This document shows positions 1 through 64,000 of a DNA stretch of 64,000 nt, piece by piece. The stretch lies in NCBI RefSeq assembly GCF_000226095.1, contig NC_016477.1:1612001-1676000 (forward strand), written 5' to 3'. Source of the stretch: Thermothelomyces thermophilus ATCC 42464. Taxonomy: Eukaryota; Ascomycota; Sordariomycetes; Sordariales; Chaetomiaceae. How positions within the stretch are numbered: the first letter of the stretch is position 1; the number at the start of each line of letters is the position of its first letter. A model generated the notes under the pieces. It saw nothing but the letters and a program-made list of their open reading frames with translations. It made no database searches and was not told the origin of the DNA. The translations under genes and the position numbers were made by a program.

Positions 1-2772
1 TAAATTCTTAACTAGTTCCTATAAGTTGTCTTCTAGTCTGAAATTAAGCTATTTAATTAGATACTATAGTTCCCTATTGATAATATATAAATCTAGAATT
101 TCTTCGACATCTTATTCCTTTTCCTTGTCTTTTGCTTTAATATATATAGCAACCTTAGTGTTTTTTGGTACTAGTTCGAAAAGTGAAATATAAAAAATAT
201 CTATCTATAGTTGTATAGATGATGGTAACGATAGTTAGTAGTTAGATATCGAAATTCGTTCTTTAATAATAAAAGGTCTGACCTTTTTAAAGTCTAGCTT
301 CGTACTTAGTCGTTTGGTTTATAGGTTTCGTATAATTAGGTAGACTTTGTCTCCCCTCTCTAGGCAAGGTCCCTTAAGCTTATATTTATTATAGTAGTTC
401 TTTATTCTAGTCTTAATAAACTCGAGTTCCTTTTTAAGCTTCTTATATAGTATATATATTTGTTCTACTTTGACTGCTACTCTTAGCACTATGACCTCTA
501 GTCCTTGCCTAAGGTCATAGTATATATATTTGTTCCACTTTGACTGCTACTCTTAGCACTATGACCTCTAGTCCTTGCCTAAGGTCTACTTTATATCTAT
601 AGTTCGTAAAGAATAGTATAACTTTGGTCGTTTCTGTTAGTATTATATCATAAGCGAGTTATACTATTAGTAATAGTATAACCTAGTTATCTTGCTAGTA
701 GTTAATATAAGAATAGAGATATTACTTAATAACTTAGTTTAGTTACTCCGTTTATCCGTTAGTCTATAGGTAATATGTCATTAATAGCTTGCTATTAACA
801 CCTAATCGTTATATTAACGCTTACTAGAACTTTGACGCGAACTTAGTATCTTTATTGGTAATCTATTCTTATAGCTAAGTATATACTAATGTAACTTACT
901 AATAGATTATATCCATTAGCTATTTAGCTATCTAGGATTCCTTATAAGGAAAGAAGTATACGTATTTAGTTAGGCAATCTACTATAGTAAGAATACTATT
1001 ATAGATTACTCTTATAACTATATCCTTAGATTCTAGTAGCTTTATGATAAAGTCTATCGTAATTGAACTCTATAGTTTGTTAGCTATTAGCAGTAGCTAA
1101 AGTAGCCTATATAGCTTATATTATACCGTTTTGCTTCGATTGCAAATGTCATAGTTCTATACGACTTCCTTAACCTATACTATTAACTATAGAAAGTTAT
1201 AGTGTTTCTTGACTTGTGTAACAGTCTTTGTAACTCCTTTATGTCCTCCAAGTTTCGACTTATAGAGTTCTTAAATTATCCGTAGCTATTAATTCTAGTT
1301 ATAGATATATACTTTGCCTTGGTACTAGAGTTTCCTATCTCTTTCTTCTACTCCGTTAGGTATTAGTAGTCTAGGTGCTGCTTAATACTATACCTCGTTA
1401 ATCCTTTCTTCTTAAAAGATTATATAGCATTCTAGGAACGAGTTAAGTAGATCATCTTCCATAGGTGTCTGCATTTCGTAATATAGCGTTCTGTCTGTTC
1501 GTTCCTTGAATAATAGTAGTATTATTTCCGTTCGTCCTTCCATGTAATCCGTTTATCGGCTTAAGATATCTATTTATACGTTCTCTTTGCCCTTCTTGTA
1601 GTAGATCTCGAAGTTAAATTCCGTGAGGAATTCTACCTATTATATTTGTCGTCTATTAAGCTCCTTTGTCATTATGAAGTATTACAAATTCTTATAATCT
1701 ATATATACTTATACCGGTTTAATTGTATTATTAAGGTATAGTCGCTATTCCTTAAAAGCTTCGATAATCGTAAATAGTTCCTTGTTATAGATTAGATAAT
1801 TAAGATATAGTCTATTAAGCTTCTTTAAAAAGAAGGCTATAGGATATAGCTTTCCTTATTTATTTCGTTATCCTAATTATCCTCTGATAGTATAGTCTAA
1901 AGCGTCTATTTCTACCTCAAATAGCTTCTTAGGATCTAGTAATACTAGTACTAGATCTTTAGTAATGGCATCGCAGATCTATATAAATGCTTACTTATAC
2001 TATTCTTTCCATTGGAATTTAGCGTTCTTCCTAGTAAGTTCGTATAAAGGTCATACGATCGCTCTAAAGTTCCTAATAAATATTTAGTAGAAGTTTATAA
2101 ATCCGATAAAGCTTTATATTTCTATGACTAACGTTAGTTATAGCCACTCCTTAATAGCTTTGACCTTTAAAGGTTCTATTCGGATTTGTCTTAGGGATAT
2201 TTCGTATCCTAGAAATACCGTTTTCCTAACGTAGAATTTGCTCTTTTCCTTATTAACTAATAGTTTATACGCGTATAGCGCGTCTAGCACTACTTTTATA
2301 TACTTCTAATGTTCGTCTATCGTCTTAGAGAAGATAAGTATATCGTCGAGATGACATACTATGAATTTATCGAGAAAGGGTTAGATAGCTTAATCAATTA
2401 GGGCTTAGAACGTTACTAGCGTGTTTATAAGTCCGAATGGCATGATAAGGTACTCGTAATAGCTATAAGGTGTCTTAAAGGCTATTTTCTACTTGTCGCT
2501 TTCTTTGATCTATATATAATTATAGGCCGATAGTAAGTTAAGACGTATAAAATATTAAGCTCCTATTAACTAATCTCGGAGCTATAAGATTAGCAGTAAT
2601 AAGTATCAGTTTTTTACGGTCTATTTGTTAAGTTACCGATAGTTAACGTATAACTATAGCTTTTTATCTTTCTTAGGCATAAATAGAATTAAATAGCTTG
2701 CTAACGATATCGACGGGCAGATATATCCTCTTCGAAGGTTCTCCTCCAAATATCGCTTAAGTTCTTCGTTCT
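1..2772 (-). mobile_element. Gypsy copy A, 3' part (RIP-degraded pol, cut by window edge)
   Basis: Read on the minus strand, this AT-rich stretch matches the pol of intact copy C from its chromodomain (at base 1) back to just before the reverse transcriptase (at 2772). Differences are mostly C to T and G to A at CpA/TpG, and stop codons fill every frame. The match stops abruptly at 2772, where the LTR of copy B begins, and resumes at 10384. Copy B therefore split copy A. The 3' end and 3' LTR of A lie outside the window. This is a dead element. Confidence 0.92.
447..586. repeat. 70-bp tandem duplication inside copy A
   Basis: Two adjacent 70-bp units (447-516 and 517-586) are identical except for one T/C difference. 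The matching integrase region of copy C has a single unit, so the duplication arose in copy A. Both units share the same RIP-type changes, so it probably happened after most RIP. Confidence 0.85.
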
Positions 2773-3224
2773 TGTCACAAGCCAACCATATACCGCGACC
2801 CGGTGGGGCACAGAAGGCTGAATGAGCCACTAATCAAGAAGGGCACGAAGCGAGGCTGACATAGGATCGCTAGGGAGCACAGGCTACTACAGGCGAACGA
2901 TTGCCAAAAAGGGAAAGATAGCAGAGGATAGCTAGCTACCAAAGGCAATCTAAGGGCAGGATAGAAAGAGACCATAAGCGATCGGCAGAAGTATATATAC
3001 ATATAAATAGTCACTCGTTATAGTGGACTCTAGGAGTTCACCAGTAGTAATAATCACAATCATAGTACTTATACCAAGCATTGCTAATTACTATAAGAGA
3101 CAACTCTAGTGTTGTTATAAACCCTTTAGCTTTACCGAATCCCTTAGACGACCTGCCTACTTGTCCCGCTCAATCTACCTCCGTCTGGACCCTTTTAGAA
3201 GAAGTCTGAGTTAGGTTCGTCATA
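2773..3224 (+). repeat. 5' LTR of copy B
   Basis: 452 bp, starting TGTCAC and ending TCATA (TCACA in the 3' LTR, a RIP-type change). The first ~240 bp are unlike the copy C LTR; the rest, from the gtcactcgttat word onward, matches it. It is more RIP-mutated than the 3' LTR. Confidence 0.93.
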
Positions 3225-3251
3225 CGTTATTACCACTCCCTTTGTTCTATT

Positions 3252-5513
3252 ATGGTTTAGAACGGAGGTAACTTCGACCTCGACATCGATATGGCTACTA
3301 ACATTATAGCCGAATAGTTGCTCGCTTAGCTTGGTTAACTCTAGCAGCAGATCTAGGAGTTAGACCAGAGAGACAAGGCTGCTTAAGCTCGAATCAAGGA
3401 ACTCGAGAACCGTAAAAAGTACTTACAGAAGTTAGTTAACGAGGCCTACGCCAAAATCGAGGCATTCGAGGGCGCCAAAGCGAAACGCATCAAGATCGAA
3501 CTACCTAGTAAATATAGAGGAACCAAGGAGGATCTCGTAAGATTCCTAACAAACCTTTGATCTTACTTCTGGCTTAATAACGACAAGTTTCCGGACGACA
3601 AAGCTAAAGTCCTCTATATAGCTACAAGACTAGAGGGCAAGGTACTTAGATGGTTCGAGCCTATATAGAACGACTATCTCACCAAGGAAGATAAAGACGA
3701 CCGAGACGCGTTTATGTAGGCAGTCTTCCGATCTTACAACCGTTTCGAAGAAGAGCTTTAGAAAGTTTTTGGTGACAAAGACGAGAAAATCTATACGTAA
3801 GAAAGACTCGCTAATCTCCGATAGACTAAGTTAGTAGCCTCCTATACTGTATAATTTAGACAGGACATACTCAAGTCTTAGCTTAATAATAAGGTATTGA
3901 TATAATTATTCTATAATAGCCTAAAGGAAAAGGTTAAGGACGAGCTATATAAGTACGATTAGCCTAAGACTCTAGACGAATATATCGTATAGGCTATTAA
4001 AATCGATAATCGGCTCTACGCGTGAGAGTAGTAGAAATAAGGTCGAACGAATGGAACTATAGTCAAGGCTAACAACAAGAAAAAGCGAACGTACGTCAGT
4101 ACTCTATATAGGACATACCCTAGAGCTATAGATATAGATATAGCGTAGAAGCAAGACTAGAAGAAAACGACTAAAGACAAGTCTAATGTTACCTACTATA
4201 ACTATAGAAAGAAAGGGCACTACAAGCGAGAATGCCAAAGCCTAAAGAAAGAGTAGAAGCTAGTCCCTAGAAAAGAAATTACAGATATCGACGAAACCAC
4301 CAAGAACGTCACCAAAGTAGTAGCTACGAGCTATAAAGACAAGGGTAGTGATACGGACAGTCTTAGACATGACGGCAATAGTAAAGACGAACAAGCACCG
4401 TACTCCGAACTGGTCACTATGAACCTAGAGATAGGTCTTGCCGAATGGGATATAGCAGGAGAATATGTACCGCTAGTTTCGATTCTCCTAGCCTTGAGGT
4501 AGTAGGGTTTTATAGTTATGTAGAGGCGGGATAGATCGTAGACGACCGATACCTAAGGAATCGAAAGACCCGGACCTAATGCTCTATTCCTCTAGGAACG
4601 AATCAAATGGTATTATAATAAAGTTTTCTGACTTAATATAGAACTATGCGAATGGGATAGGCGCTTGACTCGACTTACCTAGTAGAGCGTCGAGATGAAG
4701 GACGAAATAAGGGAACTCTAACGTATCGTAGAAGGTATCAAAGGAGAACAGCCTATGACATATAATAGGCCTGATAGCTACGCCGAGTACCTTGATAACT
4801 AGTAACTTAGTAACGATATATAAAACCTAGAATACTAGTTTATACGAGCAAACTATAGGAAAGACGAGTGTATATAAGAAAGTTACTAGAAGAAACACTC
4901 TTATCTTAGCATTAGAGTACCTACGGCCTATATATAATGGGAAGGATTTGGGAAAGAATTCTAATACCTCCTAGGCGACGCTATACGACTGTACCCTCGA
5001 CATGAGGTATATACGTAAGTGCCCTGGTTCTAGTGTATAGTGTACGAATGTCGATATCACTTCCGCGACAAATTCGAAAACAATTACTAGCTAACCTGAT
5101 AGGAAAACAGGGACAGAGGCTTATGCCCTGTAGAATAGGTCTACGATGTAGGAAACAGAGCGGCCGAATTGCTCTAGAAGATCGAAGCCTGCAATCTAGG
5201 AAGCATTACGATAGTTCTAAGACGAGCCTAGCCTAGGCACTACGGAACCGGACGAGACATATAGGACTCGTGCTAGAGCAACGATTGCCTCTATCACACG
5301 GAAGAAAAGAAATTACAAATTCGGGAGCTTCAGATGAAGCTATGGTACGCACGATGGAAAGCAGAACGGACCCAATGGTGGGAAGCCGCAAGCACCTAAT
5401 AGCTTACGGAAATGAGCACGATCGACGAAGCCGCTATTAGCCGAACAACCGAAGAGGTTAGCACTGACCTAGGAAACGGGTCAGGGCCCTTCGAGGGGCC
5501 CAGAAACTATTAA
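3252..5513 (+). pseudogene. Degenerate gag of copy B
   Basis: This is colinear with the 753-codon gag of copy C from the ATG to the terminal TAA, with many in-frame TAG/TAA stops. The zinc-knuckle region is recognisable but at least one Cys codon has become TAT. The last ~300 bp are much less mutated, so the frameshift region is still legible: the slippery heptamer has become aggaaac (5471-5477) and the GGGCCC hairpin is intact. Confidence 0.9.
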
Positions 5514-8500
5514 CGCCTATATAGCGGTAGGTAGTAGCGTAGTATAGGAGGAACTAGCATAAGAGACTACTATACTAAGACCTCCCGGCAGAAATATAGG
5601 AAATCGCTGCAATCTTTAGACGACAGTAGTAAGACAAGCAGCTATAGATAATAGCATAATAGAAATAATACGAAATGCTTGTACTAGTAGATAGTAGAGT
5701 AGAGATAAACCTAATCTTGCTAACACTTATAAATTAGCTATAGATACCCTAGAGAATGAAGTAGAAGCATAGCATAGTCAAAGGGCTATTTCCGACGTAA
5801 TAGGTACGTAGAGAGACCGAATCGATTAATATCACTATAGTAAGGAAGACTATAGCAGTTATATTTAGCATCGTAGATATAGGTAACGACAAAGATATAA
5901 TATTAGGGTTACTATAATATAAAGATTACAACCTAGACATTAGCTAGAAGAATAGTAGCTACCTGTGACCCTAAACAAAGTTATATTTGACTAGCGAGAT
6001 AGGGAGTATACAAGGATTGTAAGCAGACGATACTTAGAGAAAGGCATGTCTTATAGATCTACTGCAAGAGACAGATAGTGGCAGGCAGACTACTACAGAC
6101 TCTAGAAGAGGCGGCACAATGACATCGATATCGCGATAGGAGGAACGAGCTAAACCGCCGATAGCTGTTCTCTCCGTTGACGAATGCGGAGCACTGCAAT
6201 TGGAGTAGTAGGTTGAGATAGGAGAAATCGCTAGTATCGCTATAGACGGAACCAAGTTCGTATACTATTAGAAAACCGAGAGACGAGACAAGACTAGGGA
6301 AGTACTAAAGGAATATGAAAGATACCTAGCATTCGAACCGAAGTATCTAGAAAGACTACTAGAACACGGCCTATAGGATTACGAGATCAAGCTTAAGGAA
6401 GGAGCACGGCTAAAGTTCTTTAAGATTTACTATACGAGCCAGACGTAGAATAAAGAACTTAAGTGATATTTAGAGGAGAACCTTCGAAGAGGATATATCT
6501 GCCTGTTAATATCGCTAGTAGGCTACCTAATCCTGTTTATACCTAAGAAAGACAGAAAGCTACGGTTATACGTTGACTATTGGTAACTTAACGAATAGAC
6601 CGTGAAAAACTGATACCTGTTACTGCTGATCTTATAGCTCTAAGATTAGTTAGCAGGAGCCTAATATTTTACATATCTTAACTTGCTATCGGCCTACAAC
6701 TATATATAGATCAAAGAAGGTAATAAGTAGAAAACGGCCTTTAGGATACCCTATGGCCATTACAAGTACCTTGTCATGCCATTCGGACTTACGAACATGC
6801 TAGCAACGTTCTAAGCCCTGATTGATCAAGCTATCTGACTCTTTCTTGACAAATTTACAGTATATTATCTCGATAACATACTCATCTTCTCTAAGATAAT
6901 AGACAAATACCGAAAGTACATAAGAGCAGTGCTAGACGCGTTACACGCGTATAAGCTATTAGTTAACAAGGAAAAGAGCGAATTCCACATCAGGAAAACG
7001 GTGTTTCTAGGATACGAAATATCCCCTAGACAAATTCGGATAGAACCTTTAAAGGTTAAAGCTATTAAGAATTGGCTATAACCGATATTAGTTATAGAAG
7101 TATGAAGCTTCATCGGGTTTACAAACTTCTACCGAATATTCATTAGGAACTTTAGAGCGATTGTATAACCTTTATACGAACTCACTAAGAAGAACGCTAA
7201 ATTCCAATAGGAAGAGCGACACGAGTAAGCATTTACGTAGATCCGTAACGCTATTATTAAAGATCTAGTACTAGTACTACCAGACCCTAAGAAGCTATTT
7301 AAGGTAGAAATGGACGCTTTAGACTACGCCATCGGAGGATAATTAGGACAACAAGACAAACAAGGGAAGCTACATCCTATAGCCTTCTTTTTAAAGAAGC
7401 TCGATAGACTACGTCTTAATTATCCGATCTATAACAAGGAACTACTTACGATTGTCGAAGCTTTCAAAGAATGGCGACTATACCTTAGTGGTACGATTAA
7501 ACTAGTACAAGTATATATAGATTACAAGAATTTATAATACTTCACGATGACAAAGGAACTTAACGGACGACAAATACGATAGGCAGAATTCCTCGCGGAA
7601 TTTAACTTCGAGATCCGCTATAAGAAGGGCAAAGAAAACACACGAGCAGATATTTTAAGTCAATGAACGGATTATACGAAAGGACGAACGGGAATAATAC
7701 TACTATTGTTCAAGGAACGAACAGACGGAACGCTATATTACGAAACGTAGATACCTATAGAAGATAATTTACTTGACTCGTTCCTAGAATGCTATATAAT
7801 CTTTCAAGAGAAAAGGATTAACGAGGTATAGTATTAAGCAGCACCCGGACCAGTGGTACCTGACGGAGTAGAAGAGAAAGATAGGAAACTCTGGTACCGA
7901 GGTAAAGTATATATCTACGACAAGGATCAATAGCTACAGATGATTCAAGAACTCTACAAGTCAAAACTCGGAGGACATAAGGGAGTTACAAAGACTATCG
8001 TATAAGTCAAGAGATATTACGACTTTCCACAGTTAACGGTAAGAGTTAAGGAAGTCGTACAGAGCTACAATATCTATAATCGAAGCAAAACGGCACGATA
8101 TAAGCCGTATAGGCTACTTTAGCCACTGCTAATAGCTAACAAACTATAGAGTTTAGTTACGATAGACTTTATCACGAAGCTACTAGAATCTAAGGACATA
8201 GCCATAGGAGTAATCTACGATAGTATTCTTACTATAGTAGATCGCCTGACTAAATGGGCATACTTCTTTCCCTACAAGGAGTCCTAGATAGCTAAACAGC
8301 TAGCAGACGTGATCTATCGGCAAGTTACATTAGTATATGCTTGGCCGCAAGAATGGATCACCAACAGAGACACCAAGTTCGTATCGAAGTTCTAGCAAGC
8401 ATTAATATAATAATTAGGCATCAATAGCAAACTATTAATAGCATATTACCCACAGACCGACAGACAAATAGAGCGACTAAACCAAGTTATTAAGCAATAC

Positions 8501-9230
8501 CTCTGCTCTTATATCAATTACTAGCAAGACGACTAGGTCATGCTATTACCAATAGTACAACTCGCCTATAACACGATACCGACAGAAACGACCAAAGTTA
8601 CACCGTTCTACACGAACTATAGATATAAAGCAGACCTTAGGCAAGGACTAGAGGTCATAGTGCCAAGAGTAGTAGTCAAAGCAAAATAGATGTACGCACT
8701 ATACGAGAAGCTTAAGAAGGAACTCGAGTTTATCAAAACCAGAATAAAGAACTACTACGACAAACACAGGCTCGAGGGACCTTGCCTAGAGAGGGGAGAC
8801 AAAGTCTACCTGATTACACGAAACCTACGAACCAAACGACCAAGCACGAAGCTAGACTTCAAGAAGGTCAGACCCTTCGTTATTAAAGAACGAATCTCGA
8901 CATCTAACTACTAACTATCGTTACCGTTATCTATGCGACTACAGACAGATGTTTTTCATATTTCGCTCCTTAAACCAGTACCAAAAAACGCCAAGGTTGC
9001 TATATATATCGAAGCAGAAGACGAGGAAGAAGAATAGGACGTCAAAGAAATCCTAGATTTATATATTATTAATAGGGAACTATAGTACCTAGTCAAATAG
9101 CTTAATTTTAGACTAGAAGATAACTCATAGGAACCCGTCAAGAACCTAAATTGCCCTAAGAAACTAGAGCAGTTCTACTAACAGAATCCTAACTAGCCAC
9201 AAGAACCGGCTCTAAAGCCTATTCCCCGGC
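5514..9230 (+). pseudogene. Degenerate pol of copy B
   Basis: This matches the pol of copy C (protease, reverse transcriptase, RNase H, integrase, chromodomain) in order, interrupted by dozens of RIP-type stops. A short open piece at 8690-8914 still reads as the integrase C-terminal region (KNYYDKHRLEGP). Similarity to copy C ends near 9200, just after the chromodomain. It has no coding capacity left. Confidence 0.88.
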
Positions 9231-9800
9231 AAAAAAAGAGGGGAACCCGCTAGAACTAGGACCGGGATCTAACCCGATCGACTCCCAATCGAATACGTCA
9301 AAAGTACCCAACGCCTGAGCCTGGCCCGCGAGAGTCTGCGTCTCCGACATCGGCGGAGGAGTATCTAGTTCTTCCTCCTCCTCTAGACGAGCTACGCCAC
9401 GACAAAAAACTTCGGCACCACGATCGCGCAGGGATTGCTGTAAACGACGTAATCGACTCAAACGGCTTAATATCTAAGCAAGCAGTGCCTCGGTCTTAGC
9501 AATCTCTTTCGAAACCTTCTCCTGCTCTAACAAATTCGAAAGGACTAAGATAGTTAGTAACCTAGGACTATAAAGGAAAATAACAAGGAACCTATAGGCA
9601 TCTGTAACGTTTAGACTACTATACTTCTTGCCTATGTAAACACAGTTTTGACACTTATTTAAACCCTTTATTATCATATAACGCTTTCGTAGCTTTGTAT
9701 TCCAATAACACTTGCAAGGCATAGTAACCTCGTAACCCTCTCGCTTAATCTTGATCGTAATAACATGTCGTTCGCGTTTGAGATCGCGACGATTCCTAGG
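9219..9800 (-). pseudogene. Antisense Cys-motif/coiled-coil gene of copy B (RIP-damaged)
   Basis: On the minus strand between pol and the 3' LTR, two open pieces (9722-9474 and 9461-9219) are in the same frame and separated by one TAG. They carry MPC...CQNC...Y, a Glu/Lys-rich helix, SRLRRLQQSL, then FDVFDWESIG. This parallels the antisense gene of copy C in order and residues although the DNA hardly aligns. The sixth Cys position reads Tyr (TAT), as expected from RIP of TGT. A TACTAAC branch-like word followed by TTAG just after the Cys motif suggests the intron is conserved too. The first half of the Cys motif is ambiguous here. Confidence 0.65.
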
Positions 9801-9931
9801 AACACGATCAGCTATAGCGAAAGGAAGTTAGCGGAAGAAGGACGCTACCTACTAGAAAAAGGGGGCATTAGTGGTATTTAAAACAAGTCATAAGAAGCTT
9901 TCGGGACAAAAGCCCTAAAGAGGGGGCATCG

Positions 9932-10383
9932 TGTCACGAGCTAACTATATACCGCGACCCGGTAGGGCACAGAAGGCTGAATAAGCCACCAATCAAGAAG
10001 GGCACGAAGCGAGGCTAACACAGGATCGCTAGGGAGCGCAGGCTACCATAGGCGAACGATTGCCAAAAAGGGAAAGATAGCGGAGGATAGCTAGCTACCA
10101 AAGGCGATCCAAGGGCAGGATAGAAAGGGACCATGAGCGATCGGCAGAAGTATATATATATATAAATAGTCACTCGTTATGGTGGACTCTGGGAGTTCAC
10201 TAGTGGTAATAATCACAATCACAGTACTTATACCGAGCATTGCTAATTACTGTGAGAGACAACTCTAGTGTTGTTGTAAACCCTTTGGCTTCACCGAATC
10301 CCTCAGACGACCTGCCTGCTTGTCCCGCTCAATCCACCTCCGTCTGGACCCTTTTAGAAGAAGTCTGAGTTGGGTTCGTCACA
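9932..10383 (+). repeat. 3' LTR of copy B
   Basis: 452 bp starting TGTCACGAG and ending GTCACA, followed by the TSD gttct. A purine-rich tract (aaagaggggg, about 9917-9925) precedes it as a likely polypurine tract. A TATA-like run lies near 10150-10165. Confidence 0.93.
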
Positions 10384-11340
10384 GTTCTATATCTAGCTCG
10401 TATAGTAAATCTTAAAGAACTTTAGTTATACTCCTTCCTTAAGCTTGATCTCGTGATTCTATAGGCCGTGTTCTAGTAATCCTTCTAGATATTTCGGTTC
10501 GAATGCTAGGTATTCTTTATATTTCTTTAGTACTTCCCTAGTCTTGTCTTGTCTTTCGGTTTTCTAATAGTATACGAACTTGATTCTATCTATAGCGATA
10601 CTAGCGATTTCTCCTATCTTAATCTACTACTTTAATTATAGTACTCTACATTCGTTAATAGAGAGAATAGCTATTAGCGGTTTAGCTTGTTCCTCCTATC
10701 GCGATATCGATATTGTTATACTACCTCTTCTAGAGTCTATAGTGGTCTACCTACTACTATCTATCTCTTGTAATAGATCTATAGGATATGCCTTTCCTTA
10801 AGTATCGTCCGCTTGCGATCCTTATATACTCCCTATCTTGCTAATTAAATATAACTCTATTCGAGGTTATAGGTAGTTACCATTCTTCTAGCTAATGTCT
10901 AGGTTATAATCTTTATACTATAGTAACCCTAATATTATATCTTTATTGTTACCTATATCTATAATACTAAATATGACTATTATAGTCTTCCTTACCATAG
11001 TAATATCGATTAGTTCGGTCTCCTTATATATCTATTACGTTAGAAATGGCCCTTTGACTATACTATACTTCTGCTTCATTCTCTAAGGTATTTGTAGCTA
11101 ATTTACAAGTATTAGCGAAATTAGGTTTATCTTTGCTTTACTATTTACTAGTACGAGCATTTCGTGCTGTTTCTATTATGCTATTATCCATAGTCGCTTG
11201 TCTTACCGCCGTCGTCTAAAGATTACGGCGATTTCCTATATTTCTGCCAAGAGGTCTCGATATAATAGTCTCTTATACTAGTTCCTCCTATACTATACTA
11301 CCACTTACCGCTACTTAGACGTTAATAGTTCCTAGGCTCC
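10384..11340 (-). pseudogene. Copy A: 5' end of degenerate pol
   Basis: The minus-strand match to pol of copy C resumes exactly at the TSD of copy B and covers the start of pol (linker and protease). RIP stops occur throughout. The open stretch 10580-10801 on the plus strand is a shadow. Confidence 0.88.
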
Positions 11341-13583
11341 TTAAAAGGCCCTGACCCATTTCCTAGGTTAGTGCTAACCTCTTCGGTTATTTGGCTAATA
11401 GCGGCTTCATCGATTGTACTTATTTCTATAAGCCATTAAGTACTTATAGCTTCCTACTATTAGGTCTATTCTGCTTTCTATTGTACGTGCTATAGCTTTA
11501 TCTAAAGCTCCTAAATTCGTAACTTCTTTTCATCTATATAATAGAGGCAATCGTTACTCTAGCACGAGTCCTATATATCTCGTCCTATTTCGTAGTACCT
11601 AGGCTAGGCTTATTTTGGAACTGCTGTAATGCCTTCTGGACTCTAAGCTTCGATTTTCTAGAGTAATTCGGCCGCTCTATTTCCTATATTGTAGACCTAT
11701 TCCATAGGGTAGAGGCTTCTATCCTCATTTCCTTGTCAGATTGGCTAGTAATTGTTTTCGAATTTGTCGTAGAAGTGATATTAGCATTCGTATACTATAT
11801 ACTAGAACTAGGGCACTTATATATATGCCTTATATCGAGAGTATAGTCGTATAGCGTTGCCTAAGAGGTATTAGAATTCTTTCCTAAATCTTTCCTACCA
11901 TATATAGACTATAGGTACTCTAATGCTAAGATAGGAGTATTTCTTCTAGTAGCTTTCCTATATATACTTGTCTTTTTTATAGCTCGTATATATAAACTAG
12001 TATTCTGGATTCCGTATATCGTTACTAAGTTACTAGTTATTAAGGTACTTAGTATAGCTATTAGGCCTATTATATATCATAAGCTATTCTCCTTTAATAG
12101 TTTCTATAATATATTAGAGTTCCCTTATCTCGTCCCTTATTTTATTACTCTACTAGGTAAGTCGAGTTAAGCGTCTATCCTATTTGTATAACTCTATATT
12201 AAGTCGGAAAACTTTATTATAGTACTATTCGATTCGTTCCTAGAGGAATAGAACATTAGGTCTAGGTCTTTTATTTCTTTAGGTATTAGTTATCTATAAT
12301 CTATCCTACCTCTATATAACTGTAAAACCCTACTACCTTAAGGCTAGGAGAATCGAAATTAGTAGTATATACTCTCTTGCCGTGTTCTATTCGGCAAGAC
12401 CTATCTCTAGGTCTATAATGACTAGTTCGGAGTACAGTACTTGTTCGTCTTTACCGTTACTATTATATCCGAGACTGTCCGTATTACTACCCCTGTCTTT
12501 ATAACTTATAGCCGCTACTTCGATAATGTCCTTAATAGTTTCGTCAATAACCGTAATTTCCTTTTTAGGGACTGTCTTCTATTCTTTCTTCGGGCTTTAA
12601 CATTCCTACTTATAATGTTCTTTCTTTCTATAGTTATAGTAGGTAATATTAGACTTATCTTTAGTCGTCTTCTTCTAGTCTTGCTTTTATACTATATCTA
12701 TATCTATAGCTCTAAGGTATATCCTATACGAGGTACTAACGTATGCTCGCTTTTTCTTGTCATTAGCCTTAATTATAGTTCTATTTATTTAGCCTTATTT
12801 CTATTACTCTTATATATAGAGTCGATTATCGATTCTAATAACCTATATAATATATTTATCTAAGGTCTTAGGCTAATTATACTTATATAGCTTATCTTTA
12901 ACCTTTTCCTTTAAGCTATTATAGAATAATTATATTAATACCTTATTATTAAGCTAAGACTTAAGTATATCCTATCTAAACTATATAATATAGGAGGCTA
13001 CTAATTTAGTCTATTAGAGATTAGCAAGTCTTTTTTATATATAAATCTTTCTATTTTTGTCGCCAAAAACCTTCTAAAGCTCTTTTTTAATACAGTTATA
13101 AGATCGAAAGACTACCTATATAAACGCATCTTAATTGTCTTTATCTTCCTTAATAAGATAGTCATTCTATATAGGTTCAAACTATCTAAGTACCTTACCC
13201 TTTAGTCTTATAGCTATATAGAGGACTTTAGCTTTATTATCCAGAAACTTGTCATTATTAAGCTAGAAGTAGGATCGAAGGTTCGTCAGGAATCCTATAA
13301 AATCCTCCTTAGTTCCTCTATATTTACTAGGTAGTTTAATCTTAATATAGCTTACTTTGGCAGTCTCGAGCGCCTTGATTTTAGCGTAGGCCTCGTTAAC
13401 TAACTTCTATAAGTACTTTTCGCCGTTCTCGAGTTCCTTAATTCGGGCTTAAGCAGCCTTATCTCTCTAGTCTAACTTCTAGATCTGCTGCTAGAGTTAA
13501 CCAAGCTAGGCAAGCAGCTGTTTGGCCGTAACGTTAGTAGCTATATCGATGTCGAGGTCAAAGTTACCTCCGTTCTGAACCAT
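11322..13583 (-). pseudogene. Copy A: degenerate gag
   Basis: On the minus strand this runs from an ATG at 13583 to a TAA at 11322-11324 and is colinear with the gag of copy C. It is saturated with TpA dinucleotides and stops. The plus-strand open frame at 12441-12863 is a shadow caused by C depletion. The frameshift heptamer and hairpin are mutated here. Confidence 0.88.
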
Positions 13584-13610
13584 AATAGAACAAAGGGAGT
13601 GGTAATAACG

Positions 13611-13985
13611 TGTGACAAACCTAACTTAGACTTCTTCTGAAAGGGTTTAGACGAAGGTAGATTAAGAGGGACAAGTAGGCAGGTTGTCTAAGGGATTTGA
13701 TGAAGCTAAAGGGTTTATAATAATACTAGAGTTATCTTTTATAGTAATTAGCAATGCTTGGTATAAGTACTGTGATTATAATTATTACTACTAGTAAACT
13801 CTTAGAGTCTACCTAATAAGTGACTAGCTAGCTATATATATATAATTGTCTGTCCCTCTTTAATAGTTATTATTAGTACTATTTCTCCTTTTACCTTGTG
13901 ATTCTGTGTTGTCTACGGTAATATATTATTATTACTAGTAAAGACCTTAGTCTTAGCGGTGATAATCTTCTGATTAGTCTATTAA
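13611..13985 (-). repeat. Copy A 5' LTR, inner part (interrupted by copy C)
   Basis: Reverse complement of the copy C LTR, starting tgtgac at 13611 and broken at 13985 by copy C. The remainder is at 21593-21663. Joined length is about 446 bp versus 449 bp in copy C, so A belongs to the same LTR subfamily as C. Confidence 0.92.
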
Positions 13986-14434
13986 TGTCACGAATAAGCA
14001 CATGGGCGGCCTGGCAGGCTGCAGCCAGGACGCGGGACATTCCGACAGCCAATCACTTGACGGACCAACCAGAAGATTATCACCGCCAAGACTAAGGTCT
14101 TCACTGGTGATAATAACATGTCACCGTCGACAACGCAGAATCACGAAGTGAAAGGAGGAGTGGTACTGGTGATAACTATTGAAGAAGGACAGACAATTAT
14201 GTATATATAGCTAGCTAGTCACTCGTTATGGTGGACTCTGGGAAGTTCACCAGTGGTAACAATCACAATCACAGTACTCATACCAAGCATTGCTGATTAC
14301 TGTGAGAGACAACTCTAAGTGTTGTTGTGAACCCTTTGGCTTCACCGAATCCCTCAGACGACCTGCCTGCTTGTCCTGCTTCACCCACCTCCGTCTGGAC
14401 CCTTTCAGAAGAAGTCTGAGTTGGGTTCGTCACA
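13986..14434 (+). repeat. 5' LTR of copy C
   Basis: 449 bp, TGTCAC...GTCACA. Visible signals are a CCAAT box in the first 80 bp, a TATA run (gtatatatag, 14201-14210) and a proposed transcript start near 14252. U3 is therefore roughly the first 266 bp. Confidence 0.96.
14201..14262 (+). promoter_or_regulatory. LTR promoter: TATA box and proposed R start / self-primer
   Basis: A TATATATA run at about 14202-14209 lies ~45 bp upstream of AGTGGTAACAA (14252-14262). These 11 bases are perfectly complementary to the bases 2 nt downstream of the LTR (14437-14447). In Tf1 the first 11 nt of the mRNA fold back on the primer-binding site, so a start at or near 14252 is predicted. The start site is inferred. 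Confidence 0.6.
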
Positions 14435-14436
14435 CG

Positions 14437-14447
14437 TTGTTACCACT
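14437..14447 (+). other. Primer-binding site for self-primed reverse transcription
   Basis: TTGTTACCACT starts 2 nt after the LTR and is the exact complement of LTR bases 14252-14262. No TGG-starting tRNA-type site adjoins the LTR. Self-priming by an mRNA 5' end is established for Tf1 and proposed for related fungal elements such as MAGGY and skippy. Copies A and B keep the pairing (AATAA with TTATT). Confidence 0.7.
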
Positions 14448-14461
14448 CCCTTTGTTCTGTC

Positions 14462-16723
14462 ATGGTTCAGAACGGAGGAGACCTCGACCTCGACACCGAC
14501 ATGGATACCAACGTCACGGCCGAACAACTGCTCGCCCAGCTTGGTCAACTCCAGCAGCGGATCCAGGAGTTGGACCAGAGAGACAAGGCTGCTCAAGCTC
14601 GAATCAAGGAACTCGAGAACCGCGAAAAGTACTCGCAGAAGTTGGTCAACGAGGCCTACGCCAAAATCGAGGCACTCGAGGGCGCCAAAGCGAAGCGCAT
14701 CAAGATCGAACCACCTGGCAAATACGGAGGAACCAAGGAGGATCTCGCAGGATTCTTGACAAACCTCCGATCCTACTTCCGGCTCAATGACGACAAGTTT
14801 CCGGACGACAAAGCCAAAGTCCTCTACGCAGCCACGAGACTAGAGGGCAAGGCACTCAGATGGTTCGAGCCTACGTGGAACGACTATCTCACCGAGGAAG
14901 ACGAAGACGACCGAGACGCGTTCACGCAGGCAGTCTTTCGATCCTACGACCGTTTCGAAGAAGAGCTTCGGAAGGTCTTTGGCGACAAAGACGAGAAAAT
15001 CCATGCGCAAGAAAGACTCGCCAATCTCCGACAGACCAAGTCAGCAGCCTCCTACGCCGCACAGTTCAGACAGGACATGCTCAAGTCTCAGCTTAACGAC
15101 GAGGCGTTGATGCAATTGTTCTATAACGGCTTGAAGGAAAAGGTCAAGGACGAGCTGTACAAGTACGATCGGCCTGAGACTCTGGACGAATACATCGCGC
15201 AGGCCATCAGGATCGATGATCGACTCTACGCACGAGAGCAGCAGAAACGAGGTCGAATGAACGGAACCACGGTTAAGGCCAACGACAAGAAAAAGCGAGC
15301 GTACGTCAGTACCTCGTACGGGACGCACCCCGGAGCCATGGATGTGGATGCAGCGCAGAAGCAGGACCAGAAGAAGACGGCCAAAGACAAGTCTAATGTT
15401 ACCTGCTACAACTGCGGAAAGAAAGGGCACTACAAGCGAGAATGCCGAAGCCCGAAGAAAGAATGGAAACCAACCCCTGGAAAGGAAATTGCGGCCATCG
15501 ACGAAACCACCAAGGACGTCATCGAAGTAGCGGCCACGAGCTACGAAGACAAGGGCAGTGACACGGACAGTCTCGGACACGACGGCAACGGTGAAGACGA
15601 ACAAGCACCGTACTCCGAACTGGTCACTGTGGACCCAGAGACAGGTCTTGCCGAATGGGACATGGCAGGAGAATATGCACCGCCAGTTTCGATTCTCCCA
15701 GCCTTGAGGCAGTGGGGTTTCACAGTCACGCAGAGGCGGGATGGATCGTGGACAACCGACACCCAAGGAATCGAAAGACCCGGACCCAATGCTCTATTCC
15801 TCCAGGAACGAATCGAATGGTACCGCAACGAAGTTTTCCGACTCAACACGGAACTGCGCGAACGGGATGGGCGCTTGACTCGACTCGCCCAGCAGAGCGA
15901 AGAGATGAAGGACGAAATGAGGGAACTCCGACGTATCGTGGAAGCCATCAAAGGAGAACAGCCTGTGACATATGATGGGCCCGATAGCTACGCCGAGTAC
16001 CTTGACGATCAGCAACTCAGCAACGACGTGCGGAACCCAGAATACCAGTTCATGCGCGCGAACCGCGGAAAAGACGAACGCACGTGGGAAAGCTACTGGA
16101 AGAAACACTCCTATGTCAGCACTGGAGTACCTACGGTCCACGTACAATGGGAAGGATTCGGGAAAGAATTCCAATACCTCCCAGGCGACGCCATGCGACT
16201 GCACCCTCGACACGAGGCACATGCGCAAGTGCCCTGGTTTCAGTGTGTGGCACACGAATGTCGATATCACTTCCGCGACAAATTCGAAAACAATCATTGG
16301 CCGACCCGACAGGAAAACGGGGACGGAGGCTTACGCCCTGTGGAATGGGTCTACGATGCAGGAAACAGAGCGGCCGAATTGCTCTGGAAGATCGAAGCCC
16401 GCAATTCAGAAAGCATCACGATAGTTCCAAGACGAGCCTGGCCTAGGCACTGCGGAACCGGACGAGACACATGGGACTCGTGCTGGAGCAACGATTGCCT
16501 CTATCACGCGGACGAAAAGAAATTGCGAATTCGGGAGCTTCAGACGAAGCTATGGCACGCACGACGGAAAGCAGAACGGACCCAATGGTGGGAAGCCGCA
16601 AGCACTCAATGGCTCACGGAAATGAGCACGATCGACGAAGCCGCTATCAGCCGAACAACCGAAGAGGTCAGCACTGACCTGGGAAACGGGTCAGGGCCCT
16701 TCGAGGGGCCCGGAAACCATTAA
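14462..16723 (+). CDS. gag: Gag of copy C (753 aa) with zinc knuckle and long C-terminal extension
   Basis: This is the structural capsid/nucleocapsid protein of the retrotransposon. An N-terminal coiled coil (about residues 20-75, QLQQRIQELDQRD) precedes a Retrotrans_gag-like helical region (about 85-265, with LEGKALRWFEPTW). A CCHC zinc knuckle, CYNCGKKGHYKREC, spans residues 315-328. About 425 residues follow, with acidic stretches, a second coiled coil (about 450-500) and two Cys/His clusters near residues 595-620 and 664-683. That tail is unusually long: capsid/NC proteins of MAGGY-type elements usually end soon after the knuckle. The ATG is the first in the transcript. Its last 46 bases overlap the pol frame, which is reached by -1 frameshifting. 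Confidence 0.9.
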   Translation: MVQNGGDLDLDTDMDTNVTAEQLLAQLGQLQQRIQELDQRDKAAQARIKELENREKYSQKLVNEAYAKIEALEGAKAKRIKIEPPGKYGGTKEDLAGFLTNLRSYFRLNDDKFPDDKAKVLYAATRLEGKALRWFEPTWNDYLTEEDEDDRDAFTQAVFRSYDRFEEELRKVFGDKDEKIHAQERLANLRQTKSAASYAAQFRQDMLKSQLNDEALMQLFYNGLKEKVKDELYKYDRPETLDEYIAQAIRIDDRLYAREQQKRGRMNGTTVKANDKKKRAYVSTSYGTHPGAMDVDAAQKQDQKKTAKDKSNVTCYNCGKKGHYKRECRSPKKEWKPTPGKEIAAIDETTKDVIEVAATSYEDKGSDTDSLGHDGNGEDEQAPYSELVTVDPETGLAEWDMAGEYAPPVSILPALRQWGFTVTQRRDGSWTTDTQGIERPGPNALFLQERIEWYRNEVFRLNTELRERDGRLTRLAQQSEEMKDEMRELRRIVEAIKGEQPVTYDGPDSYAEYLDDQQLSNDVRNPEYQFMRANRGKDERTWESYWKKHSYVSTGVPTVHVQWEGFGKEFQYLPGDAMRLHPRHEAHAQVPWFQCVAHECRYHFRDKFENNHWPTRQENGDGGLRPVEWVYDAGNRAAELLWKIEARNSESITIVPRRAWPRHCGTGRDTWDSCWSNDCLYHADEKKLRIRELQTKLWHARRKAERTQWWEAASTQWLTEMSTIDEAAISRTTEEVSTDLGNGSGPFEGPGNH
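16681..16711 (+). promoter_or_regulatory. -1 ribosomal frameshift signal (GGGAAAC plus hairpin)
   Basis: The heptamer GGGAAAC (16681-16687) is in the X XXY YYZ phase of gag (G GGA AAC). A 6-nt spacer (16688-16693) and a GGGCCC/GGGCCC hairpin (16694-16699 with 16706-16711, 6-nt loop) follow. The pol frame is -1 relative to gag, is open from 16678, and gag stops at 16721-16723. All parts of the canonical signal are in place, so Gag-Pol is predicted to be a fusion of about 2000 residues. Confidence 0.85.
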
Positions 16724-19700
16724 CGCCCGTGCAGCGGCAAGTGGTAGCGCAGTACAGGAGGAACTGGCGCAAGGGACCACTATATCGAGACCTCCCGGCA
16801 GAAACATGGGAAATCGCTGCAATCTTTGGACGACGGCGGCAAGACAAGCGACTGTGGATAACAGCACAATGGAGACAGCACGAAATGCTCGCACTAGTGG
16901 ACAGTGGAGCAGAGATGAATCTGATTTCGCCGACACTTGTGAATCAGCTACGGATACCCTGGAGAATGAAGCGGAAGCATGGCATAGTCAAAGGGCCATT
17001 TCCGACGCAATGGGTACGCAGAGAGACCGAACCGATCGACATCACTGTGGCAGGGAAGACCACAGCAGTCGTATTCAGCATCGTGGACATGGGCAACGAC
17101 AAAGACATGATATTGGGGTTACCATGGCATGAAGATTACGACCCGGACATCAGCTGGAAGAATGGTGGCCACCTGCGACCCCGAACGGAGTCGTATTCGA
17201 CCAGCAAGATGGGGAGCGCGCAAGGATCGCGAGCGGACGATGCTCAAGGAAAGGCATGTCCTACGGATCCACCGCAAGAGACGGACAGTGGCAGGCAGAC
17301 CACTACGGACTCTGGAAGAGGCGGCACAACGACATCGATATTGCGACAGGAGGAACGAGCTGAATCGCCGATAGCTGTTCTCTCCGTTGACGAATGCGGA
17401 GCACTGCAATTGGAGCAGTGGGTTGAGACAGGAGAAATCGCCAGTATCGCCATGGACGGAACCAAGTTCGCATACTATCAGAAAACCGAGAGACGAGACA
17501 AGACTGGGGAAGTACCGAAGGAGTATGAGGGACACCCAGCATTCGAACCGAAACATCTGGAAGGATTACCAGAACACGGCCCATGGGATCACGAGATCAA
17601 GCTCAAGGAAGGAGCACGACTGAAGTTCTTCAAGATTTACCACACGAGCCAGACGCAGAACGAAGAACTTAAGCGATATTTGGAGGAGAACCTTCGAAGA
17701 GGACATATCCGCCCGTCGACATCGCCAGCAGGCTACCCAATCCTGTTTGTGCCAAAGAAAGACGGAAAGCTACGGTTATGTGTCGACTATCGGCAACTCA
17801 ACGAACAGACCGTGAAAAACCGATACCCGTTACCGCTGATCTCACGGCTCCGAGATCAGTTGGCAGGAGCCCAATATTTCACGCGTCTTGACTTGCCATC
17901 GGCCTACAACCACATACGGATCAAAGAAGGCGACGAGTGGAAAACGGCCTTTAGGACACCCTATGGCCACTACGAGTACCTCGTCATGCCATTCGGACTT
18001 ACGAACGCGCCGGCAACGTTCCAAGCCCTGATTGATCAAGCTATCCAACCCTTTCTCGACAAATTTGCGGTATGTTATCTCGACGACATACTCATCTTCT
18101 CCAAGACGATGGACGAACACCGGAGGCACGTGAAAGCAGTGCTGGACGCGCTGCACGCGTACAAGCTATCAGTCAACAAGGGAAAGAGCGAATTCCATGT
18201 CAGGAAGACAGTCTTTTTGGGATACGAAATATCCCCCGGACAAATCCGGATGGAACCTTCAAAGGTTGAAGCCATCAAGAATTGGCCACAACCAGCGTCA
18301 GCCACGGAAGTACGAAGTTTCATCGGATTTGCGAACTTCTACCGGATGTTCATCAGGAACTTTGGAGCGATCGCACGACCTTTGCACGAACTCACCAAGA
18401 AGAATGCTGAATTCCAATGGGAAGAGCAACACGAGCAAGCATTCACGCAAATCCGCGACGCCATTACCGAAGATCCAGTACTGGTACTGCCAGACCCCAA
18501 GAAGCCATTCGAGGTGGAAACGGACGCTTCAGACTACGCCATCGGAGGACAATTGGGACAACGAGACGAACAAGGGAAGCTACATCCTGTAGCCTTCTTT
18601 TCAAAGAAGCTCGACGGACCACGTCTCAATTATCCGATCCACGACAAGGAACTACTTGCGATTGTCGAAGCTTTCAAGGAATGGCGACCATACCTCAGCG
18701 GCACGATTGAACCGGTACAAGTGTATACGGATCACAAGAACTTGCGATACTTCACGACGACGAAGGAACTCAACGGACGACAAATACGATGGGCAGAATT
18801 CCTCGCGGAATTCAACTTCGAGATCCGCTACAAGAAGGGCAAAGAAAACGCACGAGCAGACATTTTAAGCCGACGAACGGATCACACGAAAGGACGAACG
18901 GGAACAACACCACCGTTGTTCAAGGAACGAACAGACGGGACGTTGCACCACGAAACGCAGACACCCGTGGAAGATGATCCACTTGACTCGTTCCTAGAAT
19001 GCTGCGCAATCTTTCGAGAGGAAAGGATCAACGAGGCACAGTATCAAGCAGCACCCGGACCAGTGGTACCTGACGGAGTGGAAGAAAGAGATGGGAAACT
19101 CTGGTACCGAGACAAAGCGTACATCCACGACAAGGATCAACAGCTGCGAATGATTCGAGAACTCCACGAATCAAAACTCGGAGGACACAAAGGAGTCACG
19201 AAGACTGTCGCACAAGTCAAGAAGCACTACGACTTTCCACAGTTAACGGCACGAGTTAAGGAAGTCGTACGGAACTGCGACATCTGCAATCGGAGCAAAA
19301 CGGCACGACACAAGCCGTACGGGCTACTTCAGCCACTACCAACAGCTGACAAACCATGGAGTTCAGTTGCGATGGACTTCATCACGAAGCTGCCAGAATC
19401 CAAGGACACAGCCACAGGAGTGACCTACGACAGTATTCTTACTGTAGTAGATCGCCTGACTAAGTGGGCATATTTCTTTCCCTACAAGGAGTCCTGGACA
19501 GCGGAACAGTTGGCAGACGTGATCTATCGGCAAGTTGCATCAGTGCATGCTTGGCCGCAAGAATGGATCACCGACAGAGACACCAAGTTCGCATCGAAGT
19601 TCTGGCAAGCGTTAATGCAACGATTAGGCGTCAACAGCAAGCTGTCAACGGCATATCACCCGCAGACCGACGGACAAACGGAGCGACTAAACCAAGTTGT

Positions 19701-20472
19701 TGAGCAATACCTCCGCTCTTACGTCAATTACCAACAAGACGACTGGGTCATGCTGTTACCAACAGCACAACTCGCCTACAACACGACGCCGACAGAAACG
19801 ACCAAAGTCACACCGTTCTTCGCGAACTACGGATATGAAGCAGACCTTAGGCAAGGACCAGAGGTCACAGTGCCGAGAGCAGCAGTCAAAGCAGAACAGA
19901 TGCACGCACTGCATGAAAAGCTCAAAAAGGAACTCGAGTTTGTCAAGACCAGAATGAAGAACTACTACGACAAACACAGGCTCGAGGGACCTCGCCTAGA
20001 GAGGGGAGACAAAGTCTACCTGATCGCACGAAACTTGCAAACCAAACGACCAAGCACGAAGCTGGACTTCAAGAAGGTCGGACCCTTCGTTATCAAAGAA
20101 CGAATCTCGACATCCAACTACCGACTATCGTTACCGTCATCTATGCGACTACGGACGGATGTTTTTCATATTTCACTTCTCGAACCAGCACCAAAGAACG
20201 CCAAGGTTGCCACGCACATCGAAGCAGAGGACGAAGAGGAAGAATGGGACGTCGAAGAAATTCTGGATTCACGCATCATCAACGGGGAACTGCAGTACCT
20301 GGTCAAATGGCTTGATTTTGGACCAGAGGACAACTCATGGGAACCAGTCAAGAATTTGAACTGCCCTGAGAAACTGGAACAGTTCCACCGGCAGAATCCG
20401 GATCGACCAAAGGAAAACCCGGGACAGAACCAAAGACGGCGCCCCAGTCGACAGCATCGACGGCATCATTAA
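16687..20472 (+). CDS. pol: Pol of copy C: PR-RT-RNase H-IN-chromodomain (about 1261 aa after the shift)
   Basis: This polyprotein copies and integrates the element. Counting residues from a GTG at 16729, the protease motif LVDSGAE has its Asp at 58, reverse transcriptase spans about 330-500 with YLDD at 450-453, and RNase H spans about 590-720 (ETDASDYAIGG). The integrase has an HHCC finger ending CDICNRSK and a D,D-E core (MDF, TDRD, QTERLNQ). A chromodomain closes the protein (WDVEEIL, YLVKWLDFG, NSWEP). Chromodomains of this class read histone marks and direct integration to chromatin such as H3K9me3 (family knowledge). No ATG fits the start and the frame is open only from 16678, so translation is expected by frameshift at 16681-16687. 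The 3' end overlaps the antisense gene by about 125 bp. Confidence 0.92.
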   Translation, partial: RVRALRGARKPLTPVQRQVVAQYRRNWRKGPLYRDLPAETWEIAAIFGRRRQDKRLWITAQWRQHEMLALVDSGAEMNLISPTLVNQLRIPWRMKRKHGIVKGPFPTQWVRRETEPIDITVAGKTTAVVFSIVDMGNDKDMILGLPWHEDYDPDISWKNGGHLRPRTESYSTSKMGSAQGSRADDAQGKACPTDPPQETDSGRQTTTDSGRGGTTTSILRQEERAESPIAVLSVDECGALQLEQWVETGEIASIAMDGTKFAYYQKTERRDKTGEVPKEYEGHPAFEPKHLEGLPEHGPWDHEIKLKEGARLKFFKIYHTSQTQNEELKRYLEENLRRGHIRPSTSPAGYPILFVPKKDGKLRLCVDYRQLNEQTVKNRYPLPLISRLRDQLAGAQYFTRLDLPSAYNHIRIKEGDEWKTAFRTPYGHYEYLVMPFGLTNAPATFQALIDQAIQPFLDKFAVCYLDDILIFSKTMDEHRRHVKAVLDALHAYKLSVNKGKSEFHVRKTVFLGYEISPGQIRMEPSKVEAIKNWPQPASATEVRSFIGFANFYRMFIRNFGAIARPLHELTKKNAEFQWEEQHEQAFTQIRDAITEDPVLVLPDPKKPFEVETDASDYAIGGQLGQRDEQGKLHPVAFFSKKLDGPRLNYPIHDKELLAIVEAFKEWRPYLSGTIEPVQVYTDHKNLRYFTTTKELNGRQIRWAEFLAEFNFEIRYKKGKENARADILSRRTDHTKGRTGTTPPLFKERTDGTLHHETQTPVEDDPLDSFLECCAIFREERINEAQYQAAPGPVVPDGVEERDGKLWYRDKAYIHDKDQQLRMIRELHESKLGGHKGVTKTVAQVKKHYDFPQLTARVKEVVRNCDICNRSKTARHKPYGLLQPLPTADKPWSSVAMDFITKLPESKDTATGVTYDSILTVVDRLTKWAYFFPYKESWTAEQLADVIYRQVASVHAWPQEWITDRDTKFASKFWQALMQRLGVNSKLSTAYHPQTDGQTERLNQVVEQYLRSYVNYQQDDWVMLLPTAQLAYNTTPTETTKVTPFFANYGYEADLRQGPEVTVPRAAVKAEQMHALHEKLKKELEFVKTRMKNYYDKHRLEGPRLERGDKVYLIARNLQTKRPSTKLDFKKVGPFVIKERISTSNYRLSLPSSMRLRTDVFHISLLEPAPKNAKVATHIEAEDEEEEWDVEEILDSRIINGELQYLVKWLDFGPEDNSWEPVKNLNCPEKLEQFHRQNPDRPKENPGQNQRRRPSRQHRRHH

Positions 20473-21011
20473 TCTGTGACGAGGGCATAGCAGGCGTCTC
20501 TTGCCGCTCAACCTCCTCCAACTCGTCCAAGGTCGACAGACCACGCGCCACCATGTCGGCACCTTTCTCCACCAAAAACTCCTTCTGCTGACGAAGACGC
20601 CGGAGCCGCGCAAGCTTTTCGGACAACTCGCGCTGGGCTTCTTCCAGACGGCGTTGAGATTCATCCAGCTCAAGTTCGGCACGACGTTCAGCATCCTTGA
20701 TACGACGCTGCTCCTGGAGAATGCGATCCACTAGAACGAACATCAGGAATCACATTCAAAAAAAAAAAAAAAAAAAAAAAAAAGAAGAAGAAAACGTGCT
20801 TACAGGAAGAAAGCGGTATGCCAGAGCCATCGCAAGAACGACCTCGACGAACGCAGGCTTCGCAACGCTTCGTACGCGCGATCATTTTGCAAACGAGGCC
20901 TTGCGACGCGCACCAAGAGCAAGGCATAACGACAAAACCGTTCTCAGCGATGTTCTGAGCAAGGGAAGCACGGTAACGTGCAGAATGCGACTTCCGTTTC
21001 TCTATCGGCAT
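20348..21011 (-). CDS. Antisense Zn2Cys6-like / coiled-coil protein inside copy C (196 aa, one intron)
   Basis: This is a minus-strand gene between pol and the 3' LTR. Exon 1 is 21011-20804; the intron is 20803-20731 (GTAAGC donor, long T tract, CTGAT branch, TTCTAG acceptor, 73 nt); exon 2 is 20730-20348. Splicing keeps the frame and removes the homopolymer. The Cys spacing is C31-x2-C34-x6-C41-x8-C50-x2-C53-x6-C60, which fits the Gal4-type Zn2Cys6 rule. A linker and a strong charged coiled coil (about 72-125) follow, then an acidic tail with AVDWGAVFG. A zinc cluster followed by a dimerisation helix is the layout of fungal zinc-cluster DNA-binding proteins; DNA binding is inferred. Copy B has a diverged homologue in the same place. 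Host gene capture or an accessory ORF are both possible origins. Confidence 0.72.
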
Positions 21012-21122
21012 TTTGTCAACATGGCGACCACGACGCAGAAACAGGGAGAATGCAGTACTCACAAGCGAAGGGTTGTTGGCGCTATTTGAAACGGCCTAAG
21101 AGGGCTTTCGGGTCGAAAGCCT

Positions 21123-21134
21123 TGAAGGAGGGGC
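21123..21134 (+). other. Polypurine tract of copy C
   Basis: The purine run gaaggagggg ends 5 nt before the 3' LTR (21139) and is the expected plus-strand primer. Copy B has aaagaggggg at the same place. Confidence 0.7.
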
Positions 21135-21138
21135 ATCG

Positions 21139-21587
21139 TGTCACGAATAAGCACATGGGCGGCCTGGCAGGCTGCAGCCAGGACGCGGGACATTCCGACA
21201 GCCAATCACTTGACGGACCAATCAGAAGATTATCACCGCCAAGACTAAGGTCTTCACTGGTGATAATAACATGTCACCGTCGACAACGCAGAATCACGAA
21301 GTGAAAGGAGGAGTGGTACTGGTGATAACTATTGAAGAAGGACAGACAATTATGTATATATAGCTAGCTAGTCACTCGTTATGGTGGACTCTGGGAAGTT
21401 CACCAGTGGTAACAATCACAATCACAGTACTCATACCAAGCATTGCTGATTACTGTGAGAGACAACTCTAAGTGTTGTTGTGAACCCTTTGGCTTCACCG
21501 AATCCCTCAGACGACCTGCCTGCTTGTCCTGCTTCACCCACCTCCGTCTGGACCCTTTCAGAAGAAGTCTGAGTTGGGTTCGTCACA
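21139..21587 (+). repeat. 3' LTR of copy C
   Basis: 449 bp, identical to the 5' LTR except T at 21222 (C at 14069). It is followed by the TSD attaa. Confidence 0.96.
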
Positions 21588-21592
21588 ATTAA

Positions 21593-21663
21593 GTAATTGG
21601 CTATCGGAATATCCTGCGTCCTAACTATAGCCTGCTAGGCTATCTATGTACTTATCTATAATA
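21593..21663 (-). repeat. Copy A 5' LTR, outer end
   Basis: The reverse complement of this stretch is a RIP-mutated version of the first ~75 bp of the copy C LTR. It directly continues 13985 once copy C and one attaa are removed. It marks the 5' boundary of copy A near 21663. Confidence 0.85.
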
Positions 21664-23600
21664 ATATATTAGTATCTTATAAGCTATATATCTATATCTT
21701 TCTAGAAGCTGTTAGCGACCTAAAGCCTAAGTAGTTGGTACTACCCTTACGAAAATGAAAGGATATGGCTAGAAAACGATTCTAGGTAATCCTTTACTAT
21801 TTATAATAATTATACTAGGCTATAACCATATATAAATAGATAGAGTCCTATCTCTATTATATAGATTTCTATTCTTCTAATAAGTAGAGCTAAAAAGATC
21901 CATTTAAGACTCTATAGGATAAGGTCATTCTCCCTAGCTTTCTTTTTCTACTACCCGGAGGTTATATATACTAGCCAATAATATAAGCGATATTAAAGCA
22001 AAAGGGCTAGTAGGAATATAGTGTCTAGGTTACTAAGTTCTGTCACTTCTACTTTTAGGAGATACGATGGGGAGATAAAGTATAGCTTAAGCTCCCCTAA
22101 TAAAAGAGCTATCTATATATAGAGCTAAAAATAACAAAGGCCAAAAATGAGATATTAATATTCTAGCTTAGAATAATCTAGATAGCTCTAGGCTATCTAC
22201 CTAATAGCTCCCTCTAGCTAGAAAAGCCGAAGAACCCTTAGGGGGATATCTATCCCCATTAACTACCTAGGTAGCCTATAGATAAGCTACTTTATAGGCC
22301 GCTAGTTCTATAGCTGTAGCTATAATTAGGATGGGTAAAATCGGTTATCTCTATCTAGATAGAGGAAGGAGAAGATAATTTGCTACCGACAAAGGAGTAA
22401 TTAGTCATGAAAAAGGATCACTAGGTTCCCTTAGATGATACTATCTAGCGGTTCCTTAGCAAGGTACCTAAAGAACTTAGGCTGCCTTAGCTACTTTAAT
22501 AAGTACTTAAGTATCCTTATAAACTAAGGATAGCTATTTACTAGTATATAGTAAAACAGGTAGAGGAGTAATTTATAGCTATAGAAGGATAAGGAAAACC
22601 TTTAAGGTTATAGTAATAGTAACTAGTAAAGTAAACGCCTTTAATAATATAATAGCTACCTAGTTAGACTAAGACGAAGCTAAGTAAGCTAATATAGACG
22701 TAGGAGATCCGCTTAACCCGAGCTACTAAGAAAGGACGGACTTATTAACGTCGTCTTAACAATAATCTTACTAAATAGACTAACGTCGTCTTAACAATAA
22801 TCTTACTAAATAGACTTATTATAACGTCGTCTTAACAATAATCTTACTAAATAGACTTAGCCCCTACTATTCGAACGTTTAGAACCTAAAGATCTTAAGC
22901 TAGTTCCTAAGTACCTACTATAGTTTATAGGCTAGGATACGCTAGATATTAAAGTAAAAGCCTAATAAAGGTGTCAGGTGTCTAAGAAACGGCCCTTACC
23001 CAAAGGTAATAGTAGAGCTAAGTAAGCTAGGCGTCGTAAGAAACGCGAGTAAAGTTTTAGGTCTGAATTCGCCAGTAGGAGCCTTAGAGCAAATTCGAAG
23101 GGGAAGTATAGACTAGGGCTGGAAGTTCTTAATATAATTAAAGGGACATAGGGTATAGTTTTGTTTTTCCGGTTCTGTAGAGCTTTGCTATATACGATAG
23201 GTATAAATAAGGGTTACCTATCTAGGGGCGTTAGATAAGAGAGACAAGAATAATAGATGGCTTTTAATACTCGTTTGCTCTAATGGATTAGAGTAGTAGG
23301 ATGTGGTTTTTCTTTCTTTTATAAGTTAGAGATATCTTTTTCTATATAAGTAGACTCTTTTACGTCTATCTAGAGGGATATTACTATGGCTGCCTTCGCC
23401 CCTATCGTTATTGCTATCTAGATGGTCGGACTTGCCTGCTATGACTACAAATACTTGGACGCCCTAGATATTTTAAGCCGAGGCTCCTCCCTATCTGACT
23501 AGATAGAGGTTTGGTTCTAGAGGTGCTAAGTAGTGCCCTAGAGGGTTGGTACTAGCTTAATATATATTTATAATATTAAATAGGCGGTTTAAGATCTTAA
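21664..23600. other. AT-rich, RIP-degenerated DNA without recognisable gene
   Basis: TpA-rich sequence with stops in all frames and scattered GC islands. A once-coding stretch starts at an ATG at 23384 on the plus strand (MAAFAPIVIAI then RIP-type stops, LACYDYKYLDALDILSRGSS), but I do not recognise the protein. I see no LTRs or inverted repeats. Confidence 0.5.
22746..22856. repeat. Three perfect 35-bp repeats
   Basis: Identical 35-bp units at 22746-22780, 22781-22815 and 22822-22856. The first two abut; a 6-bp ttatta separates the third. Perfect identity within RIP-decayed DNA means recent expansion or gene conversion. Confidence 0.9.
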
Positions 23601-23899
23601 TAGTTAAAATAGATAGGAAGAAGAAGGTTAATTCCTTTCTTTAGATACTAATATAAAATGTTTACTATAGTATTTTATTAGCTAGAGATTCTAGACCTTT
23701 ATAATCGAGAGTTAATAAGTATAATTAGCGCTAGAAATGCTATTAGTAATACTATCCTAGTATTCTATATTCTTAAATAGTAGCTATTAAAAGATTAGAA
23801 TATTAATAGTCTTAATAAAAAGATTCGATTCCATAAGTTAGAGATAGTATTTAATAATACTAAGATTACAATAGATTAGATATAACATTTTAATAAATA

Positions 23900-25110
23900 T
23901 TTCTTTACTATCTATACTAAGTTCTAGTGATATAATATAGGCTTTAAGGAATGGTTTAGTTATAACTATTATAACTTTAGTCCTACTCTTAGTATATACT
24001 TTGTTAACCTAGATAACGTTACCCCTAAAGATTCGGTCCGTATATCCATACCATTAGAAGAACGTATATACTAATTACTTATCCTAGATAACTTTATAGG
24101 ATATTATAACCTTAAGCTTTACAAATATTACCTCTCGTTTGACATTATCATTATCTTCCTCCCTCCCTATTTAATATACTTTATCTAGCTAATAGATATA
24201 AAAGTCTTTTACTATCTTAAGGAAATATATTAATAACGTCTTCAGTAGGTAGTTCGAAACAACGATCTTACATTTACCTAAGCAGACTTTGTTAGAGGAT
24301 TCTAGGAAATCTAGGATACTAGTTTTAAACACCGAAATATTATAGTAGGATTCGAAAAGACTAGTCTTTTTCTACTAAACTAATATATTATAATAGATTA
24401 GATTGGGGAGAAAGTGTTATCTAGTATAAGCGTTAGATATCCTATAATAATTTCCAATAATAAGTAATAGGTAAATATAAAAAAAGGTATTAACTATATT
24501 TAAAAGTAGTATCTTAAGCTTTTTAGTTTACTAATATAAGAATACTTTTAAGATATTATATTAATAGTTAATAAGGCTTAGCTAGTATATAAACATCTAA
24601 ATAACTTTATCAAAGATAAGAAAGCCTATCTAGCTATATTATTTACTAAGAAAATATAAGGCTAACTTATTAAGCTAATAAAAGAGGTTATAATAAGTAT
24701 AACTATCTAGTAGATTTAATAGTTTTAGAAGATCTAAGTTTAGAAAAGTACTGAGGTAATTTAAGATATTAGCTAAAAAGCTACCTATATTACTATTAAG
24801 CAGATTAAATAAGAGTATAAAGAGGAATATAAAGTCTAGAAAAGATACCTAGAAAATAAGATTCCTAGTACTAATAGGTATTACCTTTATATAGTAATCT
24901 TTACTAAATTTTTAGAAAAGACTAATAAGAATAACTATCTTTTTCTTAATAATAAAGACCCTCTTTAGGTTCTACTAAAAGAGCGTTAGCCATTAGTATT
25001 TTTCGACTTTAGAGATAGAAAAGAAATCCTAATCCCCTAGTTAGCTAAGAAGCCGTTATTAAAAGTCAAACTCCTATCCCTTAAACGTCCTAGGATATAG
25101 ATTAATAGTA
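23900..25110 (+). pseudogene. Dead pogo/Fot1-type DDE transposase (Tc1-mariner superfamily)
   Basis: One plus-strand frame, broken only by RIP-type TAA/TAG codons, contains LLILDN at about 24075, then DIIIIFLPP followed by a degraded QPLD-like segment near 24140-24200. Next come LTF..ADFVRGF near 24270 and NIIVGFEKTSLF near 24340-24375. The order LILD, LPPH..QPLD, ADF.RGF and I..GF..TGLFP is that of DDE_1 transposases of the pogo/Fot1 group. The first catalytic Asp region and the CENPB-type N-terminus are not recognisable. The Lys-rich stretch to 25110 is probably its C-terminus. Confidence 0.7.
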
Positions 25111-25459
25111 TAACTATAATATTAATTAACAATAGTAATAATAATAGATTTGACCTTATAGATAGTAAAGATAGGTAGGAAGAGGATATTAAGTTACTAT
25201 CTCTATCTAGAGGTAAGAAGGAGTCTCTATATATAGCTATTATTAAGGATATTAGGAGGTTTAAGAAGCGATATACCTATAAGTCTATAGTAGTTATGCT
25301 GGGAATAGAAGATAATAGCTATTACTAGGAGGCTAAAAGAGAAGGTACTACTATAATTAGGAGTATTAAAAGTAATAAAGATAGGGAGTATAATATAAAG
25401 GGAGAGGGAGATAAAGGTAAATTATATAACCTATTATTTAACTAGTTATAACTAGGTAG

Positions 25460-26752
25460 AATTAAATTTTACTACGTTTTTAAGCTTTTTAGAGCCTAGT
25501 TTATAATTAAACCATTTATAGCTATTTAAGGCTATTATTATAAGGGTAATTAAACTTAAATTGAACTTAATAGCACCTTTTATAAAGACGTGAATGTATA
25601 GAAAATTTGGTGGCGATATGTCTAGCTATATTGGTATGTCTGGGGGTTTTGGCCCTAAGTCCTGAACTAATTAGTTAGTAACTAACCACCGGGTAAATCA
25701 ACAACCGAATGGTGTTGCGGGGCAGCGCTCGGTGGGATCGAGAATAAGCAAAGGGTTAGGGTTTTAACTGGTTGGTTGGTAGGTCTCGAAGGTAGTGCGA
25801 AATGGGCAAGGCAGCATTCTTTCAGCCGCCTACTTTCGGAGATTTCCCGAGGGGCTTCCAGAACCTGGACGCCGGGAAGGTACCCATGACCGGACCTGCA
25901 GCAGAAATGTGGTATCTACAGTACATACACTACATCTCCCCGAAAGTCCGAAACAGCGACAATCCATCCAGCCGCCTCGATTGTGCACTTCATACTCCGC
26001 AAACGGAGGATCGATTCGAAAATAGCCTATGGGTCGCTTGCGGCATGTCGTCACATCGTAGCAGATAGCATGGGCTGATGGAAATTACCCCGAAGCCCGC
26101 CATTGGGCGGACCGTCGATTCCGTGAGCCAACTGCCTGCTCCTCTTCATCGGACGGGCGGCGTTCTCGTTCATCCCACCATCCCAAGCCCCTCCTGTTTG
26201 CAGCTTAATTACCCAACGTTTGGAGGAGCGCAGGTCTAGCCGGCTACGCTAAAATATGAGATCAGGATTCTAATAATTAATACTGTCAGGAATATATTCC
26301 TTCCGACGCATGATTGCAGTTAGACACCAAATGAGTGCTGTCACGAAGGAACACTGCTCGAGGCTACGAGGTATAAAGTCGTCGCCGTACTCGATCTACA
26401 TCATAAAGGTAGCACGCTAGTGCTGAGGACTAGGTGTACAATGAGATACAGTCTAAAAACATTCGATTCCAGCCAAACATGACTATCCTCGTCGCTCCTG
26501 TGAAACAAGCATTCGACTCTCTCAATAGGCAGACACCCAACACCGACAGTGGGCGTAATTGAGCTTTTCGAATCCTTCCACATGTGGGGATTTACCCAGA
26601 GCCGCCTTGTGCTGCTGTAACCCACCCCCCTGCTCTCTCCAAGGCTGTTTGTCTATCATTGTAGGAACGTCGCCGGCACGTCGGGCCCTGGGAGAAAAAT
26701 CAATCAGTCAGACTGTCTAAACAACTTGAACTAATTAGGGACATCGCATGAC
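25460..26752. other. Transition from AT-rich to gene-like DNA; no supported gene
   Basis: Base composition switches to about 50% GC near 25690. Overlapping small ORFs at 25795-26068 have no recognisable motif and no partner exon. I see nothing else here. Confidence 0.5.
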
Positions 26753-27845
26753 TTAATTACCCCAGACGTGCAGATTGTCGGGTGCGGCCTTGGTGTAGTG
26801 AGTCGGCTCCCTCATGTCCAGCAGGTCGCCATCAACGTAGTGCTCCATGATGAACCCCGCTGGGTCGAACCAGTAGTCAAAGATCTGGCTGCCCATGACG
26901 TGGCGCCCAACACCCCAGCAGTTCTTGTAGCCCTGGGAACGCAGCCAGTCGTGGCCCAAAACCTGGGCGTCAAAATCGTGCGTCTCGAACGACGAGTGGT
27001 GGACGTGCATCTTGGGGCCCTCGAAGAAGAAAAAGCAGTGGTGGTCGACGAGCTCGTCGCCGCGGTCGAGTCGGAAGAAGACCGTCTTGTTCACGCCTTG
27101 TTCATTGTAGACGAGCTGGGACGCCGTAATAAGTCAACAAGGCGGTACTTTAAAAAGAGTGATTGGTTCTTACCTCACTCGGGTGGAAGTTGAAGTAGGT
27201 GTTATAGAACTCGTAGCACTTGGCAAAGTCGGTCACGCACATGCCAAAGTGGCCCAGCTTGTGTACCGGCGCCGGACGTTTCTTGAAGCGCTGGAACTGG
27301 TTGGGGCCGCGATTCTTCTCAATGGGCTGCGGGATGTGAGCAGGTGATATACAAAGAATCAATCCATAATTATTCAAATAAATGGTGGCAAGGCAGCTCA
27401 CATAGTTGAACTTGAGCGCTGGGAACCCTGGGTCCTCCAGTGCCACTGGCGTCTGGCCGTAGACGAGATGGAACGGGAACCCGTCGACGGGATCGTAGAA
27501 GGTGACCCGCTTTCCGCCGCCGGGCACGTCCTTCATCTCGTGCACCTCGGTCGCCCTGCATTCCTTGGGTAGCGTCTTGGACGCATGCACCAGGTCCTCC
27601 TCGGACTCGACGACGAATGCGGCACCACCAAACTCGTTCTTGTCCGATGCCACGAGGGCGAGGGCGAATGGCTCGGTGCCATAGCCGCGGAAGAATGTCG
27701 TCTTGCCGATTTGGGCCGTCTCTACAAAGCCAAAGTCCAGGGCGAACTGTTTAACCTTCTCGATGTCCGCGTGCTCGTACCAGACATGGGCGATGCGCAC
27801 CAGTCGAATCTTCTTGATCGGGTTCGAGGGCTGTTCGGACGCCAT
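26753..27845 (-). CDS. VOC-superfamily extradiol dioxygenase-like protein (319 aa, 3 exons)
   Basis: Probable ring-cleaving dioxygenase or related glyoxalase-fold enzyme. Exons 27845-27402, 27326-27174 and 27115-26753 are joined in phase 0 across introns of 75 and 58 nt (GTGAGC/GCAG and GTAAGA/CCAG). It has two VOC modules: residues ~10-145 (IRLVRIAHVWYEHADIEK) and ~165-305. The second holds the expected 2-His-1-carboxylate set: His in KLGHFGMCV, His in MHVHHSSFE and Glu in IMEHYVDGD. These bind Fe(II) in class I extradiol dioxygenases such as biphenyl-2,3-diol dioxygenase. No signal peptide, so probably cytosolic. The substrate cannot be told; catabolism of aromatic compounds is the family expectation. 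It is isolated between two transposon blocks but has normal base composition and no RIP. Confidence 0.85.
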
Positions 27846-28514
27846 GGTGTTTTGTTGTTGGCAGGCAGCTTGGTGCCGAGGGCAGTTTACTATTATTAAT
27901 ACTTAATTCTTCAGAGGCGATCAGGTTCAAAGGGTTAATCAAATAATTAATCGGGGTGTTGAACCTCGGGGCCGGGAAGGGAACAGGGTAGAGTCTTGAT
28001 GTTTCCAGAGTGCTTTACATCTCCCCAGTGGCAGGTCTGATCTTAAAGCTGTTGGCAGGAGAGGTCATGCTCCCCCAAGCAAGGCGGGGCATACATCTGG
28101 AGTCCGTCCCCATCTTTCCTGCTCGGACCCCGGGACCCAGTGCCGCGGGGCAGTGGTGGGGTAAGCGCGGTTGGGTGACGCAGGGTCGGCAATTGCTTGG
28201 GGGTGTCGCCGTCTCCCCGAAGTGGTTCTAATAACGCTGGCTCGCCACTACTGGTCCCTCATCCCTACCTTACCATCAAACAAGGATTTTTTTACCTCTA
28301 GGAGAAGGGAGGATATTTACAAACCCAAAAAAAGGAGGATAGAAAACAGGATCCTTTGAATAATACAGCACGTATAGGTAAGCTAAGTCTGCTTTGAAAA
28401 CGGGGTCATTATGATGACGTTCGACATCAGCATGTAATTAATTAATACCTATTTATTATACCAAGCCGAGCAAGATGACGCAGTCATAACTGGCGCTCAA
28501 CAAATTCAGCATAA
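27846..28514. other. Intergenic, presumed promoter of the dioxygenase gene
   Basis: No coding signal. AT-rich words such as taattaat recur. The last ~150 bp before the Copia LTR are AT-rich. Confidence 0.5.
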
Positions 28515-28519
28515 CTACC

Positions 28520-28728
28520 TATCGGAAGCTATAGAGCTTCCAAACGTATTAGCCACGCGTTTGCCACAGCTATATAAGGCTGTTCAACGCATTGGCCAGT
28601 CCCTTTGTCTATAAATACCACTCGTTTTGTCTCCTTTGTAGATAGCTTCAACAAGGCACTGTCTCCTTCGTATAGCCACCTACTATAGACTGCTTTTAAC
28701 GCTCCTGGAGCTCCTACTACGTTCGGTA
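28520..28728 (+). repeat. 5' LTR of the Copia element
   Basis: 209 bp from tatcggaagc to gttcggta. It contains a tatataagg TATA-like word near 28570 and tataaata near 28610. Confidence 0.93.
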
Positions 28729-28741
28729 GTTATGAGCCCGG
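28729..28741 (+). other. Copia primer-binding site (initiator tRNA-Met anticodon half)
   Basis: GTTATGAGCCCGG directly adjoins the LTR. It is complementary to the anticodon arm of eukaryotic initiator tRNA-Met (GGGCUCAUAAC), as in Drosophila copia and yeast Ty5, which use a half-tRNA primer. The tRNA match is from memory of the conserved iMet arm. Confidence 0.7.
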
Positions 28742-28829
28742 TGCCTTGACTACTCCTCTGCCGACGTATCTTCAATATTAGTAGTAGCTTCTTCTATTAC
28801 GAACTCTCTTACCCTGCTTTAATACGCTT

Positions 28830-31800
28830 TCAACGACGCGTCTATTATGTCCGAGATCCTAGTCGAGACTTCTATACGCCTTATAGGCCCTAGTTTCTGG
28901 AACTTATAGTATATCGAACTATAGTTATAGGCTGAATTTGCCGGTATATAGGGATTTATTAACCTTAACGGCGACCGCGAGCTAGATCTAGAAGTTTTAT
29001 AGTGCCTAACCTATAAATAAGCTAGAGATAACCTTATCCTAGCTTCTTAAGAGTAACTTATAAAAGGATTATTACCTTCGATATTTATAGATTTAATGCC
29101 TTTTAATATAGCTATTATAGCTAAATTTATATAACTATAAGACTCCTTTTATAAAGATATTATATATGTTATGGATATTAATAAGCAGATAGGATAGTTA
29201 TAATACTAGCTAGTATATACTATAGATTCTAAACTTTATAAAGCTATAAAAGCATATAGGAAGAAGGATATTAACCTTATTAAAGGGATTATCTAAGCGC
29301 TTCGCTCTATACTTATACTATCTATTATAGCGCTTTATATAATAGTTATAGTATAATATATAACTAGTCTTAATATAGCTAAGCGTTTAGGAGTTAATCT
29401 ATAGCATTAGATTTATAACTTTAATATTGCCTTCTAATAAGCTATCTAATATAATATCTTAGAAGTATAAGGTATATAAGGACTTTATACCTTTCTTAAC
29501 GCTATTACTATATATATCTTACCAACCTAGATAGCAAATAAGAGGATAGAAATTAAGCTTGCTAATAGTACAGGATAGCTACTTCTGGAGCTCAGTACCC
29601 TTATTATAATAGCTAAGATCCTAATTAATAACGATATATAACCTAGAGTCTCTCGGAAGTATAGAATCTTCTTGACAACTTATATACCAATACTTTCCAT
29701 AGCTTAAAAGAGCGGTAAGGAGAGAGGTAGAGACTCGTATAGAGACTCTTATAGCGGTTAGCGGTGTAATATAAGATGTCTTTATAAGCGTCTAAAATAT
29801 CTATAGGATCTAGTAGACTGCTATACGCTTAAGCAAGCTATCTATAGTAACAAGTAACGCTTATACCTTTCTAATAAGGAGTATAAGAGGATTTGCTAGG
29901 AGCTTAATAAGCCGAAGTAGGCTAGACTAAAGAGCTAACTTATTACTAAATAAGGGGAGCTATCCTATTCTAGGTAATTAGGGGTAGGATACCCTAGTTC
30001 CCTTAATATATTAATTATTAGCCTTTAACTACTTAGTAAGCTCTTGACTTACTATAAGGTGTTTAATATAGTTATTCCATAACGTTATCTTTTTTTAGAA
30101 AGCACTTTACTAGACTTATATAGTATAACTTACTTAGTTAACGATAAGAAGTTCCTTTTACCTAGAACGTTTATTAAGGTCGAAGATCTTAAGTTTATTA
30201 AAGTAGGTACGACGACCTTTCCTATTAGTAAGAGGGGCACTTAGGTAATTAAGAATGTTCTAGATAGACTATATGGACTATATATTAAGAAGTTAATACT
30301 AAAGGATATCGTTATTATCGAAGGATTCTATATTAATATTGTCTTAGAAGCTCTATTACTTAAGGTAGGCGCTTAGTACTATAGCTTAGACTATTTACTA
30401 CGTTTTAGAACATTGGAAAATAACATTATCCTTTATAAGTTAAAACGTAAGTATAATCTTACCTTCCTTAAATATAAGCTACTTTCCTATCACTTAAGCT
30501 TCCTAGACTATATCTTAATTAGTAAAGTAGGTATCGTAAACGTTCGTATATCCTTATAGAACGTGTTCGCTATATATAGTGAAAGGTCCTAGATATAAGT
30601 ATTATCTACTATAAGAGAGGATACTAAGGATCTTTAGCACTTAAGAGCTAGCTACCTCGGACTAGAAGCGTTAAAAGCGCTTATTAATAATGCTAGAAAC
30701 GTCTATATTGAGGGGATGGCGTATATTAAGTGTAAGAGCTACATTTATACTTATATAAGTAAGGTTATCTCTAAGAAAACACTATCTAAGTAGAAGTCCA
30801 CACGCCCGTTCTAGCAAGTAGCCTAGGATCTATTTAACTACCCTAAAGTAATTAATAGATTACGATAACTATTTATAATTATTAATAAGTATAATAGGAA
30901 GCTCTTCCCTTTTCTCTTAATGACGAAGTTACTAGACTAGATTATAGGAGTTATCTAGAATTTCAAGAGCTAGGTAAGACGCTAATATAGGCTTACTATC
31001 CATAAGATTAAGTAAGATAACGATATTACGACGATTAGTTTAGCAAGGCATATACTAATATACTACTAGGCTTAGGCTATAGAGAGTAGTAGTAATCTTA
31101 AACTCTTACCCTTATATACCTATAAGCCTAACGGACTAGTAAAGCGAGTAAGACAAGAACTAATCTTACACTTAATTAGGATGCTAGATAGTACGAATCT
31201 CCCTACAAAGCTCTAGTTAGAAAGCGTATAAGCAGTAGCGTACTTATATATAATAAGCCTAAGCTATGCTCACTCATTTAGAACTCCTAATAAGGTACTC
31301 TATAGCTAGTTTAAATAGTATTTTCGCTAGTACAAACCTAGCTTAATAATTACGTTAACTAGCGACTTATACCTAGATTAGAGTAGTACCTTTATATATA
31401 GATACTAAGTATATATCCTCTATAAGGATAGGGAAGCTAAGTAGTATATAAAGGACTTTAAGGTACTACTACATAGGCTAATGGAGTATTTTATAGGATA
31501 TCGCGCTTCTAATATCCATTACGTTTAGATACCTAAGCTCGATAGGGTCATTATAACTCGTAACGTTCGCTTCAATAAGAAGACTTTCTACCGTCTAGGC
31601 AAAGAGTAGCTAATAGAGTCATCGCTAGTAGTAGCAAGCTAGGAAGTTAATTAGTTCGATCTTAGTAAAGATTCCTAGGATAGCGATTTTCTCTAGGAAG
31701 CGCTATAATAGACCTAATAACCAGTGGAAGACTCTATTATAATGGCTTGGCCCCCTCTATTATAAGTAAGTCCGGTAGTAGACTAACCTCTCTAATAGGG

Positions 31801-34150
31801 TTAAGACTTAGGGGTAAGGGAGCTTTCCGATATATAGCCTATAAGTAAGCAATTAGTTCTAGAGACTCTTATAGCGGAGGCGTAAGTAATAGACGAACTT
31901 ACTAAATGGATAGAGAGCTTTAGAGGACTCTTAACCCCTAAATATATGCCTAAGCCCTTGGTAACTTGCCCTATACCGGCTAGTAAAGGGGATATATATT
32001 AGGAAGTAGGAAGATTTAAATTAGGGCCTTCCTAGTCGCTAGCTAGCTAACTAGACGCTAGGGAGAGTAGGGGAGCCGTCAAATCTAACGGAAGAATGCC
32101 TTCTATAGGAGAATCTAATACGTATAATAAATAGACAGAAGAGCTAGGAGCTAGGGACGGTATTGCTAATATATCGTACCTAGCTAGGCTAGAGGAGTAG
32201 GGCGTTAAGCAAAGTCCGGATTAGCTAACGTATTCTCTAGAAGGTAGAAGCGAAGGAGAAGCTATTTAGCAACCTCCTACTAGGAGAGGTAGAGGCAGGA
32301 GGAGGGCTTATAAGCCTAGGAACCCTGTCCGGTCAAGTAAAAGGCTATAAAATAAAGAGAAGATTAATTACTACTACTCCTTTATCTATATAATTAAGGA
32401 ACTCTAACGACAGTTCTATAAGACTTACCTACCTAATTAATAAGAAGCTTACCTAGAGGACTGGAGTATAAGAACAATATATGCGGTATTTACTACCGCT
32501 ATATAATAGAAGGATACTATACGCCTCGGAGCAGCCCTAAATAAGCCGTATTAATATATTAACGATCTTACTTGTGTTCCTACTAACTAGTAAAACCTAT
32601 ATAACCACCTATTAGGACAATAGTTTAAAGACGTAGCTTACGAGGAAATACGTAACTTAGGGAGTAGGGGAACGTAAAAGATTATACTACGCGAGTAGGC
32701 GAAGGCGTGACCTATCCCGTTAAAATAGGTCTTTATATATAAGTTTAATAAGGACGGTTTTTTGGAGAAGTATAAGGCAAGGATCTATATATAAGGAGAT
32801 CTATAAAATATTAGCTTAGTAGAAAGTACGTACGTAGCTACTCTAGTAGCGTAGTCGTTCTATATAATGATAGCGATTACTATATACTTCGACTTAGAAA
32901 TTAAGCAGTTCGATGTAGCGTAAGCGTTCCTTAACGCCGAACGACCCGAAGACGATCCTATCGTCTGCGAATTACTAGAAGGATTCAAGTAGCTAGGGAA
33001 ATGTATAGAGTTGTAAAGAGCTCTATACGGCTTAAGAGACTTGCTACTCTTATAGTATAAGGAGTTCTATAAAACGCTATCAGATCTAGGTATAGAACTA
33101 TCGGGCGAAGAGAAGTGCCTCTTCTTAAGCTATAATAAACGAGTCATCCTAATCTTCTATATCGACGACTTCTTGGTCTTCTTCTATAAAAGTAATGCTA
33201 TAGCGGCCGAGCTAGTAATAGAAGGAATTAAAGCTCGATATGATGTCTATAAGTAGGGCGATGTTCGTTGGTTCCTTGGTATTAAGGTGATTTAAGACCG
33301 ACCTACGTATAAGATATGGTTAGTCTATGACTAATATATTAGAAAGGTAGCGAGAAGATATAGGCTAGACGTGCCTAGCGTATATAAGCTAACTCCTTTA
33401 AGCTATAAAGAACTTAAGAAGTTCGAAGGGAGCACTATTAGTATATAGATTAAAGAGTATTAGGAGCTTGTCGGATTAATCCTATACTATATAGTTATAC
33501 TATATCTGGACATTATATATATCTATTTAGTACTTTCTTAATACCTGACTAACCTAGGACTAGACTACTTATTAGAGGCGTAGTAAGTAGTAAGATACCT
33601 ATTTAGGAGCTCTTGCTTATTAATCTAATATAGAGGTAAGCGAGCGCTAGATCGTTTAATACTTGTAATTGCTAGGGATGCTTAATATATAGATAATCTA
33701 GATATATAGTATTTATTATAGGGATATATCTTCTTCTTATTCGAAGGTCCTATTATATAGAAGGCATTATATTAGAATATTATTATAACGTTAAATACTA
33801 AAGTAGAACTTCTAACGCTCTCCCTTACGGTAAGAGAGGCTATAGTACTTAAAAGGCTATTTATAGATATTAATCTTAAGCTTAGGGAACCCTAGAATAT
33901 CTACTATGATAATTAGTAAACTATTTAACTAATAATAGCTAAGAATAAATATATTAATACTCGCCTATAATATATAGATATCTATAATATATAGTTATAT
34001 TAGGAAGTAATAAAAGGAACGTTTAAAGCTATATATCTACTAATTAGTTAGATACTAGTAGATAGGCTTATTAAATGACTTAGCCGATAAGCCTTTAAGT
34101 ACTAGAAGGCTCTCCTTAATTTTTAAGATATTAGTTATAGACTTATATAA
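28830..34150 (+). pseudogene. Degenerate Copia Gag-Pol
   Basis: Gag-like coding starts near 28830 (SEILVETSIRLIGPSFWN). Integrase is recognisable near 30650-31300 (zinc-finger-like part, then FQQVAQDLF after repairing stops by eye). Reverse transcriptase is at about 32850-33500, with EIKQFDVA.AFLNAERPED, RALYGLRDL and FYIDDFLVFF (33160-33190, the YVDD-equivalent). RNase H lies at 33750-34150. All domains carry RIP stops, so no protein can be made. Confidence 0.85.
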
Positions 34151-34199
34151 CTAAGGGGTAGAAAATAAGTTAAATTTGCTAAATAAAATACCGCCTAAT

Positions 34200-35110
34200 A
34201 CTCCCTATCTATTGCTATTTACTATCGCTAGGATTAATAGCCTTACCTTTGCCTTTATCCTAGCCAGGCAACGACGTAGCGCCTGACGTGTCATCAGACG
34301 CGCTAACGCGAGTATTACAAGCTTCCTTAATCTTGCCTAACTAATAGAGGATATTATATATAGAGTAGGCGATCTTCGTAAAATGCGTAAGTTTAGCCTT
34401 ATTAAGCTCGTACTCCTCTATATCATCTATATTAGCGTGTTTAAGGTCACTCTAAAGAACTATACGTAACTTCTTAAGATCCTACACGTATTTATTAGCG
34501 ATTCGCCTACACGCTAAGGGTAGAGGTTTAGGATCTAGGGACTTATAAAAGCCTTAGCTCTATCTAGTAGAGCCTTTATCAAATCCTTTACCGACCTAAT
34601 ATAAAAAGTAAGATTATCGTTATAGTTAGTATAAGCATTATAAGAGCTATTGGATATATAGGCAATTAGCGTATATCTCCTTATACTTATAAGAACCACA
34701 GGTATAATAGTAATAATGGGAGCTAGCGCTAGAATAATTATAATATTTGCCGAAAGAACGTCTTACTAGAGCCGACTATATATATATTCTATAAGGCACC
34801 TTATAAAGCTTACTAGCTTCGATATCGCTATATTTAGTTAGCTCGAACGATCTTAACGTAACTAGTAAAGTACTAGAAAACTATAAAACTAGCAATAAAT
34901 AGGAATATTTATAGTTTAGAAGCTGGTTTAGAAGCTTCCGTACGCTTACGCTTTCGAGGCGTTATAGGAGTAGGAGTCGACCTGCTAGCAGTTATAGTGT
35001 TCGCGGCGGGCGCACCCGACAAGTCATCCGTTGATTCGAGCGTAGGAGGCGTTATCCTATTATTATTATTACAATTAAAACTAGTAATACTATCGCTACT
35101 ACGACTACAA
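34200..35110 (-). pseudogene. Antisense coding remnant in the Copia 3' region
   Basis: On the minus strand, a long frame (34860-34200) is broken only by TAG/TAA codons of RIP type. It reads as a hydrophobic segment (LALAPIITIIPVVLISI), then a charged helical region (ALLDRAKAFYKSLDPKP, IDDIEEYELNKAKLTHF) and a Lys/Gly tail (DKGKGKA). Upstream in another frame (35110-34925) is TPPTLESTDDLSGAPAA followed by PITPRKRKRTEASKPASK, which resembles a nuclear localisation signal. An intron between the two is likely. The less mutated upstream part argues this was coding. I do not recognise the family. Confidence 0.5.
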
Positions 35111-35293
35111 TAGCTATATTTGATCTATAGCTTTAAAGGAATCGCTTTACTATATTCGACTCTTTCAGACTTCCGAATACGGAAGGCAGGCCCCTAAAGG
35201 AGCTATCGAGGTAAGAGCGACAAAGGATATAACACCAAGAACAGTATTACCACAAAGCGTAGTTAAACAACTATTGCCTTTGACTAGGGGGTG

Positions 35294-35502
35294 TGTCGGA
35301 AGCTATAGAGCTTCTAAACGTATTAGCTATGCATTTGCTATAGCTATATAAGGCTGTTTAACGTATTGGCTAGTCCCTTTGTCTATAAATACTACTCGTT
35401 TTGTCTCCTTTGTAGATAGCTTTAATAAGGCACTGTCTCCTTTGTATAGCCACCTACTGTAGACTGCTTTCAACGCTCCCGGAGCTCCTACTGCGTTCGG
35501 CA
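35294..35502 (+). repeat. 3' LTR of the Copia element
   Basis: 209 bp from TGTCGGAAGC to GTTCGGCA, preceded by an aggggg tract and followed by TSD ctacc. Confidence 0.93.
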
Positions 35503-35507
35503 CTACC

Positions 35508-35999
35508 TAATGATTAAAATTGCAGCTCGGTGGGATCCTACAGATTGCAGAACAGCACCTCGCCACCTGTTAGGTGGTAATTAGAGGCGCCGGTCCCGGC
35601 CATTTCCTGGTCCAGCGTAATAGTGTGCGAGGATCGGGCTTGGCTTGGCTGGGGAGCTGAGTGTATGTAGTGGATCATGGCTGTTGTTGTGTTTTTGGGG
35701 CGTGTAATTATGTCTAGCACATATCCAGAGACGTTAGTTCTGGCATAATTAAGCCTCTGTTAATTCAAAGGAGAGGACCCAGAGTAAAGGAAAGCATGAC
35801 ATTTGAAGCCTTTCAGAAACACAAAGTTTGGTGGGGAGCGATCGGTCTTGGTATATCTCTGCTGCGGTAGATGTGGGTGGGAGGAAGAAAGGTCGAACTA
35901 GGGCGCGGCCGGCAGAGCGATATACCAGTACCAGAGTATACAGAGTATATATGTATCATGTATGTATGTATATACATATATATAAAGTTCTGCTAGATC
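35508..35999. other. Gap between Copia and kinase remnant
   Basis: No gene. It includes a TA/TG-rich simple stretch near 35940-35985 (tatgtatgtatatacatata) ending in a plausible splice acceptor at 35999. No kinase N-lobe is visible. Confidence 0.5.
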
Positions 36000-36489
36000 A
36001 AGGAGATCGCCAGCGCTATGTCCTGGCTCGAGAGGTCTGACTACTTCTACGGCGACCTATGGCCGGAGAACATCCTCCTAAGCGAAACCGAGCAGGTCAA
36101 GGTCTGCGACTTTGGGAGGGCTCGGACGCGGGGTTGCAAGGTCGAGGTAGCGATATACCCTTTCTACCGCCCGGGTACGAACGTAATTAGTCGCCGGCCT
36201 AGCGTACGAGCAGTTCGACATCGGCTCATGTATCTACACCATCCCCACCGGGGAGGTGCCGTACGGCCAGCAGGAGACGCCCGAGCAGTTCAGAGAGATG
36301 TACGACGCCCGCGTCCGGGGGAAGTTCCCGCCAACCGAAGACGACGGGGTCTTGGGACATGTTGTATCGTCTTGCTGGCACGCGCCCTACGACAGGATGG
36401 AGGACATGTGGAAGCAGCTATCCAACGGGCCGTCGGCATGTCGACTAGTTGAGATCTCACCCCGGCATTCCCTGACCTGGCTGTGTTAA
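36000..36489 (+). pseudogene. Protein kinase-like gene fragment, frameshifted
   Basis: The fragment begins after a tctgctag acceptor with IKEIASAMSWLERSDYFYG, then the catalytic-loop motif GDLWPENIL and the metal-binding KVCDFGRA. After PFYRPG (about 36170-36190) the frame shifts, and YEQFDIGSCIYTIPTGEVPYG continues in another frame to about 36490. Kinase subdomains VIb-IX are present. The ATP-binding N-lobe (GxGxxG, VAIK) is missing upstream, and the usual HRD/HGD is YGD. It resembles small fungal kinase-like proteins of expanded families. The Copia insertion 0.5 kb upstream may have removed the 5' half. Non-functional. Confidence 0.75.
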
Positions 36490-36584
36490 TTATTACCAAA
36501 CCTGAGCCTTTCAATCGACCTAGGTCTATCCATGTGCCCATGTTTACTCTCTAATAATTCAGGTAGGCAAGGTAAGGTAACTAA

Positions 36585-37265
36585 TTACTCCTCCCGCCAC
36601 CCATCACCGGCCCCCAGCATCCACTGCGCCGCGACCAGGCGCAGCCCGTGCCGGCGGACAAACTCGTCGGCCGGGAAGCTCCGCCTCTGGACGAACTCGT
36701 CCCCGCCGACGTCGCCCTTCTCCGGCCGGAACCCGTCCGGCTCGGCAAACAACAGGAACAGGTACCGGTGCGGGCGCGACTCGTCCTTGGGCCCGGGCGC
36801 GAGGTACGGCGTAAGCACGCGGGCGCCGCTCGTGCACTCGTCGAGCTGGAGCTGCGCGCCCTTGCCGCTGCCGCTGCCGCTGCCGCTGCCGGTTTCATCC
36901 TTGGTTTCTGCCGTCGCGGGCAGCGAGATATTGGCGACGACCCAGTGCCGCCAGTAGGCGAATTTGGGGTCGTCTGGCGTCGGCGCGTCCGGGTCGATCA
37001 TGAGCAGTGTGAATGTCTTCGTTGTTGTTGTTGTTGTTGTTGTCGTCGTCGTCGCCAATGCTGAGTTGAGAGGGGCGACGGAAAGGACGGGAGCCGACTG
37101 GACCTGACTGACCCGCATTAGGGTGCCATGGCAGGTGTCGGCGTCGGTGCCGGGGAAGCGGACGTTGAGGAGCAACGAGGGCGTGAAGTCGGAGGGAATC
37201 ACGCTCGAGGACAGGAGCCCCGCGCCCCGGAGGGAGGCGAGGAGGTCTGCTGCGGCGGTTCCCAT
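36585..37265 (-). CDS. PEBP-family protein (phosphatidylethanolamine-binding / carboxypeptidase Y inhibitor-like, 226 aa)
   Basis: Single-exon gene. The PEBP signature is present: DPDAP at residues 91-95, followed by the HW motif at 107-108 within FAYWRHWVV, and HRYLFLLF further on. These residues line the anion/phospholipid-head binding pocket. In yeast the homologue Tfs1 inhibits carboxypeptidase Y and Ras-GAP; the role here is inferred. Two low-complexity inserts are coded by unstable repeats: eleven Thr just before the DPDAP strand (GTT repeat on the plus strand at 37021-37042) and alternating Gly-Ser at about 127-136 (near 36862-36892). No signal peptide, so probably cytosolic. Confidence 0.88.
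   Translation of the reverse strand: MGTAAADLLASLRGAGLLSSSVIPSDFTPSLLLNVRFPGTDADTCHGTLMRVSQVQSAPVLSVAPLNSALATTTTTTTTTTTKTFTLLMIDPDAPTPDDPKFAYWRHWVVANISLPATAETKDETGSGSGSGSGKGAQLQLDECTSGARVLTPYLAPGPKDESRPHRYLFLLFAEPDGFRPEKGDVGGDEFVQRRSFPADEFVRRHGLRLVAAQWMLGAGDGWREE
37021..37053 (-). repeat. Trinucleotide repeat coding polythreonine in the PEBP gene
   Basis: About seven GTT units then GTC units on the plus strand, translated as Thr on the minus strand. Copy number probably varies among strains. Confidence 0.85.
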
Positions 37266-39238
37266 GCTGGATTTCGCTCCTTGCGTTGGCGTGTTCCACT
37301 TTGACGGTTGGGATGTACGCTGTGTCGGATGATGGGACGAAGTAATTAAGGTTAATGCATGTACCTCTACTCAAGAAACAGAGTGAAATGAGCTTACACT
37401 ACCTAGCCTGGTAGCTAATTTAAGAATTCAAAATCCTATCGGTGATTCTACGCAGTCCTCCGTACACTACTAATCCCTAATTCTATCGTCAACCCCCGTG
37501 TTCAAATTAGCCGTGATTGGTGGAATTTCAACGGAAGCATGCCTCGGGAATATCGGCGGCAATGCCCGCCTCGGCCCCGGAGGTCCAGCTCGCGGAATCC
37601 CGCGCCCGTCCGGAAACCGCTGGGATTGCCATTTGCAGGTAGGGAGCCATCGACAGTGCAAAGGTTGATCCCATAAAGAGAATATCAAGCCGACTTGACC
37701 CTCTGCCATCTCTAAGAAACCTGTGTTCTATTAGTTTGGCTTCCTCACATGCGCGACCGGCTCGGATACACTAATAGGTGAAATTGAAGTGCACAACCCC
37801 TAATCACATCAAAATCGACGAAGGCACCGCGAGCTGCGAAGCACTCAAGTGCTCCTCGGTGCTTTGGGATGACGGTGTGTTGCCTGTCACTGCCTTTTTC
37901 CGTCCGAGAGAGCAACCAGGCGACACCAGAGCGCGGGACTGTTGATGCTACTATCCGACGGTGGATTCCCAACTACTGAGGGTCTCCTTGGAGCAAGGGG
38001 TGGGCGCGGTGATGAAAGGGGTGGCCGTGCCGTGATGACGGTCGTCAGCGTATTTGAGCCGTTGAGGCTCGAAAGCGGGCCCAAAGTTTAGTGTAAGATA
38101 GGGAATGAGGTCTTCGAGATTTTGAAATACAAAAGCTCTAGAAGGAAATTAAGGAAAATGAGGGGAAAAGGGGGGAAAGAGAAAATGAAATGAAACGAAA
38201 ATAAAGAAATTAAGAAAAAGCAGAAGGAAATATAAAGGAAAGGTAGATCTTTTAATTACATCGGTGACAGGTGATCAATCTGTTTGATGCCTCCTCTCCT
38301 TTCGCTCAGGTAGGCACCTTGAGCTAGCAGTTGGTCTTTATAGTTAATTAGCTGTTAATAAGTAAGCCGACAGTACCTTCATTAGGTGCACATTCATTGC
38401 TTCGCAAAACGATCCTCTTCGAAATCAAACTGATAGGCCCCCGTGCTTAGCATAGAAGGAGCAAGAAATGTGTTTACCTAATGAGTGAGAGAAACATGGT
38501 CCGTGTCAGGATGAAGACCTCGTGCTACGACACGATGTTTCTCTGGGTCACCCACGCCTTATGAGGCATTACGTGCGTCTTTTCGGTTCTGGATAAACAA
38601 CCTAATAAACGGGCTCTTACCAGCACCGAGGCTTTGCTACTATTACATGTCATTTCATTCACAAGTAGTCGACAATACACTAACCAGTTCATTAGAGCGA
38701 CTAGTTTTTCTTGCACAAGATGTAAGATGCTGCCAGGACATTTCGTTATCGTTTTCAGTAACTGTGGTTCAGATTTGCATTAGAGACGTGTAATCATGGC
38801 AGATCGGTGACACCCGATCCTGTTTGGCTTCGCTTTTTCGCGTCAAACGGGGAAGGTGCCGAGACCAAACAGTGGCACGATTGGCAAATGCGGAGGGGAA
38901 CGGTTCGCTGGCCTGTCACACATGACGTACCCGCAGTGCTCATTCCCTAATCCGTACCGGTAACTCTCCCCTCTCTCAAGCTATGATATTTGTAGTTATC
39001 AAGGCTCAGCCCTCGCACATGCGAGAGGCAGACCACCAACGGCTAGCATCGCAAGACACAGACCCTTGTGAGACACGCGCAGCCGCCGCTTGCAAGCTGA
39101 CGCGATCTTTAATTTTTTTTCTCTCTTTATCGACCCGAGTCTTCTCGCCCCCTCGCCCCATGCCAATGCCATGTCAATTGGTCTTCGCCCGCGCACGACG
39201 AACCTTGCGACAATTGTAAAGCGAACCAGGTCAAGATA
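37266..39238. other. 2-kb intergenic stretch without supported gene
   Basis: Only short ORFs on both strands, none with a recognisable motif or convincing splicing. An A/G-rich run spans about 38140-38250. Confidence 0.5.
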
Positions 39239-39918
39239 ATGCATCGGTTTTTCAAGACCTTAGCACCTTGCATGGCCGTGTAAGTTAAAGCAAGGTCTAA
39301 ATAATATATCACGGTTGGTTCCCTGTCGGGAGCCTGCTTGAGGGCCAACTCCGAGGCTAACACATATGCCCTCCTTCAACGTATATGATTAGCGCTGCCC
39401 CGGCGATTGCCCAGGAGGCCATGTCCGCCTCGATCGTGTCAGTGTCAGGCTGCCCCGCGGTCGTGTCGACCACCGACGTCTGCAGCACCTGCGTGGCGGC
39501 GGCGTGCGTGGTCCCAGCCACCATCACGGCCGGCTGCGGCGACTGTCCGGAGAGCCCGCCGACCGTCTACCGCTCTTTCCCATGCGAGGAGGGCTGCAAC
39601 AACATCGGCTGCCGGACCGTCTACCGTGTCGTCACCGCCACCGGTAGCGTCTGTGAGTCGCACCCTCGCACCCCCTCCCCTTCTACTTCTACCTCCTCCT
39701 TTCCCTCTCCCACCACCACCACCACCACCAGCGCGCCGGTCTCGAGCGGTTCTGATACCGACCTGGGAACGTCAACAGGCCCCGCGGCTCCCACGCCGAC
39801 GCCGAGCCAAGACCCGGATAACCCGGCCGACGGCGACGACCCCACCGAGCCAGCAACCTCAGCGACAACGGCCAGTACCGCTGGCGCGGCCCGCTTAATG
39901 CCATTTCGTCTGTGGTAG
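39239..39918 (+). CDS. Small secreted Cys-rich, Ser/Thr-rich protein (188 aa, one intron)
   Basis: I do not recognise the family. Exon 1 (39239-39279) and exon 2 (39393-39918) flank a 113-nt intron (GTAAGT, CTAAC branch, GATTAG). Splicing gives an N-terminus MHRFFKTLAPCMAVAAPA with a basic start, hydrophobic core and cleavage-like AIA-QE. The unspliced frame from 39385 has a poorer signal. The mature part has about ten Cys in the first ~80 residues (VCSTC, GCGDC, PCEEGC), then a Ser/Thr/Pro-rich tail with poly-Thr. The layout suits an extracellular or wall-linked effector-like protein. A GPI signal is not convincing. Confidence 0.62.
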
Positions 39919-40962
39919 ATAATTAGGTGTATTATTTCTTTTTAATTTTTCTTCTTTTTTTACCTTTTTTCCCCCCTCATTTGGCATTAAGAGGGATGTT
40001 GGAAGGAATGGTTGGCTTTGGTCCGTTGATGAGCTAGCAGATTATTAATGAGTGGCGCGGTCGCTTGTCAAGATGCAGAGCTCGCTGCCTGCCCGGTGAA
40101 CCGGTGCTGTGGAGACACTGTAGGAAACACCTATTCAGGTCACTGTCTTTGAAAACGTGGGGACAAAAGAAGTTGATGATTTGCTGGCGCTTTGCAATAG
40201 ATGAATGTTTGGATTTTTTTTTTTTTTCACGTTGTCTCTCTTCTCATTTTCGTTGGACGATTGAATGCGGCCTACTGGTGGTTCTGGGTAGTAATTAGCC
40301 CCCATTAGGCTATTGAAACGTTCTGGAACGCAAATCCGCTCGCTGACTAAGACAGCTCGCATTGAAATCCCAATAAGAGGCACAGCGCTGACAACGTCAT
40401 TCTGCGCCCAACTAGCACGTTTTTGGTTGGTAGCAAGGCAATCAAAACTTCAACTGAGCTTTTCGCAGCTCTCCAAATCCCGGATTCTTATCTCTCTGCG
40501 TCCCACTGACTATCAATCACTTCGGCACAACATACCTTGGGCCTGCTGGCGGGGGAAGTAACTTGCAGGAGTCGGGGACCGATGCTTCCGGGGGGCGGCG
40601 GCCACTTTCATTCATTCCATTTTGTCGTGAATATAACGAAGTTTCCGACTCGTTATCGATTTTCTCCAACGCGGCGCGCGCCTTTTCGTCCCCAAGATGA
40701 TGTTGGCCGCTCCTCGCTCATTTTCAGAAGCCGTCTCGCCGGCCGCGCAGCTTCGGACTCTCTGACCTCACCTCCCAGCATCATTGACGAGCGCCGACCA
40801 ACCTGGGAGCCTCACGCATCCGTCTTCCTCAACTCCTGCTCATAGCCAACTCCCCGGCGAACACCGAGGTCAAGACTCCTGTGATATCTGTGCCTAATTC
40901 AGACACGTTGCTTCTGGCGCTCGGCCCGCTGCCGGGGTCGAAGACCTAAATAGCTCAAAAAA
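39919..40962. other. Intergenic, presumed promoter of the HET-C-like gene
   Basis: Contains a pyrimidine-rich run after the secreted-protein stop (39940-39980) and a T tract at 40216-40229. No gene is supported. Confidence 0.5.
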
Positions 40963-43350
40963 ATGAATCATCTCTCTTTTCTCGCCGCCCTGGGGGGCTT
41001 TTCGGTAATGACGGCAGCCTTCGGGACCATCAACGCGCCCGCCGTCCTCGGGCAGCACAATGAGCACGAGATGATCACACGCTTGGCGTTTCAGTGCCCC
41101 GGCGATCAGAAATCTGACGGCATCTGCTTCGAGCCCCGCTCGCTCGACCAGCTTGCCGGCTACCACGTCAACGTTATGGGCATTGCCCTCACCGGCTCGG
41201 GCACCAACGGCGCCGTCGGCGCCCCAGACACCTTCGACCCCTTTCCGGAGGGACCCGAGGCCCATTGTGACGATGCCGACTACCTGGACATACCAGGATA
41301 CCCCCAGAGCCGGGCCGAGGCCAGCGCCAAGTTGCAGGCCTGTGTTGACCACCTCCGCCATCGCTTCCGCCAGGCCGTGGGCGCGGCGGATCGCTTGTTG
41401 GACGACCGGCACAGGATCCGCCGAGAAATGGTGCAGTTGTCCCTGCCCTACGGCGATTGCACCTTCGCGTTCCCGGAGTGGCAGCACGACGATTATGGAC
41501 GAGCCAAGTGCAGCACCCTCGAGGGCTTTGGGCGGGCGCTGCACGGCATCCAAGACTTCTACGCTCACAGCAACTGGGCCGACAGCGCCGATCCGACACA
41601 GCCCATCAGCATCTCGAATCCGCCGGGGCTGGGCATGACGGGCACAGCCCCTTTCCTGGACCTCCGAGCCGACGGCGCCATACCAGAAGACCAGATTCCT
41701 CTGAATCTTACAACCGGATGTTTCAACTTGCCCGACATCACGTTCGGCTCGGGAGCGTGCAAGGGACGCGTCACCCACCACGCGCTCAGCAAGGATCGAG
41801 GCATCATCAACCTCGACGGCACGTTTGGCGCGACCGAGGCGGATCCCCGGTCCGAAGCGGTGTCGAGCAACTTCCAGCGCGCCGTACAGGCCGCTGTTCA
41901 ACACTCGCGCGAACTGTGGGCCGACCTACGAGACGAGATACGACGCCAATACGGCAACGTCACCGGCGATCTCATGATTTGCTCCCTGATCCGCGACGAC
42001 CCGGTCAAGGACTGCCGCAACCGCACCATGGTGGTGGCCGTGGACAACTCGTTGACGAGCGAATCCAACGGCGGTATCCTGCTGGAAGAGTCTGTTGCAC
42101 AAGAGATCACCTCGAGGCTGAACACAGAGGGCCTGGACAGCGTCGCCGTCGTCGACAGCCAAGAGCCAGCTGTTCTCCGCTACCCCATGGGCCCGCCAGC
42201 CTATGTGAGTTTCAGCTTTCCACGGCCATCCGGCGACCTGTGTGTCGCCAGCGGGCTCGAATTGGGAATCGCCGAGACCATCGGCGCCCAGCCGGAAACG
42301 TACGCCGACAGAGGAGCCATCATCCTCCTGGCCACCACTGCGGAAAGCCCGGAGTGTAGCGACTGCACAATGACGCAACTCCGCCGTGCCGCAGAAGAAG
42401 GCATACGCGTCCACTATGCATGTATCGACATGCACGGGAGCGCGGCTGCCGGTGGTGCTATTAATAATACTCCAAAGCACGCGGGGTGGGTGCGATGTTC
42501 GCCCGGCGATTCTTTGGTGGGCCCTGTGCTCAAGACGGGCGGAATCGCCGTCTTCATCGGTCCTGCTGCTCGAGTGCCTGCCCACTTTGCCAATCTGGTC
42601 ATGGACCGCGGCCTCACAGCGACGGACGAGGACGAGAATACCCCGGAGAGCACGCGCGTCTACCCCGGCATAACCCTAGCCGACTTTCTAAATCCCGACC
42701 AGCCGGCCAAGTCTTTTACGTACCCCGTCTCGACCGGCGAGAGCCTCAACCTCACCGTGAGCAGCGTCTCCCGGGACGGCCGAGGGGCGGAAGCCTGTTT
42801 CGGCGTGACCCTGTGGTACAAATACCCGGACACCGAGATCTCGACGCACACGAGATGCGGCGACTCCTCCCCCCTGTTGCTGCGCTACCATGCGAACGAG
42901 TCGTTCGACTTGGTCCTCGAGGCCGAGTACGGAGACACGGCGCCCAGGAACGAGCTGCTCCACCGGGAGGAGATCTTGTTCCTCCTCTCGGTCGACACCA
43001 CCATGCCCGACAAGAACGAGACCACCGTCGGACGGACCACGAGCATCTTGAGCACTCCCGGTCGCAACGGCTCCTCTCCTACGAGCGAGACGGTCGAAGT
43101 CCTGTCGGGCACCGCCACCGTCGACGACTCCACCTCAACGTGGACCGAGTCATCCCGCAAGACGGCGACGGACGACGCGTCGCTTTCGTGTCGTCGCCCG
43201 CCGTCTGGGCGCTATTATTATTCTCCCATGTGCAGCGTCCCCACGATCCCCTTCATGTCGATGGAGGGCAACTTGTCTGCGGGGGTTGAAGGGAGTGCGC
43301 GGCAGGATGATATTGGAAATGATTGTATTAGAGACATAGAGTATGTATGA
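40963..43350 (+). CDS. Large secreted HET-C / zinc-phospholipase-like protein with vWA-like region (795 aa)
   Basis: Single open frame with a signal peptide-like start (MNHLSFLAALGGFSVMTAAF) after an A-rich leader. The N-terminal half resembles the HET-C / zinc-dependent phospholipase C fold: HNEHEMITRLAF near residue 32 and RALHGIQDFYAHSNW with H194, D198 and H202. HxxxD..AHS is the signature shared by HET-C and bacterial PLC-like proteins and likely binds zinc. A central region (about 350-500) starts TMVVAVDNSLTSE, like a von Willebrand A strand with DxSxT metal site. The C-terminal ~250 residues are Ser/Thr-rich with N-glycosylation sites. HET-C itself acts in heterokaryon incompatibility; this paralogue's role is unknown. 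The last ~50 residues may be mis-framed, because another frame there reads AVWALLLFS. Confidence 0.6.
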   Translation: MNHLSFLAALGGFSVMTAAFGTINAPAVLGQHNEHEMITRLAFQCPGDQKSDGICFEPRSLDQLAGYHVNVMGIALTGSGTNGAVGAPDTFDPFPEGPEAHCDDADYLDIPGYPQSRAEASAKLQACVDHLRHRFRQAVGAADRLLDDRHRIRREMVQLSLPYGDCTFAFPEWQHDDYGRAKCSTLEGFGRALHGIQDFYAHSNWADSADPTQPISISNPPGLGMTGTAPFLDLRADGAIPEDQIPLNLTTGCFNLPDITFGSGACKGRVTHHALSKDRGIINLDGTFGATEADPRSEAVSSNFQRAVQAAVQHSRELWADLRDEIRRQYGNVTGDLMICSLIRDDPVKDCRNRTMVVAVDNSLTSESNGGILLEESVAQEITSRLNTEGLDSVAVVDSQEPAVLRYPMGPPAYVSFSFPRPSGDLCVASGLELGIAETIGAQPETYADRGAIILLATTAESPECSDCTMTQLRRAAEEGIRVHYACIDMHGSAAAGGAINNTPKHAGWVRCSPGDSLVGPVLKTGGIAVFIGPAARVPAHFANLVMDRGLTATDEDENTPESTRVYPGITLADFLNPDQPAKSFTYPVSTGESLNLTVSSVSRDGRGAEACFGVTLWYKYPDTEISTHTRCGDSSPLLLRYHANESFDLVLEAEYGDTAPRNELLHREEILFLLSVDTTMPDKNETTVGRTTSILSTPGRNGSSPTSETVEVLSGTATVDDSTSTWTESSRKTATDDASLSCRRPPSGRYYYSPMCSVPTIPFMSMEGNLSAGVEGSARQDDIGNDCIRDIEYV

Positions 43351-45108
43351 TGACGTTAGACTGCTGTCTAGAGTAATTCCAAAGATAATTACCACTCGAG
43401 CCATAGTTTTTTTGCATTCTTGATTAATTGATTTTGGAACTTTGCTCTCATTGACGTTGCTTTGACTAATAGCTCCAAACTTTGCGTTCAGGATAGCAGG
43501 AGGTCTCAGAGGTCTGCGAATCTGAGTGAGGCGGTTCGAACAACCCCCCTATTCTTCCCCCGAGCAGTTGCTGTTACGAAGGCCTCAACATCCGCATCTA
43601 AATGCCGCTGTTTCCGAACGGCATCCCGCTGGGGCTGTGCCAAACACCCCTTTTCAGCTCCAGGGTGGGGAACTTCAACGACTACAAGGCGAGGAAGGCC
43701 TGGAACAATATCTGAAACAGGCTGGCGAGCGGTCGGGGAATAACACGGAGGACACCACTCGACTCGGGCTGATGATGCTTCGTAAGGTAGCTAGGTGCTC
43801 TGATGCTAGGTACTTCCATTCTTTTCAGCACTAAACGTGGGATTGACTTTGGGGTAGGAATGTTGCGTCTAATAATCAATTCCATAATTAATTCGCGAAG
43901 AACCACGAGTAGAAATAGTCATGAGGAGATCCCCACGGAACCGCTATTCAGCAATACCTTTGTTACCCAGTGTGACAACAACAAAAAACAGGTCCATCTA
44001 TTAATAATTACTCATGTTTCTATAATATTATAAGTGCCAATTCACGTAGTATGGCCTCCGTCCTGCGATGTAATAAACGGACCATGACGGTATCTCGGGA
44101 GCGAACCGGACTCGGGCATGAGAATAACGCACTAAGCAATTTTGAGTCTTTATAGCGATTGGCTGCACCATCACTCCAGTTAGACAAGAGGCTAATTATT
44201 TTGACGCCCTCTCCACGGCAGGAACCCAAGAAGTTTCCGAGCCGCGCATTAAATCCCCGGGCGTTTCTCGATGCCGGCAGATCCCGCTCACGCGAATTTG
44301 GTTGTATCAGAAAATCCGATCTCCAAAACAAAGCAGATCGCAGAACGGGAAGCTCGCTGTTTAGTGCAGCAGGGGCTCCTGCTTCGGAACAACGAGGCCC
44401 GGCGCTCATTCTCAGCTGTTCATTGGTCCTCTCACAAAAGCCTTGACTTGAAACTAGAGGCAGCTAAAGCCTCAAGCTCTAATAGCATTAAGCTTCCCCA
44501 ACCACGGGACTCAGAAGGGGGTGGGGGGGGGGCCTCACACACAGAAACCCTCACCTGGCGGTGCCAAGAAACGGTAGGGTTACATTTGATTGAGTGAGCG
44601 GAAACACTGACAGATCTCCTGCCAGGTGGCGCAGATCAAGGACGAGATGCGATTCGACTCCTGTTTCTCCTCCGTCGACGGAGTTAAGCGCTCACCGGGC
44701 TGTGTCGTTTTGTCTCAGGCCGTGATGCTGCGTTTGGTGTTTTGTTGCTGCCCGCGTCCTGAACGGCCGCTACCAAATTTGTCTAAGCTTGCGATGGTGA
44801 TGATGGAGGAGCTGGGAAAGAAAGAAAGAAAGGACAATAGCGAGCGAAGTGTGTAATATATAAAGACCCAGGGTTGCGGCTTCGGTCGAGTCGAGAAGAC
44901 CGGATCTCTCAACAGGCCAGCTTCCTCGAGACTCGGCAGTCGACTCCCTTTGCACTTCGCTTCGTTTACACCTTGTGCTCTGCTTTACCTTTTCGCCCTA
45001 TTAGATTAGCCCTGGAGGCAATCTTGTTATCTATTATCCAATCCTCTTCATTCAGTACATATCTATCCTGAATTCAAGTTCGAGAGCAGCAGATTCACCC
45101 GTTCCACC
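43351..45108. other. Intergenic, presumed promoter of the Egh16-like gene
   Basis: No supported gene. Features are a G tract near 44519-44530 and a pyrimidine-rich leader at 44950-45060. Several short ORFs overlap in conflicting frames. Confidence 0.5.
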
Positions 45109-46293
45109 ATGCATCCCGCCGGCCTCCTTCTCGTCTCCCTCTTGGCCACGGGCTCCTCCGCCCACGGCGTGGTGACCCTCATCAAGGGCGCCAACGGCGT
45201 CGACATGCCCGGACTGTCCGGTAATTACGTTTTCTCCCTCTCCCTCCCCCCCCCCCCCGGCCCCCCCCCCCCCAAAACACCAAACCAACAAAGGACAAAT
45301 AATTAATTAAATAACGTCAACATCAAAGTCGTCGACGGCACCCCCCGCGACTGCTCGACCAACCGGTGCGGCTCGCAGGCCGACACGTCCATCATCCGCG
45401 ACCGCGAGATCAGCTCGGGCCGGGTCGGCCCGCTGGGGCGCACGCAGGGCAGCGGGCCCGTCAACGCGAGCACCATGATCGCCGCCTTCATGGGCACCGG
45501 CGCCACCCCGCCCAACATCACCGACCCGGAGGCGGCCTCGGTCGGCGTCGAGGACGACCTCGGGCAGCTTGATAATGACGATGACGGCGGCAGCGGCGGC
45601 CGCGGCGGCGGCGGCAGGGGGTTCCGCAACGCCGCCCGCCAGCTCCTCAAGGGCCTCCTCGGCGGTGGTGGTGGTGGTGGTGGCCGCAACGCGGGACAGG
45701 CTCCCGCCGCCAAGACGGAGGGCAACGTCGCCGCCTTGGCCGGGCAGGGCGCCACCTCGGGCCTGCCGACCTGCTCCGACGACGGCATCATCACGATGGT
45801 GTTTCATCAGGTGGGTTTGATTTTTTTTTTTTTTTGCTTTTTGTTTTGGTTTTTTTTGCCTTGTTTCTTTCCTATCTTTCCCTACCCTTCGGCCCGCCTG
45901 CATCTAATTATCTCGCCGCTGATTCAATGAAAACAACAGATCAACCAGGACGGCGCGGGACCGCTCGAGGCGGCGGTGGACGGGACGTCGGGAGGGACGG
46001 ACCCGGCGGCGTTCCAGCAGGCGACGGTGACGCAGGACGTGCCCGGGATCGGGGTCGGGGGCCTGAGCCTGGCGACGAGCCGGGACTTCCCGCTGCAGGT
46101 GCAGATGCCGGCGGGCATGACGTGCGACGCCACCGTCGCCGGCGTCGACAACGTCTGCGTCGTCCGGGTCCGCAACAGCGCCCTCGCGGGGCCCTTTGGC
46201 GGCAGCGCCGCCTTCACCATGAGCCCGGCCGCCCGGAAGCGCGCCCTCGCCTACCGGATGAAGCAGAAGAGGGCTCGGGAGTTCCGTGCCTGA
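45109..46293 (+). CDS. Egh16/Gas1-like secreted appressorium protein (315 aa, 3 exons)
   Basis: Member of the fungal Egh16-like family (DUF3129), which includes Magnaporthe GAS1/GAS2 and Blumeria Egh16H, made during appressorium formation. Exons 45109-45220, 45329-45810 and 45940-46293 join across introns of 108 and 129 nt. The signal peptide ends GSSA, leaving an N-terminal His (HGVVTLIKGANG), as in copper-binding LPMO-like proteins. Family motifs are GVDMPGLS, DGTPRDC, CGSQADTSIIRD, a Gly-rich low-complexity insert (about 150-190) and CDATVAGVDNVCVVRVRN near the end. Intron 1 contains long C runs and intron 2 a T tract. The tail is basic. Role in host penetration is family-based inference. 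Confidence 0.88.
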
Positions 46294-46757
46294 GAGAGAG
46301 CGGGGAACTACTGGATCATTATTTATTTAGGTCTTTCTTGGCATCAAGTTGAGAAAGAAATGGATGCAGGAGGAGCGGGAATGCAAGGGCAACGAGAATC
46401 TTTTTCGACCTTGGCCGGCCGAAGCACGCATCATCTATTCCACCACGTCAAGTTTACGATTTAAGTCATGTATGTACAGTACAATCAATGAATTAGCTTG
46501 GGTTTCAGAGACTATGACGGATCATGGAACTGCCTTATACAGACAGCATAACACCGTGTCCATCACCTGCGGGGGGTTGGTTGCGGGGTTGGTGAAGTAA
46601 AAAAGAGAAAACAGGAAGCACCTCGATCAGATTTGTGTGACGATAGCACTCTTTCTGATGCCTTTGTATAATTATCCCCGGAGAAATCTACGCTGTGCAA
46701 GGGTATCTTAGACACGTACAGTACGTCGTGCCGCATTCATGTGTCACACATCCCAGG
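46294..46757. other. Convergent intergenic gap (3' regions)
   Basis: Shared 3' space of the Egh16-like gene and the permease. Nothing else seen. Confidence 0.5.
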
Positions 46758-48641
46758 TCATACGCTCTTGAATATCGTGGTCCACCACTTCGACCCTGCA
46801 GCCCGGCCGGGAGCCGAGCCTTGCCTCTTGGCCTCGTCCAGGTCCCTCCGCCTCCCGGATTGCAGGTCAACCTCGTGGGCCTTCCACCAGTGCGTCCTGA
46901 AGACCAGCTTGTACACGACAAAGATGAGGCCGAAGAGCGGCAGCAGGATGTAGGCGTCGACGAACAAGCCGCCGTCGAAGGGCGCGAACGTCGACCAGCC
47001 CTGGATGAGGGCCAAGAAGACGTTGGCGGCCAGGCCAAAGTAGGCGTTGTAGGGATACCACAACGACCGGAACGGCAGCTCGGCCGGCGCGTGGCCCTGG
47101 GCCTTCCAGGCGGAGCGGAAGCGGATGTGCGTGAAGCTGATGGCTCCCCAGACGAGGAAGGTCGACACGCCGCTGAGGTTGACAATGTAGCCGTAGGCCT
47201 TGCTGGCGCCGGTGCTGACGTTCATCATGCTGAGGGCGCCGCACAGGTTGGTGAAGACGATGGCGGGGATGGGCACGCCTCGCTTGTCGGTCCAGCCGAG
47301 GATCCTGGGGGCCTTGCCGTCCTGGGCCATGTACAGGAGGGTGCGGCTGCCGATGTAGATGGAGCTGTTGACGGCGCTGAGGCAGGTGATGAAGATGAAG
47401 GCGTTGATCAGGTGGACTCCGCCCTCCCAGCCCGCCTTCTGGATCGCCACCGTCATGGGGCTCTTGAGCGCCCGGCTCGTCCCGCCCACCAGATCCGGCG
47501 CGTCGGCGGGGCAGGTCAGGCCGAAGAAGAAGGCGCTGCCCATGTAGACGACGGCGATGCGGATGAAGACTTGGCGGATGGCCAGGGGCACGGCGTGACC
47601 GGGATTCCTGGTCTCGGTGGCCGCAACGGCGACGGACTCGACGCCGGCGTAGAAGGTGCTGCAGAAGACGAAGACCGAGGCAACGCCCCTGAAGCCATCG
47701 GTGAAGGCGCCGGGTTCGTGCCAGTACCGAAACCCGACCGCGTCAGCCCCTTTGACACCGCCCGAGGCGTAGCTGCGTGCTGTCAGTAATCGATCTATCC
47801 AGATGTCTAAATATGTATGCGCCCCCCCCCCCCCCTCTTGACCCTAGAGGGAGAGAGGGAGAGAGGGAGAGAGGGGAGACGGGGGAACCAACACGATGCT
47901 GAAGAGGAAGTAGGCGATCAAACCGATGATCTTGATCAGCGCAAGCCAGAACTCGGCCTCTCCAAACGTCTCAACTCCCAGCAGTTGGAAGGCGAGGAAG
48001 GCGAACTATTAAATCATATCATCCGTGTAAGTCAGCATACAGAGAGTAAGGTAATTACTGGAAGTAGGTACCGTCACCGCACAGACGCCCGCCGCAGCTA
48101 ATTAATAATAAGGAAACTCACTCACCCAGAAGATCAGGAAATAACCCCAGATGGGCACCCTGTCGCTCCAAAAGACGAGGACGCTCGAGATGACGTTGTA
48201 CTCGTTGGCCAGGACACAGAACCAGATGATGTAGTAATTCCAGCCGACGGCGACGCCAAAGGCCTTGTCCACGAAGCGGTCGCTCAGCGCGGTGAAGGCG
48301 CCGCCGGTGGGATACAGCGTCGTCAGCTCGCCGAGCGACTGCATGATGGAGAAGGCGATGATGCCGATGACGCCGAAGCCGATCAGCAGGGAGGCGGGCC
48401 CGCCGGCCGACAGGGCGCCGCCGGAGCCGATGAGAAGGCCGGGCCCGATGATGCCGGCCAGGGCCATCATGGACAGGTGGCGCGTCTTGAGACCGCGCTT
48501 GACGCCGCTGTGCGGGTCGATGATGCGGAAGTCGTCCGAGTCCGAGCCCGTGGCGGCCTCGGTGGCCGTGTCGGGGTCGCCACCATTCCTGGAGAACGAG
48601 ACGTCGTCCTCGGCCGTATGTGGCTTGAGTTTGCCCACCAT
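46758..48641 (-). CDS. Amino acid permease, APC/YAT family (547 aa, 3 exons)
   Basis: Plasma-membrane proton/amino-acid symporter. Exons 48641-48126, 48005-47893 and 47772-46758. Intron 1 is GTGAGT...ATAG. Intron 2 is 120 nt with acceptor CGCAG; its donor (GTTGGT) is chosen because it restores the frame and is the weakest point. The conserved opening LKTRHLSMMALAGIIGPGLL follows a hydrophilic N-terminus. Later motifs are YPTGGAF, GWNYY, FRYWHEPGAF, ETRNPG, SSIYIGSRTLLYMAQDGKAP and the RDLDEA tail. About 12 membrane spans are expected. The start is taken at MVGKL; an upstream in-frame ATG would add a poly-Pro from a G tract (48757-48777) and is unlikely. Confidence 0.9.
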
Positions 48642-50107
48642 CGCCTTGTTCCCGGTCTGCCTTGATGTATAATTCAAGGGAACGAAGGGTGAGTTTGGAG
48701 CAGACGCGATGTGAGCGGTAGAGAGGACCGGTCCGGGACGATCAGAGGAAGCTGTTTGGGGGGGGGGGGGGGGGGGAGGGCGTTGCGTTCGGACGACCAC
48801 TTCCGGCAGTCAAGAGCGCCGATCAGGGACCAGAAGATGCAGAGACGGTGACGGGAGGAAGGACGAAGAGTGGGAGGCGACCGATACCTGCAGCATCAAT
48901 CCGATGGAATAGATGAACGAGTGAATTTGGGGGGGTGAATATGGCGGGGGGCAGCGGGATGCTTAAGGTTTCATTCTCTCCGCTCCAGCAGCGGCAGTTG
49001 ACAGAGACCGGGGACGCGCCCTTCGCAATCCTGCTGCAACTGTAAGCAAGCATTGCCGAGTCGCTAGCCTGAACCGCATCCCCGTCGGCGACCCGACCCT
49101 GAGGGCGGTTCCGGGGGAGAAACGACTGCATTCGGGCAAGCTCGTCGCCAAGTTTGCAGCGTAGCGCGATAGCAGGGGATTTTGCGTGGGGTCGCAGCGC
49201 TGGCAAGAACTGGCCGGGCGGTTTACTCGGCACCCTGTAACAGACTCGCGGGGAATATTAGGTGTAAGGCTGTTAGCCAGGAATCTCGGGTCTGTTGCAC
49301 CAAATCTGCCACGAATCGCGCAATCCTGCTGGCGTGAGCCTCATTGTGGGGGCGCCCCTGCCTGCTGTTCCGCGATTGGCTTGCCGGCAGGGGCAGCCCA
49401 CGCGACATCCCACGGCAATCCAAGGCCATCTGAACCCAGCGTTGCCCCGCACGTGGAGGCGCACTGGCTGGTGACATCACTTTGCTCCGCCGAGATCCAG
49501 GGCTTACGCAGGGTTCATCTTGCCACTATTTCAAAGCTAACAAACACAAACTTGCACTGCTAGGAACGCATCCGCATGTTGACATCCAAGAAACCAAAAC
49601 GAGAAACAATGATTCATCTACGCAGCAGGCGCCGAGATGCGTACTTAGCGAAAGGTGCATGCCCTACTTTAGACAGAATGCAGCAACTACATTACGGAAT
49701 ACCTTACTTGGTATACAGATTACTACTGTGTAGTACATACATACATACATACATACAAGTACGGAGCTATACAAGAACTTCGCACTACGCTAGGTAGGTG
49801 CCGGCCCCAGCCACCCTAACTCCGGGCTCCATCGCCCCATCAGCCCGGGAACGCGGCACAAGTGGGTGCGATAACTAGTGTAATAACTAACAATTTCAGT
49901 GCGCTGCTTATTCTTGGAGACGTTTGAACAAAGCTTGACCCAAAGCTGTGCATTAGCTCCGTACGTCATAACAACCGCCGGAGACCCAATTTGAGACGCA
50001 ATAAAACTCGAGACGAGATTTTTTTTGGTCGAGAGCAGCTAGTTTCCCGTCAATAACAATGCATTACAGGAATTAACGCTTGTATCATTTTACATGTTGC
50101 GCTCATC
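48642..50107. other. Divergent intergenic region
   Basis: Lies between the permease (-) and the hydrolase fragment (+), so it holds both promoters. It includes an (ACAT)n microsatellite at about 49733-49757. No gene is supported. Confidence 0.5.
48757..48777. repeat. Poly-G tract in the permease leader
   Basis: About 18 uninterrupted G on the plus strand, within the presumed 5' leader of the permease gene. Confidence 0.8.
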
Positions 50108-50716
50108 ATGAAGCCCTCTTTTGATATTCACGAAAAGGAGAGACAGCCGCACCCGGCAGAGAGGCGACGGCGGCGGCGGCTCACTCCGAGGGTGCGCGTC
50201 ATCGTCGTGTTCCTCGCCGCCGTCTATGCCCTGTATTGCTACTTCATCTCCAAGCCGCTCCTTGCGCACCCGCTTCCCCAGCACACGGGTCCGTATGCCG
50301 TCGGGGACATCACCATCCCCGCCGCCGTGGACGCTCCCCTGACCGATCAGGCCATCCCGACTTCGCAGGACGGAGGAGAGGGCGCGAGCGAGCGGGAGCG
50401 GGGGAGCCCGCCGGGCGGCGAGGATGGTCGTCCCGGCCCCGACCCCGAGGGCGGTTTTCCCGTCATCATCTTCTCGCACGGCACCGTGTCCTCCCGGACG
50501 GATTACTCACACTTCGCGGGCGAGCTGGCGGCGCGCGGCCACGTGGTCGTTATGATGGAGCACCGCGAAGGTTCGTGCCTGGGCAAGCCCGGCCAGGGAG
50601 GAGGGAGTGACAAGGGTTTTGTCGAGGACCTGAGGCAGGGCGGACGGGCCGATTGGAGGCGGTATTACTGGAAGATTCACGTCTTGCCTGCGGGGAGCGT
50701 GGGCGAAAAGCAGTAA
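50108..50716 (+). pseudogene. Truncated PAF-acetylhydrolase-like membrane protein (202 aa)
   Basis: The open frame starts with a basic N-terminus and one membrane span (VRVIVVFLAAVYALYCYF, about residues 30-48). It then has the start of an alpha/beta hydrolase domain: VIIFSHGTVSSRTDYSHFAG and HVVVMMEHREGS. This resembles the plasma/type II platelet-activating-factor acetylhydrolase family (FSHG.G..R..Y, EHRDGS). The protein ends before the GHSFG nucleophile, Asp and His, so it cannot be catalytic as read. The last ~45 residues do not resemble the family. It may be a pseudogene, or a missed intron could lead on, but no downstream hydrolase sequence is seen before the pectinesterase. Confidence 0.6.
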
Positions 50717-50781
50717 GGTAAGTAGGTTCAAAAAAAAAAGAAGACTACCACCTATATACAGTTTCATATGCACTCTCTCCC

Positions 50782-50810
50782 ATCATCATCATCATCATCA
50801 TCATCATCAC
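50782..50810. repeat. (CAT)n microsatellite
   Basis: About nine CAT units between the two convergent genes. Confidence 0.85.
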
Positions 50811-50835
50811 GTCCATCTCGGCTCCCGTGCCGCAC

Positions 50836-51846
50836 CTACGACAGGTACGACGTGTCGACCCAGCTTGCGTAGTCGCTGCCCAGCACGGTCTCGATGCTCA
50901 CGGGGGCGGACAGCTGCTTGGCGAAGGCGGCACGGGACCCGGACGCGCCGGCGCCGGCGCCCGTGTTTCCGTACTCGCCAAACTCGACCTCGTCCGTCCG
51001 CTCGTCTCCCGTGTTCCAGACGCTCCAGCCGGCGGCGTTGACGACCCCGGACAGGCTGGTCTTCTGGAAGACGACGCGGGCGTAGTTGCGCCACGGCCGG
51101 CCGAGGTAGTAGGCGCCGGCGGGGACGGAGTCGCCGCTGCGGGCCGAGACGGCCGAGTTGTGGATGACGTAGTAGGACGGGTTGTCGGCCGAGTCGCGGC
51201 CGTTGGCGGTGATGTAGCCCTTGGAGGCGGCCAGGACGCGGATGTCGGCGGCGTCGAACCAGGCGCGGGCGCGCTGGCCGAAGATGAAGTCGGTGGCGCC
51301 CTCGACGTAGCTGCGCGCGTACACCTGCGCCCCCTCGTTGGCCAGCACCGTGTCCTGGTAGCCGCGGAACTGGCAGGCGTAGTAGCCCTGCCGGTCCGCC
51401 TGTGCGCTCAGTGCCAGCGCCTGCGACCCCTTGCCGCGCGTGTTGACCAGGTTGACGTTGTAGACGCGCAGGTTGGCCGTGTGCGCCCGCAGCGTCGCCG
51501 TCGCGTCGTTGTCGGCCGAATCGTCCTGGCTCCGCGACTGCGTGATGGTCACCTTGTTGGCCGAGAACCTGCTCGTGTCCTCGGTCTCGCCGTACACCAC
51601 CAGCGCCGACCGCAGCGCCGGGATGGTGACCTGCTCCTGGTACGTGCCCCCGTAGATGAAGATGCACTGCTCCGACGTCGCCGACCTGCTCAGCGCATCC
51701 ACCGCCGACTGGACCGTCTTGTACGTCCCCGAGCTGCCCACCGTCAGGCAACCCTCGGGCGGCGAGGTGCGCGCGGCCCGGCTCTGGAGAGGCGCCGCCG
51801 CCGCCGCCGCGGCGAGCGAGACGAACCCGAGTACCTTGGAGAGCAT
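50836..51846 (-). CDS. Secreted pectin methylesterase (CE8, 336 aa)
   Basis: Hydrolyses methyl esters of homogalacturonan in plant cell walls, opening pectin to polygalacturonases. Single exon. The signal peptide MLSKVLGFVSLAAAAAAAP is followed by the start of the right-handed beta-helix (GTYKTVQSAVDAL). Catalytic motifs are complete: GYQDTV (Q164, D165), GATDFIFG (D186, the nucleophile) and YLGRPWRNY (R250). Length is typical for fungal CE8. It is convergent with the hydrolase fragment, 120 bp away. Its presence argues for a plant-associated lifestyle. The long high-GC antisense ORFs over it are shadows. Confidence 0.95.
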   Translation of the reverse strand: MLSKVLGFVSLAAAAAAAPLQSRAARTSPPEGCLTVGSSGTYKTVQSAVDALSRSATSEQCIFIYGGTYQEQVTIPALRSALVVYGETEDTSRFSANKVTITQSRSQDDSADNDATATLRAHTANLRVYNVNLVNTRGKGSQALALSAQADRQGYYACQFRGYQDTVLANEGAQVYARSYVEGATDFIFGQRARAWFDAADIRVLAASKGYITANGRDSADNPSYYVIHNSAVSARSGDSVPAGAYYLGRPWRNYARVVFQKTSLSGVVNAAGWSVWNTGDERTDEVEFGEYGNTGAGAGASGSRAAFAKQLSAPVSIETVLGSDYASWVDTSYLS

Positions 51847-52816
51847 CGTGCCGGTTGTCGATCAATAATTAATAACAATAAATAAACCAGGTAAGCCAAT
51901 ATAGCTTGGTGAACCCAGAATTGATTTAATTATTAACCTTATGCTATGCAGGTGGGAGACTGTAATAGCGAATGATTCGTTATTATTTCAAGTCGAGGTA
52001 ACCAGGCTGGCAAGAACCAGGAATATCCATTAATAGCAATGGAGTTATCATCAGTGAAGGATTTATACCTGTATGAAACTACCTATGTTCTAATCCATTT
52101 ATAATCATGATTTGTTCCCATACCTATCAGATGAGACCGCTAAACGAGTCCAAAGAGCCCCTAACCGTGATCACTGCGCCGTGTGGCTCCTCCTGGGGGG
52201 GCTAATTATTGTCCGCGTGGGTGCGGAATCGTAAAACTGCACATCGGGTTTATTTTGGCGATGCGCCATTCAGCCGGGATTCAATATCTTTTCCACCAAC
52301 TGTTGTCACGCGATGGGGGAAGATCACGGCGCACACTACTGTGTAGAGCCTCATACTAATTGAAAGTTGCCGCACCACGGAATGTTTGTCATGGCCCGAA
52401 ACAGAGCGGGCCGGTTATGTGGAGGTTTCTGGCCGTCCGGGCGCCGCTGGTTGGTGGATTCAAATTTTGTCGGCTCATCAAGGGGTAACGTTTTGTAGTC
52501 GGTAGGTATATATGTACGGATGTACGGATTACATACGTAAGTTAGGTAGCATCGACTCCTCAATCAGGCGAGGAGGCTCCGGGGCCGCCGAGAGTCGAAT
52601 CGTGTCCTGCATCTTCCGTTGCCCTCTTCTTCTCTCCCTTTTTCTCTATTATTCCTAATCTCAACATTTAAAGACAAGCCTGCCCTGATAGGTCTCTCGA
52701 TCTGCTGAGCTTTCTTTTACGCCGCATCCCGGAAATTCTCGGAAAGAAAAGATCGTAGTCGTGTTTCTGTCTCTCTTAATATGATTTTCAACCATAATAC
52801 TTTCATATTGGGCCAC
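51847..52816. other. Intergenic, pectinesterase promoter to tRNA
   Basis: Contains the AT-rich leader aataattaataac just upstream of the pectinesterase start. No gene is supported. Confidence 0.5.
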
Positions 52817-52887
52817 GCGTCAGTGGTTTAGTGGTAAAATCCATCGTTGCCATCGATGGGCCCCGCGTTCGATTCGCGGCTGACGCA
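52817..52887 (+). tRNA. tRNA-Gly (GCC)
   Basis: 71 nt. Acceptor stem GCGTCAG pairs with CTGACGC, discriminator A. D arm TGGTTTAGTGGTA; anticodon stem CATCG/CGATG with loop TTGCCAT (anticodon GCC). T arm CCGCG-TTCGATT-CGCGG. No intron. A TTTTTT terminator starts at 52888. The A and B boxes are canonical. Confidence 0.96.
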
Positions 52888-52894
52888 TTTTTTG
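52888..52894 (+). terminator. Pol III terminator of tRNA-Gly
   Basis: A T run directly after the tRNA 3' end. Confidence 0.85.
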
Positions 52895-55800
52895 CTCCTT
52901 GAGCTCCTGGGTGGACACATTAGGCAAGAAGATTCCGTACGACCTAGGTAGTCTCCCTAGGCAAGGTAGATGGGTAATAGGGTATATACGGATTAGGGTT
53001 ATCACACATGCCGTCGACCTGTGGGGAATGTCGAGCATAGGTTGTCTAACAGGTGACCCAACGGTGGCCTCAGCTGACGATATATAAGTCTGAGCAGCGC
53101 TTTAGGAACATTTATCTCTTGTTTCTTGTTACCATTCTATACTCTGTTGTTTTGGTGGTGCGGCTCATTGACTGAACGAATAATGACATATTGTTCCTAA
53201 TAAAGCTGCCTTCCGCATTTGTACCTTGTCAGCGATTCGCAGGACGGCAACAGATATTGACTCCTCATATACCGACATGGCTAGTACGCTGCTTCTCTAA
53301 TAATTGTCAGCATAGGTATTTTCCTTCTCGCCAAGTTATTAAAGCTGGTTCCTAGGTTTCGCGGTACCGGACTTCCGTAGAAAATGTCCGGGAAACTAGG
53401 TAGTTGAAAACGTCTTGCCCAATGCAGGGATGTAGCTGCCCTGACTAATTAGAACAAAGCATATATCATAGGGTCGGAAATGCCGGAAATACCGGAAACC
53501 TTTTTGATTTATGCTTCATGCTTTAGGCCAAGAGGTCTCGACGTTGACTTTATTTTCCAAGCACCTGCTCCTGAGTTGTCGTTAGGGTATGTTCTGACCT
53601 GAAGCCCACCTATCTACTTGACGAAGATTTGATAGGACGGACACAATCCAATGCTCTGTGTTCTCTGGAGTGGAGCGAGCAGAAAGCACGTCGTTTACCC
53701 TCAGTGAATATCGGTTCAATCAATCCAGGAGTGCGGTTGCCGAGATTGCCTGCCGATTTCAGGTTTTGGACCGGAGTCAGCCGGATGCTTCCAACGGCGG
53801 AAAGGAGGAAATCCAAGGAAACAGTCGGCCTTTCAACTACAGACTCGGGTGAACTGGCCCAAAGGTGTCGACAACAGGTAGGTCAACCAATGAGGAACAC
53901 ACAGTGTTCCGCACCGCATAACGACCACGGCTCTCCATTTGATTTCTGTGCTCTTCCGTAGCATCGCTGGGGACACTGGGAGTTCAACTACCTGAACTAC
54001 TTCAGGTAGGTAGCTATGTAAGGTAGTTCAGATGCCCGACCAATCTGGTCGGGCCGATATAAAAAAAGGAAGCCTAGTACTGAGGTTACACCCACTGCTA
54101 CAAAACTACCTACTCCCTTAAAGAAAAACAATAATTCAACTTTAAGGACTTTCCGGACCCTTTATGCTGCACATGTCGACCACACCCATCATCCGCATAT
54201 GATAGTCACACGTGGGGTGTTTAACCTGCGTACGCAGCGAGCGGGATGTTAACCATTGGCTGATCGAGGCTTGGCCACACGGATCTGTTTTCCTGGATCG
54301 TGCTTTACTACCGGACAGAGTTGACGAATTGAAAGTTCCGTTTCAGCGAAAAAGGGGGAGGAGGGGCATGTGCCCCTGAGCGATTCCCCCTCCAACCAAT
54401 GGGATTGTCACGCTCTTACACATCGACCCGTCCTTGATGCGCGCCTTCTTTTACACAGTAACAACATTCTTGCATATGGCTGAGCATGCCTTTTGAACTG
54501 GACCCTGAGGGCCTTTTCCCTGCCCGGCGCCGTCGCACAAAAGTGGTCCCGGGATACTGGTCTAGGGCCGTGACCACGCCGATAGAGCAGCCAAACGCCC
54601 ACTACTACCTTCCGTAGATACCTAGCAGATCTCGCAGCAGGTCTGCTGCACATGGCAGCACCCGGCGGCACACGACATCAGAGGAGGTGCGCATGCGCAA
54701 AATTCAACGTTACATGTCGACGACTCGACATCTTTTTTTTTCACCGCGTTTGGAGGACAAAGAAAAAGAGACGACGCCGCTATCTCGGCGAAATCGCCGC
54801 TAGGCACCCGTTTTCACGCACCTTGATGTACTGATGGTAGTGACCCAAGCATGGCGGATGCTACCTAGATATGACCAAACGTGGGGTAGAAGGACAATTC
54901 ACGCGGGGCTGAGAACGCTATCGTAGGATTCGCCCGAACACCGTCGATCCTAGCCGTTGACCGTTGTCGGCACTAGTGTGTAGCTCTTGGGTCTAGAATC
55001 TTGGACTTACTGGCCTTGGCAATAACAAAATTGACAAGAGAGAAACCCCCGTCACGGGGTGTTGTTGCTTGATCACACAGCAATCTACACAGTAGATGGC
55101 GGATTACTTGCCACGGAACTAAACCAAAGCATTGCGAGCGGGTTAAATTTATTGGTCTCTTTCCCGTCTCGCCACTTTTCCCGGCCCCAGATCCGGCTCG
55201 CCATTGGCCGCCGTGCAGGACCCTGAGGCTCAAAGACCTGCTTGCATATCGCATCCCGCCCCCCCCCCCCCTTCCCCCTCCTTTTTCCCCGGAGCTGTTC
55301 TGAACACGGTAGCGGGCGGCATCGGCGACGGACCGATGTCCTTCTTTCGTTCAGATTTTGTAGGAGTCCTGCATCCTTCCATCGTACCATGCTCTGTCAC
55401 CGCAGGATGGCACCCAATATTTCCCCTCTTCGAGTGAACACGCCCTCCCACTTCAAGTGACAAAGGTCGCCGATGTCGCGAGAAACTAGGGCTCGATGCT
55501 GGGGTACTAGGTAGACCTAGACCGATCAGATGGTACCAAATTGGCAGGTTTCATTGGGTTCGGCCTTTCCCACGCCGGTTCCCTCTGGGTGTTGTATGAG
55601 AGTGCCATGTGCTTTGCGTCTCGCCCACCTGCCCCTCCTCTGAACTTACCCCCACCCCCTGTCATTCCGCAGCTCTATCTACGCATTCCACTCGGCGATT
55701 TCTACTTGTAGTTATTCACTATGGCCGTTTGAAAAGTATATTAAACAGCCTCAAAACCTTCTCCATCCGCTCCTTTGTCTTCTCTCGTCTCTGCACCGAC

Positions 55801-55997
55801 GTTCCTTCTCCAGCAGAGAGACATATACATACACATTCCTTCGGCTGCATTCCAGCGGAATCTTCGATTCATCTTCTCCCTTCCTTGTACATACTTTGAC
55901 GAGCTGTATCCTCGCATACAGCCTTGTTCTTCGCTCTCCTTTTTTGCATTCTTGAATCTATTCTCCCACTTCTTTGCTCGTGTCTCCCGACGCCGCA
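52895..55997. other. 3.1-kb stretch without supported gene
   Basis: Short conflicting ORFs only. It holds two hairpins (53988-54009 and 54034-54054), a C tract at 55257-55271 and a pyrimidine-rich leader before the glucanase (55740-55990). Confidence 0.5.
53988..54054. repeat. Two adjacent 9-bp-stem hairpins
   Basis: CTACCTGAA (53988-53996) pairs with TTCAGGTAG (54001-54009) across a 4-nt loop. GCCCGACCA (54034-54042) pairs with TGGTCGGGC (54046-54054) across 3 nt. GAACTAC (53994-54000) can also pair with GTAGTTC (54023-54029). Confidence 0.8.
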
Positions 55998-57031
55998 ATG
56001 CACTTCACTTCGTACCTCTCGGTTCTGTCCGTCCTGGGCACCAGCGGCGGCGTCCTGGCCTGGGCACCCCCCAGCTACGACGGGTACAGGCTGGTCTGGT
56101 CGGACGCGTTCCCGGGCGCCCCCGGGACGCTGCCGAACGAGAACAACTGGAACATCATCACGGGCAACCTGGGCGTCAACAACGAGCTCGAGGTCTACCA
56201 GCGGGACCCGCGCAACCTGCAGATGAGCGGCGGCAACACGCTGCAGATCGTCCCCTGGCTCGACGGCTCCACCTGGTCCTCGGGCCGGATCGAGTCCAAG
56301 TACACCTTCACGCCCCAGCCCGGCGGCCGCACCATGGCCGAGGCCCAGATCCGCTTCGGCTCCAACGACATCAGCACCAAGCAGGGCCTCTGGCCCGCCT
56401 TCTGGCTGCTCGGCGACTCCATCCGCCACGGCACCGGCTGGCCCGCGTGCGGCGAGCTCGACATTTTGGAGACCATCAACGGCCAGCTGACGGGCTACGG
56501 AACCGCCCACTGCACCGGTTCGTCATCCCTCCCCCCCCCCCCCTTTTTTTTCATGTTTCTTTATAATATGGACAGCAAAGAAACTGACTTGTATGGCCAT
56601 GTCCGGAACCGGGAACAGCCTGCAATGAACCCGTCGGTCGCGGTGGCTCGGTCCCCATCCCCAATCAGGACTTCCAGCGGTGGCGGATCGTCTGGGACCT
56701 CACCAATGGCGACTGGCGCGCCCAGACCATCACCTGGTTCATGAACGACCAGCAGTTCCACCAGCTCAGCGGTGCTACCATCGGAGACCAGGGCGTCTGG
56801 TCCACCCTGACTAACAAGCCGCTCTTCTTCATCCTCAACATGGCCGTCGGCGGCAACTGGGTGAGTTCTTTGACCCTCTGCAAGAGAGAGAGAAAGAGAG
56901 AGAGACGAGGTGGTGTGACCTGATGTGCTGACGAATCCGATCCGTCGTAGCCCGGCTATCCCAACGACAGGACCCAGGGTGGCTACGGAGCCATGATGGA
57001 GGTGGGCTATGTTGCTCATTACTCGACCTAG
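55998..57031 (+). CDS. GH16 endo-beta-1,3(4)-glucanase, secreted (280 aa, 3 exons)
   Basis: Cleaves beta-1,3/1,4-glucans of plant or fungal walls. Exons 55998-56517, 56619-56860 and 56951-57031 join across introns of 101 nt (GTTCGT, CTGAC branch, ACAG) and 90 nt (GTGAGT, GTAG). The signal peptide is MHFTSYLSVLSVLGTSGGVLA. The catalytic signature GELDILE has nucleophile E153, D155 and acid/base E158. It is preceded by QGLWPAFWLLG and followed by WDLTNGDW, FILNMAVGGNWPGYP and the typical end VGYVAHYST. Length is normal and no binding module is present. Donor 1 (GTTCGT) is non-consensus but is supported by frame and by the family sequence on both sides. Confidence 0.92.
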
Positions 57032-60000
57032 GGTTGCTGCTCAATACCCTACCGCCCGTTGTTGTGCTCCGTGGTCAACAATTCGCTTGATATACCCCCT
57101 TAACCCCTTGACGCATGCGTTTCTGTTCATGTATATATTTTGATCTACTTCATCTTGTGTTTTGCCGTTGGACTTGGTGTCGGAGGCATCTCACTCAACC
57201 ATACCAGCATGTTGGCAATTTGACTTGGTGTGCTATGCTTTTTGATGTCGTTTTTACATTCTTAAGGTGCCTTGTACATCATTTCAAGCAGATTCACCTG
57301 TTGTTCCCTCAATATGAGTCATCAGCTGATTGGGCCCCCGTCTCTGGCGTTCCAACCACAGAAGCTAGGCACATTGTGAAACGAAGTTGGAAGACTCGAA
57401 CAACAGAAGGAGGCTTTGCAGCGGTGGTTGGCTTCGAAGGTTCAACTAAGTGCCTTGTAGTAGTTACCTAAGAAAGAGAGTAAAAAAGCGCTGTATAATT
57501 ATATCAGCCAAAGGAAATGGCCAATGCGTTTCCTAGGAGATCTGGCCACGGCTTCACCTCTTCCACCCTCTCGACGAGGTTATGTCTATGGTGTCTCAAC
57601 GCGAGTGGTTTCAGGCCCTAGATGTTGTCGCCAATCAATCCAGAGAGAGGAAGACTCGGGCGTTGAGTCCGTACCTTCTTGCTTTCTGCACTACCGAAGG
57701 ATGAGTGAACCATGTGAGGTTGTGGTTGAGTAGTGCGGCAGTCCGGTCTCATCCATCTCACTCCGAGCATTCGAAGGAGCGCGCTCCTGCCTGTCCATCG
57801 TTCAATGGGCCCGGCTAAAACTCGTTGCCTCAAGATAAGACTACCTTACCTGACCATATCAGAGGAGAAGAGGAACGCTAACCCCGCCTCTCCAAGCATC
57901 CGAAGCAGCATGATGGGAGCCTTGGAATCTGCCCGTGGCTGGGCGGCTGCAGACCCCGCAGCTGAATAACGGCGTATGAGAAGAATATACATGGTCGTAC
58001 TACAGAAAAAAAATTATCGGTTCCCTCAGAACCAGGCAGATGAAGGAGGTGCTGTGCTCCGGGTCATTAGGGAGTCAATCGGCGGCCTCGCTCGCCTTAC
58101 TCCCCTGTTCTTTTTATCACTACCAACGGGCCGAATGACGAATCCACTTGCGACACCTTTTCCTCTCTCGCTCAATGAGACCATCACCCCGCTCCTCTAC
58201 CGCTCACTCGACTCGCTTCTTTTTGCGGGATAAGGGGCTCACTCCAACGGCGCCTGCAACATGGCAACAAGCTCCAACGAGGCCGGGGTCCGAGGGGCTC
58301 AGCATCACGTTCAACCCCTTAAGAATACACATCGAGTTTCGCACGGAGAAGCAAGCAAGACATTACCTAGAGATAGCCAAGGGGGTGGCCGGTCTACAAA
58401 AAGAATCAGAAAATACTGGACGGCCAGCAGAGAGGCGTGGTCGTTTCCATTGGGGTTTCGGGCATCGTCCAAAGCGCCGACATCATCGACAACGAGTTCT
58501 TTCTCAAATCGGGAACTCGACGAATTCTTAGGACCCGAGAATGGCGAGCGTGCCGAGACTGTCCGGCCGGATGAAGAAACGCAAGAAGCTGAAAAGGAAC
58601 CCAATTAAGCCCGCCATGGGATCACCGGGGACGGGTAGGCACAAATTGGCCGTGAGGAAATTTCGATAAAAGGAATGCACCTCAGACGGAGGATCAAACA
58701 TGATGTAACGTGTTAAAATGAAATTATTGGCGAGGTCATTGCTGTACTTACTCGTCGAACCTGCAAGAACGGCATGCTTATTATTAGGTAGATTGCAAGA
58801 ATGCAAGATCTGACTATCTTTAAGATAAGTGTAGTATTATATCTAATACGGCTTGTGCTACCCGTGTTTTGCAATCAAAAGATGGCCATATCGCCCCTCG
58901 TTCTATTGGTATTCTTCCCTAGACACCTTCTCCGGCGAGTCGATCTGCCGCTAGTAGAATATGACCTCCTGAGACGAAGGATCAACAGCAGCTTTCGCTG
59001 CATGAACAACCGCAACAAGAACATCCGGCGCTCTGGCCACCGCGGAGCGTCATATCGGGCTGCGGCTCAGCGGTCTGCCATCGATTCGGCGGACAGTCAG
59101 TACTTTGTCGTCTTCTCGACTTGGTCTCGTTAAGGGAATTGCCCTTGGCCGGACAGCCAGACATGGAAATAAGAAGGGGGGAGGAGGTTGGACGCACCGG
59201 CTGCTGGTCAACGACGGCATTGGGGCCAACAGCCTGCATAGGAGGCTCTTTCTCGGGGGGACCGGGAGCAGGCATTGTCGTGCAAACTTGCGGGTACGGC
59301 AAATATTAGATGCTAAGAATGACGGCTGCGGCACGATGCTTCTGGGCTGAGCTTGCGAATGTTAAAGTTCAAAAGCAAACATTGGAGCACGGAGAACCAC
59401 AGGGAACCACGAGATCACAAATAGATAGAGCTCGTGTGGTTTGATGGGTCCTAAATACCAGAGCTGAGCCGCGCGAGCATGGCGGTTGAAACACGGTTGC
59501 GGCGCAGAACCACGGCGGTGTCATGGTTTCTGGACAAACAGCTGTGCCGTCACGTTTCACCGCCGCAATCGTCTCGGGTGGCATTAGGTTCATGTACCTA
59601 CATTCAGGGTAGAGTCTCCCTTCGTCAGTCTGGCATCATGCCGGTGCTTGTTATTTTCGCGGCGTTTGCTTAGCTTGTGCCTCCTGTGCCTCCATGGCTG
59701 ACAAGAACTAATTAATCAATGTCTTTCAAAGGCATGACCACATTGGACGACTGTTGGCGCCATGTTCATCGCCTTGCACTGATGTGTTGGTTTTCTCCAC
59801 ATTCCTACGGGAGACTCCTGTCCGGGGTTTACGCACATGGACATCTCCTGTGACGCTAACGACTCATTCCTAGCCGTTTCATTTAATAAGTGGCCTACCT
59901 TAGTTTGGGGGCGTTCTGGTCCGCATTTGTTCTCAAGACAAACTGAATTGCTGGGCCATGGTTCCAAACAAAAAAGGGCTATAGACGGAAGTCCGAATGT

Positions 60001-60384
60001 CCCACTGTTGGTCTGCGCGGTGATCAAGGAGTCAGCGGAGGCGAGTGTCACGCAAGGCTTGTGTGGATTGAAGGCGAAGAGGAAGAGGCACAGCAACGGT
60101 CACTTCCTGCGGCCATCATGCTAGGTTGTGTTGGGTCCAGAACCTCTCGTAAAACAATGTCTATAATAATATAAGACAATGAGAAGTACGAGAAAAACTC
60201 TAATTAATGCATCATCCCTCACCAGTTTTTGCAGCTTATTAGGATGCACTATTAATTACAGTGACCTTACGGAGTAGTCAGCCTCCAAACTGTATCCCCT
60301 GTCAGGTTCAGTTCACTAAACAACTATTGAGGACAAGGACAATGGCAATAACTTACTCCCTGGTAAGGAGATAAGCCTAGACAA

Positions 60385-60419
<35 letters not shown>

Positions 60420-60864
60420 GATATGCTCATTTGCACCTGAAACCATGCCGGCGAACTACTCGTAAGTCTAGGGCAAGGTTCCCTAGTTGATCATTTTGGT
60501 TTCTATTATTTGCTCCCTAACGACTCACGAGAACAGTAATATACAATTCCGTGTACAAAAACCATGGTATCTATCGAGTCCCATCCAAAGTGTAAACCGT
60601 TTATGCTCTTACTATTACCCACCATAGTCGTTGATCATCATCAATTGCCGACCCGTGGATAACTTTGTGAACCATCCCACTCCCGTCCCACACATCAGCG
60701 CCATATTCAAGCAAAACAACCTCCCAACTTGCCCAGCCCATTTTCATTCCTCTTTACCCACACCGTGTAAGGGTAACAAAAGAAGATAAAATTAAACCCA
60801 TCAGAAAGTGAAAAAAAGAGGGGCGTTCCTAATCCCCGCTCGTTAATATCATTAGTAGGAATTC
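57032..60864. other. 3.8-kb stretch without supported gene
   Basis: Many overlapping short ORFs, none with recognisable domains or consistent splicing. A (CT)n microsatellite lies at about 60388-60416. Confidence 0.5.
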
Positions 60865-62542
60865 TTATGCTTCCCACGCTCTATTAGAGCGCCTCCTCTC
60901 CTCCTCGTCATCCTCCACCGTGACGGTGCTGGTCTTGGTGATGCCGTCGACCGGTCTCGGGGAGGCGGACTTCTGCACGGTCATGGCCGGGGCCGGGGTC
61001 GCCACCGCCGCCGCCGCCGCCGCCGCCTCCTTCTGCGGGAGGATGCTCTCCTCGGAGCCGGCGACCGAGGGGGCCGCCGGGCAGAGGGACCCGCTGCCGG
61101 GGCAGCCGGAGGTGCGGACGTCGGCGGTGTAGAGGTTGGCGGGCCCGCCGGCGTACATCTCGAACTCGGATCCGGCGATGACGACGGCGGCGCTGCGCCG
61201 GCCGGACGAGGTCCCGAGCTTCCTGGCCGACCGGCTGCCGGCCGAGGCTCCGCCGCCGCCGCCGCCGTCGCGCACGATGTAGTCCTTGAGGCGGGAGCCG
61301 TAGTAGTAGCGGCGGGCGGCCGAGGAGCCCTGCAAAATGGTCTTGAAGAGCGGCTTGAGGCAGGGGATCGAGGCGGCGACGATGGCGATGTTGATCTCGA
61401 CGGTCGTCCTGAAAAAGAAAAAAAGAAAGAAACGAAAGGTCAGTTATCTCTGTCTGACCCGGGTGTAAAAGAGGGGGAAAAAGGAACAAAAAAAGAACTC
61501 ACCAGATGGTGATGTCGGCACTGTCCCACAAGAAATCATTGTGTTGGCCGTAAGATCCGAGGAAGGTGATCTTGACAATGGCAGAGGCGGCAGCAAAGAT
61601 TCCCAGGGACAGGATGGCGGTGACGGCGGACTTGACCTTCCAGTTCATCTGCACGTTCCACAGCAGCGGGATGGGAAGGAGGGCGAAGACGACGTCGGTC
61701 AAAGCGGCGACACTCGAGTTGAAGAAAGCGGCGAACTTGAGTTGCGACGGCGGAATGCAGGTTCCCTCAACCGACGAGTCCCAGGTCAGGGCCAGTGGCC
61801 GGCATTGGAAGAGTACCGTCACTGTCAACAGGAGTTAGCAAACTCCCTCCACCTCAGAAGGTATATTTATTCTCGGTATAGTAAAGGAGTTGCAGGGATA
61901 GCGGTTCCACATACGAAAGTTGCCGATGGAGGAGAGGACAGTGAAGACCATGGTGCCAATGATGAACCAGTTGAGCCGGCTGGCCGGGGTGAGGCGCAGC
62001 AGAAAGAAGCCGACGCTCACTTTGGTCAGACACAGGGCGACGAGGCACAGGGGCTGAGTAACAAAGTTGAGATGCAGCCCCTTCGTGACGTTCTCTGGCG
62101 GGTCGATGTACTCTGTTGCGGACAGAAATGTCAGCTACTAATTACGTCGGGGAAGAATAAGGAAAAGGTGGAAGGGGGAGGGAAGAAGAGATGATGGTAG
62201 TAGATGCATGTACAGAAGAACGTGACTTACGCACATGGCGGCCCGCTCCGAGCTGGACCTCCGGGATGATGACCATCATCTCGACAAACATCACCGTCTG
62301 GACGTCACGTCAGTCTAGTTCGTCCTTTCACACACACAACCCAAACACACAGCGCGAAGTTGCAAGCATACCATGGCAGCGACGATGGTCCAGTCGTCAG
62401 CACCGACGCGCCGGACCATCTTTGCCCTCACGTAGAGGCGGAGGATGACGACGACGAGGGAGAAGCCCACCAGGGACCCGCAGACGGCGAGGATCTCAGG
62501 GCCCCTGTTCTCGTCCGGGGGCGTCTCGACGGTGTCGGCCAT
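60865..62542 (-). CDS. Pth11-like / fungal rhodopsin-domain receptor (432 aa, 5 exons)
   Basis: Seven-helix plasma-membrane protein of the fungal Pth11-type family; Magnaporthe Pth11 senses surface cues for appressorium formation. Exons 62542-62372, 62297-62231, 62112-61915, 61821-61503 and 61408-60865. Donors GTATGC, GTAAGT, GTATGT, GTGAGT; acceptors all CAG; introns 74, 118, 93 and 94 nt; frames join exactly. Helix 1 is VCGSLVGFSLVVVILRLYVR, followed by GADDWTIVAAM and LGAGRHV, both typical. Later KVSVGFFLLRL, FQCRPLALTWD and PLLWNVQMNWKVK match the family. There is no CFEM domain. The cytoplasmic tail (~130 residues) has poly-Gly, poly-Ala and acidic stretches from unstable GC repeats. Ligand unknown. 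Confidence 0.88.
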
Positions 62543-63026
62543 GGCGACGACGAGGGTTTGGTGCTCAAGCGCCTCGTCAGAGGGAGATGAGCGGTTGTGG
62601 TGAGCGTGTGTCGTCTTTATTTGGGCATAGGGCTGTCGGAGGAAGCGAAAAAAAGGTAGGAGAGATTGGAAAGTCAAAAAGAAAAACACGACCTTCCCAT
62701 TCTCTCTCGACTGACTCTGTAGATCTCCCGTTCCCTGCGATTTCACGCGGGTCTGTAGAGCTGCAAACAATACGGAACCCACCGAGCGCAGAATTTTGGT
62801 TGGCTTGGACGGTGCTCCGTACGCAGGTACAGACATAAAGCAAGCGGGTGCCCAGGTGTGCCAGGGACGCTGCGTGGTTGGGTAGCAACGGATGGATCTC
62901 CCGTCTCTAAAATAGTTAGCATGTGGTCTACGGTTGCAAATGTTCCGTACCCTGCATCACTGTAATTATTGCGCGGTATTTCTCTAACGTTATGTGCGGA
63001 TCCGTTCTGCCCCCCCCCCCCCCCCC

Positions 63027-63063
<37 letters not shown>

Positions 63064-64000
63064 CCCTCGTTGACAGCTTGCCACCCATCATTTGCCTTCG
63101 TCTCGGATTCTGAGTACGTCTTGTGTCTCGAACCACGCGGTCCTTGCCAAGAAGGGTCATCGTGGGCGCTGACGACATTTCGGGATCTTCGTGCATTGAC
63201 TCGGGTTTCCAATCTGGGCATAGGGCATCCAGAAAGGTCCTTACGGCGTTTTGTCCCCATGCCAGGTAGGTGACAGAGTCTCTCCGTGGATCTGGGCCCC
63301 CCTCAGACCTTTCTTTTCCAGGAAGCTGCTCGCTAGTGTTTTCGCTATTCAGGTGTGATCCATACACGCGGAGGACTCGGTGTAGATCAGAGACTCGTCC
63401 GAGTTATTCCCTTAATGCGCGAACACATACACTAATACCAAGTAGGCTACGTTTGGGCTCTACACTACGGAGTACGGAGTATACCTGTTCGCAATCCGTC
63501 CACCAATCAGTCAGGTGCTAGCGTGCGTGGTATGCTGGCCTCCGGGATTTGATCTCATTTAGTTAGAGAGCAGGGACAGGGGCGGGAATGGCTCACAACC
63601 CGACTATCCGATTCAGCTCTGCGCTGCTGCTGCTGCTGAACCCGCCCACTACAAGCACGAAGTGCGTCCGTACACTAGCCCGAGGTGCTCCTTGCCCTTG
63701 CCCCTTGTTGATTCCATGGATGGTCCGCGGTGCGGTTTGCTCTTTCGCCTCGTTTGTGTGGGGACGCCATCTGCCAAGCGCTAGATCCTTCGGTGAAGTC
63801 TTCTCTACATACCCAGAGCTCCACGTGTGGTTTGTTCGATACGCAGTGTACACTACATAGTACATACGGAGGTACAGCATACATAGTAGTGTAGACATGG
63901 AACAGGGCGGAGATCGGTCGGTTCGCCCCTTGATTGGATCGCGCCGGAATTTGCCTCGGCGGTTCCCTAGCGTTTGCTCGCTACAATACCAAGATTAAGT
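62543..64000. other. Right edge: no supported gene
   Basis: Presumed promoter of the Pth11-like gene, then DNA with only short ORFs. It contains the C18/A33 double homopolymer at 63010-63060. Confidence 0.5.
63010..63060. repeat. Poly-C directly followed by poly-A
   Basis: About 18 C (63010-63027) then about 33 A (63028-63060). Open frames across it are artefacts of the homopolymers. Confidence 0.85.

What the first reader, a model, noticed from the sequence alone, without database searches (positions are those of the whole stretch)
20348..21011. Retrotransposon carries an antisense, spliced gene with Gal4-type zinc-cluster spacing and a coiled coil
Seen: the minus strand of the intact Gypsy copy holds a 196-aa frame over one 73-nt intron with GTAAGC donor, CTGAT branch point and TTCTAG acceptor. 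Splicing removes a long T tract and keeps the frame. Six Cys follow C-x2-C-x6-C-x8-C-x2-C-x6-C, which satisfies the Zn2Cys6 rule, and a charged coiled coil follows, as in zinc-cluster transcription factors. Known: antisense additional ORFs between pol and the 3' LTR occur in some plant and fungal LTR elements. Inference: this element encodes its own sequence-specific regulator from the opposite strand. I do not recall such a zinc-cluster case described.
Basis: partly seen in the sequence, partly recalled or inferred. Interest (0 to 1): 0.85.

Follow-up and report, generated by a model that had tools for sequence, protein, structure and literature searches.

The report
Retrotransposon's antisense spliced zinc-cluster gene
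A fungal jumping gene carries on its opposite strand a small spliced gene for a protein that looks like a Gal4-type zinc-cluster protein; relatives of this gene occur in many other fungi, so it is very likely a real gene, but what it does for the element has not been shown.

Summary
The minus strand of an intact Ty3/gypsy chromovirus (Thermothelomyces thermophilus ATCC 42464) carries a two-exon, 196-aa gene between pol and the 3' LTR. It is not chance. All 18 young copies keep both exons intact, while the intron varies from 66 to 80 nt in all three phases. Two further element families in this genome show the same antisense arrangement beside the chromodomain. Searches find relatives across Sordariomycetes, in Pseudogymnoascus and in Sclerotinia, many with the same cysteines, exon junction and coiled coil. 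AlphaFold models of two relatives retrieve mostly Zn2Cys6 transcription factors from the PDB (11 of 14 hits), all with weak scores.

Two corrections. The Gal4 likeness is incomplete: the basic C2-C3 recognition loop is missing, the second half is the basic one, and no scanned member reaches Pfam's cut-off (best 19.5 of 21 bits). And antisense genes at this place are not new (brtn of Boty in Botrytis), though I could not compare BRTN's sequence.

Most likely it is an antisense-expressed, dimeric, Zn2Cys6-like nuclear protein that regulates its own element, working like HTLV-1 HBZ. Gene and fold are well supported; DNA binding and regulation are inferred.

The parts
13986..14434 (+). 5' LTR (449 bp), preceded by target repeat ATTAA (13981-13985)
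   Evidence: one difference from the 3' LTR
14462..16723 (+). gag ORF (capsid, CCHC zinc knuckle)
   Evidence: PF03732, PF19259, PF00098
16729..20472 (+). pol ORF (protease, RT, RNase H, integrase, chromodomain)
20245..20391 (+). chromodomain of pol; its end overlaps the 3' end of the antisense gene
   Evidence: PF00385
20804..21011 (-). antisense gene, exon 1 (69 codons + 1 nt; ATG at 21011)
20832..20921 (-). six-cysteine zinc-cluster-like segment, residues 31-60
   Evidence: coordinates by arithmetic
20731..20803 (-). intron, phase 1, GTAAGC..CTGAT..TTCTAG, with T tract; 66-80 nt in 18 young copies
   Evidence: same junction in relatives
20348..20730 (-). antisense gene, exon 2 with stop codon
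20555..20730 (-). coiled-coil segment (about residues 70-128)
   Evidence: for the window protein; for a relative
21139..21587 (+). 3' LTR, followed by target repeat ATTAA (21588-21592); place of a possible antisense promoter (inferred)

Best explanation
The element carries a genuine protein gene on its antisense strand between pol and the 3' LTR. It is presumably transcribed from in or near the 3' LTR towards pol (inferred), spliced once at a conserved phase-1 intron, and encodes a small protein made of a basic N-terminus, a Zn2Cys6-like double zinc site, a long coiled coil and an acidic C-terminal tail. Conservation, layout and predicted fold are shown by computation. I infer that the protein forms a dimer in the nucleus, binds DNA chiefly through the basic second half of the zinc cluster, and tunes transcription or chromatin of its own element (most simply at the LTR). 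It would then work like HBZ of HTLV-1, also an antisense product started in the 3' LTR with a DNA-binding-factor architecture. My step-wise estimates: real gene 0.97; Zn2Cys6-like fold 0.85; DNA binding 0.6; self-regulation at the LTR 0.4.
For: Translation and splice sites. 18 of 18 young copies have intact exons around a length-variable intron. 110 relatives with one profile, 130 with another (120 listed). Of 217 proteins held, 108 fit a Zn2Cys6 spacing, 18 show the first half, 46 the second half, 45 neither. In-frame inserts lie at the same exon junction in ten relatives (read by eye). AF2 of a relative: pLDDT 83.4, a short helix at each CxxC and one long helix. Foldseek: 7 of 9 hits are Zn2Cys6 factors; for a second relative 4 of 5. 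LAC9 superposes at 1.7 and 1.8 A over all 33 residues of its chain. Zn_clus is the most frequent Pfam match among relatives at E up to 1: 20 of 40 and 9 of 16. Antisense position beside a chromodomain: 29 of the first 30 matches of family 1 and 13 of the first 50 of family 2, none on the same strand; four chosen places of family 3. Three of four gene-model extensions (two Corynascus, one Staphylotrichum) read as the reverse strand of a chromodomain.
Confidence: 0.7

Rival explanations
1. The protein is real and zinc-bound but is not a sequence-specific regulator: it acts as a nuclear adaptor, for instance tethering the pre-integration complex or a Pol chromodomain complex to chromatin, or it binds nucleic acid without sequence preference.
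For: The canonical basic C2-C3 loop is missing (mean net charge +1.35 in 109 sequences against +4.19 in 16 host domains); the 3' LTR shows no excess of CGG pairs. The review PMC7264820 (passages) discusses accessory roles in retrotransposition for plant antisense ORFs.
Against: The second half is strongly basic and highly conserved (C-x2-C-V-x-R-G-R-S-C-D); zinc cluster, coiled coil and acidic tail together are the plan of transcription factors (recalled).
Confidence: 0.25
2. What matters is the antisense RNA (dsRNA and silencing of the element); the protein is secondary.
For: Antisense transcripts of LTR elements may feed silencing, as discussed in PMC7264820 (passages).
Against: An RNA effect would not require a protein conserved at 45-61% identity with its cysteines, exon junction and coiled coil across genera.
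Confidence: 0.08
3. A recently captured host gene carried as a passenger.
For: The host has many Zn2Cys6 genes (88 Zn_clus matches listed).
Against: Three element families in this genome, and elements of other genera as far as three gene models show, carry it in the same place and orientation. I did not make a separate search for a host parent gene, and the 150 matches were not each checked for context.
Confidence: 0.02
4. A chance open frame without function.
For: The MYCTH_ records of this genome among the hits are short (66-121 aa), so the source annotation shows fragments only in what I saw.
Against: Cross-species conservation and intact exons in 18 of 18 young copies.
Confidence: 0.02

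Closest known systems
brtn, antisense gene of Boty-like Ty3/gypsy elements of Botrytis cinerea (Zhao et al. 2011, Virology 417:248; paper not held, seen only as a citation and in passages of citing papers)
   Same: Additional gene antisense to gag-pol in a fungal chromodomain element, between pol and the 3' LTR (citing passages in PMC8365987, PMC7264820, PMC4227169).
   Different: I could not obtain the BRTN sequence, so homology, zinc cluster and intron are unknown to me. A Sclerotinia sclerotiorum relative of our family exists (SS1G_06438) and an antisense gene in Boty is also reported from that fungus, so identity of the two gene families is plausible but untested.
Fungal Zn2Cys6 (Gal4-type) transcription factors, Pfam PF00172
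   Same: Six-cysteine spacing, two CxxC-helix units in a predicted relative, following coiled coil.
   Different: Small (196 aa); no match above the Pfam cut-off; the basic C2-C3 loop is replaced, and the C5-C6 loop is the basic one.
Plant antisense aORFs (Grande gene23, RIRE2, Retand, PvRetro13)
   Same: Position and orientation; nuclear roles proposed (PMC7264820, passages).
   Different: The review reports an SMC domain (PvRetro13) and a transposase-28 domain (Retand); 'zinc' and 'transcription factor' do not occur in its main text.
HBZ of HTLV-1
   Same: Antisense provirus gene; transcription starts in the 3' LTR; a basic leucine zipper factor that inhibits Tax-mediated transcription (PMC5797633, passages).
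   Different: bZIP, not zinc cluster; no relation implied; start site and regulation here are untested.

Membership tests
Zn2Cys6 / Gal4-type zinc cluster (PF00172) | Cysteine spacing C-x2-C-x6-C-x5..12-C-x2-C-x6..9-C (rule recalled; this is the pattern I ran) | tested here: met
   Window protein met; 109 of 218 including the window protein, 65 of them the exact window spacing
Zn2Cys6 / Gal4-type zinc cluster (PF00172) | Score above Pfam's gathering cut-off (21 bits) | tested here: not met
   Window protein: no PF00172 among its five families. Relatives at E up to 1: 20 of 40 (best E 0.0011 = 19.5 bits, P0028) and 9 of 16 (best E 0.0091 = 16.5 bits, P0087)
Zn2Cys6 / Gal4-type zinc cluster (PF00172) | Basic recognition loop between Cys2 and Cys3 (role recalled) | tested here: not met
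   Mean net charge +1.35 (n 109) against +4.19 in host domains (n 16); K/R at loop position 4 in 0.11 against 1.0
Zn2Cys6 / Gal4-type zinc cluster (PF00172) | Binuclear-cluster fold | tested here: inconclusive
Zn2Cys6 / Gal4-type zinc cluster (PF00172) | Two zinc ions bound; sequence-specific DNA binding | not testable with these tools
   Needs protein
Antisense additional ORF between pol and 3' LTR (brtn type) | Position and orientation, repeated in other copies | tested here: met
Antisense additional ORF between pol and 3' LTR (brtn type) | Homology to BRTN itself | not tested
   Paper and sequence not held; no protein named BRTN among the rows listed
Antisense additional ORF between pol and 3' LTR (brtn type) | Antisense transcription | not testable with these tools
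   No RNA data
Ty3/gypsy chromovirus (host element) | LTRs, target repeat, gag, PR-RT-RH-IN order, chromodomain | tested here: met
HBZ-like antisense provirus regulator (analogy only) | 3' LTR antisense promoter and effect on LTR transcription | not testable with these tools
   Needs RNA and reporter assays

The most novel reading that the evidence does not exclude
Chromoviruses of many Sordariomycetes and some Leotiomycetes share an ancient antisense gene for a distinct zinc-cluster class in which the DNA-reading half has moved from the first to the second Cys3 unit. The protein is an element-encoded, sequence-specific regulator of the element (a fungal counterpart of HBZ), and it would be the first antisense LTR-retrotransposon gene with a recognisable transcription-factor-type DNA-binding domain.
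Probability: 0.35. Interest if true: 0.8.

Novelty: new variant of a known kind. Interest (0 to 1): 0.62.

Why it matters
Antisense genes between pol and the 3' LTR have been noted in plants and fungi for years without a known function (PMC7264820, passages). A conserved zinc-cluster-like domain gives a concrete, testable biochemical hypothesis for one such family, and relatives in many fungi supply natural variants. If the inferred function holds, it would show that self-regulation by an antisense DNA-binding factor, known from HTLV-1, also exists in retrotransposons. It would also explain why pieces of these genes appear as hypothetical or 'Zn(2)-C6' proteins in fungal annotations.

Tried and rejected
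Selection among genomic copies: I examined the first 70 of the 150 exon-1 matches scored, the window itself being one. Of the other 69, 17 are nearly identical to the window and 52 differ almost only by C>T/G>A, i.e. RIP (36-191 such changes, 3-23 T>C/A>G, 0-8 transversions; a few aligned over part of the 1201 bp only). So no dN/dS was attempted.

DNA context from other fungi: two scans of viral contigs found 62 and 40 pattern matches, none confirmed; I found no fungal DNA collection among the tools. As a substitute I tested whether relatives' C-termini can be antisense readings of a pol tail. Extensions of P0014, P0021 and P0023 score 107-110 against a maximum of 56-73 in 20 shuffles each; P0003 does not beat its shuffles (57 against 67); the window's own C-terminus, a control that must succeed, scores 106 against 71. 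Of 30 hand-picked C-termini, 19 beat all 15 of their shuffles, 11 do not (among them both Pseudogymnoascus sequences, P0100 and P0103); only two of the three frame offsets were tried. That second test is partly circular, since homologous antisense peptides are bound to be compatible.

Literature searches for a described antisense zinc-cluster case: (all valid searches on this question); none of the rows listed shows one by title or start of abstract, but most subscription papers, including Zhao et al. 2011, are not in the library. Muszewska et al. 2011 (PMC3248453, term search of the text only) contains neither 'antisense' nor 'Boty'; the Verticillium TE paper (PMC3441728, term search only) has no 'antisense'.

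Full report
WHAT IS THERE. The window lies on contig C6 of a 38,744,216-base genome in 7 contigs. Protein records named Thermothelomyces thermophilus ATCC 42464 lie on contigs of exactly the lengths of C1, C2, C4, C6 and C7, so this is the host. An intact Ty3/gypsy element occupies 13986-21587: two 449-bp LTRs with one difference, 5-bp target repeat ATTAA, gag 14462-16723 and pol 16729-20472 ending in a chromodomain. Its last part overlaps the end of pol on the other strand. Between 20473 and 21011 all six unspliced frames contain stops (2-4 on the plus strand, 4 in each minus frame), so conservation of the antisense frame there is not a by-product of pol.

MORE THAN CHANCE. (1) Young copies: 150 exon-1 matches were scored in the genome, 18 of them with 100% amino-acid identity. 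Those 18, the window included, all give the intact frame after splicing, with 0-1 substitutions and no exon indel, while the intron runs from 66 to 80 nt, with lengths modulo 3 of 0, 1 and 2 in 9, 4 and 5 copies. The T tract is a slippage hot spot, so the variation itself is expected; the point is that the protein stays in frame in all 18 only if the tract is removed. (2) Other copies: of 69 further copies aligned (the first 70 of 150 matches, less the window), 17 belong to the young set and 52 carry 36-191 C>T/G>A changes with 0-8 transversions, the mark of RIP. They are degraded and say nothing about selection. (3) Relatives: 15 proteins with the single sequence, 110 with the first profile and 130 with a second (120 listed), together 217 held. 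Named sources include Chaetomium globosum, Canariomyces, Corynascus, Staphylotrichum, Apiospora, Verticillium, Metarhizium, Colletotrichum, Cryphonectria, Pyricularia, Gaeumannomyces, Sclerotinia and Pseudogymnoascus; many others are unnamed metagenome proteins. Of 217, 108 fit a Zn2Cys6 spacing, 18 show only the first half, 46 only the second half and 45 neither. By eye, most of those 45 begin in or just before exon 2; others are fragments from this genome, members with one residue more in a loop, or members with a Cys replaced.

GENE STRUCTURE IS CONSERVED. Ten relatives from metagenome sources, presumably called without splicing, carry an in-frame insert at the exon junction of the window gene, whose first residue is R, G or S, as expected from one exon base followed by a GT donor in phase 1 (read by eye: P0004, P0016, P0017, P0019, P0033, P0034, P0036, P0038, P0040, P0054). 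Proteins from named annotated genomes (for example P0003, P0021, P0023, P0027, P0030, P0032) run through the same place without an insert, as spliced models would. The Pseudogymnoascus branch and its metagenome relatives have no insert there either, so that branch may lack the intron.

THE ARRANGEMENT IS SHARED BY SEVERAL FAMILIES. In this genome a second set of places matches P0044, a metagenome protein 40% identical to the window protein; every place listed carries stops. A third set matches P0021 of Corynascus at up to 77% in exon 1 and 62% in exon 2, against 61-62% for family-1 exon 1; one place (C4:323588-324171) has no stop in either exon match. Chromodomain matches (149 listed, 150 of 330 candidates scored) lie on the opposite strand next to 29 of the first 30 family-1 matches, 396-424 bp from exon 1, and next to 13 of the first 50 family-2 matches, overlapping by 25-31 bp. 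None lies on the same strand in either set; for the other 37 of family 2 no chromodomain match was listed. For family 3, four chosen places show exon-1 and exon-2 matches 32-38 bp apart, then a chromodomain 10 bp further on the opposite strand. For other fungi no DNA was available, but the C-terminal extensions of three gene models (Corynascus P0014 and P0021, Staphylotrichum P0023) can be read as the reverse strand of the window's chromodomain with scores of 107-110 against shuffle maxima of 56-73 (20 shuffles each); a fourth, P0003, does not. Of 30 chosen C-termini, 19 beat all 15 shuffles, 9 of these 19 at one and the same pol-tail segment (partly circular).

WHERE IT DEPARTS FROM GAL4. In 16 host Zn_clus domains the loop between Cys2 and Cys3 has mean net charge +4.19, with K/R at its fourth position in all; in 109 antisense-family sequences it is +1.35 and 0.11. 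The loop between Cys5 and Cys6 is +1.0 in the host set and +2.63 here, with R/K at loop positions 2, 3 and 5 in 0.91, 0.82 and 0.72 of the 82 sequences with a six-residue loop. The motif C-x2-C-V-x-R-G-R-S-C-D is conserved in 90% or more of the rows at each named position in the main branch. As the two halves of a zinc cluster are pseudo-symmetric (recalled), the second half may have taken over DNA contact; or the protein may not read bases at all. I therefore call it Zn2Cys6-like and do not file it as a PF00172 member.

MECHANISM. Shown by sequence: gene, intron, layout, family, predicted fold of relatives. Inferred: transcription from the 3' LTR side (a palindromic TATATA at 21355, could serve either strand; not tested), dimerisation by the coiled coil, nuclear entry, DNA contact by the basic half, and an effect of the acidic tail (net -9 over residues 129-196) on transcription. 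The best working model is an element-encoded regulator of the element. HBZ of HTLV-1 shows that such a design exists: antisense, started in the 3' LTR, inhibiting Tax-mediated transcription (PMC5797633, passages). The main rival is a nuclear adaptor that helps integration or chromatin tethering without base reading.

WHAT IS KNOWN. Zhao et al. 2011 described the antisense gene brtn in Boty-like elements; I saw only citations and passages of citing papers (PMC8365987, PMC7264820, PMC4227169, PMC5987419). One of these reports a Monilinia transcript similar to both Pol and BRTN. PMC7264820 places brtn with plant antisense ORFs whose functions are unknown. No protein named BRTN appeared among the rows listed, though a Sclerotinia relative did (SS1G_06438; its first Cys is Tyr). 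Several relatives bear the automatic name 'Zn(2)-C6 fungal-type' (P0003, P0023, P0050, P0111, P0127). In my searches I found no paper that joins the two facts, judged by titles, starts of abstracts and the passages read. So the kind (antisense 3' gene) is known; the zinc-cluster identity, its breadth, the shared exon junction and the shifted basic half appear new.

VERDICT. Observation confirmed; interpretation partly supported; a new variant of a known kind, with good grounds for experiment.

Noticed in passing
window 12000-13979: Just upstream of the intact element lies an inverted, diverged copy of the same kind of element (repeat arms 75-86% complementary to the intact copy).
   Followed up: no
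window 13986-21587 and L009-L026: Eighteen nearly identical copies coexist with many RIP-mutated ones; the 52 older copies aligned also differ from the window by 3-23 T>C/A>G positions each, so the young lineage may itself descend from a lightly RIP-mutated ancestor.
   Followed up: partly
window 20731-20803: The intron's T tract varies in length between otherwise nearly identical copies (intron 66-80 nt), a natural tag for telling which copies are transcribed.
   Followed up: yes
G000 C1:6989633-6989782 and 14 more places: Another chromodomain family with 15 equal-scoring matches, mostly in a 1287-aa open frame, shows by eye no antisense zinc match nearby in the capped lists.
   Followed up: no
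protein P0106 (Pseudogymnoascus destructans VC83_07319): Gene model with a precomputed PF11917 (DUF3435) match together with the zinc-cluster and coiled-coil segment; perhaps a fused gene model at an insertion, perhaps a real fusion.
   Followed up: no
proteins P0005, P0015, P0057, P0066, P0067, P0069, P0077, P0083, P0088, P0109: Fragments of this antisense gene (66-121 aa) are annotated as separate hypothetical proteins (MYCTH_ records) in the source genome, apparently often from degraded copies and with other splice choices.
   Followed up: partly
window 21186-21197: The 3' LTR holds one CGG-N6-CCG inverted pair, the form of some zinc-cluster target sites (recalled); not above chance.
   Followed up: partly
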